NCBI GenBank assembly: GCA_000697055.1
Contig: JNDT01002300.1
Span: 62,001-126,000 of the forward strand
Reading direction: 5' to 3'
Length of the DNA stretch: 64,000 nucleotides
DNA from: Saksenaea vasiformis B4078
Lineage: Eukaryota; Mucoromycota; Mucoromycetes; Mucorales; Saksenaeaceae
Shown here: positions 1 through 64,000 of the stretch, piece after piece
How positions within the stretch are numbered: position 1 is the stretch's first letter
Layout of the letters: the number at the start of each line of letters is the position of its first letter
Position numbers and translations under genes: made by a program
The notes under the pieces: generated by a model
What the model saw: only the letters and a program-made list of their open reading frames with translations
Database searches by the model: none
Told to the model about the DNA's origin: nothing

Positions 1-2728
1 TTTTATTTTCGCCTTACCTACGTGCCATAGTGTGAGGATACAGCGTTTTACAAAGATAGGGACTTGGGAGTTATCCATAAAACAGGCTTTCATGGCCGGA
101 CTCATGGATTCCAGCCGATGGGAAGAAGGTCTTGTTTGAAACCCTTCGCGCCGTACCAACGTGACTAACGGCACACCAAAGGTTCGATTACCATAACAGT
201 AATCATCTTCCGGTTGCAACGGCTGCTTAAAGGCACCGCCACGCATATGGATCTTAAGCTTGGTCCACAACGTTACCGCTTTTTTCGAGTCGATCAGATT
301 CGCAGATTCTTCCAGAGAAAGGTCTTTTAAATAGCGTGCGAGATAGAGTACAGCAAGATGACGAACTGCCACATCGTGAAATTCAAAAAGATCAATCAGT
401 AACGCGGGAAGACTTTGCCGATGAACAAGTGTGGATAAAGAGTCCAATGCCTGATCGTTAATATTCGGTAATGGCTCGCTGTCAACGACTTTGGAAAGAG
501 AGGTTGCCTTCCGTCGTCGGCCACTGAAAGCACGTCGAAGACTGTTCATCTTGCCAGGGGTACTACTGCGCGAAGGTATTGTGGTATCACTTGTCATCGT
601 CGTCGTGGTTGCTCGTCGTACGGGAACATTTGGTTTCGGTGATGGTTGTTGTTGTTGTTGTAGTGGTTGTGGAGGGGCGGACAACCGAGAGACGGTCAAC
701 ATGGTGCGTTTGACGTTTCCTATCTGGACTTTACCAAATGTAGGTCTTGCAAGAAATCGATGATCGTCTGTGGTTGTTGTTCCCATCATGCGAAGGAGAG
801 AAGGGGGTTGTTGTTTGTCGATCGCATTGCTATTTATCTTTCTTTCCAGAGCATGCATCTTGGAAGGTTTGACCTCATCAGGCCTTTTGCCTATAACAGA
901 GACACATGACAGTTTGAGTAAACATTTAGAAAAAGGGGAAAAAGGTTGTGTTTTTTTTTTTTTACCTGGAACATCAAAAGCAATGGCCAGGTCTTCTAAT
1001 GCCGTCTGAATCGCCTGTAGTTCTTTTTCCATGCCTGTTTGTTCTTTCAGTTTGTCATCCAGAATTTCTTTGCTTTGATCAGGCGACGCGGGTTGTGTTT
1101 TCGGGTTCTTGAACCAGTACTGTCCAGAGATCCATTCGCGTATTTCTTCAAGTTGACTGAATGCACCAAGAAATTGAGACATGGCGTCTTTTTGACCATC
1201 TTCCTGTTCCTTTTTTGGGGTTGAGTGACTTCCCACGGTGAACAAGTTTAAACTTACCAATCGTAATGCTTCGACAAGACCAATATGGATAAGTTCTTTC
1301 AGACTTTGAGCCAACCCTGTGACAACAGGCAACATCTCAGCCCTCAAACCCCTATTCCCGTGATCCTCTTCTTTGATATCCGTTTGTGCAAGAATACGAA
1401 AGAAAGAGATGGTCTGTTGACAAAGGATCTGAGAAGGTTTATCACTTGGCAAAGCTACCACAACGCAATTCGTAAGAAACAATAATAATACAATAAGGTA
1501 CACTATTCGTTTTTTTTTTTTTTTTACCTTGACCGTACGTCATGGATAGAGTGTGAAGAGCAGAAAAGATGACATGGATGTGTTTCAGAAATTGATTTGC
1601 CATGAAAATACCGTTTTGATAAGCACCTGCAGCAACATGAAGAAGAATACCCGAGATACATGTTGCAGAGGATTCTTCAAAAGCAGACATTTCAGTCCAA
1701 ATTTGATCTCGTTTATGATCCATGGCAGCTTGTCTTTCATAGACAGTGGAAGGGTCAGGTGTGACATTATCTTTTTGGTTGGTTAAGTACACGAAGGAAG
1801 AATCCTGTATGTATTTCTTTTTTTTCTTACCTTGACCATCCGCTAACTGTACGTTCCAATACTACCAAAAAGAAAAAATGTAAGAAAGGCTTGGCGCACG
1901 ATCACACAAAATGTGTATATGTACCCTTTGGATAATGTAACATTCTGGATGCCATTTGGTATAGGCATCTTGTTCTACGAAATTCAACAAGATGGCCTGA
2001 TGACATCCTGCACAACTGGTACCACGTAAGAGGGAATAATGATAACGACAATAAGGACGTCCATCATATTCATATAAACTGTCATCTGTTTGTTGTATGT
2101 TGTACAGAGGATCTGTTTTCCGAACAATAAGGCATCCTACGCAACGTAGACATTGTTCATGATAATAATAGCCATCGATTGATTCTGAACGATTGGTAAG
2201 AATAAGTCTGTTGCATCGTTTACAAATCGTTGGAAGATGTTGATAATAATGTTGTTCGCATAGAATACGTCGATAGAGTCTAGCATCTTCTTTTTGTTCG
2301 AGAACGTAGAACTTATCAGCCACGTTCATCTTGCAGTCCTAAATTAAAAAAAAAAAAGAGTGGGTGTTAAAGGGGACCTTTTTTTGGTTCTAATAATAGC
2401 GATTGAGTCTCCGTTCGGCTTTGTCCGGGAAACCTCTAGTTCATGCATTCATCTTCACTTTCTTTTTTTTTTCTTACTGAGTTGTGAATGATGAAGCAGA
2501 ATAATAAACCCCGCCCCTGAAAACCCAAAAAAAAAAAGTGGCGTTGACCCTACTCCAAGAGGATATCCTTACTTCACAAAAAAAACAATGATGATGATAT
2601 ATGTTATCACGGTCTCGTATCAGTGTTTTATCATCTCGAGTACAAGGCATATTGCAACGGTGACAATTATAACGTCGAAGAAGACTTGTTGTTCGTTCCG
2701 GAATCTGACGATGACCTGGTGATGGCAT
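1..2728 (-). CDS. LRG1: LIM-domain Rho GTPase-activating protein (Lrg1 type), 3' end off the window
   Basis: Three LIM zinc-binding domains are followed by the beginning of a RhoGAP domain, the order of fungal Lrg1, which stimulates GTP hydrolysis by Rho1 in cell-wall signalling. LIM1 (CHRC, HHHC, FFCEDC, CEQH) joins across an intron at 2339-2572. LIM2 starts ICKRC and LIM3 TSCAGC, ending HPECY across an intron at 1862-1924. Exon 1831-1861 (YWNVQLADGQ) finishes LIM3. Further exons lie at about 1530-1768, 1253-1456, 965-1220 and 18-880. The last carries FGVPLVTLVRREGF, the start of RhoGAP, and ends at a donor at 17. The catalytic arginine finger lies outside the window. The start is the ATG at 2728; the reading frame continues upstream only to a TTG. 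Several donors are followed by long A runs. Family sure; exon edges partly inferred. Confidence 0.88.
2478..2516 (-). other. Possible 39-nt cassette exon inside the LIM1 intron
   Basis: Within the 234-bp intron that splits LIM1 there is a TTTTCAG acceptor (ending at 2517) and a GTAAGA donor (starting at 2477) bounding 39 bp with no stop in the phase of the flanking exons. Inclusion would add 13 residues between CFFCE and DCKM and break the C-x2-C spacing of LIM1. Skipping gives a canonical LIM domain, so skipping is the assumed main form. Confidence 0.3.
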
Positions 2729-3262
2729 ATTAAAACAAGGCGGTATTTCTATCGTATAGGAAAACAATTGTCTGTTAAGGCCTGTTTAATAGGAGAAAAG
2801 ATGAGGGGTATCTTGGGAAGGAAGAAAAAAAAAAAAGGTATGAAAAATCAGGAAAAGAGAAGAAAGGAAATAGAGCCATGACGGGGAACCGAAAAAGGGA
2901 TATTCGAAATAATGAGCGGGCTGGGGTGATCAGGGCAAGTTTTCCATAAACTGATAAAGGTAGATAATTTTACCGAAATGTAAGGTAACCTCCGGCCCGG
3001 ATTTATGGCTGTACACCAAGCAAGAGAGAAAGAGACAGACAGAGAGAGAAAGAGAGAGAGCGAGACACGTTCCCCGTCTTCTGCATGCACCCTTTATTTA
3101 CCTTATTCCAAGGGTTATCCACCATCTAAGTTTTCCATTGGGGTCAAGCCAGCCTTACAAGCAGATGAAACTCACAACCCGAATAAGGAAACATTCATGG
3201 AAAAAGGTTGTGTGTGAGTAGTGTGAGTAGTAGTGTGCGTAGAGGTTATCGTCATTCATTAC

Positions 3263-3285
3263 CCACACACACACACACACACACT
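3263..3285. repeat. (CA)n microsatellite
   Basis: About eleven CA units in an otherwise non-coding stretch. Confidence 0.9.
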
Positions 3286-3906
3286 TTTTCAATGAAGAAT
3301 AATTAAAAATCATTTTGGCAGAATATGCATCTTTGTAAAAAGTTTTAGCCAAAAAATCTTAAATGTTCAAAAGGCGTAATTCTTTCTTATTTTACTGAAT
3401 AATGGAAATTTGTAAATCTATGCTAAACTATCTTTTTTTTTCCCCAACAACAACATTCTGCTTGATATTAAAAGCCACGGAGGATGATCATCATCAAACG
3501 ACAATAACTTTTCGGAGGAGCTGACTTTGGAATCAAGTGGAGAGTCAATTTTTTCATATGACCAAGCACTGACTGCAGATTTGTTTTCCTTTTTTTCTAC
3601 TGGGCTTTTTTTGGTATTCTAACGAAAACGGGGTAATATCTTATTTTGGATTGCTAATGACAATTGAAGAGAAAGAAAGAAGGTCATGGTCACTCTGCTG
3701 AATTCACTTAACCATGGTTTACCATCTAATTGTTTCCATGAAGTCACGGATAAATTGCCATTTCTGGTCAGGCACAAGATTACTCTTTAGTTTGTGATGT
3801 ATTTATCCATTGCATGAACGGATAACCTTGAGCTATCCATAGCATTCCACAGAGATGTACCTGAAAGAGATCAGTAACTACCTACTGCCAGCCTGTGCTA
3901 GCAAAA

Positions 3907-3910
<4 letters not shown>

Positions 3911-3948
<38 letters not shown>
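3911..3948. repeat. (CT)19 microsatellite
   Basis: An uninterrupted run of about 19 CT units in intergenic DNA. It accounts for a spurious Ser-Leu open frame. Confidence 0.95.
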
Positions 3949-3950
<2 letters not shown>

Positions 3951-4456
3951 AATTCATGTCACAGCTTACGAACACGGGTCGCTAGGGGATTTAAATCTTT
4001 CTTTCACAGCGTAGTTGAATTCCTTCCACAACAAGAAAGAAAAAAAATTTTTTTTGTAGGAGATGACACAGTAAGAAGATGGCTAAAAATGGGCACTAGG
4101 TTTTTTTTTTTTTCCCAGGTAAGGAATTGCTAGACTCACATAAATATGTACATATTTTTACTCTTCTTAATCCATTGCAATGGCTCATACTGAAATCGAC
4201 TGTACACTAACCGGAGAGCATTTGACAGGACGACGCTTGTTTCGCCTCTTTAAAAAAATGGAGACACACAGCTGACTTGCAACAAGGTTCACGCGAGCAT
4301 CTTGTGGTCACCAAAAATAAACAGTAACCCATTGTTCAACTATCCCAGTCCCTCCCTCCTCTCATTCGAGACAAATGACAAACAACCAATCAAATAACTC
4401 TTTATACTTTTTTTTGGCCACTCTAACCACCTTGATGAAGAAAGAAAGAAAGAAGG

Positions 4457-7440
4457 CTACGGTCTTGCGTGACGGAATCGATCCGAGTACAGAGTCATCC
4501 GGGAACACCACATCTGAGTCTATATACAACAACCTTGGTGTCAGTGACTTGTTCGCAACGCGTATACTTTTCTTTTTTCTTTTTTTTTACCTTGTCTTCT
4601 GATGTTCGTTTCTTGGTGATCATTTGAACGTGTTCATCCGTCAGGGGTAAATGGCGTCGTCGTCGTCGGGGTGTCCGTCTTGTTCGTCCGCGATTGGAAA
4701 TGCCATCATTATGTAAACATATTTTTCGAATATAAGGAACATAATACATCATCACATCATCTCTATTTGGTTGATAAATCATACGTAGACTTAACAAACG
4801 CTCAATCGCCGTCATCGATTCATCATAGATAACATCACTAGAAATAAAATGGAATAAATAAAGGTGATGCATGCCCTTTACACGTACCGGTCGTGACACA
4901 TATCTTCCCACAGACTTTGCCGATCATCCAACCTTCGCCGCCACTGACGGCTTGTTATCCGCCGGTTGTTCAATGTTTCGGCTGTTGCTTCCAGTTCCTC
5001 TTCCGTTTTCCATAGGCCGCTCTCGTCATCGACGTCCCAGATCCTTGTGTATCCGCCCACCAGATCCCGTGATGGCTCGAATGCCTCGTCGCACATCTGG
5101 TATCGCAGGAGGTCAGGGACCCGTACCCATGCATCGATACAAGCTGCTGTGTTCATCACTTCGGAAATGCTCTGAAGCGTATCAAACGCCAATGCATCCT
5201 GAACCTTTTCATTGGTACTCGCAAGCTTGTTGAGATAGTGGGAACACAACCGTACCATGTCCACGCCATTCTTGTTTCTTTGATGCCCGCATCGTTGAAC
5301 AAGATGAACATGATAATAATAATAATTATGATTCGTCGTCGTCAGCTCCGTTCCACGTTTCGTCGGAACAAGGTCGCTGATACCCATGTACTGCGCAAAT
5401 AGATTCGGACATTCATAAACGGACCACCCCTCAGCATGACTCGTTGACTTGCTTGACTTTTTCGCTGTTGTACGCATACACCGAAGCTGAAGGCTTTGCA
5501 AAAGTTGTCTCACATCATTTCCCAGAAGAGCAATAAAACAAACAAGATCCGCAGGATCGACGAGATAGCCCTCCACCAGGCAAACCAGTTGCAGATACGG
5601 TAATAGTTCTTCAAACAACGGAGGTCGCATATCCAATACTGCTTGTAAAACAAGTGATTCAAATGGAACAAGACCCGGATCTAATTTTTTTTTTTTTGCT
5701 TTGGTCAGTCATGACTTCTCTTTCCTTTAATTTAACTTAGTTACCGTTGCACGTCATGACCAACGGGCGTTTGCTTCGTTGTGCCAATTCCAGAACAGCT
5801 GGCCAAAATCCTTTATCCTCTTCGTAAAGTAGATCGACTTCTTCCAAAAGAATCAGACTTTGTTTGGGCTGCACTGGTTCTGCCTGAACTGGATCTACCT
5901 CCATCGCATCTTCTTCCTTTTGTGTATCTAACTCCATGTCCTCTGTTAAGGTTTCCACCACTTCCACTTCTTTCTCTGTCTTGGGTATCCGAGTAAAGTG
6001 TTTCATGATACTTCCATTGGAAGAAGCAGGTGTCTTTTGTCGTCGTTTGTTTGGCTCTTCCGAACCATTCGCTCTCGCCCGTTTTTTGATATTCGCTCCT
6101 TGTCCCTTTTTTCGTAATAGATCGATAAGCGATTGACCGGGTTTTTGGGATGCATCAAATGTCACGAGATGAGACTCCGTCATCGCTCCTACTGCCGCCA
6201 CAAGATCTTTCCCTGCACGTTTACTGCCAGCACTGACCTCAAAAATCTCATAACCAACTTCTTCTGCTGCCGTAAAAATAGATGCTGTCTTTCCCACGCC
6301 ATGCCCACCCATTAATAAGATCATATTTGATTTCATCTCCTTGCTTTTCAATTTGGCTGCTTTCTTTGGACTGCGAGATCCAGGAACAAAATCGTCGTCA
6401 TCGTCAACATTATCATCCCCTTCGTTATCTGACGCGTGACCCATGACTCTTTTAAACGCGTCTGTTGTCAGGAAACCATGTTCATCCACGTCATCCAACG
6501 AAAGATCCTCCAAGTTCAATTCCTGGTATACAGGATGTCGGCTACTACTATTGGTTTTGTTTTGTCGTTTCTTTTTCCCACCGTCCTGATGCATCTCCTC
6601 CGGAGCAGCAATGGGCGCCACCTTCATCTGCTGTAGCCAATCTCTTAGATAAACATGGTTATGCGAAGCACCGAGTAGGTAGTGGACACAATTAGGTCGA
6701 TATTTTTCCGTCCATAACCGTGTGTTGTTATTATTATCATGTTCTTGCATGGCAAAGAACATCAATGCTTCACAAGCAGGTGATGCCTGCCAACTTGATC
6801 CGTACAACGCATCCATCATTTGCCTCACTTCAGACATACCCATCTTATGCGTCGCTACGCGTTCCTTTGTCTTTGTCTGTTTTTTGCGCTGATGGATTCT
6901 TTGGGTGAAAAAGTTATCACCTTTGTCAGCTACAAGCTGTGGTAGCTGCTTCGAGTAACACGGCTTTGCCCATGACGACGACGAGCCAGTCGTGATTCGA
7001 ACGCCATGATCTATTTCTTCGTCGTCATCGTCATCGTGCTGAAAGATGTGGCCACCTCTCCAGTTTTCCACATCAGGCCACACAGGATCAGGATGGCGAG
7101 ATCTCCTTGATCGTACACTGTATCCATAGAACTCGGCTTTGAGATCTTCCTTTTCTTTTCTGTCATCTGCCCCATCCGGTGATGGATCATTCAAAGCTGC
7201 TTCCGCCGCGGCCGCTTCCTCCTGCATAAGTAATCTACGAGCTGCAGCAGTCGATGACTCGGCCACAACATGTTCCTTTGGCAAAGGTTTCATCGGTCGA
7301 AGTGGCGTCGATGGTCTGTTGTTAACAGGTGTTTTCGGCTTTACGGTCGCTTTGGGTGGATCGGAAGGTGGCGGTGGTGCAGCATCACGAGGCTTAAAGA
7401 ATGCATGGAGCACTCTTTGCGTTGAATTCGTCTCAGTCAT
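4457..7440 (-). CDS. ELG1: Elg1/ATAD5-type PCNA-unloading clamp loader subunit
   Basis: A large AAA+ protein that would replace Rfc1 in an alternative clamp loader with Rfc2-5 and unload PCNA from DNA in the nucleus. Residues 8-15 (QRVLHAFF) form a clean PIP box for PCNA. LWTEKYRP follows near residue 240, a Walker A (GGHGVGKT) about residue 380, and a Walker-B-like LLEEVDLL near 540. The first exon ends at TCN (about 5748). The second, about 5672 to 4888, carries PYLQLVCLVEG and NDVRQLLQSLQ, which match the lid and collar region of ATAD5. A third exon holds YVPYIRKIC and a basic stretch (TRRTPRRRRRH). The model ends in a short exon 4457-4516 after a donor followed by nine A; that last exon is the least certain part. 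The start is the ATG at 7440, immediately before the PIP box. Confidence 0.87.
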
Positions 7441-7961
7441 GAAGTCTTACGTGTTAAGGCTGTTGCGCGTATCGCGTCCTGACGTTATTGAATTGGGCTC
7501 CGCCCGACGCGACCCTTTTCTTTTTTTGGGCTGACAGTGCACTGCTTTTAAAAATAAAAAATCACGAATAAAATTTGTCGCTACTGCTGGTTTGCTGGTT
7601 TCTACCACTGTGCAGCTTTAAGCATGAGTGCGCAATTCTTATATGAAGAGGGACAAGAAAATGTAATGAAAGCAGTAGAATTGAGCCCTGTTTATTACAT
7701 CGTTGACGAGGAAAAATTTGCCCTGGAGACGGTCAATGTTTGCAAAAGAAAAAGCTGCTGAGAAATCTCGAAATAATGCGATACCAGTAGATAAGCCTGG
7801 ATATCATGACTCTCCTAGAGACAACAATGCGGTCTAACAGGGTTTTACGTCAAGAACTGTTGTACGCAAACAACCCCCCCCCATGTGGGATCGTGTTTTG
7901 TTCAAAATTAGTCATGGGCGATGGGGCAGCGCACATTGTCACCTAAACGTTTATTCAAGAG

Positions 7962-8417
7962 CTATCGGATGTATCTTCCAGTTGTGCGATGCTTTTTTAA
8001 ACTGTTTGGCGTCAGTTTCAAATAAACTTCACGTCGGATGTGGTTCTTTTTTTCATGCTGTACTCTTGCATCTTGCATGCGAAGCCAATCTTTGCACATC
8101 AACTCAGAGTACATTCCACTGGTGTACTGTTGATTCACTATTTTGACGTATTGATTCCAGTGTAATATTCTTTTAATAATGAGATTTGATGAGTATTTAA
8201 CAGAATGCATGAATCTTCCTTTTTCTTGGGTTCTATTTCTCTTTAACAACCCCCATATGTACTCTTGATGGAATACACGTCCATGATCACTCATGTACCG
8301 TTGTCCGTCGTTTAGCCCGCAACGCCTCTGTCCGGAACCATTTTGCGATGGTGCTTTTCGCCCATCGTTAACGTAGCCAAATACTACCGCACACTCAGTA
8401 TGATCCATCTTCTGCAA
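7962..8417 (-). pseudogene. Degenerate coding remnant, perhaps a TnpB/Fanzor C-terminus
   Basis: A 151-codon open frame with no clean domain. The segment RRCGLNDGQRYMSDHGRVF followed by HQEY resembles the zinc-ribbon to RuvC-III end of TnpB/Fanzor proteins, where His-Arg-Asp or Asn-Arg-Asp is usual. If so, the catalytic Asp is replaced by Glu. The 3' part (NQQYTSGMYSELMCKDW onwards) recurs in damaged form at 12450-12606. The link to Fanzor is a guess from motif shape only. Confidence 0.3.
7980..8150. repeat. Dispersed repeat, copy 1
   Basis: A segment of about 170 bp that matches 12450-12606 with many substitutions. Shared words include ctttgcacatcaactcag and tgtactgttgatt-like sequence in the same orientation. 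It overlaps the 3' part of the degenerate frame at 7962-8417, so it is probably a piece of an old mobile element. Confidence 0.65.
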
Positions 8418-8778
8418 TAGAACGCCAGACGTTGTATAACTTCAAGACCTCTGCAATGCATAATTCTTTGCCGCTGGTCTTAGTCGCCAGATGCGCTCTT
8501 GCCAGCCCCACCGGATATTGCGCAGGATCGGGCTATCGTCCTTAGCAGTATTACACTTCCGGAGGATAAGTAAAATGACATCCAGGCCTTGTTCCATTTA
8601 CTACCCATCTATGCACTTTTCTGCTGCTCTATATACTACATGTCCATCGAGGGACCGAATTGATGTTAGTAGAGCAAGGACATATGGCTAATCTGTACAG
8701 TATACCAATGACCCCATATCAAGTCCTTCATTAGCTCTTCGCAGATTCAAAGCTTTTATAGATCAGCGTAATAATGTA

Positions 8779-8948
8779 CAGTGGTCGCGCGATATAACGA
8801 TATTCGATATAGCGATATTCTCGATATTATGATATTTTTTTGAACGGAATCGATAGGCTGTAAATATTGCATGTCTGCTTAAACGATATTCTCGATATAA
8901 TGATGAATTCCCTTTCCACCGTGGGTATCGTTATATCGAGCGACCACT
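8779..8948. mobile_element. MITE with 24-bp inverted repeats and TA target duplication
   Basis: A 170-bp element begins CAGTGGTCGCGCGATATAAC and ends with the inverse of CAGTGGTCGCTCGATATAAC. The two ends match over about 24 bp with one mismatch. It is flanked by TA on both sides (8777-8778 and 8949-8950), the target-site duplication of the Tc1/mariner/pogo superfamily. The interior is AT-rich with repeated CGATAT words and no coding capacity. It is a non-autonomous element; no matching transposase is in the window. Confidence 0.85.
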
Positions 8949-9437
8949 GTATTCAGTGAGCAGTAACCCTAGATACAAGACTGTGTTCCATACTAACGGC
9001 GCATGACGTCCTATGAGACACAAGTTATAACTCTATGCAATTCAGCAATTACTTAAGTTTGCAGGAACTGGAGTGGTCCTAATAATTTGCATTTGAGATT
9101 TGTACGCGATGCAGCAGAGAAAAAGTAGCAACCTGCTGCTCGCAGGTAAATTTTAGCACACGAATCCGCGGTTGCGGCATACGTTTCGAGAGATATTGTG
9201 ATAACGAAAGATGGTTTTCACAACTGCATATGGTGGCAAGCCTCTAAAAGGGAATGAGGAGCCAAAACTTCGAGTCATTGGAAATGAATAAAGTAAACTG
9301 ACATTGAGGGCAACGAGAGGAGTCAGATTAATCCGAAAGAGAAAACGAACAAAACAGAAAATGATCGATTCGTGTGAGTAGAAGCCTCTACCTTTTTCTT
9401 GGAAACAACTGTTTCAATTAATTTCGTGTCCCGCCTT

Positions 9438-9683
9438 CTACAGGTTCCCAGGTTTGGGTTCTACAACAGGATAGCCTTTGTCGGCAGCCCTTTTGTACCA
9501 TTCAACTGCTTTGTCGACGTCTTTCTTCTCATCGAGGTGGATATGTCCGAGCCTGATTTGCGCTTCTCCATTTCCTTGATCTGCCCATTTCTCATATATT
9601 TCAATTGCTTTGTCGATGTTTTTCTTTTCATCTATGTAAATATCTCCAAGTTTGATTTGCGCACGATTATTTCCCTGACAGGC
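9438..9683 (-). other. Open frame continuing past the premature stop of the Sel1 gene
   Basis: Beyond the TAG at 9684-9686 the same frame stays open for about 80 codons and encodes two more Sel1-type units, ending in KPGNL and a stop at 9438-9440. The TAG sits exactly where neighbouring units have TGG (EKWADQG becomes EK-stop-ACQG), so a single G-to-A change explains it. Confidence 0.7.
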
Positions 9684-10075
9684 CTATTTTTCGTATATTT
9701 CCATGGCTTTGTCGATGTCTCTCTTTTCATCAAGATAAATATCTCCAAGCTTGAGTTGCGCTTCTTCATTTCCCTGATCAGCCCATTTCTCGTATATCTT
9801 AATTGCTTTGTCGATATCTTTCTTTTCATATCTGTATATATTTCCGAGCGTAGTTTGCGCCTTTTCATTTCCATGCTCAGCCCATTTCTCGTGCATTTCG
9901 ATTGCTTTGTCTATGTCTTTCTTTTCATCAAGGTAAATATTTCCAAGCCTAACTTGTGCTTCTTCGTTTCCTTCCCACGCCCATTTTTCATAGACTTCAA
10001 TTGCTTTGTCGATATCTTTCTTTTCACATCTGTAAATATGTCCGAGTTTGATTTGCGCATCTTGCTCTCCTTGAT
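9470..10075. repeat. 99-bp tandem repeat encoding 33-residue Sel1 units
   Basis: About six consecutive 99-bp units with strong nucleotide similarity (words such as ttgctttgtcgat and cttttcat recur each period), in contrast to the more diverged 108-bp units upstream. It is coding on the minus strand. It looks like a secondary expansion in which each unit lost three codons of the loop. Confidence 0.75.
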
Positions 10076-11982
10076 CGGCTGCTTTTTCGTACCACACAAT
10101 TGCTTTGCTGATGTCTCTCTTCACCGAGTACAAGTTGCTGTAAATATCTCCAAGACGGGTTTGAGCAACCCAGCTACCTTTATGTGCTGCTTTTTCGTAA
10201 AATTTGATTGCTTTGCGAGTGTGTTGCATTATTCCATTTCCATATTCGTAAATATCCCCAAGGTTGATTTGGGCCATCCAACTTCCTTGATCAGCTGCTT
10301 CTTTGTACCATTCGATTGCTTTTCTTATGTCTTTTTTCACTCCGTCTGCATCGCGATATATATCTCCGAGTCTGATTTGTGCATCCGGACTTCCTTGATA
10401 TGCTGCTTTTTTATACCATTCAACTGCTTTGCTGACATCTTGGCTGACCCCGTATCCACATATGTACATATTTCCAAGTTTCATTTGCGCCAATCTACTT
10501 CCTTTGTCTGCTTCTTTTTGGAGTTGTTCGACTATTGTGACATGGTCACCCATCACCGTTATTATCTGGCGGTATTTCTCGCGGACGGAGTGTAAAACTC
10601 GTTCGTCGAAGACAATTTCATCGTTGTAACATTTATTTGAGCTATCCTTGTCTTCGTATACGTCTGCAAATCGGTCCTGATTACCTTCGCTTCTATGATC
10701 CATAGATTGTCCTTCGACGTCGCTATTGGTGATATCACCATGATCACTAGCATCTTCGTCACTGAATAGGGGACTAGCAGGTTCATTTTGCGCATTTCCA
10801 GGTCCACGATCTGCCATTCTGTCGTTGTAATGATACGAATCTTCCAAATCACGACTCGCATAATCTTTGTGACGTTCGTAGCCAGTATTCTCCTTATTTT
10901 TCTTATATTCTTTGCGAACTTCAACAAGCTGATCAAAGCTGCCACGGGAAAGCGTCTCATTGTATACTTCCTCCACTTGCAAACGTTCGTCGTCATCAAG
11001 AATGCTATAGATTGGCATCACGTCTTTGAACTGGATAATAGCTGGTTCAGATTTGGTAGTTTGTTTCCAATCTTTTATTCCCTCCACGAAAAATAACCCG
11101 GAATCACCACCTATTAAACTCATCAAACAATTGTAACGCATCAGTACTAGATGGTACCCATGATTTTCCAGTATCTGTGATTTTTGATTGCGTTTGTAAC
11201 GTTTTCCGCTATGTCATCGCTAGAGCAAACTTCTCTGTGCTCAGTTTCCGCTTCACACTCATCGCGAATCCCTGTGCCTTCTGCCTTACAAGCAAGCAAA
11301 CCGCCTACATCAGGAAATTGTTATTTTATGTCACATTCGTACGTATCTAGTGTACCAAGTAGAATCTTTGACGGGTAATAATATCCAAACCGTCCAAATG
11401 CGGTTTGCAGTGCTTCATATTTCTTCTGGTTGTTATATTCCTTCAAAGCATCTTGTACAGCTTGTTTGAAAATCGAAGTCGGTCTGAGAAGCTCGGGAGG
11501 CAGTTGCACCTAGTACAAACTTGTTAACTGTACTACCCATAAGACATCATTGCATCCTTACTTCTCCCCACGAAAAGTAAGAAACTGAGTATTCGAGTGC
11601 ATTATTCGAAAAGGGCTTCTGGTTCTCTTTACGTGCGCAACAACTACGTTCTGCAGCGATATCGTACACAGACTTTTCGCGGACGCTGTCATCAAGCAAC
11701 AATTTGTCCATGAAGAAATCGGCTTCGATCGTTTTCGTGCATGTATATTCCACGAACGATTCCTCACAAGGATACTCACGAAGAAGCCTTAGTAAATTAT
11801 TCTTCCCTGGTCCAATTTCCATTGCAGTGTATTCAGCAGTATATCCGTCAAAATGAAGACCTCGTGTGCATCGATTGAAAACATCGTATGCCAAAAACGT
11901 GCTGAACTTTGGGAAGTGTTAGAGACCTGTAAATACAAAACGAGAACAGGTCTTTTACATTAGGCAATAATTTCTTTTCCAT
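9684..11982 (-). CDS. Sel1-repeat protein, truncated by an in-frame stop
   Basis: The C-terminal half is an array of Sel1 (TPR-like) repeats: four 36-residue units (pattern AQxRLGDIY...DGVKKD...KAIEWYKEAADQGS) followed by shorter 33-residue units (EKKDIDKAIEIYEKWADQGNEE). Sel1 arrays are protein-interaction scaffolds; the partner is unknown. The N-terminal part spans several short exons. YFSWGE joins VQLPPELLRP across 11517-11572, YYYPSKILLG joins GLLACKAEG after a donor near 11354, and YWKIMG joins GDSGLFFVEGI near 11110. I do not recognise this N-terminal domain. The proposed first exon is the ATG at 11982 (MEKKLLPN) with an acceptor CCCAAAG near 11916; this 5' end is weakly supported. The protein stops at 9684 although the repeat frame continues. 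Confidence 0.68.
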
Positions 11983-12449
11983 GTTAAGAGGTCGATGAAA
12001 ATAAGGAAGAGAGAACGTATAACTTATCATGCTCTTATAGCCATAAACAATCCGAACTGTGCCACTTGTATTCCGCTAAGTCAATGCGAAAGGCAAACAA
12101 GAAAGTGAAACGGGTTAGAAATCTTCAGTTTGAAATTTTTTTTTATGACTGGAGCAAACCTCCCTGAAGGAAACACAACCCAACTCATTTCAGTTTGGTA
12201 GCACCTTTTTTTTGGGAAGAGCAACCTTCCAAAGTCAAGGACAAGGTATCATCTGAAGTATCCTCTTAATGTTATCTGGATCTGTTTAGAAAACAAATAA
12301 TAGATAAATCTACACGATGCTAATGACCATATATCCACAATACAACGTCAGTATTGGCATATGCTGGTATTAACCGGTGCAGTGACATGCCTCAATGATT
12401 AAAAAAAAGGAAAAACTGAAGCGGGTTTACGGGATCTTCTCTATTATTC

Positions 12450-12606
12450 TGCAGCATGTTTAAGCTGTTTGGTGTTAGCTCCAGATAATCTTTACGTTGG
12501 ATATATTCCTTTTTGCACGCTGAAGACTTGAAACTTACATAAGAAACAGATCTTTGCACATCAACTCAAGGTGCATTACATTGGTGTGTATTGTTGATTT
12601 AGCTGG
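12450..12606. repeat. Dispersed repeat, copy 2
   Basis: A diverged copy of the segment at 7980-8150 in the same orientation, with stops in all frames. It lies in the 1.1-kb gap between the Sel1 gene and the PP2C gene. I see no gene in the rest of that gap (11983-13119). Confidence 0.6.
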
Positions 12607-13119
12607 CCAGTGTTTTCAATACCCTTGAGTATTTTATTTGCGCGGGCAATTGAGTTAGGACAAGGCTGCGACTCAAATGAGATGGCGTGAGATGGATAGG
12701 TCAGGTACAGCTTAGCATACTCCTGTTATTAGACTATATGCATTTCACACAATTATGTCTATTCAAGTTGGAGCCATTCGTGTAACAAGATCCTGTGTAA
12801 ATGAGAGCCCGGTTGAACAACAGGCACTTCGATTTACGGCACATGCACTTCCTGGGAGTCAATAAGAAAGAGACAATGACGAAATCCTTGCATCATGATT
12901 CGCTATTTCTTTCACACAGGGTTACCCTGGTCAACAAATCAAGATCCTATAATTCGAACCTTTAAATGCAACTTGGTTGGATAAAAAACTCGGTTGCGAC
13001 AGAGAGCGCCATCAAGATGAATCTCGACCACTTTCGCGTAAACATCCACTTCTTACTCGACAAAGGCTTTTTTGGTAACATATGAGAGTATTTATATAGA
13101 TCGTGTCCTTTTTTTTTAT

Positions 13120-14561
13120 TTATTTCTCTGTAATATTGTCTTCAGGCAGGTCTTCATTGTTGGCATCTAACCCCATACACAGTCTTCCTGGGTCGGCTAA
13201 TACCGGCTGGAGATTTTTTTCTTGTTCTTTCCTGTGTTCTTCGAGTTCTTTTTCCACCATCGCTGCCTTTTCCATAAACTTGGCCGCCATCCATTTGTAC
13301 CATTCATCCGTTGACTTTCCGCGTAAAAACGCCACAATCACCACTGTCATATTATCGCATCCAGCGCCTCCGACGCTGTCTGCGCCTGCCAGACATTCAT
13401 CCATCAATTCCTCGCAAATAACTTTCAGTGTCTTTTCTTCGCTTAGCTTTTTGTGAATAAGATGGACAACGTGCTGGTTCGACATACAGTCCCAGATACC
13501 TATACATAAAAATTGTTAGACAAATAACTTTTTTCTTTTGATTTGTACCATCACAGGCGAGAATCATAAATTCATCGTGTTCGTTGATCTTGTGCTCGGT
13601 AATATCCGGCTCAGCTGAAACAATCTTTAGAAAATAAGAATAGAAGAAGATGCATTTGGTTACCCGTCACTGCCTGTTTCTCTGGTGGCAGCGCTTTGTT
13701 CTGTTTAAATTCAAAGTCGCCAAGAGCTCGTGAAAGAGCCAAGTTTCCTTGAGATGGGACGAACGTTAAACTTGCATGCAACGAAACACTTTCTTTACCA
13801 TTCACACGGTTGAACTCAATGCAAGCGCCAGCACCTCTAATTCGATCTGCTTCTGTTTTGTTCCCCGGTTTGTGATCTTGAGACAAAGCAATGGCTCTTC
13901 CGCTCGTACTGATGACAGCACGCGAATCTCCTGCATTGCTCTGCATGGACGCAGCATTGCCTTTTCTCAGTCATCTCAGTCGTACACGACCCAGGTAAGA
14001 GAAATAAACGTACCACATAAAGCGTATTTTCTTTCGTCAGCATTGCAACGACCGCAGTACATCCAGACTGTTCCTTCTCGTACTCTGGGTCTTTAATGCT
14101 TTCCGTTAGCCCTCAAACCTTGTATTCTCCTCAGCCTACCTTTGCGGAGATCTTCATCAATGCCCAGGAACCCCTCTCTTAATGCATCGCGATATCGTCC
14201 TTTTCGAAAAGCTTCGGATTTTATCACTTTGTCATGGAGATTATTTCCACTGTACTTCGCCACTCTGTCACCTAGGCGTGTCAACGCGTTAGATATCCCC
14301 GTCCTGCGTTCCACCACCGTACCTCCATGACCGTCAAACACCGCAAAGAAACTGGTCTCCGTTTTCTTGTATTCTGGAATGGTCGTGTGCGCATCTTCCA
14401 TGCCTAATTTTATGTTGAGTATAAAAAAAACCGAAAATGATGGAATCGATGGACTCACTAATCCTCCATCCCTGCATGGAGGAAGCACCGTACATCACTC
14501 GCTCGTTTCCTCCCTCGGTTGAATTCTTATCTGTCACTGGCTCTGATAATGTTTGACCCAT
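13120..14561 (-). CDS. PTC2: PP2C-type Ser/Thr protein phosphatase (Ptc2/Ptc3 type)
   Basis: A Mg/Mn-dependent phosphatase, in yeasts acting on stress MAP kinases and checkpoint kinases. The N-terminus [12 protein letters not shown] is the myristoylation-type start shared with yeast Ptc2. The motifs appear in order across exons: [36 protein letters not shown] (metal-binding Asp), [59 protein letters not shown] (metal-binding Asp) and [14 protein letters not shown] charged C-terminal tail ends at 13120. Introns include one of 51 bp inside DGHGG that is a multiple of three and free of stops. The start is the ATG at 14561. The call is firm; the numbering within the Ptc2/Ptc3 pair is not. Confidence 0.92.
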
Positions 14562-16356
14562 GAGAAAGAAAGAAAAGTGGAGAAAGCTATGAAGTAAAAG
14601 GGGAAAGGGGAAAAGGTAACAGTTAGATCATCTGACCTTGTAAGTGTCACATGAAAGAGTTCATCATTTCCTTGTTACAATTTCCAACATCACGGTTATT
14701 TTGTCTCGGTTTGCGACGGGTCTCCGGATTTGTACCTAATAATGGATGAACAGCTGTATTTGGGTACCTCTATAGAATTATGCAAAATGCTGGTATATGC
14801 ATGCTCATTGGTTTACGTGTGGTAATTGATATAGCGAAGATTTATGAGATTTGGTAATAGCATACTCAGTAGTTGTAAGATGTCTTTTAATTCGTACCTC
14901 CTTAATCCACTCGCCGTACATCAGTATGGAAATACTCCCTGTTATTTTGTACGTCGTTGCGAGATACCGTCAGTAACAGTCAAAGGAAGTCGACCTTCAG
15001 GCACCCTATTCTAATCGCAAGAATACACCTCGCAATTAAGGAACTTATGATATTAGCAAACGACTGGAAAGCAAAAGTCTGGCAAAGTTACTGAAACAAA
15101 CGCATAAGTACGAGACTCCGCGAGGCACCACTTCGCCACCCTCGCATACCTTATTCGTTAGATCCATATCTGAGAAAAACCTCAGTGAGGCGTTCAGCTT
15201 TTAACGAAAAAGCATTAAAGAAGCGGACTGGCAGCTTATCTTTATCCTTTTGAAGATGACGGAAGAGTAGGTAACGCAATCAAACATATAAGTTTGTTTA
15301 TGCCAGGTGCGTGATAACTCAATAATGATAACCGTCTTGCTGCACACAAAGCATATGGTTTAAAGAGGATACCCCATAGATTAGTAGGCAGACGCGTGGA
15401 CGCGCTTTGTCCGTCATGCGGCTCACCTACGTTGTAAAACTCTACACTTGAGATCTTTATAATCTCGATGTGGATTGATCGCATTTCTTAAGGTTTATGG
15501 CAATTCATGTACAACCTACCGACAAGGCCAGGGAATATTTACAGTTGGCCTTAATGTAGGACGATACAACAACTAAATGGATACGCCGAGATCCCATACG
15601 CTGTAAGCACAACTATAGATTGATGTAGATGCTCTTTAAAGCACGTAACAAATGATCTGCTGATGGATAGCCAAATTCACTGATGACCCGCCTTGGCGGA
15701 GAACTCAGACTGCAGTGTACATACCCTCGTTCGGCAAGACCGATAGCTGCAGCATTTATTCACCTATATACAATTGGTTTATGTCCAACAGAAACGTATA
15801 TGAGATAACACAGCGACAAATACTGAAAGTGCTGAAGCTTTTCGCTTTCACGGCGAACCCACGCTTACTTTTTCACTCTCGGCTTGTACGCCGGCTCCCC
15901 AAAGTCTGACTACCTGTTGAAAAGCACGTGGATGGACTTTCTATCGAAATTGCTGCACTACATCTCTACAGCGATTATACGTATCGCTCATCGCGCGTTA
16001 TTATACCTTAGAAAATCTTGATGAGATTGACGGAAGAGTTTCGGCCATTATTTGACCAATGTAGCTAAATTCGCGATATCTATATTTCAACTGACTGGTC
16101 AAATATATTTCGCATATTTATGAGTGTGCGCGTGTCGTTAGTATTAGTTTCAGATTGGAATGATCGGAATCGCTAGGAGCTACATAAGATCTACAGATAC
16201 TCTTCTTTTAGGATGTTCGTAAGATTCTTTATCTCGATAAGCTCACAGTCACCACGCAATGAAACCCAGCAGCGAGTCCTTTCCTGGTATTGACGATCAA
16301 CGAGGGGCCTGTCGGTCTTCATATTTTATTTTTTTCGTTGGTCTTCTTTGCCCTTC
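14562..16356. other. Intergenic region, no gene seen
   Basis: About 1.8 kb between divergently transcribed PP2C and ABC-transporter genes. Short frames are present on both strands but none shows a domain, repeat or conserved pattern that I recognise. It must contain both promoters. Confidence 0.5.
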
Positions 16357-18839
16357 ATGTTACGGTGTGTTGCAAGCGTCCGACTACCGTGCCGACCGAC
16401 CTCTTTGCTTAAAGGTCATGCTCGAGCACCCATTCGGACGAGTCTCCTGCATGCTCGCGTCTTGCCAAGTCGCCAATCGCCCTTTTCGACGTCATCGACC
16501 CTAAGACAACTTGAGCAAACTCCAATCGGCAAGGAATCGCAGGCAGCGAAGAAAGAAGTTGCAAAATCCGCCGAGATTCGCGACCTGAAACGTCTATTTG
16601 TTCTTGCCAAACCCGAAGCAAAGAGCATATCCGGTAAGCAAACTTATACTCAAGGTAACAATTGGCTTAACTCTTTTATGAGATAGCTGCCGTAGCCCTC
16701 TTGGTTGTATCATCGTCAATTACTATGGTATGCATGAACTTTATCTAAGATTGAAAGTGCAGTTACCAATCCCCTCTTGTGTATCCCACTGCAGTCGGTT
16801 CCATTTTCCATGGGCAAAATTATAGATGTAGTGACTCATCCGGACACGGAAGGATTTATGGGGCTCTCGATGCCTCAGTTTTTCGGCGCCCTTTCGCTGA
16901 TTTTTGCCGTTGGTGCAGCAGCCAACACTGGCCGGGTGCTATTGTTCCGGTTGGCGGGAGAACGAATTATCCAGAATCTGCGAAACGATCTGTACAAGAC
17001 GATATTAAAGCAGGATATGGCGTTCTTCGACCAGAATAGAACTGGAGAATTAATTTCGAGATTATCTGTGGACGCAGCAATTGTGGGCAAGAGCTTGACG
17101 AACAACGTGAGCGATGGATTAAGGTAATGGATGACAAACAGTTAAAGAAAGAGACGTTACTGATGTTAAGGATGAATGTAGAGCGTTGGCTACAGCCACA
17201 GTCGGTTCATCCATGATGCTCTATGTGAGGTAAGCAATGGCAAAGAGCATGGAGTGATATCAATTGTAATTCCTCGGGTAGTCCACAGTTGACGGGGATT
17301 ATGATGTTGATCGTTCCCCCGGTAGCGCTGTTTGCTATTGCATATGGTCGCTATGTCAAATCGCTTTCGCGTAAGACGCAGACAGCACTAAGTGAGATTA
17401 CCAAAGTAGCCGAAGAACGATTGAGTGCGATCAGGACTGTACAGGCGTTTGCAAAAGAAAAGGAGGAAGCTAAACGATATTGGGATCAAGTGATGGAAGT
17501 TTATGCCCTTGCAAGAAAGGAAGCAATGGCAAGCGGTGCCTTCTTCGGTGGAGCAGGTCTATCAGGTAATCTGGCTGTATTAGCGGTTCTATGGTACGGT
17601 GGACATATGGTCATGCATGATGCCATTACTATTGGTGAGCTTGCTTCGTTTATGATGTACACAGCCTACGTCGGAACATCGCTTGCAGGTACGAATAGGC
17701 AACGGATGATAATAAGCGTGTCCCTGAACTTTATTAATAGGGTTAACGTCGTTTTATTCCGAGATTATGAAAGGTGTCGGTGCGGCAGATAGATTGTTTG
17801 AGCTGTTACATCACAAAAGTGCTATCCCCGTTAATAGTAAGTTGATCGTTACGTTGTCCATTGTGCTGCGCTGACTTCCTGCAGGCGGCAAGGTGCTGTC
17901 TGAGCTGCGTGGCAAAATCACCTTTGATAATGTCAGTTTTACCTATCCAACTCGACCTCACTCGCCAATCTTCAAGAATTTCTCCCTCACGGTTCAACCT
18001 GGCACTGGTAATTTCTTTTTTAATGCTTGTCCCTATACTTCCTTCATCCGTGTAACATCAATTTTTTTTTTGCTGCTAGTTGTTGCGGTAGTCGGTTCTT
18101 CTGGTTCTGGAAAGTCGACGATTGGCTCCCTTCTTCTTCGTTACTATGATCCCAATGCAGGATCCGTTTACATTGATGATACCAACTTGAAAGACGTCAA
18201 CCTCACGTGGTGGCGAGAAAATGTAGGCGCTGTTTCCCAAGAACCTACGTTATTTGCGGGTACCATTGCAGAGAACATCGGTTATGGTCGTGCAAATGCG
18301 ACGTTGGATGAAATCAAAGCTGCAGCAGCAAAGGCTAATTGCGCATCATTTATCGAAACTTTCCATGATAAATACGACACTGTCGTTGGCGAGCGCGGTC
18401 TCAGTCTTAGCGGTGGTCAAAAGCAGCGCATTGTACGTTTTTAACTGTGAAAGGATGTATCTAATCAAATGTTAGGCTATTGCAAGAGCACTACTTAAGG
18501 ATCCTTCTATTCTCGTTCTCGATGAAGCTACAAGCGCCCTAGGTGAGTACATTTGGGATCTCTTGTTCGAATATTGAAACATCATTTCTAGATTCGGAAT
18601 CGGAAGTTCTGGTGCAGGATGCTCTGAATGAACTTATGAAAGGGCGGACGGTATTCACGATTGCTCATCGCCTCTCCACGATTCGCTCAGCAGATGTAGT
18701 CGCATGCCTAGGGGATGGTGGTGTCATTGAGCTAGGCACTTATGATGAACTTCTGAACAAAGAGAACGGTGCTTTCCGAAGACTGGTTGAGCTTCAATCG
18801 CTTGGGGGCAACTCTCAAAATAACCATAGCACAGATTAG
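16357..18839 (+). CDS. MDL1: Mitochondrial ABC half-transporter (Mdl1/ABCB10 type)
   Basis: One membrane domain followed by one ATP-binding domain, the half-transporter layout of inner-mitochondrial-membrane ABCB proteins (yeast Mdl1 exports peptides). The first 50 residues (MLRCVASVRLPCRP..., ending near FSTSS) are rich in Arg and Ser and lack acids, a mitochondrial presequence. The membrane domain runs through exons 16795-17125, about 17182-17228 and about 17284-17690. The ATP-binding domain has Walker A GSSGSGKST, Q-loop VSQEPTLFAG, signature LSGGQKQRI, Walker B ILVLDEATSAL and the switch His in IAHRLSTIRSAD. Introns interrupt between the signature and Walker B and just after Walker B. I chose the ATG at 16357; the in-frame TTG just upstream is not needed. 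The stop is 146 bp from the stop of the convergent Med22 gene. Confidence 0.93.
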
Positions 18840-18984
18840 ACGTATACACATATATATCACACACTGCACACATCCTCTTTAGCCATAGACCTTGTAACCA
18901 TTTCTTCCTGTTCGATCCCTCACCCCCATCTCTTCAAATCAAATATCAAAACTTTCTATAGATAAAAATATGTACAAACCAAGT

Positions 18985-19534
18985 TTATGGATTACTAAGT
19001 GAGCGATAGTATACTGACTCCATATCGTAGATAGCGGCTTCCAATTCGCGTTTCATATTCAAGATTTTGTCTTTGATCTCGTTCTTATTTTTCGTTAACG
19101 TATCTGACCGCTCTTGCATCAGTTGAGACAGGGTCTGTGTATCGTTTAACAGTAAATGTTGCTTCAACTCCGTGATTAAACTCAGTAGAGACTCGGACGA
19201 ACGCACCTAATAAGAGCACTGTGAATAGGATACGCATACGATTCGTACTTACGATCTGAGCCGTTTGGCTCTCGATCTGATATCCTTCCTGTGCAACTTT
19301 GAATTTATCCTTATCTTTATTCTATCATATAGTCGATCTAGTGTGAGCTTCAACCGGCAAAAACGATCGTGTCGTTCTGGCTTTTACCTCGCCAACTTTG
19401 ACAATGTCAGCGAAACAGTCTACTAATTTTGCAACGTCGTCGTCAATGCGTTTGTTGTACTGATCTTCAATTTGCAGAAGCATGGGACGACTACTTGATT
19501 GAGACGTGTTTGCGAATGGTGGTAGACTGGCCAT
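18985..19534 (-). CDS. MED22: Mediator complex subunit Med22 (Srb6)
   Basis: A small head-module subunit of Mediator, the bridge between transcription factors and RNA polymerase II. Three exons join to about 140 residues: MASLPPFANTS...LLQIEDQYNKRIDDDVAKLVDCFADIVKVGE, then NKDKDKFKVAQEGYQIESQTAQI, then VRSSESLLSLITELKQHLLLND. The last two blocks match the conserved MED22 pattern (R-(A/S)-x-ESL-x-L-(V/I)-S/T-x-LKQ-x-L-x-LND) and the first the (Y/Q)NKR-(L/I)-x-DD start. Predicted helices throughout fit a coiled-coil subunit. I chose the ATG at 19534; an upstream in-frame extension has no ATG of better context. It is convergent with the MDL1-type gene. Confidence 0.9.
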
Positions 19535-20192
19535 TATTGAAGAAAAATAAAGAGGGCAAGAGGAGCAGAAATTGTGCACTCATGATAGGACTCCGCTTTT
19601 GACTCTACTGTAGTGACCCAAACCTAAATCATGGGCCAATTGATTGCTCTAGGCCATACAAATTATCTTTGCTTTAAGCTGCTACATAAATCATTAATGG
19701 TCGACAACCATCAGGTGCCTAACTCGTCAATCGACTTGCTTGCTTCCATACAACGCGTGAATTTAAGTGGCATTATTTCCCGAGCAGGCGATGGCGGGAC
19801 AAGTCGACGGCATTTAAGTATTATGCTTATCAATCGTGGCCACATCTCGTCTAGCTGATATGCTATAAGATACAAAATTAATCGTGTCAACTTCTGCTCT
19901 AATTGAAATAACCAAAAAAGTGCTTCCATTTGAAATCGTTACTCCAAAAGGCATACGGCGATCATCTGTGGAAAGAGGGGCAATCTGTACCACAGTCACC
20001 AGGCTGCAGGTGGTTGATTTCCTTGTTTTGTCCTATTGCAGGAAAAAGAAAGTAGATGTCCACAGATTTCTAAAAAACGTTGAACTTCTTTCATATTTCT
20101 GACAAAGCATTTGTGAAAATAAGTGATAAAAAGACGCATTTCAACCATTTTCAGCTTTCATCCGCTCGATAAACTTGAAGACGGAGACAACC
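19535..20192. other. Divergent promoter region between MED22 and dynactin p150
   Basis: 658 bp between two start codons facing away from each other. No conserved coding sequence is seen. Both promoters must lie here; I cannot pick out a TATA box with confidence. Confidence 0.5.
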
Positions 20193-23100
20193 ATGTCTGG
20201 CATTGAGCAACACAGACGCCTATCGATTTACAGTTCATCTCGCAATGGTAGCTCTGGAACCACTAGTAGCCCTGCGGACGTATCGTCAGAGTTACGGATT
20301 GGCACTCGTGTCCAAGTCCAAGGAAAAATAGGCACCATTCGTTATGCAGGAACCACCAGTTTTCAAACAGGGAGATGGATTGGCGTTGAGCTTGACGAAC
20401 CGCAAGGAAAGAATAGTGGTGTCGTTCAGGGCAAACGCTACTTTGAGTGTCGAACCAACCATGGTGTCTTTGTGCGGCCAAGTCAGATCAGGGCTCTACC
20501 TACTTCACAAAGCACAGCCAGTGAGGTAGAAGCTCCCCCAAACCACTAAAAGCTAGAACTAGCGTTTGCTTATCTTCATTTATGGTCTATTAGGAGGACG
20601 ATCAGACAGGCTCTGAGCGCAGTACTGACTCGCCGCGATTTGCACCACCTCAGGACCCAAGTCTCGCTGCAGCGCGTTCAGCTCAACAAAGGACGCCGTC
20701 AGCTTCATCCACGCTTCTACCTTCTCGCATTTCGTCACCTTCACGTATCACGCGATTACAGCAGCAGCAGCAGCAGCAAAAAGAACCTATTCAGGTCAAC
20801 ACTGGTATCCGTCGACCTAGCTCGTTAGTAGGTTCTCCTACGAGTGGCCGCAGCGGATCTATTTCCACTGTTGGTTCAACAAGTACAACTGCTCGAAAGA
20901 TGAGTATATCTGGAAGACAATTGCCTGCACGTAGCCGAGCAGGAACGCAAGGTTCATCTGGAATAGCGAGTCAGCGAGAGGCAAAAGAGAAACAACTCCA
21001 GAAACTGCGTTTACAGAAATCCCAACACCTGCAAATGCTGCAACAACAGCAGCAACAACAAGAAGAGGAGGACGAGGAACATGTAGACCAAGAAGAAAGT
21101 GAAGAAGTTGTGGAAGATACAGAGGAAGACGGAATCGACGAAGATGGTGCTGCAGAAGGAGAAGAAGAGAGCGAAGTAGACGAAGAAATGGAAGATGAAG
21201 TATATGAAAACGAAGAAAAGGGCGATGAAGAGCAGATGTCTCAGCCTGACGAAGCATCTTCCGAACAGGACGAACCTTTGGCAACGCCTGATAATGAGCC
21301 TGCTGAACCGGAACCTCAACCGAATCATTCTAGAGATTGGAGAACTTCGCAACCGCCAGCTCGTCCGCAGCAACCTTATGGATCTCTCGCTACGAATTTG
21401 CCTGTTAGTAAATCTGAGCAGGTGTGTGTATACTGAGCTCAATCACGAGAACCATGATTTTTTTTCTGACATGTGTGTCCAGATGGTGCCCTTGAAGGAT
21501 TATGAAGAGCTGAGACTGAAGTTAAAAATCCTTGAAACCAAACGGCAAGACGATCGCGAACGCTATAGAGAGCAAGAAAAAGTAAAAGAGGAAGCTGAAC
21601 AATTCCTTACTCTACGCAACAAACTGCAAGGTACCACATAGAAAACTATTGTTACAGTCTATTTACTTACTTTTAACAATGGACAGACAAAATCTCGGAA
21701 CTTCAGAAAGATCTACGTGAAACAAAACGCGAACTCAAAGAGACAACGTCGGAAAAGGAAACATTCGAGGCCAAGTATACCGACGCGATTGAGTCATTGG
21801 AAATGATGACACTCGACAAAGAGGTTGCGGAAGAGCGTGCAGAGCATTTGCAACAGGAAGTAAATGTGCTTAAGGATAAGATTGAAGAGATTAGTATCGA
21901 TTTAGATATCCTCAAGAAAGAAGCAGGTGAGAGGCGGTGTACTAGCAAGAGCTCCTAATAACGCATCCTTAATTAGATATCCTGAATAGGCCCAGCGAGA
22001 GAAGTGGCGATGAAGTAACATCACTAGAGGTGGTTCAATTAGAGCGCCAGAATGAACGCCTCAAGGAGGCACTCATGCGGTAAAGTAAATTAGTCATTGT
22101 TCGTTCCTTATCCTTATTTTTGCGTGAATAGCCTCCGTGATGCAACTATAGAGCACGAGGCGGATTTGAACCGGAAGATCAAGTCTCTGGAGAAGGAGGT
22201 TTATGAATTGGAGGAATATAAAGGTAATCTTGTGAATTCATCACGCGGCTTTCGTCCTTCCTCACAGTTGCGCAGTGCAATACGATCGCGTCAAAGGGAA
22301 ACTTGAAACGGCAGAGACCCAGGTTGAGGATCTTAAGCAACGTCTGGATGACGCGCTTGGTGCTGAAGACCTGGTGGAACAATTGACCGAAAAGAACTTG
22401 ACTTTGAACGAGAAATACGAAGAGATGAAAATGGCCGTGGACGATCTTGAAGCCCTCAAAGAACTTGCAGACGAACTGGAGGAGAATCATATTGAAACTG
22501 AAAAACAGCTTCAAGCAGAAATAGGTAAAGAGTTTGCAACGACAAAAAGAAAAGGCAGTAGTAGCTAAACATAGGTATAGACCATCGAGACATGCTTTTG
22601 CGTGAGCAATTGGAACGATTGCGATCATCTGAGGAAACGAATGCAGATTATGAGGCGACGATTCAGCAATTTAGAGAGCTTGTCGTAAATCTGCAAAGGT
22701 GAGCCGTATGCAAGACATAGCCATCAATTAATATTCCTTTTAGCGATCTGGAGCAACTTCGTCATAAGGAGGAGAGCCAACAATCTGAAAAGCAGACACT
22801 GAGCAGTCAATCGCAAGCAATGATGTCTTTGAACTTGCAACTGCAATCTACAGTAATGAAAGCCCAGGCCAAGGCCATTGATCTCGAGCTTCGCAAGTTA
22901 GACGCTGCACAGGCACAGGATCGCCTCACGTATATCAATGTATACGACTACTACACGTTTAATGCTTTATTCACTCGCTTTTCTTTTAGCCCTATCTACC
23001 AGACACCTTCTTTAAAACTGAAAATGATCCAATCTCTTGTTTGCTGTTGTTCAAGCGTTTGGTCTTTAAGTCAGAACTCATTATTAAGCATCTGGATCAG

Positions 23101-25581
23101 AACCACCCCATCAGTGAGAAGATCATGGATACCGTGGACGAGAACCTTGTGTCCGTCTGTGAGGTAGGTTCAAGTCTATCCTTTTTTCATGAATTAACGT
23201 TATACAGATGCGACAAAGAGCAGGATGGCTCAGCGATCTTGCCAAACGCTTTGTTACATTTGTCAAGAACTGCAAACCAGATGTATTTACTAAGATGGGA
23301 CAAGTATACCACGATTTGACGGGAACTGAAAGAAGGTGATATGTGATGGCCGTGACACTATACATTACTAACACGTCACGGCGATGATAGACTTAACAGC
23401 ATCGTTGAGCTCATGCGAACAAATGAGCTAAATGAATCTGAAAGTTTGGCAGAGCTCCAGAGGTAAACTAACCTGGCATCTAAGCGTAGATGTAAAGTCT
23501 AAACGCTTGATAGAATCATTGCTCAATTAGAGCATCTTACCGAAGTTCACCTTGTCCAGAACGGTGAAAACAGCCACGCAGATCAATTCTTTGGTTTGAC
23601 TAGAGCCTTGGATCTTAATGCGGATAGAATGATTGTCGAATTGACTTTTGTGAAACAAGCCGTTGAAAACGCGGCCAAGCATGAAGGTAAACTTCGTGTG
23701 TTGAAACTTTAATTAACGTCGTCTGTTCTCATTTAGACATCAATATTACAGAAGGTTTAGAGAGATTGGATTATGACTACTTGGAGCCATTATCACGATT
23801 GGTTGTGCAGGCAAAGAGCAGCAAGATTACTGCCAAGTACGTTCTATTATGCTTGGGGGCAGAGAATTGATATCGAATTGCTACAGGAAATTGTTACGCC
23901 GTCTCGACGATCTTTCAGAGCAAGCATTGACGTTGAAGGCAGAGCATTTGCATCGTTACAAGACGCTGTATGCTATCAGCTCCAAACTTAGTCGATTCTG
24001 CTTTGAGGTGAGTGAACTAGCTCTTACTTCTTGTTCTAACATAAGAACTTTAGACATACAAGGAAATTACTGCTTATGTAGATGCCAAGCGCGGCAGCAA
24101 GGAAGAAATTAGTCTGGGATTTGTTCAGCAAATCGTGTACAATAAGGCCAACGATATCCTGGAAATTGCCGAAAGTTCCATGTGGGAAGGTTGTCTGAAG
24201 ACCTTGAAATCGTTGACAAACGAACTAGACAGCACACTTATGCGGGTGGAGAATGACAATAAGATGGATAAGAGTGAGTGTGAGAGAGGATCTGGACAAA
24301 ATAATAATCACGCATGTGGTAGTTTCCACGGAAGTTCCGCCTTGGTTGCAGCGTGCATCCGATATGCAGGCTGAGGTCGTCGTTAACCATGATATGCAAC
24401 TAAAACTGCAACAACATGGCGACGAGATTGTTAAACTGATCAAGGATATTAAGCTGAAAGTAAGTTATCTGGACGAATGATATAGGCGAAATTAATGAAT
24501 AAATGTTGTCAGGATCAAGCACTTCAGGAGTCTGCTGTGAAAGTGGAACTTCTGGAGAAACGAATGGAGACAGTCAAGAAGCAGGCTGACCAAGTTAGCA
24601 ATTTGGAAGAGGCGCTTCGGGATGCACAAAAACAAGGACAAATTTCTTCTGACCTTGTGGAGGAGCTTCAAAAGGAGCGCGACGCCCTACAACAGGATCT
24701 TAATCAGCTAAAGAAGACAGCCAATACCAAGAAGGAGGAGAAACGCCTGTCAACGTCAAAGAAAACTGATATTGATCTCTCCGAAGGAGTATCAGACATG
24801 GACAAGCCCGGCAACTACCATGAGATCGTTAATCAGGTAAAGAAATACAGACACGCGAAAGATAATGTATGAATGGAGGTTAATCCCATTTCCCTGATTT
24901 AGTTGGAGACGCTCAAGGCAGCTATCCGCTACCTGCGCGCCGAGAATTCGCATCTCAAGGGCTATGACATCGCACGAACACTTCAGGTTGACGCACTTCC
25001 TGAAATTGTCAGACTGAAAGTGCAAGAGGAGGAGAAAGAGGGCGACGAGGAACCTGAGCCGAACGCGGAAGATGTTCCCAAGGAAGAGAAGCCAGACACA
25101 CGCGCGTTGATGCGGTCCGTTGCATTGGAGACACGGGTCCTATTGAAGGATATGCGAGCTGCCAGCGCCTCTCCCAAGGTTGTCTTGCTCTCAGGGGATC
25201 GACGAGGTGGTAAATGGCAGACAATGAAGAAGATGCCAGACTATCAGTACCAAGCTCAGCAATCTGTGTTGCATACACTGAAACACCGTAGCGAGCAACT
25301 GCGGGGCAAGATGGACCGCCTTCAAAAGAAATATGAGCAGGAGAAAGGAGTACCTTTATCGACAAACAATGGTGCAAAGGTAAAATATGTTTCTTTTTCC
25401 GTTTTGCCTTACTCACCTAGGCTTGTCCCAGATGCTTCAACAAGGTTCTGCCATGCTATCCCAACTTGCCAAGATTCAAATTCCCCGCATGATATCTTCT
25501 ACCCACCATACCCCCTGTCGCAGTGTACAGCTCCAGAGCGCCGCCGAATTTGAGCGTATACACAGCATTTTCATTCGTTAA
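20193..25581 (+). CDS. NIP100: Dynactin subunit 1 (p150/Glued)
   Basis: The largest subunit of dynactin, which links dynein to microtubules and cargo. Near residues 32-105 there is a CAP-Gly domain (RIGTRVQVQGKIGTIRYAG...[26 protein letters not shown]...GVFVRPSQI). The usual GKNDG reads GKNSG. A basic Ser/Pro-rich linker follows, with two polyglutamine tracts and a long acidic stretch. Then two coiled-coil regions, the first across several exons (for example DYEELRLKLKILETKRQDD), flank the conserved middle domain (YLPDTFFKTENDP, LNSIVELMRTNELNESESL, RRLDDLSEQAL). The C-terminus MISSTHHTPCRSVQLQSAAE ends at 25581. About 15 short introns are needed. I chose the ATG at 20193; an upstream in-frame TTG at 20175 is not a likely start. 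Confidence 0.93.
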
Positions 25582-25731
25582 GTAATATCTCATTGTTTCA
25601 AGTGAAAGTTTGAAAAAGGAAACCCATCTTTTTGTTTCAACCAATAACAACCTACAGATTTAGGGTGTGCAAAGAAAATATAATAAATGTTTTTATTTTG
25701 GAAACACAAAGAAAAAAGAAGTAGAAAATGA

Positions 25732-27032
25732 TTAAGCATAAGCTGCAGTAGCAGTTCTTTGCTGTTGTTGATGCAATGGGATCTGGAAGCCCTCACGCTT
25801 CAATTTTTCGGCGTGTACACCGCCCATGAAGTCTTCAAACAAGTACTCTGTGTCTTGCGGACCGCCTTTAGCCTCTGGATGGAACTGGACGGAGAAGATG
25901 GGCTTGGTTTCGTGCTGGATACCTTCATTCGAGCCATCGTTGGCGTTGACGAACATGCGCTTCCATCCCTTGGGCATGACATTGTCCTGGAGGGCATAGC
26001 CATGGTTCTGAGATGTGATGTAGCAAAGACCAGTGTCGACGTGCAATGCAGGTTGGTTATGACCACGGTTTCCGAAAGGCAGTTTGTATACATCCAGACC
26101 AGCTGCCATGCCGAGCAACAAGTTGCCCATGCAGATACCGAAGATGGGCTTGTTGAAGTTATCGATGGCCACACGCAGATGCTTGATTGTCTCGGTACAC
26201 ATGACTGGGCTTCCGGGACCGTTGGAGATGAAGAGACCATCGAACTGGTCAGCTACTTGATTGAAATCGTAATCGTGGGGCAGTACAGTGACATTTGCGC
26301 CACGCTTGGTCAAACAGCGGATGATGTTTTGTTTCACACCACAATCGACAACAGCAATCTTGACATCTCCTGAGCTGTTGTAGTGGAGCGGTACTTTAGT
26401 GGAAACCTTAGCGACCAAGTTCTCGGCATTGGGATCGGGGAATGTGCTTGCAGCTTCTGCATCGCCCACGACGATCTGGCTTAGAGTGGATCCTTGCTCT
26501 CGCAATAGATGGGTGACGGCTCTGGTATCAACACCAGAGATAGCGGGAACGTCGAAACGTTTGCACCAATCACCGAGAGATTCGACGGCGGTCCAATGGG
26601 AGTACTGGGTGGCATAGTCGTTGACAATAATACCTGAGACCTGGATGCGATCGGATTCGAAATGTTTGTAAAGACCAAATTCATCCTTGGTTTGACCAGG
26701 AACGCCATAGTTGCCTGTATAGGAAATACATAGGTGTTAGTGTGAATGATGCTATGATAATAATAAATGACGTTACCAATCAAAGGTTGAGTAAATACAA
26801 GAATTTGTCCAGTGTAGGATGGATCCGTCATGGACTCGGGATAACCGACAAGAGAAGTAGTGAATACAGCTTCACCAAAGGTAGATTTTTCAGCACCAAA
26901 GGATGTTCCCTGGAACACTTGACCAGATTTCAATTTCAGGGCAGCAGAGGTAGAAACGGCGGCAGTTGTGGAGAAAGAACGCTGGCGGATGCCGGCGCGA
27001 AGAGCAGATTGAATGGATTTAGATAAGAACAT
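25732..27032 (-). CDS. CPA1: Carbamoyl-phosphate synthase small (glutaminase) subunit, arginine pathway
   Basis: It hydrolyses glutamine and feeds ammonia to the large subunit to make carbamoyl phosphate for arginine. The N-terminus ([20 protein letters not shown]) is a mitochondrial presequence, as in filamentous fungi. The small-subunit N-domain ([30 protein letters not shown]) runs into a class-I glutamine amidotransferase: FISNGPGSP, the nucleophile Cys in [23 protein letters not shown] and the catalytic His and Glu in QFHPEAKGG. The residue after GICMG is Asn where many members have His-Gln. One intron (about 26713-26777) follows IGN. The stop is at 25732, 150 bp from the stop of convergent dynactin p150. 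Translation is probably controlled by the upstream ORF at 27048-27184. Confidence 0.95.
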
Positions 27033-27047
27033 GTTCAGATGAGTGAA

Positions 27048-27184
27048 TTAAAAGTTTCCAGAGGACTTCCAGACTGTTGTAAACAAAGCAGTATTAGTAT
27101 TCTGATCAATCAGTTACTGACATCAAACTTACTATGATCGCAAATATAATCGGCTGAGCACTTTTCGAATGCGTGAATGTACAT
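27048..27184 (-). CDS. Upstream ORF encoding an arginine attenuator peptide, split by an intron
   Basis: An ATG at 27182-27184 opens a 17-codon exon that ends after one base of the next codon at 27133. A consensus intron (GTAAGT...TTTACAACAG, 27074-27132) removes 59 bp, and exon 2 runs to a TAA at 27048-27050. The spliced product is 25 residues; its C-terminal part reads ADYICDHIWKSSGNF. This matches the DY(I/L)xDH(I/L)W core of the arginine attenuator peptide upstream of CPA1 in yeast and arg-2 in Neurospora, including the Asp at position 12 needed for arginine-dependent ribosome stalling. The stop lies 15 nt before the CPA1 start. Without splicing, the frame would end at an early TGA or TAA in the intron and lose the core. 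Splicing is inferred from consensus sites. Confidence 0.88.
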
Positions 27185-30104
27185 AAGCAGGACTTGACGT
27201 CTCTCTTGTTGTTAGAAAGGTAGGATGAGAGACAAAAGGCAGAGAGCTAGAGAGGGCAATAACTTCAGAGTTGTTTTTCTCTCCTTAAAGTGTTAAACAC
27301 GAGATAACAGAACAAAATGAAAAGATATGTCATTTTTATAGGGACCAGGAAATGAAAATGGGACTGCTCGATTTAATGACACATCCTGAATCGACGGGGT
27401 TCGGGTTCATTATCATCTCCAAGATGATTGGACGATCAAATTTCTTATCTCCCATAACGCCATGGGCGCGAACTATATTCCGTATAAAGAGCGAACCCCG
27501 GATCTAATGTGTCGTTTCACTACAAACAACATTCACTTTTCCCAGTTACAATCTGGCCATTGTTACCACTGTTTGAGATGCATAACTAACACTAAATATC
27601 TCTTTTTTACAATTGATTCTTTTTAGCTACTTGGCTTTCCTAATTCCACTCCTGGGCATAAGCGCATCATGATTAAGATATAAAACCTCAGTTGCAAAAT
27701 GAATAAAACATGTGATGAAAGCTTGATTATGCTATTCATTGGGAGACAATAGAAGTCGATCAAGTTGGAATGCCAACTGACATCAAGCACAAACCAAACT
27801 GAGCTTGGACTTCTTCAACACATGCTCGTTGTCCAGATTACAGAAAAATATTTTGGTATCACATCGTTGGATAATAAGCTTCTACACAAGACCTTGTTTG
27901 CTTCAGTGAATAAGACGTCATTTGAGGCGCCAGTAACGCCTTGATATAAAGTTCTTTAAATCTTTTGTCAGACAAATAGATGGAACAAGCCAATGAGAAA
28001 AATCTCTCTCGTCTTTGCCTGAGACACGGGCGCATGTCCTATGCTTTTATACAGTGATTTAAAGTTTGCTTGACATGCGGATGCAGTGGATGTACCGAAT
28101 TCTGCATACGGCTTTATGCCGCCTAATAGCAACCGTTGATGACTGAGGGTCCCTGATCTGCGTCAGACCAAAACATCTTTGTATGACATCTATTCTGGGG
28201 TGTACAGAATAAGAAGTACTTTTCTTTCCTTCAGTTGATTGTACGCAAGATAGAGTCTTGCTGCAGTCCACCAACTGCGATTCTAAAATCAGACGCTAAA
28301 TAAACCTCCCTTGTTGTCATAGGGGTTAACAAGGTTGAACTATGACTTTATCGCTGTTCATCGCCAATTCCCGCAGCCTTTGCTTTGGAGTCTAACAGAG
28401 GTGGCAATAGCAACGAATATCCACCGCCACTTCATTTTGTCACAGTAAAAGATAACAGTGCAGAAAAAAAAGGAAGATAAAGCTGAAGAGATTAATAAAG
28501 TTCATCAAGCCATTGCAGATGAGAGCGCCAACTCTTACGTGATAACTACTCAGTCATCAGAATTTTCTTTTTCTGTTCTTCAGGAAGAAACGATAAGCAT
28601 ATACAGCGACGCAGCGTTGTAAAACGAACTTTCAATACAGCTGAGGGGTGGAGTGATGATAAGCACGGATAAGTGCAAAAAGAAAAAAAAAATTTTTTTC
28701 TACTTGCTATACGCACGTCAGAGACCGCCATTTACTTTTGTTCATACTAATGGCGGATGCTGCCTGAGTCTTGAGTGCCATGTTGTTTTAAGTACATCTA
28801 ACAAGATGACGACCAAATTGTAACCTGCTCGAAAGGTGACAACTTTACACCGTAGATGGAACGGTCATCGGAACACGGAACGCTGAACTAGTTCCATTTC
28901 GCACGCCATTGCGGACACTTAAAACCAAACGGCTAATGTTTGCTGCCATTCCGTTCCGAATCACCAGCAAAGGAGGAAAGACCTTCACAAGAAGATACAA
29001 GGCTTAACAGAAACAGTACGTGCCTGTAGTAACTGGCATCCAAGGGGGAAGTTGATAAGACAAAACAGGTATGGTCTTGCTGTGTAACTCTTCTGATTGG
29101 CACTCCGTTAGCAGCCAATGCTTGATAACCCGATGAATTTTTTTGTTTCTTTTCCTCTCTCTCTCTACAGGCAATCTTTTTGAGGGGTCTAAACAGAACC
29201 AATCAGAAGGACACGGAACAGATACATTTGTCTTTTTTCCGTTAGTGATAAGATCACTACAAAATTAAGAGAGGGAGCTTACTATAGTTTTCCTTGATCT
29301 CTTTTTCCACTACTTTTAAGAAGATCTCTTCAGTAGTTGCCTATCTATAGTATTTATATACAACGAAATGAAAAAACAAAACAAAATAAGAGTTGATCGG
29401 AAAGGGGGCTAGTTTGGGGGAAGAAGGGGGCCCTAGAGAACACAAAAAGAGAGAGCGACCTTTTTTTCTGGTTCGGGATTTCCGAAATCATGTCCGGGTG
29501 CAGGTATTATATATATACACACACAACCCGTACCCATGTAACAGGTCCAAGGAAATACAAATTTCATGTGAAGCTATAGTCGTTTCTTATATATCAATAA
29601 ATCCTTGGATGTTTCTCGTTATACAAGCAAAAGAGATCCTTCTCTATTCTTGTAATAACGTCGCTGACTCTTTGTGAAACGTCACCCCTCTTCTCTCTCT
29701 GTTAGATGTCGCTCCGACTTTTTCGTGCATCCGCCGGCCTTTCACACATAAACTTCTCTCTCTCTTTCTCTCTCTTAACTTCTTTTTTCTTTTTCCTCAA
29801 AAAGAAAAAAACTTCTTTCGAGTTGAGCGCCGCAGTTCTGTCTCTCTCTCTCTCTTTATTCCCTTTGGTTTTTATTCTTTCTCTTTTTTAAGGTATGGCT
29901 TAATCGCCTGACAGCAGGGTGGCTGACTTGGTGAACCGCACCGCAGGAAGGTCTTCTTTTTTTTGTTTTGTTTTTTAGTCTGGGTCGGTTCATCCAAGCT
30001 TTTTACACAATCTCCACTGTACGGAACTAGAACTTTTTCCTGGTAACAAGAAAAGGACCGCCGTCCTGCATGGCGCCATTACTGACATCCCCCCGTTGCT
30101 AGTC
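27185..30104. other. Divergent intergenic region between CPA1 and kinesin-1
   Basis: 2.9 kb with no recognisable gene. The CPA1 promoter occupies the left end. The right 400 bp (about 29690-29890) is strongly CT-rich on the plus strand, typical of a fungal promoter or 5' leader for the kinesin gene. Short frames at 28059-28274 and 28933-29202 have no recognisable features. Confidence 0.5.
27333..27340 (-). promoter_or_regulatory. Candidate TATA box for CPA1
   Basis: TATAAAAA on the minus strand about 150 bp upstream of the upstream-ORF start. The position is reasonable for a fungal core promoter, but AT-rich matches are common here. Confidence 0.35.
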
Positions 30105-33100
30105 ATGTCCGGAAATAACATCAAGGTTGTGTGTCGCTTCAGACCACAAAACAAACTAGAAATAAGAGAAGGCGGCGTTCCTATCATTGATATTCACGAT
30201 GAAGGTACCGGGCTTGCACTTAAGGTACGTTCCGATTTGCGTTGCTCACGATTTGCCTGTGTCTGAGTTGTTTTGCCTCAATTTTTTAGGGCAAAGAAGC
30301 CAATCAGAACTACTCCTTTGACAAGGTTTTTGGCATGGAAACGAAGCAACAAGAGATTTTCGAATACTCTATTAAATCGATTGTTGATGGTAAAATACAT
30401 ACCTATTGGCCCTAGGGTTCCATTCCTCTGATCCTTGCTGTAGATGTCGTGGCTGGTTACAACGGTACCGTCTTCGCTTACGGTCAGACTGGTTCCGGTA
30501 AAACATTCACAATGATGGTAAGGTACAAGGAGTTTAAGAGATCATTTTTTGTGTACTAACTACTCCCATCCTTTGTTAGGGTTCTGACATCGACGACGTC
30601 GAGAACAAGGGTATCATTCCACGTATTATTGAACAAATCTTCACAAGCATCGTTATGGCTCCTGCCAACATGGAGTTTACGGTCAAAGTGTCTTATATGG
30701 AAATTTACATGGAAAAAGTTCGCGACTTGTTAAACCGTAAGACAAAGATAAGGAAAAAAACACCAACGCTGATCCCCTACTCTAGCGAGTCAGGACAATC
30801 TCCCTATCCACGAAGATAAAGCAAAAGGTGTTTACGTCAAAGGTCTATTGGAAGTATACGTTTCGTCCACAGAAGAAGTGTACGAGGTGATGAAAAGCGG
30901 TGGAAATAACCGTGTCGTTGCTTATACAAGTAAGACGAGGAGATTGGCTTGCGATAAAAAAAATTAAAAACTGATGACTTATGAATAGACATGAACGCTG
31001 AGAGTTCTCGAAGTCACTCCATCGTACTGGTCACTATCACACAAAAGAACCTGGATACCGGTGCAGCAAAAAGCGGCAAGCTTTACCTGGTCGATCTTGC
31101 TGGTTCTGAAAAGGTTTTTAGTACAACCTCTACTAAAGAAAGGCTATTAAACCATCGTGTGTAGGTTGGCAAAACCGGTGCTTCAGGTCAAACGTTGGAG
31201 GAAGCCAAGAAAATTAACAAATCCTTAACCGCACTGGGCATGGTTATCAACGCGCTTACAGATGGAAAGGTAAATGGAGATATAACTCAAACTCGAGATA
31301 ACACCTTTGCATAGTCAAGCCACGTTCCATACAGAGATTCAAAATTGACACGTATTCTTCAAGAGTCTCTTGGTGGTAACTCCCGAACAACATTGATTAT
31401 CAACTGTTCTCCTTCATCGTACAACGAGGCCGAAACCATTTCTACCCTGCGCTTTGGTGCCCGTGCCAAGACCATCAAGAACAAGGCCAAGGTGAATGCA
31501 GACCTTTCGCCTGCCGAGCTGAAGGCGCTGTTGAAAAAAGTTAAATCCGAGACCGTCTCCTACCGACAGTATATTACTGCGCTGGAAGGAGAAGTCCAGA
31601 TCTGGCGTTCCGGTGGTAAAGTCCCTCAAATCCAGTGGGCCACCATGGACAAAGCGGCCAGTGGCGAGGCTGCGCCGCCGACATCGCCGCAGACTCCCAT
31701 TCCCGCCTTCAAATCGCTTCCCGATGATTCAAGCCCCGCCACGCCAACCATTGTGCTTGAAAAAGACGAAAGAGATGAATTTATGAAACGTGAAAATGAG
31801 TTGGTGGACCAGATCGCAGAAAAGGTGATTAAAAAAATTCAGTCGCTTGATCAATTACTGACAATCCACATGATCATTAGGAAACGGAACTAGCCAACCG
31901 AGAAAAGCATCTGGAAGCTTTGCAAGAGGAGCTTGCTTTCCTGAAAGAGCAAGAAAAGCAAATCACAAATGAAAACAAGGAGATGACGACGGAACTGAGT
32001 GATGTTAAGCTTCAATTGCAGAAAGTCTCCTACGAAAGCAAAGAAAGTGCTATCACCATCGATTCCTTGAAGGAAGCCAACCAGGACCTGATGGCTGAGT
32101 TGGAAGACCTCAAGAAGCAACTTGCACAGGTCCGCAATACTCAAAAGGACCAGATGGATGAGGAGAAGTCTAAGAAGAAGGCAGTCAAGATGGCGGAAAT
32201 GATGGCTTCGTTCGATGCATCTGTAAGTAGAAAGTTTTAAACCTGTATGGCGCAGCTCATAATTATCACAGGACGCTATTTCGGAGAAAGAGAAGCAGAT
32301 CCGTGACGCAATCCAGAAACTCGGACCTGACTCAGCCAGTCCGCTGACCGAAGACGAGCTTGTCAAGTTACGACAAGAGCTTGCCGAATCCAAGGCGTTG
32401 TTGGACCAACATGAAGTTACAATTAAAAACTTGAGTCACGAAAAGGATGCGTTGACAGCTAAACGCTCTGACTTGGAGATTCGCTTCAGCACTTTGGAAG
32501 CCGAATATGAAGAGTTGTTAGACAAGACAATCGCCGACGAGGAGATGGCCGTCAAACGCAGCTCAGACATCACAGAAACCATCTCGGAGCTCAAGGTAAG
32601 ACATAGGAACCAAATCTTCCATGTTTTCTGACGCAACCCCCTTTCCTCCTTTTTTTTTTGCTTTTTGTGTCTTTTTTTTATTCCACCTTAGGGCAAACTT
32701 GAGAACGAATATGCAGCAAAGAAGGAGATGCAGCAGAAAGAGATTGAAGATCTCAAGAAAGAATTAGAACGTAAGGATGAAGAGCAGAGCAAACTCAGTA
32801 GCGCCATGGTGGAGTTGAAGATAGCCAATGAGAAACTCCAGGTAAAACAAAGCATGCTACGACTTTTAAATTCATCTATTGTTTTAGAATGCGTTGGCAT
32901 CTCAACCAAAGACAGCTGATGCTGTTAGCGAGAAGGAGAAAGACCTTGAGAAGATGCGCAAATCCATGGGCGAACAATTGGCCTATTTCGAGGTCATGAA
33001 GAAGAGACTGATGCGCGATTTGCAAGCCCGCTGCGAAAAAGTCGTTGAGCTGGAGATGTCTTTAGAAGAAACCCGAGAGCAATACAATAATGTTCTCAGA

Positions 33101-33696
33101 GCAAGTAACAACAAGGCACAGCAAAAGAAGATGGCCTTCTTGGAAAGAAACTTGGAACAGCTCACCAACGTCCAAAAACAGGTAAAATATAAGCAACCTA
33201 CAAACGGTATCGATAGCTTAACCCATTTTCTCTTTCTCCAGCTTGTTGAACAGAACTCCCACTTGAAGAAGGAAGTCGCTGTAGCCGAGCGTAAGTTGAT
33301 GGCTCGTAATGAGCGTATCCAGAGCTTGGAAGCTCTGTTACAAGACGCACAAGAGAAGCTCTTGAGCCAGAACCAAAAGTAAGTAGACAATGCACAAAGG
33401 AAAAAGAATGATGTAATGACCATCATCATGTGATAGGTTTGAGGCACAGCTGCAGGCTGTTAGAGAACGATTGGAACAGGCACGATCACAAAAATCACAA
33501 AGCGCTATGGCAATAAATTTCGGCCGTATTGCTAAACCCCTGAGGGGTAATGGGGCGATTGTTGAGAGGTAAGAGAAAAATGCAAACATAGATGCATGGC
33601 GATTCGTGGACTAAGCTCTTGCGGAGTAGTGAAATTCCGACATCCCCAACTGAGAAGCGCGACAAGCGATCGTCTTGGCTTCCCTTCTCCCGATGA
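30105..33696 (+). CDS. Kinesin-1 heavy chain (conventional kinesin, fungal type)
   Basis: A plus-end microtubule motor for vesicles, dynein and nuclei. The motor domain (about residues 1-330) starts [16 protein letters not shown] and has P-loop GQTGSGKT, switch I in [13 protein letters not shown], switch II in LVDLAGSE and [22 protein letters not shown] neck ([20 protein letters not shown]), a long coiled-coil stalk over several exons and a tail with the autoinhibitory IAK motif ([12 protein letters not shown]) follow. The frame would stop at 33570, but the GTAAGA there is a donor. A 61-bp intron (33569-33629) leads to a last exon 33630-33696 encoding [20 protein letters not shown], which fits the conserved basic-Trp end of fungal kinesin-1. 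The start is the ATG at 30105, within a CT-rich leader context. The last intron is inferred. Confidence 0.93.
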
Positions 33697-34705
33697 ACGT
33701 AGAAATATAAATTGTGGACGGGTGCCCTCGTATACCCCGTGCGTGTTCTATTCTTTTTCCTTTTTATTTTTGTCATGCGCTTAGTTTAGGGGTTTGACTA
33801 GCGTTCTTTATCGCTTATAACTCATCAAGAGAGAGCATCAAAATAACTATTAATTTTTCTCCCGAACATAGCCAAAGAAAAAATAAGACAATTGCAAAGA
33901 AAATTTTCGACTAGGCTATTATACATTGTGTTCGATGGCTGCTTGTCATTAGAATGAATTGTGATATTGCTTGATAACTCTGACAGACATGATGGGTCAC
34001 AGTAGCATGAAAGTTGTCAGATTATCCCGCCAATGCTACGTATTGCGCCTGACCCTGCTGGAAATGTTTTGATCAATGCTGCACAAAAAAAGTGGCCTTC
34101 GTCGACGCGGTAGAGTGAGGACCCAGTTCATTAAGCTTTACCTGCCGCCTCTACAAGACTAAACCTAATATATCTAGTTTTAACGTTGGGCTTCTCCGCA
34201 AAATCTCTTGATATATAATACAGAAATTGAAGGGTTAGGCAACCGTTACCATGTTTTAAACTCATCTGGAGTTCAAATATTACCTTTTACTACAGAACCC
34301 GTATTCAAGGACATCTCAAAGAGCATTAGAAAAAGACCATGCGACCCAGTTGAAGGAATGCGTTGCATTATGAGTATAGTTCTTTTTTTTTACATGCCCT
34401 GCTGGAAACACTGCATACGTAATGATCACGTTGCATGCAGTAAAGTAAAACAGTTGTGCTATATTACCAAGTGAATTGACTCAACCTTTAATTTATTTGA
34501 TAGCCATTCGGGTAAACCTAACCAGAGGTTGTCATTAAGCGATTATTACCATGTATGGAAATCCGGTGGCCATCCTAGCTGAATTCTCGTTCAAAACGTC
34601 GATATGAAAGTTGACATTTGTGCTTCATTGACCGAGGGGTCGCTTACTTATATATATGAGTCCTTTGTTTACTTTTTTTTCTTTTTACCCTATGTACGCG
34701 TAAAC
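33697..34705. other. Intergenic region between kinesin-1 and the polysaccharide lyase
   Basis: About 1 kb with no supported gene. The frame at 34208-34474 shows no domain. A TATA stretch lies near the right end. Confidence 0.5.
34648..34656 (+). promoter_or_regulatory. TATA box for the polysaccharide lyase gene
   Basis: TATATATAT 50 bp before the ATG at 34706. It lies downstream of the alternative ATG at 34604, which argues that 34706 is the true start. Confidence 0.5.
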
Positions 34706-35716
34706 ATGAGAAATAGTTTGTTTTATCTCTTGTTTTTAATTTTTGCTGCAATTTCAGCTACCGCGGAGCAATGGAAATTTCCCAGCTGGGACAGCTACAA
34801 AGAAGATGAACAATGGCTGGAGGCTTGGCGTGTTCCCGATAAGCATGGCTGGAGCTGGCCGTGGCATGGTCCTAATCATAATAACCACGCTATTGTAAAG
34901 GACCCGGTATCCGAAAACAAAGTTCTCCAGGTCCTGTACCCATCAAACTCCAGGAACCCACAAGCGCACCCTCAAGGAGGAATTGGATTCTATGCAGAGC
35001 CGATTCATCTGCAAAACAGCACTATAAATTCTGTACGATTTGAGTATCAGGTTTATTTTCCAAAAGGGTTTGATTTTGTGAAAGGTACAGAATGACGAAT
35101 CGAATTTTTGAGGTTAATTGTACAGGATTTCAGGTGGCAAATTACCTGGCTTATATGGAGGTCATGTTGGATGCTCCGGCGGCGCCAGTTCCAAAACATG
35201 CTTTTCCACACGGTAAGTCTATGTGTGGGCTTACCTCATCAATTAAATCAATTGAAATCAGATTCATGTGGCGGCAGAAGGGCAAAGGAGAAATTTATGC
35301 TTATTTGCCAGACTCTGAACAGAGAAAAAACTTCTGCAAAGAAAAACGTGTCATATGCAATTCAGGCTATGGATTTAGTCTAGGGCGTGGTACTTGGAAG
35401 TTCAAGACAGGTGCTTGGACCAAGGTTCGTCAAGACCTTAAGCTGAATACACCGAGCAAACAGGATGGTCAGCTGAGTGTGTACGTTAATGGCAAGAAAG
35501 TATACCATGAAAATCAACTTTCAATACGAGAAAAAGACACGAGCAGGGTAGTGGGAATTGGTAGGTTGGACAACGCGTCTCTTTCATTTATTCAAACTCA
35601 TAATCATATTGTCTGCAGTGTTCCAAACGTTTTTTGGTGGGTCAAGCTGGTCTTGGCGCACACCACGAAAACAATACACGTATTACAAAGATTTTTCGCT
35701 TAATATCATAAAATAA
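34706..35716 (+). CDS. Secreted polysaccharide lyase, PL14-like (alginate/glucuronan lyase type)
   Basis: The first residues MRNSLFYLLFLIFAAISATA form a signal peptide with cleavage before EQWKFP, so the enzyme is probably secreted. After splicing (introns about 35083-35131, 35213-35260 and 35562-35619) the protein contains VYFPKGFDFVKG-GKLPGLYG, GHVGCSGG, CFSTR-FMWR, YGFSLGRGTWKF, GAWTKVRQDLKLNTPSKQDG and a C-terminal FQTFFGGSSWSW, the pattern of polysaccharide lyase family 14. These enzymes cleave uronic-acid polymers by beta-elimination. The substrate (alginate, own-wall glucuronan or another polyuronide) cannot be told from sequence. It stands alone, next to transposon remnants. I preferred the ATG at 34706 because the signal peptide starts there and a TATA box sits just upstream. 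Confidence 0.85.
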
Positions 35717-36322
35717 AATAGTTGGGAATTCCAGCAACACGGAGGGTGTACAACCGATTTCCCTCTTACTGAATTGGTTTATGCTGAGGCCTACGTTGCC
35801 TGATGATGAAGGTTGCTGATCGTAAATGCGCAGTGCCAAAACAAGCAAGTGGTTGTCAGCAAAATTGCTGCAAGAGAAGCATCGCTTTCGACGTCGTCCC
35901 ATTGATATCTTGGTAAAGAATATATTTCACACAATACAAAATGCTTTTGCCCCTCGAGTTCGTACTTGTAACAAGCAAACAAAATGGCATGACGCGTTGA
36001 ATTTGCTGCAACTAGCCATCATTGCATTATGTCATAAACAGACGCGACCTTGCGTAGGTTAGTAGCTGTATTGTCTGCTGAATGCTGTCTCACGGTGCTC
36101 CCAGTGAACTACGTGACCATCTAAATACTGTTCCGATTTGTAGATTGAGGGGCTCTTGTGATGAGCAACTTCAATGCACCTTTGATTTAATGTAAAGTAT
36201 CAGCTACTGTGCGGAAGATCCTACTGCAACTGCTGCTGGAAAAGCCTTTTATGGCTTTCTTAGCTCGTTATTACATTGAAATTTAGATACCCGATCAAGC
36301 ATGATATATCTTACAGTCATGT

Positions 36323-36857
36323 TTGTTATGTCTGGTCATTGATCCAGCAGTAGAAAACACTATTCTCGTTGGAAACAGCCGCAAAGTCTCGAGGACGTTC
36401 GGTGATCCAAAGTCACGGCTGGAAAAGCCAGAACAAACAGCAGAAACATGGGTTGCCTCTTATGTACCGCCTGCAGACGCCCTCCGGGACCACTCTAACA
36501 TCGTTCTGTCTCGGAATTTCAGGGGGTACATTGACCATAATCACAGGTCATTATGCATTTCAAGACAGAATGTCGAGGGAAATGTCGGCTTGGCGTGATG
36601 CCATGATCGAGATGCGAAAACGGTACGAAGTAGCAGGCGGTGTTCCTTATTTACTACGCGATGAAGTAATGAATGCTACTGCGCTTGCAGTCTTTCTAAA
36701 AGTATGTTGCTTTCTTTAGGCGTTCATTGCGAGCTTGGGACACCGGTCTGTGAAACTCACATGGTCTGAACATGTCAAGCGCTGGTTGCAACATGAATGG
36801 AATCAAGGGATTATGTTGACAGCAGCAGGACTGAATGAACTGCTCGCACGACAATAA
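36323..36857 (+). other. Unassigned coding-like stretch
   Basis: A frame encoding SREMSAWRDAMIEMRKRYEV and LLRDEVMNATALAVFLK is interrupted by an 18-bp GTATGT...TTTAG segment at 36702-36719 with a stop, then continues open (AFIASLGHRSVKLTW to LLARQ) until 36857. The composition looks protein-coding but I do not recognise the family. It faces the Fanzor remnant tail to tail and may belong to a mobile element. The rest of 35717-37160 shows nothing clear. Confidence 0.35.
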
Positions 36858-37160
36858 GAACAAGTATAATAGTGATTTTGCCTTTAAGATAACCTGGTGT
36901 TCCCTCCGAATATGATTTTTGTTGATCCTGTACTGCTTACAGTTTATACACTTGAGATTTAGAAGTAAAAGTATAAATTTTTGCAACAACACGTCAAAGT
37001 TTTCGTACGAAAGAGAAATGGAATTTAGACAGATGAGAACAGGATTTTGGATAAAAGTTAAAAAAGAACCGGATGAAGTTAGCGTTCGAGATCTTTTGGC
37101 ATAAGCTGTTGTACATCATTTACATTCTATGTCTCTACTCATTTTTGTTATGAGGAGATG

Positions 37161-38810
37161 TTAACTAGCAACCTCTGGTGGGAGAAACAGGCCGGGTGTT
37201 GGTTGTCCTCGGAAACATTCTTCTGCTATGTAATGGATGTTTCTGGCAGCATTATTGTCTCGTTGCCAAATTCGCCTGCTTGTCCCGTAATTCGCACCGC
37301 AATTTGTACAATACACTACGCCGTGCAGTTTTGCCTCCGTCAGGTTCATGTTCTCCAAGGCTCTTACATGACAGTGTGAGCAGACCTGCACAAAAAGAGA
37401 ACGTTAATGCAGTCCACTTTGTAATAGCGTGTCCCTTTTCTTACCTTCGATGTAAAAAAATTCGTCGATTTCGACGACAACGACTCGGTCTTCGCGCTCA
37501 GCAGCCTTCAAAACCCTCTGACAACGGTCCACAAATCCACTGCAAACTCCACGCATGCTGGATCCAAAATGGGCCCCTCTGAAGGCTATCAATGGTATCT
37601 TGTTGTCGCTATGCAAATGGGATGGTCTCCACTTCCGAAGTCTGCAATGTGTTATCTATTTGTTTTGGTAAGTAAAGAGCATATTACCTGGTTGGCTCGC
37701 TTGGTTGAGCCTGCTGAACACGCCTTTGCTCAGGTCTTCTCTTCTTCCCCCTTTTCCGTCTTGGTTGGATGTCTGACCGACGGAGCGAGCGAGCGTTTCT
37801 TCCTCTTTGTGGAAAGCCGGTTGTACTTTTTTCCCGCCGGTAATGAGAATGCTTACAAGCTCTGCATCCGCTTTTTGTTTCCCCATATAATCCAGGAACC
37901 GTTTACTTGTGAATTGTTCGTTATAGAAGTCGAAAATAACGGGTAAAGCTGGCAATAGTGCTCGTAATTGTTCTTTGAACGTTTCAATATTTGCCGTTTT
38001 TGCTGTCGGTAGATGCGCTTCAATGTGTTGAATATTGTTGGCCTCTTCGCCGGCTGTATGTTGTCTTTTCAGTTGGAGTCTTTCGGATGCCGTCTTTGTC
38101 AAGCCGGCACGCGTGTAGTATTCATCAATTGTCATCTTGTGAACCTGATGTCTTTGTTGATCCACGTCCTCCGCTTGACCGACTCGACCATGGCCGTCAG
38201 CTGCCACATACACATTGTTCATTCCCGGATCAACACCCCACAAATGAAATGTATCTTCAAGATCGGATTCATCAAAATCCACAAACGAAAGATCGAGCAG
38301 CTCGTCGCTCTCACGCTTTGCTTGATCAAAAATGAAATCGATCCCGAAGCCGTCTGTGCGCACCGTATACCGGAAAAGTGTATGGTTGTCCTCTAGCTCG
38401 CGACTATAAAATGACTCAAGTTATAAATCAGATGTGGAACATTGTACGTTATACCTGCTCAACGCTGTGCGCAGATCAAAAGGTCGTATCAAAGTTCTGA
38501 TGGGTATTCGAGGGATTAACAGAACCCGTGCTGTAATTTCTGACACCGCTGCGACGTAATAGTGATCCGACAGTCTGCGCATCTACGGTAACATACTGAC
38601 GAGTGAAGCTGTACTGAGGCAGCAGGGAGAAAAGCCGCCGCTTTTTGACAACTGTATGCGTTTCAGGCCTGAAACATGTGTGCAGAATCGTTTTCTCTCT
38701 CTTTGTCCGCAATTTCCAAGTATCGACGCGAATTTTGGATCTCTCCCCGAGTGTTGGCGGTTGTATCGCGTAGGAACATCCGCGAAAAGAGTTCAATAAG
38801 ATCATCACAT
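37161..38810 (-). pseudogene. Fanzor (eukaryotic TnpB-like RNA-guided nuclease) gene, frameshifted
   Basis: Fanzor proteins are transposon-encoded nucleases related to bacterial TnpB and guided by an RNA made from the element end. In order on the minus strand: an N-terminal block (FSLLPQYSFTRQYVTVDA, 38590-38660); exon 37688-38403 with the RuvC-I motif LWGVDPGMNNVYV; exon 37445-37641 with GSSMRGVCSG and RuvC-II VVVVEIDEFF; and a last exon 37161-37385 with a zinc ribbon (CSHC...CTNC) and RuvC-III WQRDNNAARNI. Introns of 51, 46 and 59 bp have good consensus. Three breaks are seen: a frame change before the RuvC-I exon, one near 37610-37625, and an extra T in a T7 run at 37454-37460. With six T the frame would read EFFTSK directly into VCSHC across the intron. 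All RuvC acidic residues survive. The 5' end was not found. Confidence 0.85.
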
Positions 38811-39560
38811 GAGTTAAAGGAGATCTACTTGAAACTTCACACTATAAAAGCAAGGAAAAGGGCGTAACCGTTCTGTCCGTCAGCCAGCTATATCCCGAAG
38901 TCAGAAAACTCTGAGCCCAACATATGTACTTACAGGATTTATAGTGAATACCTATCAGCACTTCTTAAAGTGCATGGAAATTCCGATAAAGTCATTTGGA
39001 GCGTTTGATTACAAAGATAACCCTATGAGCTTCGGATCAATATAGTTATCCTTTAACGTGATAACCTCGGCCTCGGCAGTAAAAGCAAATTCTGATATAA
39101 AGACTTTTTAACGAGCAACATTATTTCCTTGGAAGCAGTTTGGCGTAGCTATCTCCTTCATATGTTGCAATTATTCGTACAACCCTAACATCATAGGTAT
39201 GGATGATCATTTACGACCCTTCTTTCTTTTACCTTGTGCCATCGTATTCGAGTCACTTGAAGGCATTTCAGATGCAAGCTGGAATATTGCGAAATATTTA
39301 CTTCTAGAGAATTACATTGCATTTTAGTGTAGTCTTACCGCCAGAAACATAAGCGTGCGTAAGCATACAAATTACAACAAAGATAAACCGCTTTCCTTTT
39401 ACATTTTTGAAGCTTATATCCTCCTATCCGGCTTACTCTTTCTATTAGCTACACTGATTTCTATGGACATAAATATAAGCAATGCAAGAAAAATAATAAT
39501 CAATACCTATTTTTCATTTATCTGCAGGAAATCAGTCCGATAATCGTTGATCTGGGCTAT
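38811..39560. other. Gene-free stretch upstream of the Fanzor remnant
   Basis: No recognisable coding sequence. The missing N-terminal part and the left transposon end of the Fanzor element would be expected here, but I could not find an inverted repeat. Confidence 0.4.
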
Positions 39561-39569
39561 ATTTCGCAC

Positions 39570-40590
39570 ACGATAAGTACACACCAAAACGTTGTCGTAT
39601 CGATCCCGGATCTGAAATAACCAAACAAGATCACCAGAGGACGATAGACGAAGCAATAGAATAACAGAAGAAGAATGATGACACTTTATTATCCAACGAT
39701 GTTCCCTTTTCATATTTTCTAATCAGATCTATCCTTATGTAATCGTTTACGGTTGTTCTATCTCAAAAGGAATAGCTCTTCAACGAATTCATGCGCGATA
39801 TGTTCTTATGCTTTTGGAAAACGGCAGAGAGACAAAAGGAAGTTGCCTTGTAGAGACTTCGATCCGTTGTGTTACTGACTACCAAAAGTGGAGATCGAGT
39901 GCAACAATGCTGTCGTTTTCGTGGGGTGTCCGTACACAACTACTGTTTTGGCTATAAGTCCAATCAAGCTGGTAAGGGATCACCAAAGATAATCGTAAAC
40001 AGAAGAAATAAAAATAAGATAAACGGATGATGATCTTTATTGCACAAACTACGCGGGATATTTATATACAGTATTTTTTCTATTGTTTTCTATGAACGGA
40101 AGATGCGAGAAGTGTCTAAGAACTTCTTGGAAGTTAATCGCAACTTCGAGAACTTCCTGGAAGTTCTTCGGTAAAATAATTTTGCGGGTAAGGGTTGTCG
40201 TAACGGTGGATATGTATTGATCTGAGTTGTCTTCCGGGAAACGGTCAAACCCACTGGGGATCAAGGGGAACAATAAAGAATAAGAATGGGAGTAAAAAAC
40301 GATGATGCTTTATTGTCGCCATGAAAGTTGGTATTTATATTTTTTCTCTAAACTATGTGTAATCTATAAAACGGTTGAAGATATAAAAATGGAATGGAAG
40401 TGAATACATCACTTCGTCATTTGCTGAGCAGAGGTTCCTTGAAGACATGTTCTTTTTGGAGCAGAGGCCGAGAGGACAATGGCTTGCTGTTTTGGGATCC
40501 TTGCCCGATTACACAGAAGTTCTTGTGCGACTACAACTTGGCGCGCACGACAGGGTCCGACAATGCGACAACGTCAAAAAATTAAAATGT
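39570..40590 (-). repeat. Cluster of LTR-like (solo or miniature retroelement) repeats next to a tRNA gene
   Basis: On the minus strand three boxes share the order TATAAATA, about 20-30 bp, AATAAAG followed by CATCATC-like sequence and a pyrimidine-rich tail. They are centred at 40301-40341, 40026-40069 and 39675-39692 (the last without a clear TATA). A TATA box and polyadenylation signal this close together are typical of the R region of short LTRs. The copies are diverged, in the same orientation, and contain no coding sequence. Exact LTR ends could not be set. Confidence 0.5.
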
Positions 40591-40592
40591 AA

Positions 40593-40663
40593 TGCCGTGA
40601 CCTGGAATCGAACCAGGGTCGGCGCGGCCACAACGCGATGTACTGCCACTATACTATCACGGC
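40593..40663 (-). tRNA. tRNA-His (GTG)
   Basis: On the minus strand the sequence starts GCCGTGATAGTATAGTGG and ends TCACGGCA, giving a 7-bp acceptor stem and an A discriminator. The T arm is CCTGG/CCAGG around TTCGATT, and the anticodon loop TTGTGGC carries GTG for histidine. The sequence closely follows fungal tRNA-His. The D loop is one base shorter than usual (GTGGC for GTGGTT) and the outermost anticodon-stem pair is T-C, so slight decay is possible. There is no intron. Confidence 0.85.
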
Positions 40664-40669
40664 TTTGAT

Positions 40670-43020
40670 GTTTTTTTATGGACCACTTTATATGATATGA
40701 TCATAAAAAAGGAGTTTTGGATTTCTATTAGGAGATGATATTTAGTATAATGTTAATAAAGATTGATATAAGTAAAGATATTTAAATATTTAGTAAAATA
40801 TTTATATTTATTTATTAAAAGTATCATATAGATTACATATGAGAACATAGATCTACATCTAAAGATCAGTATTATATTCAAAGTCAAGATTATTTCAGAA
40901 ATATAGATCTATTTATGATAAATGAATAGATCAAAAAATAAAAAAATCAGATGAGAAAATCCTTTGAGACTCTTTTTAATTATCAAGTTCAATCAAAAAG
41001 GGATTGAGATATGTCAAGGTTGATAACAGACTGAAGGTACTGTGGGACTTGACTTTATTCTTGTTGATAAGAACAACTCTTTTCAATATTACAATAAAAA
41101 CTTTTATCACTGAGATTAAACTAATAAATGTCACGTTATTCCTTAGAAATGTCAAATACAACAGGGATATCGTTCTAATATATCATTTTCTATCCTATTT
41201 ATATTCAAGAATTAGAGTGAAGCTTGTAGAAAGGTCATGGTTAGATAAAACATGTCCTTTCGGGTGTCTTGATATTCTTATCTTGTCTGTCATATTCTTC
41301 TTGTTCTTTTCTGCTGTAATCTTGGATCAAGCAGAGTTATTTCATGTATCTGATCTTTAATTTCACTCAGATCAAGATACTCAGTTCTGCACTAATTATA
41401 GGTGACTCTCTGAGTTTATTTCATTATGGTCATTACTGATATGACTTATACATCAATATGAGTCATCCTATATGACACTATTAACTAGAGATAAGATTAT
41501 AATTTCTGAATGAATAGAACAATAATAAGGATAAATGCATTGTAGCATATCAATTTTTACTTTGTAGCAATCTTGCCTTTTTATTTTTCTTTATCTACAA
41601 TATTAATTTTGTAGTATATATTGACTATCATAATGCCCATCCTATAGAATTGTATTCTATAACAAGAAAGATTAGAGATTAATCATGTTTCCATATACAG
41701 TAAACTTCTCTACTGGAACATCAACTGAATCTTATCATTTATAACTTAGACTTACTGTTGTATTTGACATATTGTGACCATAAGAAATACTTCATATGCT
41801 ATATCTATATGATCTACTATTCATTCTTCATACCATTGACACTTCATTCTCAGATCACTACCTGACATACTCAGACATCTGTATTAGGATATGATGATTT
41901 AAGATAGGACATTCTGCTATAAGCTTAAGGTACCATCAGCATTCCTCTATCTTACAATCATATAACAAGACAACTATGATGACTATGATCTATCTCAGAT
42001 ACAAGCATTTTATGATATATTCTTACATTCCCTAGATAACAATATATATATCTAAAGTTAATCTAGTATTCAGACATGCGTCAACCCTGCATGAGATATG
42101 ACAACAGTATACTAACATTCTGACATGCATCATCCATGCATAAGATATGACAACAGGCTGTCATTGCTCATGTTAACATCACTGTCATTATCATTCTCAA
42201 TAACTAGTATATAAGCTCTAAACAATAGCTCTCATAAAAGGACATTGAACTTTACTTTTAATAAACTCATAAAGAGTCTCAAAGTATATCTCGACCCATT
42301 TCACTCTAAAATACCATACTTACTACTGAGTTCAGTACAACAAGGTAGCACTGTATCATCACAATAATTGATTTATTCTATAATCTACACCTAATACCAA
42401 GAAGAATGTTCACTAATTCTTATTTCTACTAAAAGACTGAATCATATAAATAGATAGACAATCTAACTAAAATAAAGACATTCAACAGTCTCAAAGGATT
42501 CTATCTATCTACTGTTCCAATTAACTTACCCATACAACAAATTTTACTTTATTCTTATTTTTTTATTCTTTTTTAAGTAAAGAATTAGTAAGAGGAGAAA
42601 TAATAAGAAAATACTTTGAGACTCTTGGTAGAGGTTTATTCAGAAGTAAAGATGATAATTACAGATGTCTATCAGCATTATTTATACTGTTCAAATGCTT
42701 ATTGAGTATCTTAGTAATCAGAGGTTACATAAGCTCTGAGTAATCATCATGGATCAATAATGATCCATGATTATTAATGTCAAGTCAGAGAGCTGTCATC
42801 TAGCTGAGTCTGAATAACAATCTCATTATTTAGAGATAGAGATATCTGACTAATCACTGTATCTATGCTAAGATCATAATTATCATAATTGTCTTGTTGT
42901 ACTAATCAAAAGATAGGAGATGTCAGAGGGTACCTTAAGATCATGACAGAATCCTATTATCTTTAGATTGTAGCTATCTATTGTTAGATATCTGAATAGA
43001 TCAGATTGAAGTGTCAGTTA
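40670..43020. mobile_element. Very AT-rich, decayed LTR-retroelement DNA
   Basis: This stretch is visibly poorer in G and C than either flank and has no conserved frame. It nevertheless aligns to better-preserved repeat pieces further right: 40838-40910 matches 45513-45590, and 41510-41580 matches 45606-45670. Words of the LTR tail (AATAAAG...GTCTCAAAGGATT) occur at 42473-42500 in plus orientation and in reverse near 40958-40975, with a related one at 42605-42640. Nearly all differences from the other copies are C-to-T or G-to-A. The frame at 41004-41360 is likely a by-product of the composition. Confidence 0.55.
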
Positions 43021-43162
43021 ATTGATGTCAAGAATCAGGCAGGTAGAGTATGTTGTTATGCTATATTTTTGACTTGTTGGTAAAAATGGGTATGTTTCCT
43101 GGTAGTGCCTAAGCGTAAACTTGATGACAGAAATAGCTGGTAAGGTATAGAAAAAGTAGCTT

Positions 43163-43430
43163 CGGGCGGATGTCCTGAAGGTTTGTAGATATGAGATCGT
43201 TTTCTGAATCAAAAGATGACGAATAAATATGCAACGTTTGAGCGGCTGCCGATGTTCGAAGAAATATGATTGATTGAAATGATCGCCGCTGTACAATAGC
43301 ATAAACGCTTCTAAAGAGGATGCACTCATTTTATTTAGAAGGGGTCGTTTGAAAGAAATGACATGTGATGTGCGAACATGCAGCATTTACTAAACTTTCG
43401 GACGTTCCGATGAGACACAACCATCCTCCT
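43163..43430. repeat. Dispersed repeat R2, copy 1 (decayed)
   Basis: About 268 bp that is highly similar to 46721-46990 in direct orientation. Many differences are CpG in the right copy and TpG or CpA here. On the minus strand both copies encode a start followed by SASSLEAFML.YSGDHFNQSY, but no known domain results. Confidence 0.8.
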
Positions 43431-43581
43431 GAGTATACATTGTGCTAGTAAATGTATGACAAAGAAGTCTGGATACAACAGAATGAAATATGTGTAATGA
43501 TAATGATATGTCAAATATGACATTCAGTACAGTTTATAGTAATAGCTCAATTACTGATAGTTTTTCAAAGTCAGTATAAAT

Positions 43582-43752
43582 GTCAGTATAGTAAAAAGTC
43601 GGTACAGTAAAAAGTCGGTACAGTAAAAAGTCGGTACAGTAAAAAGTCGGTACAGTAAGAAGTCAGTACAGTACAAGGTCAGCATGATACAAGGTCAGTA
43701 CAGTAGAAAATCAGTATGGTACAAAGTCAATATAGTCGAAGATCAGTATGGT
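43582..43752. repeat. 16-bp minisatellite
   Basis: About 10.7 units of a 16-bp motif, GTCGGTACAGTAAAAA. The first full units are identical and later ones progressively diverged (GTCAGTACAGTACAAG, ATCAGTATGGTACAAA). Non-coding; it lies between repeat R2 and an LTR-like copy. Confidence 0.9.
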
Positions 43753-43759
43753 GTTATGC

Positions 43760-44400
43760 TATATTTTTCAGTTACTATATATGGATAGTATTGTTCTAAG
43801 TGTTGTCATAGTGTAAGCTGAATGATAGTGATTGTTGTTAAAGGTATCAGTTGAGTAATATTCATTGATAAAAAAGTTTAGAATTGAGTAAGCATCAGGT
43901 GTAGATTTAAGTCAAATACCAAGACTTGGTTAAGCAGTAAAGCTTGAAGAAAGAAAAAGAAAAAGTTGAATAGAGTAACTGTTGTCAGTATTGACAATAT
44001 CCAAGGAGATCTGGATAAAATAAAATATGATTGTTAGTAAGATCGCTGATATGGTTACCTTGAATTGGCAAAGAGTTTCGTCAAAGATAAAAAGAGAAAT
44101 AAAAAGAGGACAGCAGAATTGTCGTCGATTGTCAGACAGAGAGTAAAATAAAAAGAAAAGAAAAGAAAAGGAATCAATGGATTCGGGTTAACGGTGGTTT
44201 CTTGAGAATAACCAACGGAGGCGAGCAATAAAAGGCGGTTTGAGAAATAAGAGAAAAACCTTTGGAAAAGACCTTTTGAGATGGCTTGAGATAACCAAGA
44301 GAAGAATATGCTGTTATAACCTAATGTTTTATTCATTGAATTGGAGGGGTATTTATACAAAATAGATCGATAAAAAATAACTTCGCTAAGTGGATGATCA
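43760..44400 (-). mobile_element. LTR-like repeat, copy in minus orientation
   Basis: On the minus strand a TATAAATA box (near 44355), AATAAAA and a long pyrimidine-rich tail resemble an LTR. The segment 44060-44330 is an inverted copy of about 48830-49060: translated on the sense strand both give TVNPN(P/L)LIPF in the same position. This is old repeat DNA, not a gene. Confidence 0.5.
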
Positions 44401-44411
44401 TCTAGTCTATC

Positions 44412-44663
44412 ATGGCTCGAATGGATAATGACGATGTAAGGTGCCAAGCTGCTTCAGCTCAAGATTCAGACCCAGACGACGATGTGGAGCATAAGCATGC
44501 TCTCAATGCTTCAACATTTCGCAATGACCAAAACACAATCTCAAAACTGGACATATTAAACAATACCGACCAAATATACGCAACTCACACAGTTGGAATT
44601 GACCTTCTTCCCGGCAATACAGACACCTTTCTCACCTACTACAATACAATTCCGACGTCTTGA
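44412..44663 (+). pseudogene. Open frame just before an LTR, perhaps the 3' end of a retroelement polyprotein
   Basis: An 83-codon frame (MARMDNDDVRCQ... to TYYNTIPTS) ends two bases before a candidate LTR start (TGACAATTCC). Acidic and non-repetitive, it could be the last part of a pol or capsid frame. No domain is recognisable. Confidence 0.25.
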
Positions 44664-45145
44664 CAATTCCACACACTCATCTCACTCCTGAAAACTCGAA
44701 ATCAAACTCCTACTCCGAAGAGATCACTTTGATCTCGTTACACGATCACTTTGATCCTTTTCATGGATCGGACTTGCTAAATATCCATCACAACAATGAT
44801 TATTTGTAGAACAGCCATAGACTAGAACTAGTATAAATAGCCCTCATAGGGATCACAATAAAGACAGTTTTCAGCACGATAATACTTTGGCAAGCAAGTT
44901 TATCTATATTCTCTTGATTTTCTACCGCCTTTGACTTTATTTTTTTTTTTTATCTACGCTTCCCTTTTTATCTCTGATCACTCCGTTGATACCTTTATCA
45001 TCGTTAACCCTTTGAAATCTTTGATACCGACTATAAAAGTATCTGTTGCTCACTTACAACCGAACGATATATTTCTTTTTCTCTTCTCTTTTCTTTTTCT
45101 TTTTTTTCTTCTTTTTCTCTCTTACACAAAACCACACTTACAACG
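44662..45145 (+). mobile_element. Candidate LTR, plus orientation
   Basis: From TGACAATTCCACACAC to a CACTTACA end, with TATAAATA at 44833, AATAAAG at 44858 and a pyrimidine-rich U5-like stretch with long T runs. The sequence after the end (ACGGCAGGTAATTGG) could be a primer-binding region. A similar end (CACACAAACATTGGTAATTTG) occurs at 49757-49777. Boundaries are tentative. Confidence 0.45.
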
Positions 45146-45163
45146 GCAGGTAATTGGTTCAAT

Positions 45164-45275
45164 CGTATGCACTTTGGATAGTATGCATCTTGGATCATAT
45201 GAGTCTTGGATCGTATGTACTTCGGATCGTATGTACTTTGGATCGTATGCGGTTTCGATTGTATGTGGTTGTGAG
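45164..45275. repeat. 16-bp minisatellite, second array
   Basis: Seven units of a 16-bp motif, CGTATGTACTTTGGAT, directly downstream of the candidate LTR. It has the same period as the array at 43582-43752 but a different sequence. Confidence 0.9.
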
Positions 45276-45512
45276 TGGATGTGCCTTTGGATAAGGTTTG
45301 GAGGTCTTGTTGGGGGTGATACCAGAGGTCATGTGCCGTTGTCAGAGTGGATGTCAATTTGTATGGGATTTTGAGAGCCTAATGATAGCAGCTAGAGTGT
45401 TTCACTAAAAGAATAAGAAAGAAAAGAAAAATAAAATAATGTCGATGTCATTGAGAAAAATAGAAATAGCGGCAAGATTGCCTGAGAGTAAAAAATAGCA
45501 CGCTACAATGTA

Positions 45513-45743
45513 TGAGGACATAGATCCACATCTAAAGATCGGCATTATATCCAAAGTCAAGACCATCTCAGGAACACAGATCTACTGACGAGGGTCAAGA
45601 TTGCAATCTCCGAATGAATAGAACAATAATAAGGACAGACGCGTAAACATACGCAATCATCTTTACTTTACATCCCAATAAAGAAAGAGTCTCAAAGGAT
45701 TTCCTGTCTGTCAAGCTATCACTAAACAAACTGAAATCCACAG
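45513..45743 (+). repeat. LTR-like repeat tail, copy 1
   Basis: It contains the better-preserved counterpart of the AT-rich repeat at 40838-40910. Its end, 45663-45743 (CCCAATAAAGAAAGAGTCTC... to GAAATCCACAG), is nearly identical to 48344-48424. Confidence 0.7.
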
Positions 45744-45750
45744 CTCTCAA

Positions 45751-46058
45751 TGCTCTGGAGGTTTTCGCATACGTGGCTGGGCAGACAGACCAATTACAAG
45801 AAAGTTTTCGATGTGCACAACAATTTCTATATCATGTATAGATATCAATGCAAACAGTGCAGTCGATCATACTTGGGATATGATAATGAAATTATCAAAA
45901 ATCTACTGCGCCCCTTAACCGAAGAATTTCCTGCGATACTTTCTCACTGCGGAGCAGTATCTCGAGAGTTGATGAATATGATGCGTAGCTGCTTCCATTC
46001 CGGAATAGGACCTGGTCCATTTTCTCGAACCATCGGTGGGAATCATCATCTGTTATGA
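45751..46058 (+). pseudogene. Fragment of a DUF6729-like zinc-binding, mobile-element-associated protein
   Basis: The frame shows NFYIMYRYQCKQCSRSYLGY, then ILSHCGAVSRELMNMMR and FHSGIGPGPFSRTI. The Cys-x2-Cys finger followed by a FPAILSH...G.GP.PF pattern is what I recall of DUF6729, a domain frequent in fungal repetitive gene families. Upstream CSGGFRIRGW lies in another frame, so there is at least one frameshift near 45800. It directly follows an LTR-like tail. The family name is from memory of the pattern. Confidence 0.45.
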
Positions 46059-46720
46059 TATATCTTGCTGATATTTGTTAGCTGGTTTTCTAATGAGTAT
46101 CTCGTACAGTATGCATCTCTTTATTTGGACCTTGTACTACTCGACACGACATTTTCCCTGTTATGGCTTAGCTAACGTCGTTTCCCACGTAATTCCAAAC
46201 GAATTGTGACAGAAGAACAATGGGGAGTCTGGATGGAGTTTTTAATATAATGAGGATAGCAAGTCCAGTGCTTTCCTCGTTTGGAGATAGAAACAGTTAC
46301 GACGGCACATTTCCAAGTGCAAAGTGTTTAACGAATATGTACAGTAATTGCGTGGAATTGCGTTCGATGGACCATTATCCGCATATGAGTACAATGCAAT
46401 AGATTGAACATCTACGGTGTGATAGATCCTTTTCTTAGGAGCCATATCAAATTTCGTAGCTTGGAGATCAATAAGGTTTAGGGGTTTTGCTGTTGCACAA
46501 GCTATGGCTCCAAAAGATGCCGGTCGGATTAGGTATGGTTCTTAAGAGATCTGGTGATAGATCAACAACAGTGATTTCTTTGTATTGTGAACTATAAGAT
46601 AGGGACAACCACCACATTTCAGTCCTCATTCTCTTACTTTGTCGTTTTTGCCTTTATCATGGAAGAGGAGGTTCAGGAACCACCTCGCCGTCGGAGACGA
46701 TATGGATATCAACATAGCCC

Positions 46721-46990
46721 TCTGGCGGATGTTCAGAAGTTTTGTAGATACGAGATTGTTTTCCGAATCAAAAGGATGACGAATAAATATGCAACATTTG
46801 AGCGGCCGCCGATGTTCTAAGAAATATGATTGATTGAAATGATCGCCGCTGTACGATAGCATAAACGCTTCTAAAGAGGACGCGCTCATTTTATTTAGAA
46901 GGGGTCGTTTAAAAGAAATGACGTGTGATGTGCGAACACGCAGCGTTTACTAAACTTTCGGACGTTACGATGAGACACGGCCATCCTCCT
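46721..46990. repeat. Dispersed repeat R2, copy 2 (better preserved)
   Basis: The direct-repeat partner of 43163-43430. This copy retains CpG where the left copy has TpG or CpA. Confidence 0.8.
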
Positions 46991-48077
46991 CTATCCGACC
47001 TGCCTGGTCATGATTATTCGTTTGTGCGTAAACCACTATGGGAAAAGAATTATGACGCTTGACGTAAATCTAACATAAATTTAATTTGTATAACACAATA
47101 TAACAGAATATGACACATTATAAACAGTGTAGTATGTAGGACACAGATCTAACGTAAATCTAACGTAAGCCTAATATATGTCTAATGATAAAGAAAGTGA
47201 AAGAAAACAAGTATGAATATGGTTTCAGTAAACAGATATTGAATACAGTTGTAGAACACGTGTATGAACAAAGAGACCTGCCCTTTTCTTTAAATCTAAC
47301 AAAAATCTAGCAGAAATCTGAGATCAAAATATAACACAGATCTAACATCATCCGAAAGTTGTTAGATTTGCGTTATATTCCGACTTTAGATTTCTGTTAG
47401 ATTTCTGTGAGATTCATGTTATGCTTTTTCCCATAGTGAACTAAAGCTGTCCAATTTCCTGCAAGAGGACTATAAGCACCTGAGGGCACGTGTATCTTGT
47501 TTTTCTCTGGACAAAAGCTAAATTCATTGATGTAGGTCGATTTTCGTGCATTTGCGGAAGAATAGGCCGCTGCTCGCCAGTGTGCAATGTTTCTCGTTAA
47601 CCTACACATTCGCCGTTGGCTCGAGGGCCAGGTAGAACTTTTCCCTCCGATTTCCAAGGAATATTTCTTCACTGCTGCTTTCAGGATGGCACTGCAGCGA
47701 GATCCCGGCACCAATGTCAGAGTAGCTTTTGTATGATGTTACTATAATTGATCAATCAGCAGGCTGAAATTCTTTGTCTTCTGTATACTTTGTAGTCTGC
47801 CTATCGATGGTGCGTTGACCTGAGAGAAACTTTTGAGACCGTATAATTTGTGCAGATTCGATCCACAAACATCAGAAGGTACATAAAAGGACTTACGCCT
47901 TTTAAGGATATTCATGTATTATTAGAAAACTATTCTCTCCCGACACTGACGCAAGTCTTAAGAGACCTGGCTCCTTCGTTTGCAGGGAAAATAACTGCCA
48001 TTGAGTGCTTAATATCAAAAAGGTAGTTGTAAGTAATACGATTAGTAGGATATGCTAAGTCTCTAACATTACATTAG
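46991..48077. other. Repeat-derived DNA with open stretches of unknown origin
   Basis: A minus-strand frame at 47397-47714 and a plus-strand stretch at about 47864-48022 (IRSTNIRRYIKGLTPFKDIH, LRDLAPSFAGKITAIECL) look coding-like but lack a known domain. AT-rich words with the pattern TCTAACA..ATCTAAC recur between 47050 and 47400. Confidence 0.4.
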
Positions 48078-48197
48078 TTTTGGAACAGAGACGTTAATGC
48101 CTGCCGTAACATGCGTGAGATACTTGTCCGTTACATTGAATCCGGATGCCAGTTAACGTCTCGTCCCGAAGCGCTGTCTCGGACAGCTCAGCAGTGA
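48078..48197 (+). pseudogene. C-terminal exon of a second Fanzor/TnpB-like gene
   Basis: After an acceptor (ACATTAG ending at 48077) a 39-codon exon reads FWNRDVNACRNMREILVRYI and ends RTAQQ-stop. FWNRDVNACRNM is the RuvC-III signature of Fanzor/TnpB (WNRDVNAARNI). The catalytic Asp is kept. No zinc ribbon or other RuvC motif could be found upstream in this orientation, so it is an isolated remnant. It is not a close copy of the remnant at 37-38.8 kb, whose end reads differently. Confidence 0.6.
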
Positions 48198-48343
48198 GGC
48201 ACTGCTATCTGGTCACTCGTTTGACAAGTAAGTATTTGAGTTAGGTCTTACGAGTCACGCTTTGGAACGACGTGCTAATGAGAAATTAGGGCTATCCAGA
48301 CACCGTCTGTGAGCCATGTGGACTGCGGAAACACTGTATCTTT

Positions 48344-48424
48344 GCTTTACTTCCCAATAAAGAAAGAGTCTCAAAGAATTTCCTGTCTGTCAAGCTACTA
48401 TCTAAACAACCGAAATCCACAGTC
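48344..48424 (+). repeat. LTR-like repeat tail, copy 2
   Basis: About 90 percent identical to 45663-45743 in the same orientation, containing AATAAAGAAAGAGTCTCAAA. Confidence 0.8.
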
Positions 48425-48765
48425 ATTGTTCAGATCAGAAGATAACTTTGCATCCAAAAATTCTTCGAACGTTCGCCCCAAAAAAATGTAGCACTCACAG
48501 AAGGTTTCGTTGTAACCTCCACTTTTTCTTTCTTTCTTATTTTAGCCCTTATACGCTTCTGAAGTCATTGACTTGCATGAACAACGGTGACAGTCAAAAA
48601 AGAGCCAGAATTAAACTTCGACACACCTCGACAGTCAGAATTAAAGTTCGACATACTCTAGCAGTCATACTGCATCGACGAGTCAAGCAAGTCATGCCGC
48701 TTCAGAATAGTATTTCCTTTTTTTGTATTGATGGATTTTGTACAAATACCCCAACTTCTCATCAA

Positions 48766-49390
48766 TAAATCGACAGGTTATTTGAAAGCTAATCAAGGTT
48801 ACAACAGCTTAAAAACACAAGCTATTATAGGGCTATTGCGCCTCTCAAGCGATCTTCTCAAGGCTTCTCTCTACAGGTTTTTTTATTCCATCACACCTGC
48901 CTATCCGCTATACCTCCATTGGTTACTCTCAAAAGAATCTACCGTTAATCCGAATCTTTTGATTCCCTTTTTCTTTTATTCTTTTCTTTTCTCTTTTCTT
49001 TTATTTCCACTGAGATCCTATTTCTCCCGATCCCACTCGCTGATCACTGGAGAAATACCTATATCTCACACATACACTTCTATTTGACGATCCAACACGA
49101 GATCACAGGTAATCTTAAATACGATCTAACTAACGATCGGATTCCCTTGTCAAGTAGAATCTCGCAAGTCTTGTCTATCGACTACTTTACTCTATTTATC
49201 TTCTCTGATAGATATTTTAGTCTTGGTGTTTGACTAAAAACCAACACCTGGTGCTCACACTTAACTGAATCTGGATATCTTAAATCTATCCAAAACTTGG
49301 ATCCCTGTTAACCCGAAACTTGAATAATTGAGTTAGACTCTTCTTGTTTCTTTTCTTATTCATCACGTTCTGTCATAACGCTGAAAGTTA
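48766..49390 (+). mobile_element. LTR-like repeat, copy in plus orientation
   Basis: The inverted partner of 43760-44400: shared blocks include CCGTTAA(T/C)CCGAAT, the pyrimidine-rich run and CTTGGTGTTTGACT. It ends near TGTCATAACGCTG. No intact coding sequence. Confidence 0.5.
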
Positions 49391-49449
49391 TATAAGAACT
49401 TCTCCCGTAAAATAACAGCGTTCACATCGTAAAGCGTTCCCTTCTGAGA

Positions 49450-49632
49450 TGTCGGTTAATGTAGTGTGTTCAATCGGACTGAAGAGTACGTGAGACTCGG
49501 TATGGGAGTTTTATTCGGTGAAAGAACCAGGAACTCTGGTATTAAGATTACTATCCAATTAACCGAACTATCTGAGTTGTGCTGAGTGTACATTCTGATG
49601 TTGATGTATGACAAAGATGTCCAGACACAACA
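49450..49632 (-). mobile_element. Short solo LTR-like element, TGTTGTGTC...CCGACA
   Basis: 183 bp that on the minus strand begins TGTTGTGTCTGGAC and ends TTAACCGACA, with TG/CA termini. A second copy is at 60340-60508 and a partial one near 43431-43482 (CATTGTGCTAG...GTCTGGATACAAC). No convincing target duplication is visible. Confidence 0.5.
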
Positions 49633-49865
49633 TCTTCCGCTGTAAAGTATACAAAGAAGCCATCTAATACAGAAATCGTAGCTAATTCTCACTGTATTAC
49701 CTTTGACTCTTTTATTTTTAAATCATTTTATTTTCTCTTTCTTTTCTCCTCGTTTCACACAAACATTGGTAATTTGTTGTAATTCAATGGAATCGGAATT
49801 GAATTCATTTGATTTGCTTTTTGGGTACAGAACTCTGTAAACTATGACTTAAAATGATGACTAAA

Positions 49866-50393
49866 TCATACGCTCCTCCAAGAGTCAACAACATCTTGTA
49901 TGTCTTTGGCTATCATTTTGTTCCGTTTCGATACTGAAGAAGCAAGGTATGTTGCCAGTTCTTGTGCAACGCGGTTCAGATCTCCATCTCCTATTATCTG
50001 GATGTCACCGTCGTTCGTGCATTTCTTCATAATGTTGGCCACTTTGCTTGTACCATTTGTCTTTTCTGTATTTTGATACAATCCCTCGATAAAGGTTTTT
50101 GGTAAAACAGCGTTAGCCTGATGCCGTAGTGCTTGTTCGGCCATCTGTTTCATGAACAATGAAGCACGCTTTGCCTCTGTGTTTCTTATTTCAAAATCAC
50201 AAAGTGTGTAAACGGTGCACGGCCAAAGACTGCGGACTGAGAAAAATAACGCGCGGGAAAGGGCATATGTAGTTGTCATATGGAACCGTGAACGTAATTG
50301 CCGGAGCTGATAACAGATCGAGTGGTCGTACAGTACACTCCACGGCAATAAGTCTGTGCCCACTTGTACAGACTCCGAAACTCTGTTTGCCAT
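49866..50393 (-). CDS. Hypothetical protein, 175 residues
   Basis: An uninterrupted ATG-started frame (MANRVSESVQVGTDLLPWSV to DIQDVVDSWRSV). The N-terminal half is hydrophobic and Arg-rich, the C-terminal half helical and charged. I recognise no domain. It lies immediately 3' of a decayed Tc1-type transposase and beside LTR-like repeats, so it may be element-encoded. An intact 175-codon frame among decayed neighbours supports a real gene only modestly. Confidence 0.4.
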   Translation of the reverse strand: MANRVSESVQVGTDLLPWSVLYDHSICYQLRQLRSRFHMTTTYALSRALFFSVRSLWPCTVYTLCDFEIRNTEAKRASLFMKQMAEQALRHQANAVLPKTFIEGLYQNTEKTNGTSKVANIMKKCTNDGDIQIIGDGDLNRVAQELATYLASSVSKRNKMIAKDIQDVVDSWRSV

Positions 50394-50495
50394 CTATATA
50401 TTTCTACTTTCTGATATCACGTCCGAGACAGCTATAACAGCAGAAACAAGTAGCATTAATTCTTTAAAACGTTCATACAATTTTTCCAGGGAGAT

Positions 50496-51549
50496 CTAAT
50501 AACGGGTGTTCCCGCCATGCGCTTTAATTACTTCCTGACATCTTCTATGCATTGATGCAACTAAATTCTGACAGACACTCTGTGGTATTGCTCGCCATTC
50601 CTCCAACAAGGCCGCTTCCAGTTGCTCAGGGTTGTTGATCACGTGTCTTCTCTTTGCCAAACGGCGCTCAAGTTCATCCCACAGATGTTCAATTGGGTTT
50701 AGGTCAGGACTTTGTGCCGGCCAGTATGGCATTACAGAGATACATTGATCCTTTTTCCATTGCTTTGCATCTTTTCCCGTATGGCAAGAAGCTCCATCCT
50801 CTTGGAAGATATAATCATGAAGTTATTTTCCTCGAGGTAAGGAAGCAACTTCTTGCCCAAAACGTTGGTGTAGACGGCTTGATTCGTTGTGCCTGGCACT
50901 GGTGTAGCAGGCCCAACTCCTCTAGCACTAAAACACCCCATAACATCACTGAACGCCCATACTTCACCGTTCCCTTAATATTCTGAGGATGCAGGAACTC
51001 TCCACTTTTGCGCAAGACGCGCTCTCGACTTCCATTTCCCAAAACGCGGAATCGGGATTCATCAGACCAGATAACCTTTGCCCACTGATCATCGGTCCAA
51101 TCTAGGTGCTCCTTGGCCCATGCAAGTCTTGCTTTCTTATGTCTTTCAAGCAGTAGCGGCTTTCTGGTTGGTCGACAGGAAGAAAAACCAAGCTCATGCA
51201 CGGTTTCCTGAAATGTTCGCAATGAAACTTCCATGCACGTAGCTGAGAATGTCGCGTGATGAAAGGTCAAAAGGGCACGCGGATTGTCACGGATGTCGCG
51301 TTCAATGAGACGTTTCGAGCGATCCGTTATCTTCTTTGGTCTTCCCTTCCTTGGTTTTGACGCAGTTGTACCGGTTTCTTTGACGTTCTTAATAATACGC
51401 CGAACGGTCGATCGCCCAAGTCCTCTTGACTTGGCGATTTCACCGAAGGACCATCCTGCCTCCCTCATGCCATAGATCATTGCACGTTCTTGCTCTGAGA
51501 TTTCAGCGTTTTGCTTTTGGCTGTTGTTAGTGATACACTCAAGTGTCAT
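50496..51549 (-). pseudogene. Tc1/mariner-type transposase, two frameshifts
   Basis: The N-terminus has a homeodomain-like helix-turn-helix (ERAMIYGMREAGWSFGEIAK, LGRSTVRRIIKNV), then VIWSDESRF with the first catalytic Asp, GCFSARGVGPATPV, QEDGASCHTGKDAKQW with the second Asp, and SPDLNPIEHLWDELE with the final Glu (35 residues between Asp and Glu by my count). The protein is spread over three frames: one base is missing in a G run near 50940 (WGC reads WGV) and another shift lies near 50830. All catalytic residues survive. No terminal inverted repeats or TA duplication could be recognised. The 5' start is the ATG at 51549. Confidence 0.9.
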
Positions 51550-51939
51550 ATTGAGAACTTAGAGGAAAAAGAGAGAAAATCCTCTGTTATTTACATGCGT
51601 TTATGTTACTACGTCTATGCATTATCCATGGCCTTATGCCTCTCAGTACAATCAAATTTAATATATTATTCTTTGTTCATTTATTCTTTCTGTACCCCAT
51701 AGCCTCTTCATATTCGTTTCTCGTAGACCTTTCAACTTATGTCCCATAATCTCTTCCATTGCATAATCTCTTCTTTCCCCATAGAAAATCAAGCACACGA
51801 CGCGAAGCGAGCACCACGGCTAGCAGGATAATATATTGAAGCAAAAAAAAATCGCGCATAGCAACAGGCTTTTGTTTCATTTATCAAAGCAATCGCAACC
51901 AGAAATTTTTATTATGTAAAGCTTATTCAAAACCCAGTG
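51550..51939. other. Non-coding gap right of the transposase
   Basis: Contains the expected position of the right transposon end and the 3' region of the Bud22-like gene. I see no inverted repeat or gene. Confidence 0.4.
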
Positions 51940-53401
51940 TTAATCGCTATCATCAAATACGATTTTCTTATTAGTGGCTTTTCCACTCATTGCTTTGGCA
52001 ATCATCTCTTGTTGTTGACGTTTTGCTTGCCATGAAGGATGCATAGCCTCAGATGGTTCCACAGCGGCTGGTTGCGATCTTGGCTTTGAATTCTTCTTTA
52101 CAATTTCTTCTATTTTACGTTGTTCTCGCTTTGACTTCTCCTCTTCCAAGTGTTTTGCCTGCTCTCCGTACATCTTTTCCCATTTCCTACAAGAAATAAC
52201 CGTAAATATCGTTACACATCATATGAACCAGTACCTTCGTCTCTGTCGCTGTCCCGCTCGGTTTTTCTTTTCCGTTCCATAAAACTTATCAAAATCTGGA
52301 TCCTCCCAGTCGGCTGACATCTTGCTCGATTTCTGAGACAGCGACTTCGCTCGACTTTCTGCATTCGTGTCTTCATCGTCGAGCACAAACATTGATTCTA
52401 CGAACGTCGATCCGGCACCGACTTTCTGTTTTTTCATTTGTTCTCCTGCCGGTTGTTCCTCTTCCATTTTCCGTTTCTTGTTAGGTATCCTTTTCTGGTG
52501 CGTTCCCAGTGCTATTGCCTCGATTTCGCCCAGAATCTTTGAAATTTCATCCTTGACAACGTTTTGTGACAAAATCCGTGCTTCCACATTACTCTTCAAT
52601 CGCGTATCCTCATCATCAGCTGCAGTTTTGGATCCCTCCAAATGTGTTGAGTTGACTACCGAAATCACCAATTCCAATTTCTTCAGCGTAGGGTGTTTCG
52701 TTATTTTACTCCTTAATGTCTTGTCTGCTAATACGTCTAAATCCATACCCTATGTGTTCATTATCAATTAGCACAAGCGTGCCGATACATCTTATCCCTC
52801 TAACCTTTGCGAGTTCCAGCTCTTGTTCCAGTCTCTTAACGTCCTCCTCCGTAAATGTCCTCTTTTTGCCTTTTCCTTGCTTGTCATCTGAATCATCTTC
52901 TGCTTTCTTCGATTTATCAGATTCTAAAGCCTTGCGAGCATCATGCAACCGTTTAATTTGTTTCTTTATATCTAACGCTTTGCCTTTCTTCAAGGACGCT
53001 CGCAGTTCTCGGCGAACTTGAAACTACTAGAGATGTTAGTACCGCCGCGTATATACGTGGGACCTACCATTTTTCTTTCGAGCTTTTCCCGTCGAACTTG
53101 TTCGAGTTCTCGCTTTAATTCTTCCTCATTAATTGCATCTTGGTCCTCAAGGCGTTTCTGATATTGAAGTTTTGCGGCAGCGGCTTCCTTTGCTGATCCA
53201 ATGCGTACGTCTTCGCCGATCTAACGGGCATTTGAGTCTTCTAATGCAGTCTCGCAGCCGTTGCTTACCTGCGCAGCAAGATAATCGATTTTCCACTTTA
53301 AGTTGCCTTTCGACTCATTGTGTTTATTCAAACCCTAAATAACATTGGCAACATCGTCAATCCATGAATTGTAGAAAGAGATCATCGAGATCGATTACCA
53401 T
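51940..53401 (-). CDS. BUD22: Bud22/SRFBP1-like nucleolar protein (18S rRNA maturation)
   Basis: Yeast Bud22 acts in small-subunit rRNA processing; SRFBP1 is the animal relative. Exons join into a highly charged, helical protein: GLNKHNESKGNLKWKIDYLA, IGEDVRIGSAKEAAAAKLQY, then KKGKALDIKKQIKRLHDARK, a central part with QKRIPNKKRKMEEEQ and SADWEDPDFDKFYG, and a C-terminus with HPSWQAKRQQQEMIAKAM and NKKIVFDDSD. The H-P-S-W and K-K-I-(V/T)-F-D-D motifs mark the Bud22/SRFBP1 C-terminus. The proposed start is an ATG at 53399-53401, followed at once by a donor (GTAATC) and a 64-bp intron, so the first coding exon would be only the start codon. Family moderately sure; start inferred. Confidence 0.75.
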
Positions 53402-54162
53402 TTTGCTGTAAAGCGATCAAGTAAAGAAAACGCAGCAAGCCACTCGTTCTGACTTTCTGCGAAACGCGACTAACTGAGTTCGAAAGGCTAGAGTTTTTGC
53501 TTTGAAGTTCGTCGTCTCAGCAAAGACAACTTGGAAGAGTCCAAAGAGCTCGATACATCCGTAGAAGCACTCTCGGATCATAAATAGGAAACAATTTAAA
53601 AGATAATTAGACAATGTACTGTAATGCCGGATTTAAATGCTTAACCCAAAAAATCGATCGAGAAATTGCAATTGTGGTAGAAAGTAGCCACGCTTTTCAG
53701 GCAGAGCAAGCAAGCATTACCTATCAGGTTATCATTATTGTTTTTTCTCAGCCATTGATGTCTGGCTATACTCTCGTCATCCACATTAATAGATTTTTTT
53801 TTTCCCCAGATATGGTAGTAAACCCTGTCTCAAATCAATCATACCAATTTTGGAGAAAGCCAAATGACAAATAAAAGGGGTAAAGCGTTCATGCAAAATG
53901 TCACCCGGTAGGTAATATAAGGTAGGAAGTTAACAGCTGATATTACGTAGCCACCAAAACTTTATTCTACTCAGGGACATGTTCAAAATGCAAACGGGGC
54001 TGAGAGGGGCATTGTAAAAAACGCACATGTATAATCTATCGGAAATCTGGATCGCCTTTACATTCTAACATACTCTAACGTTCTATAAGCATCACAATGG
54101 CGAAATGCAGAAAAAGGCCAAGCAGGGGGGGGGGGGAGAGGAGATGCAGCGTGGTTGAAGCT
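53402..54162. other. Intergenic region, no gene seen
   Basis: Short frames on both strands (for example 53614-53874) lack any domain. A run of about ten G lies at 54126-54135, just downstream of the hydrolase stop. Confidence 0.5.
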
Positions 54163-55537
54163 TCATACGTTTCCCGAACCACTGGTGACGTCGGTTAATC
54201 TCTTCTTGCTGAGATAATCAAGGTACCTCTGCATGGTCTTTGATTTGTAGAGTCCCAACTGGTCGCGTGTCAAGAATCCTTGGAAGCTACCTTCCATGTA
54301 TAATGCTTTTTGCCCGAATTGTCCAAAGACGTTAGGATCAATCACACGATCCCTCCGTGGTAGCAATTTATAAATGATCGAGCTGTCGTAGCTATCGCAG
54401 TAATAGAACGCTCCTCCTCCGCAGATCTGCTCGATAGGATTACTACTTGGTCGTTTAGAAGTTTGGACAGCTTGCATCGAGATTAGAAACATTACCTGAA
54501 CACGAGACCGCGTTCCTGAGCTTTGGTCATCATCCAGGCAAGTGTGTGATTTGGGAGAAGGCGAGCCTGTGACTCCCCGCCAATGTCTCCGTGCATCCCG
54601 GGGAACCACACTTGTTCCAATTCCTGATACTCCCGCTTTTTGGATGAATACTGCATCAATGCTGGCTTAAACCATGCACGTTGATCATGAATAGCAATTG
54701 CATGGAAAGCAGAGATAACCATAGGCGAAATCTTGGTGTCGTGGAAGCTATGAAGTCCGTGAAACAAGGTCCAGACTAAGCATTCGGACATTAAGTGCAA
54801 GTCGAGTAACGCAAGTCTTTCTTACTTACATAGCGAGCCACCAAGATACCATGGCAGGCGGGGAACACCAAGTGTTCCAACAGTATCAAAGCATCCCAGA
54901 AATCGAATATATGGCTCGATACATTCATATTTCTTTCGAAATTCTATTGCTGCGGCGTCTGTCGGGCGGCTTGAGCTTCCACGTTCACGGTACATACAGT
55001 AGGCGGTATGCAAATGCTCAGCGATAAGCTTGCATGGTAACAAACCGACGTTGTAAATCATGCCTGCAAGGCTGCGAGCAGCATACGCTAAATCAGTCAT
55101 TGGAGTGAGCTGTCACTTGTGCATTTGTTCCCTTTCGCTTACCTCCGCGACTGTGTCCTACAATCCAAATTTCATCATCTGTATGATGATAATTTTCGCT
55201 AAGAAATGCGTAGGCTAATAGTATCTGTTCGCTGATGCCTAAGCCAAATGCACCGCCAAGATATTTGAAACGAGCTGTACCGACACCTTCAAAGTAACCA
55301 GCAACTTGAATCCATGGTGATTGATCTTGATCTTCGGGTGTGGCAGGAACAGGCTTCGCGGTCTGCAAATGAAGGTACCATTGATAAATGTTTGTCTTGG
55401 CTAGTGTTTTCTATCAGTTTGTCAAACTGCAGTGTTTATCAAAATTTACCTGATGGGCTGTCCCACGTTCCATCCATGCATACGATAACTCGTCGGCGTA
55501 GACCTTCAGGTTGAGTTAGGATTTCAGATGTTGTCAT
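54163..55537 (-). CDS. DUF2235 family alpha/beta hydrolase (Tle1-like phospholipase fold)
   Basis: The first exon (ATG at 55537) gives RRRVIVCMDGTWDSPS, the diagnostic DUF2235 start. The next gives AKTNIYQWYLHLQTA, YFEGVGT and DEIWIVGHSRGG, whose G-H-S-R-G holds the nucleophile Ser. Then come TDLAYAARSLAGMIYNVGLL, RFLGCFDTVGTLGVP, ISAFHAIAIHDQRAWFKPAL, VWFPGMHGDIGGE (candidate catalytic His) and a C-terminal exon ending at 54163. Members are serine esterases or phospholipases; in fungi they are cytosolic proteins of unknown role. No signal peptide is seen. Four or five short introns are needed. The gene follows the Bud22-like gene on the same strand with 760 bp between. Confidence 0.88.
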
Positions 55538-57238
55538 GATCTGCCAAAATAAGCTTTCTTCTATTTTTCCCACCAACGGGTAACAAACGCTGGCTTTTAT
55601 AGACAGGGAATAGACAGCCGACGGCAGTAATCAACCCAGCACCCGTGTTCATACCAAATGATTTCGGAGACTGACAGCAAACGTAACACTGACCGAAACA
55701 AACGGAAGCACTAAGCAATACAACACTTCATGTGCTAACCGTGCCGCTTATCGGTGGTCGATCAGGTGAACAAAAGCGTTGCACATAGATCCTTAACTGG
55801 ATGGCGTCACTGAATTATCTTGATAAAAGCATTGGAGGTCATTCTCCTTATGATGAGCCCCCCCATCTACGATTATCTCCGTACCGCTCACAATCGCATT
55901 ATTAGATAAGAGACGAACAAGCAAAAAGAAGAAGTCGAATTCTTAATGAATAATGTAGCGTAACCTTCCTTACGTTCATATACAGATTTCAATTATACCA
56001 AGTACGTGGCGTTGATAAATTTAACTTCTATTGTTACGTATCTAGAAATTACATGAGATAAGTCACAGGATGAACGTCTTGAGATGATGGACCCGGTATA
56101 AGGAAAGAAAAGCATATATTGTAACACAGATCGTGTACAGTAGATATTAACTAGAAAGGCAATCAGCTACCCAATGATACAATGTCAATTGGAAACATTG
56201 GATTACCAGAGTCATGCTTTCCAAACTTTTCCTTATTGTTACAGCACGAAAATGATAAAACGTCCGCGTATTAAGCCCTTTCGGCTGATTCTAAGGAGGC
56301 TTATCCCAGAAGCAAGAGCCACATATTCACTATTTAGCGCATGACTGTCAGATGAAGTATCGACGACAACCATGCTTTTGGCACGTAACCAAATTGCGTC
56401 GACTACGCATGGCTATGCAATTCAATTCAGTGTTAATGAAAGGGCGGCTTAATTTTTTTTTTTTTGTCATTCTAATGTCACCAAGCCAATTCTGTACAAT
56501 AGTATCCGTCAGGACATGTTGCTATCGTGAGTTTAGAACAAAACGAATTTTATTTTTATGTTCCATACGAATCACTGAAACAAGAAGTTACTGTTATCAT
56601 AAACATCGCGACGGCTTACATTTATGATGATAGATGTGCATGTAATGAGTTTAAAACAAGTAGGTTAAGCGTCAGATCAATTGAACGATTTGCATGTGAA
56701 AGAAACTATGGGATACAGATGAAAACAGATTGGTGACATTGTAAAAAAAGTGAGAAATGACTGGGTGGTCACCAAGCCTGCACTCACAATTGAAGAGTAG
56801 GTATTAAAAATTTCAGGAAAAATATCTCCTTATCGTCATAAAACCATGACTAGCACGAATCCACTTGATATGAATGTGCCATCTCTCATCGATCTGCATA
56901 ATGGTAGAATGCCAGACGTAATTGCTCATCAGATATGCACAAAGGCCGCCAAGCTGCGCCCCATTTGTCAAGAAGGGTGCTGCAAGCCACACGATCAAGA
57001 AGTACTTAGGTAATATAGATGGGTTTGCATGAGCTAGGGCGCCCTAATTGTCATGAACTGATCCAATTAGGGAAAAATCCGATGATCAGGGCTATCTGGA
57101 GCATAACCCGACGGTCAAGTCACTAACGGTTGTATTTGGAAATTGCTATTATTATTGATAGTACGAATAATGTTTACGCTTTTTCTGAATGACAACGTGT
57201 CTTTTTCTTTTTTCTTAAAAAAATAAGTAGTCTTGTGG
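55538..57238. other. Intergenic region, no supported gene
   Basis: 1.7 kb with only short frames (for example 56352-56627 and 56527-56736) lacking domains. Contains the promoter of the hydrolase at its left end. Confidence 0.5.
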
Positions 57239-58398
57239 TTACTGTTTATGATAGCTATCATGCGAATGTGGAGGTTCTGTGGTGAAACTTGCACCTTTCT
57301 GGATTCCTGGAGATGGGGATGTCATTGGATAGGATTGGATTCCACTGGCGTCAGCCATTATGTGGGCAGTATCTTCGCGTCTAGGGGATGTGTTTTGATA
57401 GGCAGGTCCATTGTATTCGTAGCCGGTGTAGGGTGCCACATTTGCTGCGGAGTGGTAACCTGTATAGCCAGCCTGCTGCTGTGGTGGATACGCAGGATCG
57501 TAATAACCTTCGTAACTGGGATAATTATAATATTTGTAATTATTATAATCAGTAGTTGATGACGGTGGTGCTGTTGGGAGAGGAGGAGGAGAGGGGTTGA
57601 ATGAAGTTGGTGTTCCTGGTTCGAATACTTCAGTTTTGTGTGTAGGAGGGGCAGGTGTGACGGCCATAGGGACATCTGCCTTGAAATCGTAGGCATCGTA
57701 ATCGTCGTCATAGATATCGGAACTGGACTGAGCAAAGGAATAGATTGCAAGGACAAGCCAAAATAGAGCGCACACCAATAGACCAAGCCATGTACCATTT
57801 GTCAACCCTAAATCCATTATGAGCCCCGGCGTATGAGGATATAATTCATCATCTTACAGCAACGTAAAAAGACATTGTCATCATTGGTGTATGTCTTGCA
57901 GTAATTAGCAAATCCCAACGGTACTCGATCAGATATTACACCGTCTGTCCAGGGGATAGTACCCTGCTTGAGAGTATTATAGATAATGACGGCAATCAAA
58001 ACCAATAAATTCAGAATTGAGAGGGCTCTGTCGCCACGCACAGATCGGACACTAGACAAACCAGTAAACACTAATGCGAGCGAACATAGTGAAGATAATC
58101 CGGCTCCAACGTAATAAAGCGTATACTACAACGGTAACTCTTAGACATGGTCTGCGTTTTGGATTTGAAAATACGTACAGGGATATATCTGGGCCACCAG
58201 AATCCCACTCGCGAATTTGAGGCCGCGTATTTGCCAAGAAGGATGATCTGAGCTAAATAAATAGTCAATAAACTAAACAGAAGCGCGTGCTAAAAGGTAG
58301 AGAGGTGAGGCATTACCTATATGGCAACCGAGAGTACCCAGGCTAACAATGACCAAGATGACTCGGAATACATTCAACCAAACTGCTCGTTGCCGCAT
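57239..58398 (-). CDS. Four-transmembrane protein with a Pro/Tyr-rich tail
   Basis: Exon 1 (ATG at 58398) encodes the first membrane helix (WLNVFRVILVIVSLGTLGCH). After two introns, AQIILLGKYAASNSRVGFWW leads to helix 2 (YTLYYVGAGLSSLCSLALVF), helix 3 (ALSILNLLVLIAVIIYNTL) and, after a further intron near 57830-57875, helix 4 (WLGLLVCALFWLVLAIYSF). A hydrophilic tail of about 160 residues follows, with an acidic Tyr patch (YDDDYDAYDF) and repeated PP, YNYP and GYYDP motifs. The layout resembles MARVEL-type tetraspan proteins, but I cannot assign the family. The tail could bind SH3 or WW domains. The in-frame TTG upstream (58524) is not the start. Confidence 0.7.
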
Positions 58399-60957
58399 TG
58401 CGCTCACCCGATTAAATAATGAGAAGGGAAAAAAGAGGTAGAGTTGGAAAGAAGGAGACACCGAAAAAGTGGTAACAGTTTTTTTTCTTTTTTTAAAAAA
58501 ACAAGTACAAAGATTCTGATCCAACTAAATTAGGCCACTTGTGCAATCAAGCTGCATGCTACTGACAGTATTCCGTGCGTTAGATGTTGTCAATTGTATG
58601 ATACTGTCATCTTTAACAGTGTATCCTTAACTTTTAGGAATAACAAACAGTCGATCTAACCATGGCGACGATTCTCCGCTGCGACTAACGTTGATCTTAC
58701 TTGACCAATGGTGGAGGTCCTTCTCCATGGTTACACAAACAAATTTAATTGCTATCCGAAAGAACACTGATCATCAGTTTCAGTGTAAATTAGACAGCAT
58801 CATATATTCACCCTATTAAAGAAAAAGGGAGAGACAGAGAAAAAGAATATGATGCGTCTATATGAAGCAACCAGATGTATCGAACGGAAGTAGGATGGCG
58901 CTATCTTTAAGGAGTCTGTCTTAGAACTTTATCAGCTCTGTTCAAATCAAAATCGCATTGTACAACGGCTCCCCTAGCATGCATGTTCCTCTATGTGTTC
59001 AAATCTAAACGTAAACGGACGTACTTTATCACAGACCTCAGTGACTCCTTGGTTGTCCTTTCTTCTTTCTTGCATGTGTGGCAGAAAAAACAATAAGATA
59101 GCGCTTGTTTAATATTTGACGATGTGCAAGCCAAATGAAGCTGGTTGTCCTAAAAATTGCTTCCTTGACTTTTCTATTTTGGCGATTGGCTGCTGTTGTT
59201 GGACCATGTATGCGCGGTTATGGGTAGAAGGTGACACAAACAGGGCGAATGGGCTCTGCGAACCCTTATCGTGGTTATTTACCATATGTATATGGATCCG
59301 AGCCGTGATGCTTTGCCCAATATTACTGGCAGAAGAACAGATGATGAATACTAGGTGGTATGTAGATATGTTGATATGCAATGAGTAATGCTGAACGTTC
59401 AGGCGCTTGTATTCGTTGATACTAGACCGGTTGCACACAGTTTTCTTGTTATAGTGAGCGTCTAAAATGTCATGAGCTAAAATGTAGTACGTTGGCCAAG
59501 TTCGTTACCAGTATTTAGTTTTTTTTTCCTACATGCTGTTTACTGGATATAGAATGACAAGATACTGACTTGACATTTACCAAAGAACAGCCGGCTCAAG
59601 TTGAACAATGTTGTGTGCGTTGTTCTTGGCGTCGAGCCAAAAATCGATAGAAGAGAATCTGTTAAAAGCGCACTATGTACTTAGCGAGAGATTTACAATA
59701 CACTTTACTGATCAACCGGCGGATCTCCCGCGCTGTCTTCCTCGAGACTATAACGACATAGAGGACATTTTATGTTTGATAATAGAAATATTAATTTTTG
59801 GTCGATGTTTATCAAGAAACAATGAAAAGCGAGTGCATGAAAAGAATATTGCATGTAATGGTGCTATTGTGGGTTGAAAAGCCCGTCTGTATCAACTCTG
59901 AGTACATGTATGTAAGAGAAGCTATTTACAGTTAGTGAGCAGGCGTCGCCGTTTATGCACGATAAGTGGCTCAGCCTTTACGTGGTCTGTTGTTCGCTCA
60001 AAGTCGCCATGCCGACAGGTGGCTACCGGGGTTTCTAGGTCTCCCAACCCCGGCGAATGCGCAGTAGGCCGGATGTTACTCAGCTGACGAGTCCAGCGAA
60101 TTGAAGATGTTCAATAGTACCATGAACACGTGTATACATTTTTTAAAGCTGGATTTTTTGGACACTCATAATTTACATGAATGCACTCAGATGCTGAGCA
60201 CGATATAACACTACAGTTCATTCATACTGCTGTCTATCCGTATGTGTTGTGACCATTCATCCTTGAAACCAAGCGCTTTACAGACATGACTGCGCTACAA
60301 ATTGGTAGGTGGCCAAGATATGTGGTAACGTCGGCGAAGTGTCGGTTAATTAGTTGTCGAAAATCGGGCGACGGAGAACGTGAGACCACAGTTAGAATTA
60401 ATTTATTCTATGAGAAGTGCATTCTAAAAACACTATACCACTGACCGAACTGACGGAGCAATGCTGAGTACACATTTGAACATTAATGTGTGACAAAGAG
60501 GTCTGGCACGGCCATTATACCATAATGGCCGTTAACCACAATGGTACGCAAAGGATAACCACGAAGGCAGAGCTATGGAAACGACATTTATTCGTTCTTA
60601 CTTGTTTAAATGTATAGACTTTTGCCTTTTTTAAGGTTTCCACCATGAATTCTAATCCCTTGAGGAGACATTATTGCCGTCAAGGCGCTTAATCATGTAG
60701 GTCATAAATGGTTGTTCAACTGAACAGTTTTAGACGCATAGAGTCTCGTTGTAACTGCTTCTTGCATTGGGGAGCTTAACATGATAGATGTATTCAAAAA
60801 TGACTTGCATCATCGTGCGTGAAATCAATATGTATCAATGCATCACTAACTAGTAACCTGTATATTTAAACCTGCTATGCAAGTGCGAACCAGCCATTCG
60901 TTGCTAGCATTCTATGAAAGCGCGTATGAAAAGAGATCGTCATTCAATAGAACAGTC
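58399..60957. other. Gene-free stretch with one LTR-like repeat
   Basis: 2.5 kb without a recognisable gene. Frames at 59116-59388 and 59608-59877 have no domain. It contains the short LTR-like element at 60340-60508. Confidence 0.45.
60340..60508 (-). mobile_element. Short solo LTR-like element, second copy
   Basis: 169 bp related to 49450-49632: TGTCGGTTAAT at one end, GACAAAGAGGTCTGGCA at the other, with shared internal words (acgtgagac, atgctgagta, cattaatgtgtgacaaa). Diverged. Confidence 0.5.
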
Positions 60958-61590
60958 TCAGTAAGTCGATTTTACTGTTAATCCTTCCGGTAAGAGCAAA
61001 TTCAAGTCCGACGGCATATCAGGCTTGGCAGGATTCATGCAGCTTTGTTCAACGAAAGGATTTGCCTTCGGACAGCCAAAGTCGTCCATCATCAGCCTTC
61101 TTTTGACCGCGTGACTACAGTGACCTATGGTGCACTGTTTTGAAGTCAGCTAATAGTATAAAAAGCTTGAAAAACTTACCCTTAACCGGTGACTCATGGT
61201 ATTAAAAATGGTATCCAGTATAGAATTGACTGGGATGACTTTTCTGATAGGTGAATGACTTGTGAAGTATGAATGATTAATAACGAACCTAATAAAATGA
61301 TTAGAAAATTAGTGAGACTATAGGGATTCGCTTACCTTAAGTATCAAACCGTATTATCTACGGCGATACGTGCACTTTTGTGCACATGGACTGCAGGAAG
61401 GCAGGCAACAAGCCAGTATATGGCTTTTCCAGAATCCAAGCCGATTTCAGCCAATCAAAATCAGTAACGATTTTGTCAATTGGGTGTAGCTTTCTGAAGC
61501 CTTTCATTGCCATCCTGCAGTCCGGATCCATATCTAAAAAATACGATGAAATAGCTGGCTGTACGGTCATAAATAAGAAGGTACTTATCA
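60958..61590 (-). CDS. Unknown multi-exon gene, 5' end not resolved
   Basis: Three open exons with good splice sites read in order: about 61370-61585 (MDPDCRMAMKGFRKLHPIDK, IVTDFDWLKSAWILEKPYTG, LLPAFLQSMCTK), about 61188-61294 (FVINHSYFTSHSPIRKVIPV, NSILDTIFNTMSHRLR) and 60958-61125 (CTIGHCSHAVKRRLMMDDFG, CPKANPFVEQ, DLNLLLPEGLTVKSTY-stop). Amino-acid use looks like a real protein; the Cys/His spacing in the last exon might bind zinc. I do not recognise the family. A transposase-like zinc-finger protein is possible, given the surrounding repeats. Upstream exons probably exist before 61590 (for example in 61860-62030) but could not be joined. Confidence 0.4.
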
Positions 61591-62111
61591 GAAAATGTTC
61601 GCAACATATGTAGCTGCAAAGAAAAGAGAAGTGAAAGCCATGTCTTGATTCGCCTTTGTATGATCTTTTCATAGCTCTGTTTGTGCACAAGAGTTATATG
61701 ACTATGAAAGATGTTATCAGAAGATTCTGTATGGGATAAATGCTTATCTTTGTAAAACCGGATGTTTACGGCAACAGTAAAGCATTCACTTTTCGCTATA
61801 CTTGTGCATCTGCGGATGATATACAATACTTTAGTTGTACGGTTCTTACAAAGATGACGCTTACCCTGGAGAAACGTTTGGGGAGAATAAAGAAGGAAAG
61901 AAAGTTTTCAATCATTTTGTTATCCCCAAAAAAATTGTTGGGACTGGTACCATACAGCAGTAACATAATACGGTAAGAGTATTTGCCAAAGAATTCCATC
62001 GTCACTGATCGACCAAATGGTGTATACATTTAATTCGTCGCGTGTATGCTAGGAAACTCATTCGGAGTACAAAGCGATGATGCATCCTACAGCTTAGCTA
62101 TGTCCGCTAAT

Positions 62112-62206
62112 TGGCTGTCCAAAATAGCACGTGAATTGGCTGTCCAAGAGGACTATGAATGGCTGTCCAAGAGGACTATGAATGGCTGTCCGATGGCTGT
62201 CCTAAG
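62112..62206. repeat. Short tandem repeat of about 23 bp
   Basis: GGCTGTCCAAGAGGACTATG plus AAT occurs twice in tandem, with diverged partial units before (TTGGCTGTCCAAAATAGCAC) and after (ATGGCTGTCCTAAG). Confidence 0.8.
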
Positions 62207-62433
62207 GCAAGCCTTCAACGAAATTTTATAATTTAGCAGAGTTATCCCGTTTAGAATGACATTGGTATAGTTTGTTGACAGAGTCAAAGTTAAAAGACTT
62301 CATTGTAACTCTTTGCTTTGTTTTGTTTTGCGATCGTTATGCCGATATGCTGAGGCAGCGTGACAAAAAAGGTATCTCACTGCTTGCATAACGCAAACTT
62401 TCAAGTGGCTTTTCTCAATCTCTCTTTCACACA

Positions 62434-63088
62434 ATGACTCTAAAATACGGCTACGAAATGGGTAAATTCAAAAGCTTCTTATGATTCTTGCCATGCATTG
62501 TGATCAATGTTTATACCATCCGTAACATGTCCATTAGAAGAGACATCTGGTGGCCAGCAGTGCCATGTCATCGTACCACCACTTTTGTCAAACAAAATAA
62601 CGCTAACTAGTGCTGGAAATACCAGTCGGTGGATGTTCTATGGAACACGAAAGGAAATAATTGAGTGGATCCGTGAGCACAACTACATAACACTGGAGAA
62701 TGCTGTATTCCTAGGTGGAAGACCTGCTTCTTTCCATACACAAACAGAACTTGTAATTGATCTTCAACAAATCCCTGACGAAGAGCAATCGTACTATGAC
62801 TACTTTCGTTCCTTTTTCGTTACCGATCATGATACCGAACGAGTCAAGGTGGAGATCCGGCCGCGGGTCGATAGTAAGGACCATATGATTTCGACGGCTT
62901 GCCGCATTATTATCGCCAGTGGCGTCACACTGGGTGAAATTGTGGATGAACTGGAAAGACAGTGGAATAAGCCAGCTCCCAGCTACTATCAGCAAACAGT
63001 GCATGTGTTTAACGAAGAGCCTGGTCCGGTGCATATTGTAAGTGCGGATGCTCCATCGTCCATTCATGTTGGAGACCGCCAGTCGTAA
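62434..63088 (+). CDS. Hypothetical protein of about 192 residues
   Basis: A short first exon (62434-62461, MTLKYGYEM plus one base) joins across a 76-bp intron (GTAAAT...CCATTAG, 62462-62537) to EETSGGQQCHVIVPPLL. The long second exon contains RKEIIEWIREHNYITLENAV, LVIDLQQIPDEEQSYYDYFR, RPRVDSKDHMI and a helix GVTLGEIVDELERQWN, ending VHVGDRQS-like at 63088. No domain is recognised and there is no signal peptide or membrane helix. The first exon removes the need to start at the ATG at 62507, which would give an odd N-terminus from intron sequence. Codon use looks genuine. Confidence 0.55.
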
Positions 63089-63608
63089 ACAACTTGCGCA
63101 AAAGGAAATCACACGGGATTATTCAATAGGCTTGCACGAAATAATAATAAAAAAACATGGGCCATGTTCATCGTTGTTCCATTTTGTTAAGATCCTGAGG
63201 AGTCTATGCAAGCTTATTGGTCTTTTTTTTCCAGAATCAGCTTCTCAGTTTCTTTATGTCTTTCCGGGAAACAGCATTGTGGCTAAGTTCTTACTGGACA
63301 TGCTATTTCATCGAAGGATGCAAGATCTCTCTGACCATTCTGCACGATATGCGTCTGCAGTGGAAAGGGAAATGGCGATATATTGATCCTGTCCTTCCTC
63401 ATCCTATAAAGTCCTGAAAGGCCTAAAAGATTCAAATCGCAAGCGAAATCAATAAACCTCAGGACAGATACTTGATAATGCCATGGACGACCACGTCTAC
63501 TGTATGTACTGAGGTCGTCTCTTCCTCAATCGGCACGATATTTTAGGAGTTTCCGCGACTTTTCCACAGCAAGTAAGAACCCTAATTGTTGACTCAACGG
63601 CAACTGCT
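63089..63608. other. Gap without a supported gene
   Basis: Short overlapping frames only; 3' regions of the two convergent genes. Confidence 0.4.
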
Positions 63609-64000
63609 TTACTTTCGCTCTTGCTTGTTGCCTATCAGCCAGTTCGCCATCGTGTATTCTCTTTCCACCATTGTTTCACTGTCCTCATCGCTAATAACTA
63701 CATTCACCGTCTCTTTCAACCAAGCACTGTTCCTCGCGTTTCTTCCGTAAATTTCGCTTCGCTTCACAACAAATTGGACACCCTGACGTTCTGAGGACGC
63801 CGGCATGAAAATATGGCAAAAAACGTTTCTTTGCTCGAAGGACTAACTGCACCAGTCTGTGTAAAGAACGACGAGTTGCACACCATCCGTTTGAAACATG
63901 GATTTGACAGTGAACCTTGGTAACCTTCTGCCAGGTATACGTTTACGTAATCTCCTTTGAAATTTCTATTGGTCTTCTTCACGATATTCTTCTTCTTGGG
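63609..64000 (-). CDS. Possible gene fragment running off the right edge
   Basis: Two coding-like pieces on the minus strand lie in different frames. The right one reads KKTNRNFKGDYVNVYLAEGY, with an alternative continuation RFTVKSMFQTDGVQLVVLYT; the left one is QGVQFVVKRSEIYGRNARNS to WLIGNKQERK-stop at 63609. An intron or a frameshift must separate them. The phrase with TDGVQLV faintly recalls the strand before RuvC-I in Fanzor proteins (compare YTVRTDGFGIDF in the remnant at 38.3 kb), but this is weak. Confidence 0.3.

Follow-up and report, generated by a model that had tools for sequence, protein, structure and literature searches.

The leader of CPA1, the gene encoding the arginine-specific CPS small subunit, in Saksenaea vasiformis raises two connected questions: does it encode an arginine attenuator peptide (AAP), and does the intron that divides the arrest core of that peptide act as a switch of arginine control? 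Both had been proposed in a sequence-only reading of the window, by which we mean the whole stretch of 64,000 nucleotides that was analysed. From the evidence below we consider it very probable that this Mucorales CPA1 leader carries a functional AAP upstream open reading frame (uORF), that it is completed by ordinary splicing, and that the intron does not serve as a switch.

Identity of the CPA1 gene

CPA1 lies on the minus strand of the window, as do all features of the gene and its leader that are given below. It consists of exon 1 (26777..27032), recognised by homology and by the family profile, an intron of 62 nt (26715..26776), placed by reading frame and homology, and exon 2 (25732..26714), which was delimited by the reading frame and includes the stop. 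The gene ends at 25732 and its product of 412 amino acids scores 437.8 bits against TIGR01368 (CPS small subunit), for which the curated cut-off is 307.35. The protein start, MFLSKS, matches the start of P0001. The closest relatives among the best 120 of 7999 scored homologues are those of Apophysomyces (89% and 87% identity), followed within the same 120 by those of Phycomyces and Cunninghamella (78%); in none of these 120 is an AAP fused onto the annotated CPA1 protein within the first 150 residues.

Elsewhere in the genome, small-subunit matches were found only on contig C653, where they occur together with a CPS large-subunit match and therefore belong to a CAD-like gene, and a separate CPS large subunit (CPA2) is encoded on contig C269. 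Because of this separate CPA2 and the CAD-like gene, the CPS gene of the window is most likely the one for the arginine-specific enzyme, i.e. the usual target of AAP control. We looked for a second CPA1 copy as an internal comparison and found none in the genome, all remaining matches being those of the CAD-like gene. The motif TGASTCA does not occur upstream of CPA1 between positions 27033 and 28900 of the window. Open frames that were labelled by eye in other parts of the window include one that looks like the opening part of a gene for a kinesin motor (29979-30266), a Tc1/mariner-type transposase-like frame (50815-51558) and a tandem-repeat frame that is Sel1-type-like (9684-11213).

The upstream reading frame and its match to the AAP

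Upstream of CPA1, a uORF of 78 nt including its TAA can be read across a predicted intron; it has 25 codons and its product is MYIHAFEKCSADYICDHIWKSSGNF. Exon 1 of this uORF (27133..27184) starts with the ATG at 27184 and holds 17 codons, MYIHAFEKCSADYICDH, and base 1 of the codon for Ile-18. The putative intron (27074..27132; 59 nt; GTAAGT...ACAACAG) splits that codon as A/TC and contains a branch-site-like TACTAAT at 27093..27099 (position counted from the intron sequence), a 6/7 match to TACTAAC. Exon 2 (27048..27073) supplies the remainder of Ile-18, WKSSGNF and the TAA (stop codon 27050-27048), and is separated from the CPA1 ATG by a spacer of 15 nt (27033..27047), as read from the sequence. 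The claims that a spliced uORF of 25 codons stops 15 nt before the CPA1 ATG (27032) and that a 59-nt intron divides the Ile codon of DHIW thus both held, the former to the base and the latter with its ends at 27132 and 27074. Further upstream, a sequence match to TATAAA (27335..27340) may be a promoter element, and the first ATG downstream of 27333 is that of the uORF. Position -3 is C at the uORF ATG and A at the CPA1 ATG, that is, a weak uORF start and a better main start, an arrangement that would allow leaky scanning as far as start contexts can indicate.

The uORF product aligns in register with PDB 2xl1 (title: arginine attenuator peptide), which we take to be the AAP of Neurospora crassa arg-2. 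Residues 9-21 of 2xl1 read TSQDYLSDHLWRA, and D12, Y13, D16, H17 and W19 are identical in the uORF peptide. In the PDB search by E-value, 2xl1 ranks fourth at 0.43, below three chains of SART3, which is unrelated, and by E-value alone the peptide of 25 residues has no significant PDB match; the case for an AAP rests on the register, the position and a shuffle control, and not on this E-value. Six columns are invariant across the peptides of the window, Neurospora and yeast, and residues 2-10 of the window peptide have little in common with the other two.

For the chance test, every ATG-started uORF of 13-60 amino acids in the 401-nt CPA1 leader, read either without splicing or across a single GT-AG intron of 45-120 nt, was scored (BLOSUM62) against the 13-residue core of the Neurospora AAP, with 3000 dinucleotide shuffles as control. 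The top score in the leader was 46 and came from the 25-codon spliced uORF; the best score among the shuffles was 33, and none of the 3000 reached 46. If spliced, the uORF also has the length and position of an AAP (25 codons, where about 24-25 are expected, with the stop 15 nt upstream of the main start), its core contains both the Asp that is essential (residue 12 in Neurospora, residue 13 in yeast) and D-H-x-W, and it lies ahead of the gene for an arginine-specific CPS small subunit. By all sequence tests applied we judge it to be a genuine AAP uORF, of which we infer the stalling, and the motif, the register, the length, the gene context and the contexts of the two start codons give good support to the AAP identity that had been proposed for the peptide. 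A search of the whole genome with the degenerate pattern D-Y-x-x-D-H gave seven matches, one of which is this uORF, as compared to three for the reversed control. The other six were rejected as AAP sites, as none reaches the core W in unspliced reading; the matches L006, L007 and L008 sit inside open frames that exceed 150 codons.

The uORF intron and the alternative explanations

Between the uORF ATG and the CPA1 ATG there are 18 GT-AG pairs that are at least 40 nt apart. Only the pair 27132/27074 yields DHIW, and its donor and acceptor signals are, by eye, the best among the 18. For comparison with this intron we took 21 others from the genome: 20 that were anchored by homology, from CPA2, CAD, UPF2, MAGO, actin and actin-related genes, and the CPA1 intron, which was placed by reading. 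Two intron catalogues generated automatically for the window were dropped as unreliable and the homology-anchored set was used; in this set the site pair was unique for four of the 20 anchored introns and the choice leaned on consensus for the other 16, which makes the comparison a rough one. The comparison introns measure 46-76 nt in 20 of 21 cases and 149 nt in one; a GTAAGT donor is found in 3 of the 21 and a branch match of at least 6/7 likewise in 3 of the 21. With its GTAAGT donor, its 6/7 branch match and its 59 nt, the uORF intron falls inside the comparison range for both length and signals. The exon side of its donor (ATA) is poorer than the usual AG, and the donor is not extremely strong. 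The intron looks ordinary rather than weak, and most likely it is removed constitutively, without acting as a switch.

The sequence-only reading had proposed intron retention as a possible off-switch for arginine repression, and one part of that argument follows directly from the sequence: the unspliced uORF reads MYIHAFEKCSADYICDHSKFDVSN, lacks Ile-18 and Trp-19 and stops at 27112-27110, after 24 codons and 77 nt ahead of the CPA1 ATG, and unspliced RNA is thus unable to encode the whole peptide. The shortened peptide would presumably be inactive. Regulated retention, or the use of a second donor at 27117, might in this manner yield a CPA1 mRNA that no longer responds to arginine. The second donor-like site, GTAACT (27112..27117), would with the acceptor at 27074 give an intron of 44 nt and add SKFDV to the peptide between DH and IW; the GTAA donors at 27132 and 27117 are 15 nt apart, each follows an A, and they share the same phase within the uORF. 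That splicing can set the presence of a uORF is described for the SAM decarboxylase mRNA of N. crassa in the available text of PMC5640933. In addition, the best of four separately folded pieces forms a hairpin in which the donor and the branch region could base-pair. This hairpin is weak, however (z -1.18, equalled by 27 of 200 shuffles), and it was rejected as a regulator since the folding is no better than that of shuffles: the z-score is +1.49 for the leader, where the folding is equalled or bettered by 187 of 200 shuffles, +0.50 for the intron alone and +0.96 for the intron with its flanks (CPA1 intron: -0.44). The RNA family search returned one snoRNA match (19.8 bits against a gathering score of 48; E-value 0.47), which was dismissed. 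The alternative intron of 44 nt, moreover, is shorter than all 21 comparison introns (at least 46 nt), and neither the weak splice sites nor the masking structure that one would look for in a retention switch were found in the 21-intron comparison and the folding. Given an intron of ordinary length and signals, we regard a splicing switch as unlikely, and the proposed off-switch did not find support.

Somewhat less probable again is a relic or constitutive uORF, from which an AAP-like peptide would be translated in a species that has lost arginine sensing. The N-terminal part of the peptide, which is unlike that of yeast and Neurospora, could be read in this way, but drift would be expected to erode D12, Y13, D16, H17 and W19 as well as the frame across the intron, and these are all intact. 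We give hardly any credence to a chance resemblance, in which the spliced uORF would not exist and the match would be a coincidence. The E-value of only 0.43 for 2xl1 is the point in its favour; against it stand the shuffles, none of which attains the core score, the canonical signals of the very intron that completes the motif, and the location of the uORF ahead of the gene that is under AAP control in other fungi.

Proposed mechanism

For the preferred reading, a functional AAP uORF with ordinary splicing, we propose the following course of events. Removal of the 59-nt intron in the ordinary way would yield the complete AAP uORF, and at its weak AUG some scanning ribosomes would initiate and others would bypass it. 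Under high arginine, the ribosome would be arrested by its nascent peptide at the uORF stop codon, 15 nt short of the CPA1 AUG, and in this position would block later scanning ribosomes and so lower CPA1 expression; the stall would probably also expose the CPA1 mRNA to nonsense-mediated decay (NMD). Relative to the uORF stop, the exon junction within CPA1 is downstream, and the genome contains UPF2 and Mago family genes, with matches above the family cut-offs. We infer the transcription start and the splicing, and by parallel with known systems also the stalling, the arginine response and the decay. According to the available text of PMC7969011, arginine makes the AAP stall ribosomes at the stop of the uORF (with D13N as the mutant control), the yeast uORF start is weak, such that ribosomes leak past it, and stalling is tied to NMD.

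A related string in the CPA2 leader

In the leader of CPA2 (L026, G000:C269:51754-51713, minus strand) an ATG-less frame reads ...LLDHIWSSGVRQNLY up to its stop, which precedes the CPA2 ATG by 21 nt. The DHIWSSG in this frame echoes the DHIWKSSG of the CPA1 peptide. The string is without D12 and Y13, its core score of 21 is inside the range of the shuffles (those of the CPA1 leader), and the best ATG-started form in the CPA2 leader scores 12 against the AAP core. Having a score within the shuffle range and no in-frame AUG, it was rejected as an AAP. Its placement is nevertheless odd, because DH[ILV]W is so rare in the window (one occurrence in 127,996 six-frame positions), and it may be due to chance, to a relic or to something else. 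A separate ATG-started uORF, MNCAFYLITSG..., overlaps the DHIWSSG string in another frame. Upstream of CPA2, at about 51942-51936 of C269, a TGACTCA, which is a Gcn4/CPC1-type site, was noticed by eye.

Relatives, literature and significance

A first scan of viral contigs for CPA1 DNA of relatives yielded none. A further scan of the viral contigs gave 14 loci with 37-54% identity, none of which was recognised as fungal CPA1; L068, the sole locus of those 14 to be inspected, had no AAP upstream that could be seen by eye. The scan of genome contigs gave 10 loci, all titled bacterial, and again none was recognised as fungal CPA1. In the literature searched we found no report of an AAP in Mucoromycota and no AAP core strings in print, and the available parts of that literature, to which the main survey (Hood 2007) does not belong, hold no mention of an intron inside an AAP uORF.

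The presence in a Mucorales genome of an AAP that retains its essential residues would bear on the age of this sensor. Because the intron splits the arrest core, the peptide control would depend on splicing by construction, and the split core offers a natural test of whether the splicing state alters amino-acid feedback. Should AAP introns be common and constitutively spliced, they would represent a detail of gene structure that is useful to annotators, because such a uORF is invisible as a single intact ORF. Should the splicing switch be true after all, it would be built directly into the core with which a nascent-peptide sensor arrests the ribosome.

Comparison with known systems

The window peptide resembles the AAP of N. 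crassa arg-2 (2xl1) in length (25 versus 24 residues) and in D12-Y13-x-x-D16-H17-x-W19, which occupies identical positions in the two. It differs from the Neurospora peptide in the N-terminus and by having Cys-15 for Ser, and Ile for Leu at positions 14 and 18. With the AAP of Saccharomyces cerevisiae CPA1 it shares the gene, the length and DYI-x-DHIWK, at 42% identity in the alignment. To our knowledge, the yeast CPA1 uORF has no intron. A weak uORF start context is another common trait, reported for yeast in the available text of PMC7969011, and the yeast AAP appears there and in the available text of PMC8370653 as a peptide of 25 amino acids with a D13N mutant.

In Cryptococcus, a basidiomycete, the CPA1 homologue CND01050 is likewise preceded by an AAP uORF; according to the available text of PMC7049704 this uORF is ribosome-occupied and the mRNA is 5-fold up in upf1-delta, an NMD response. 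The uORF of Toxoplasma ApiAT1, as described in the available text of PMC8370653, is arginine-responsive and also has a key Asp, but it is 33 amino acids long and controls a transporter, and its authors see a possible convergence of function. In the leader of N. crassa SAM decarboxylase, too, splicing bears on uORFs: no AAP is present there and alternative splicing removes uORFs (available text of PMC5640933), whereas in the CPA1 leader of S. vasiformis splicing would complete one.
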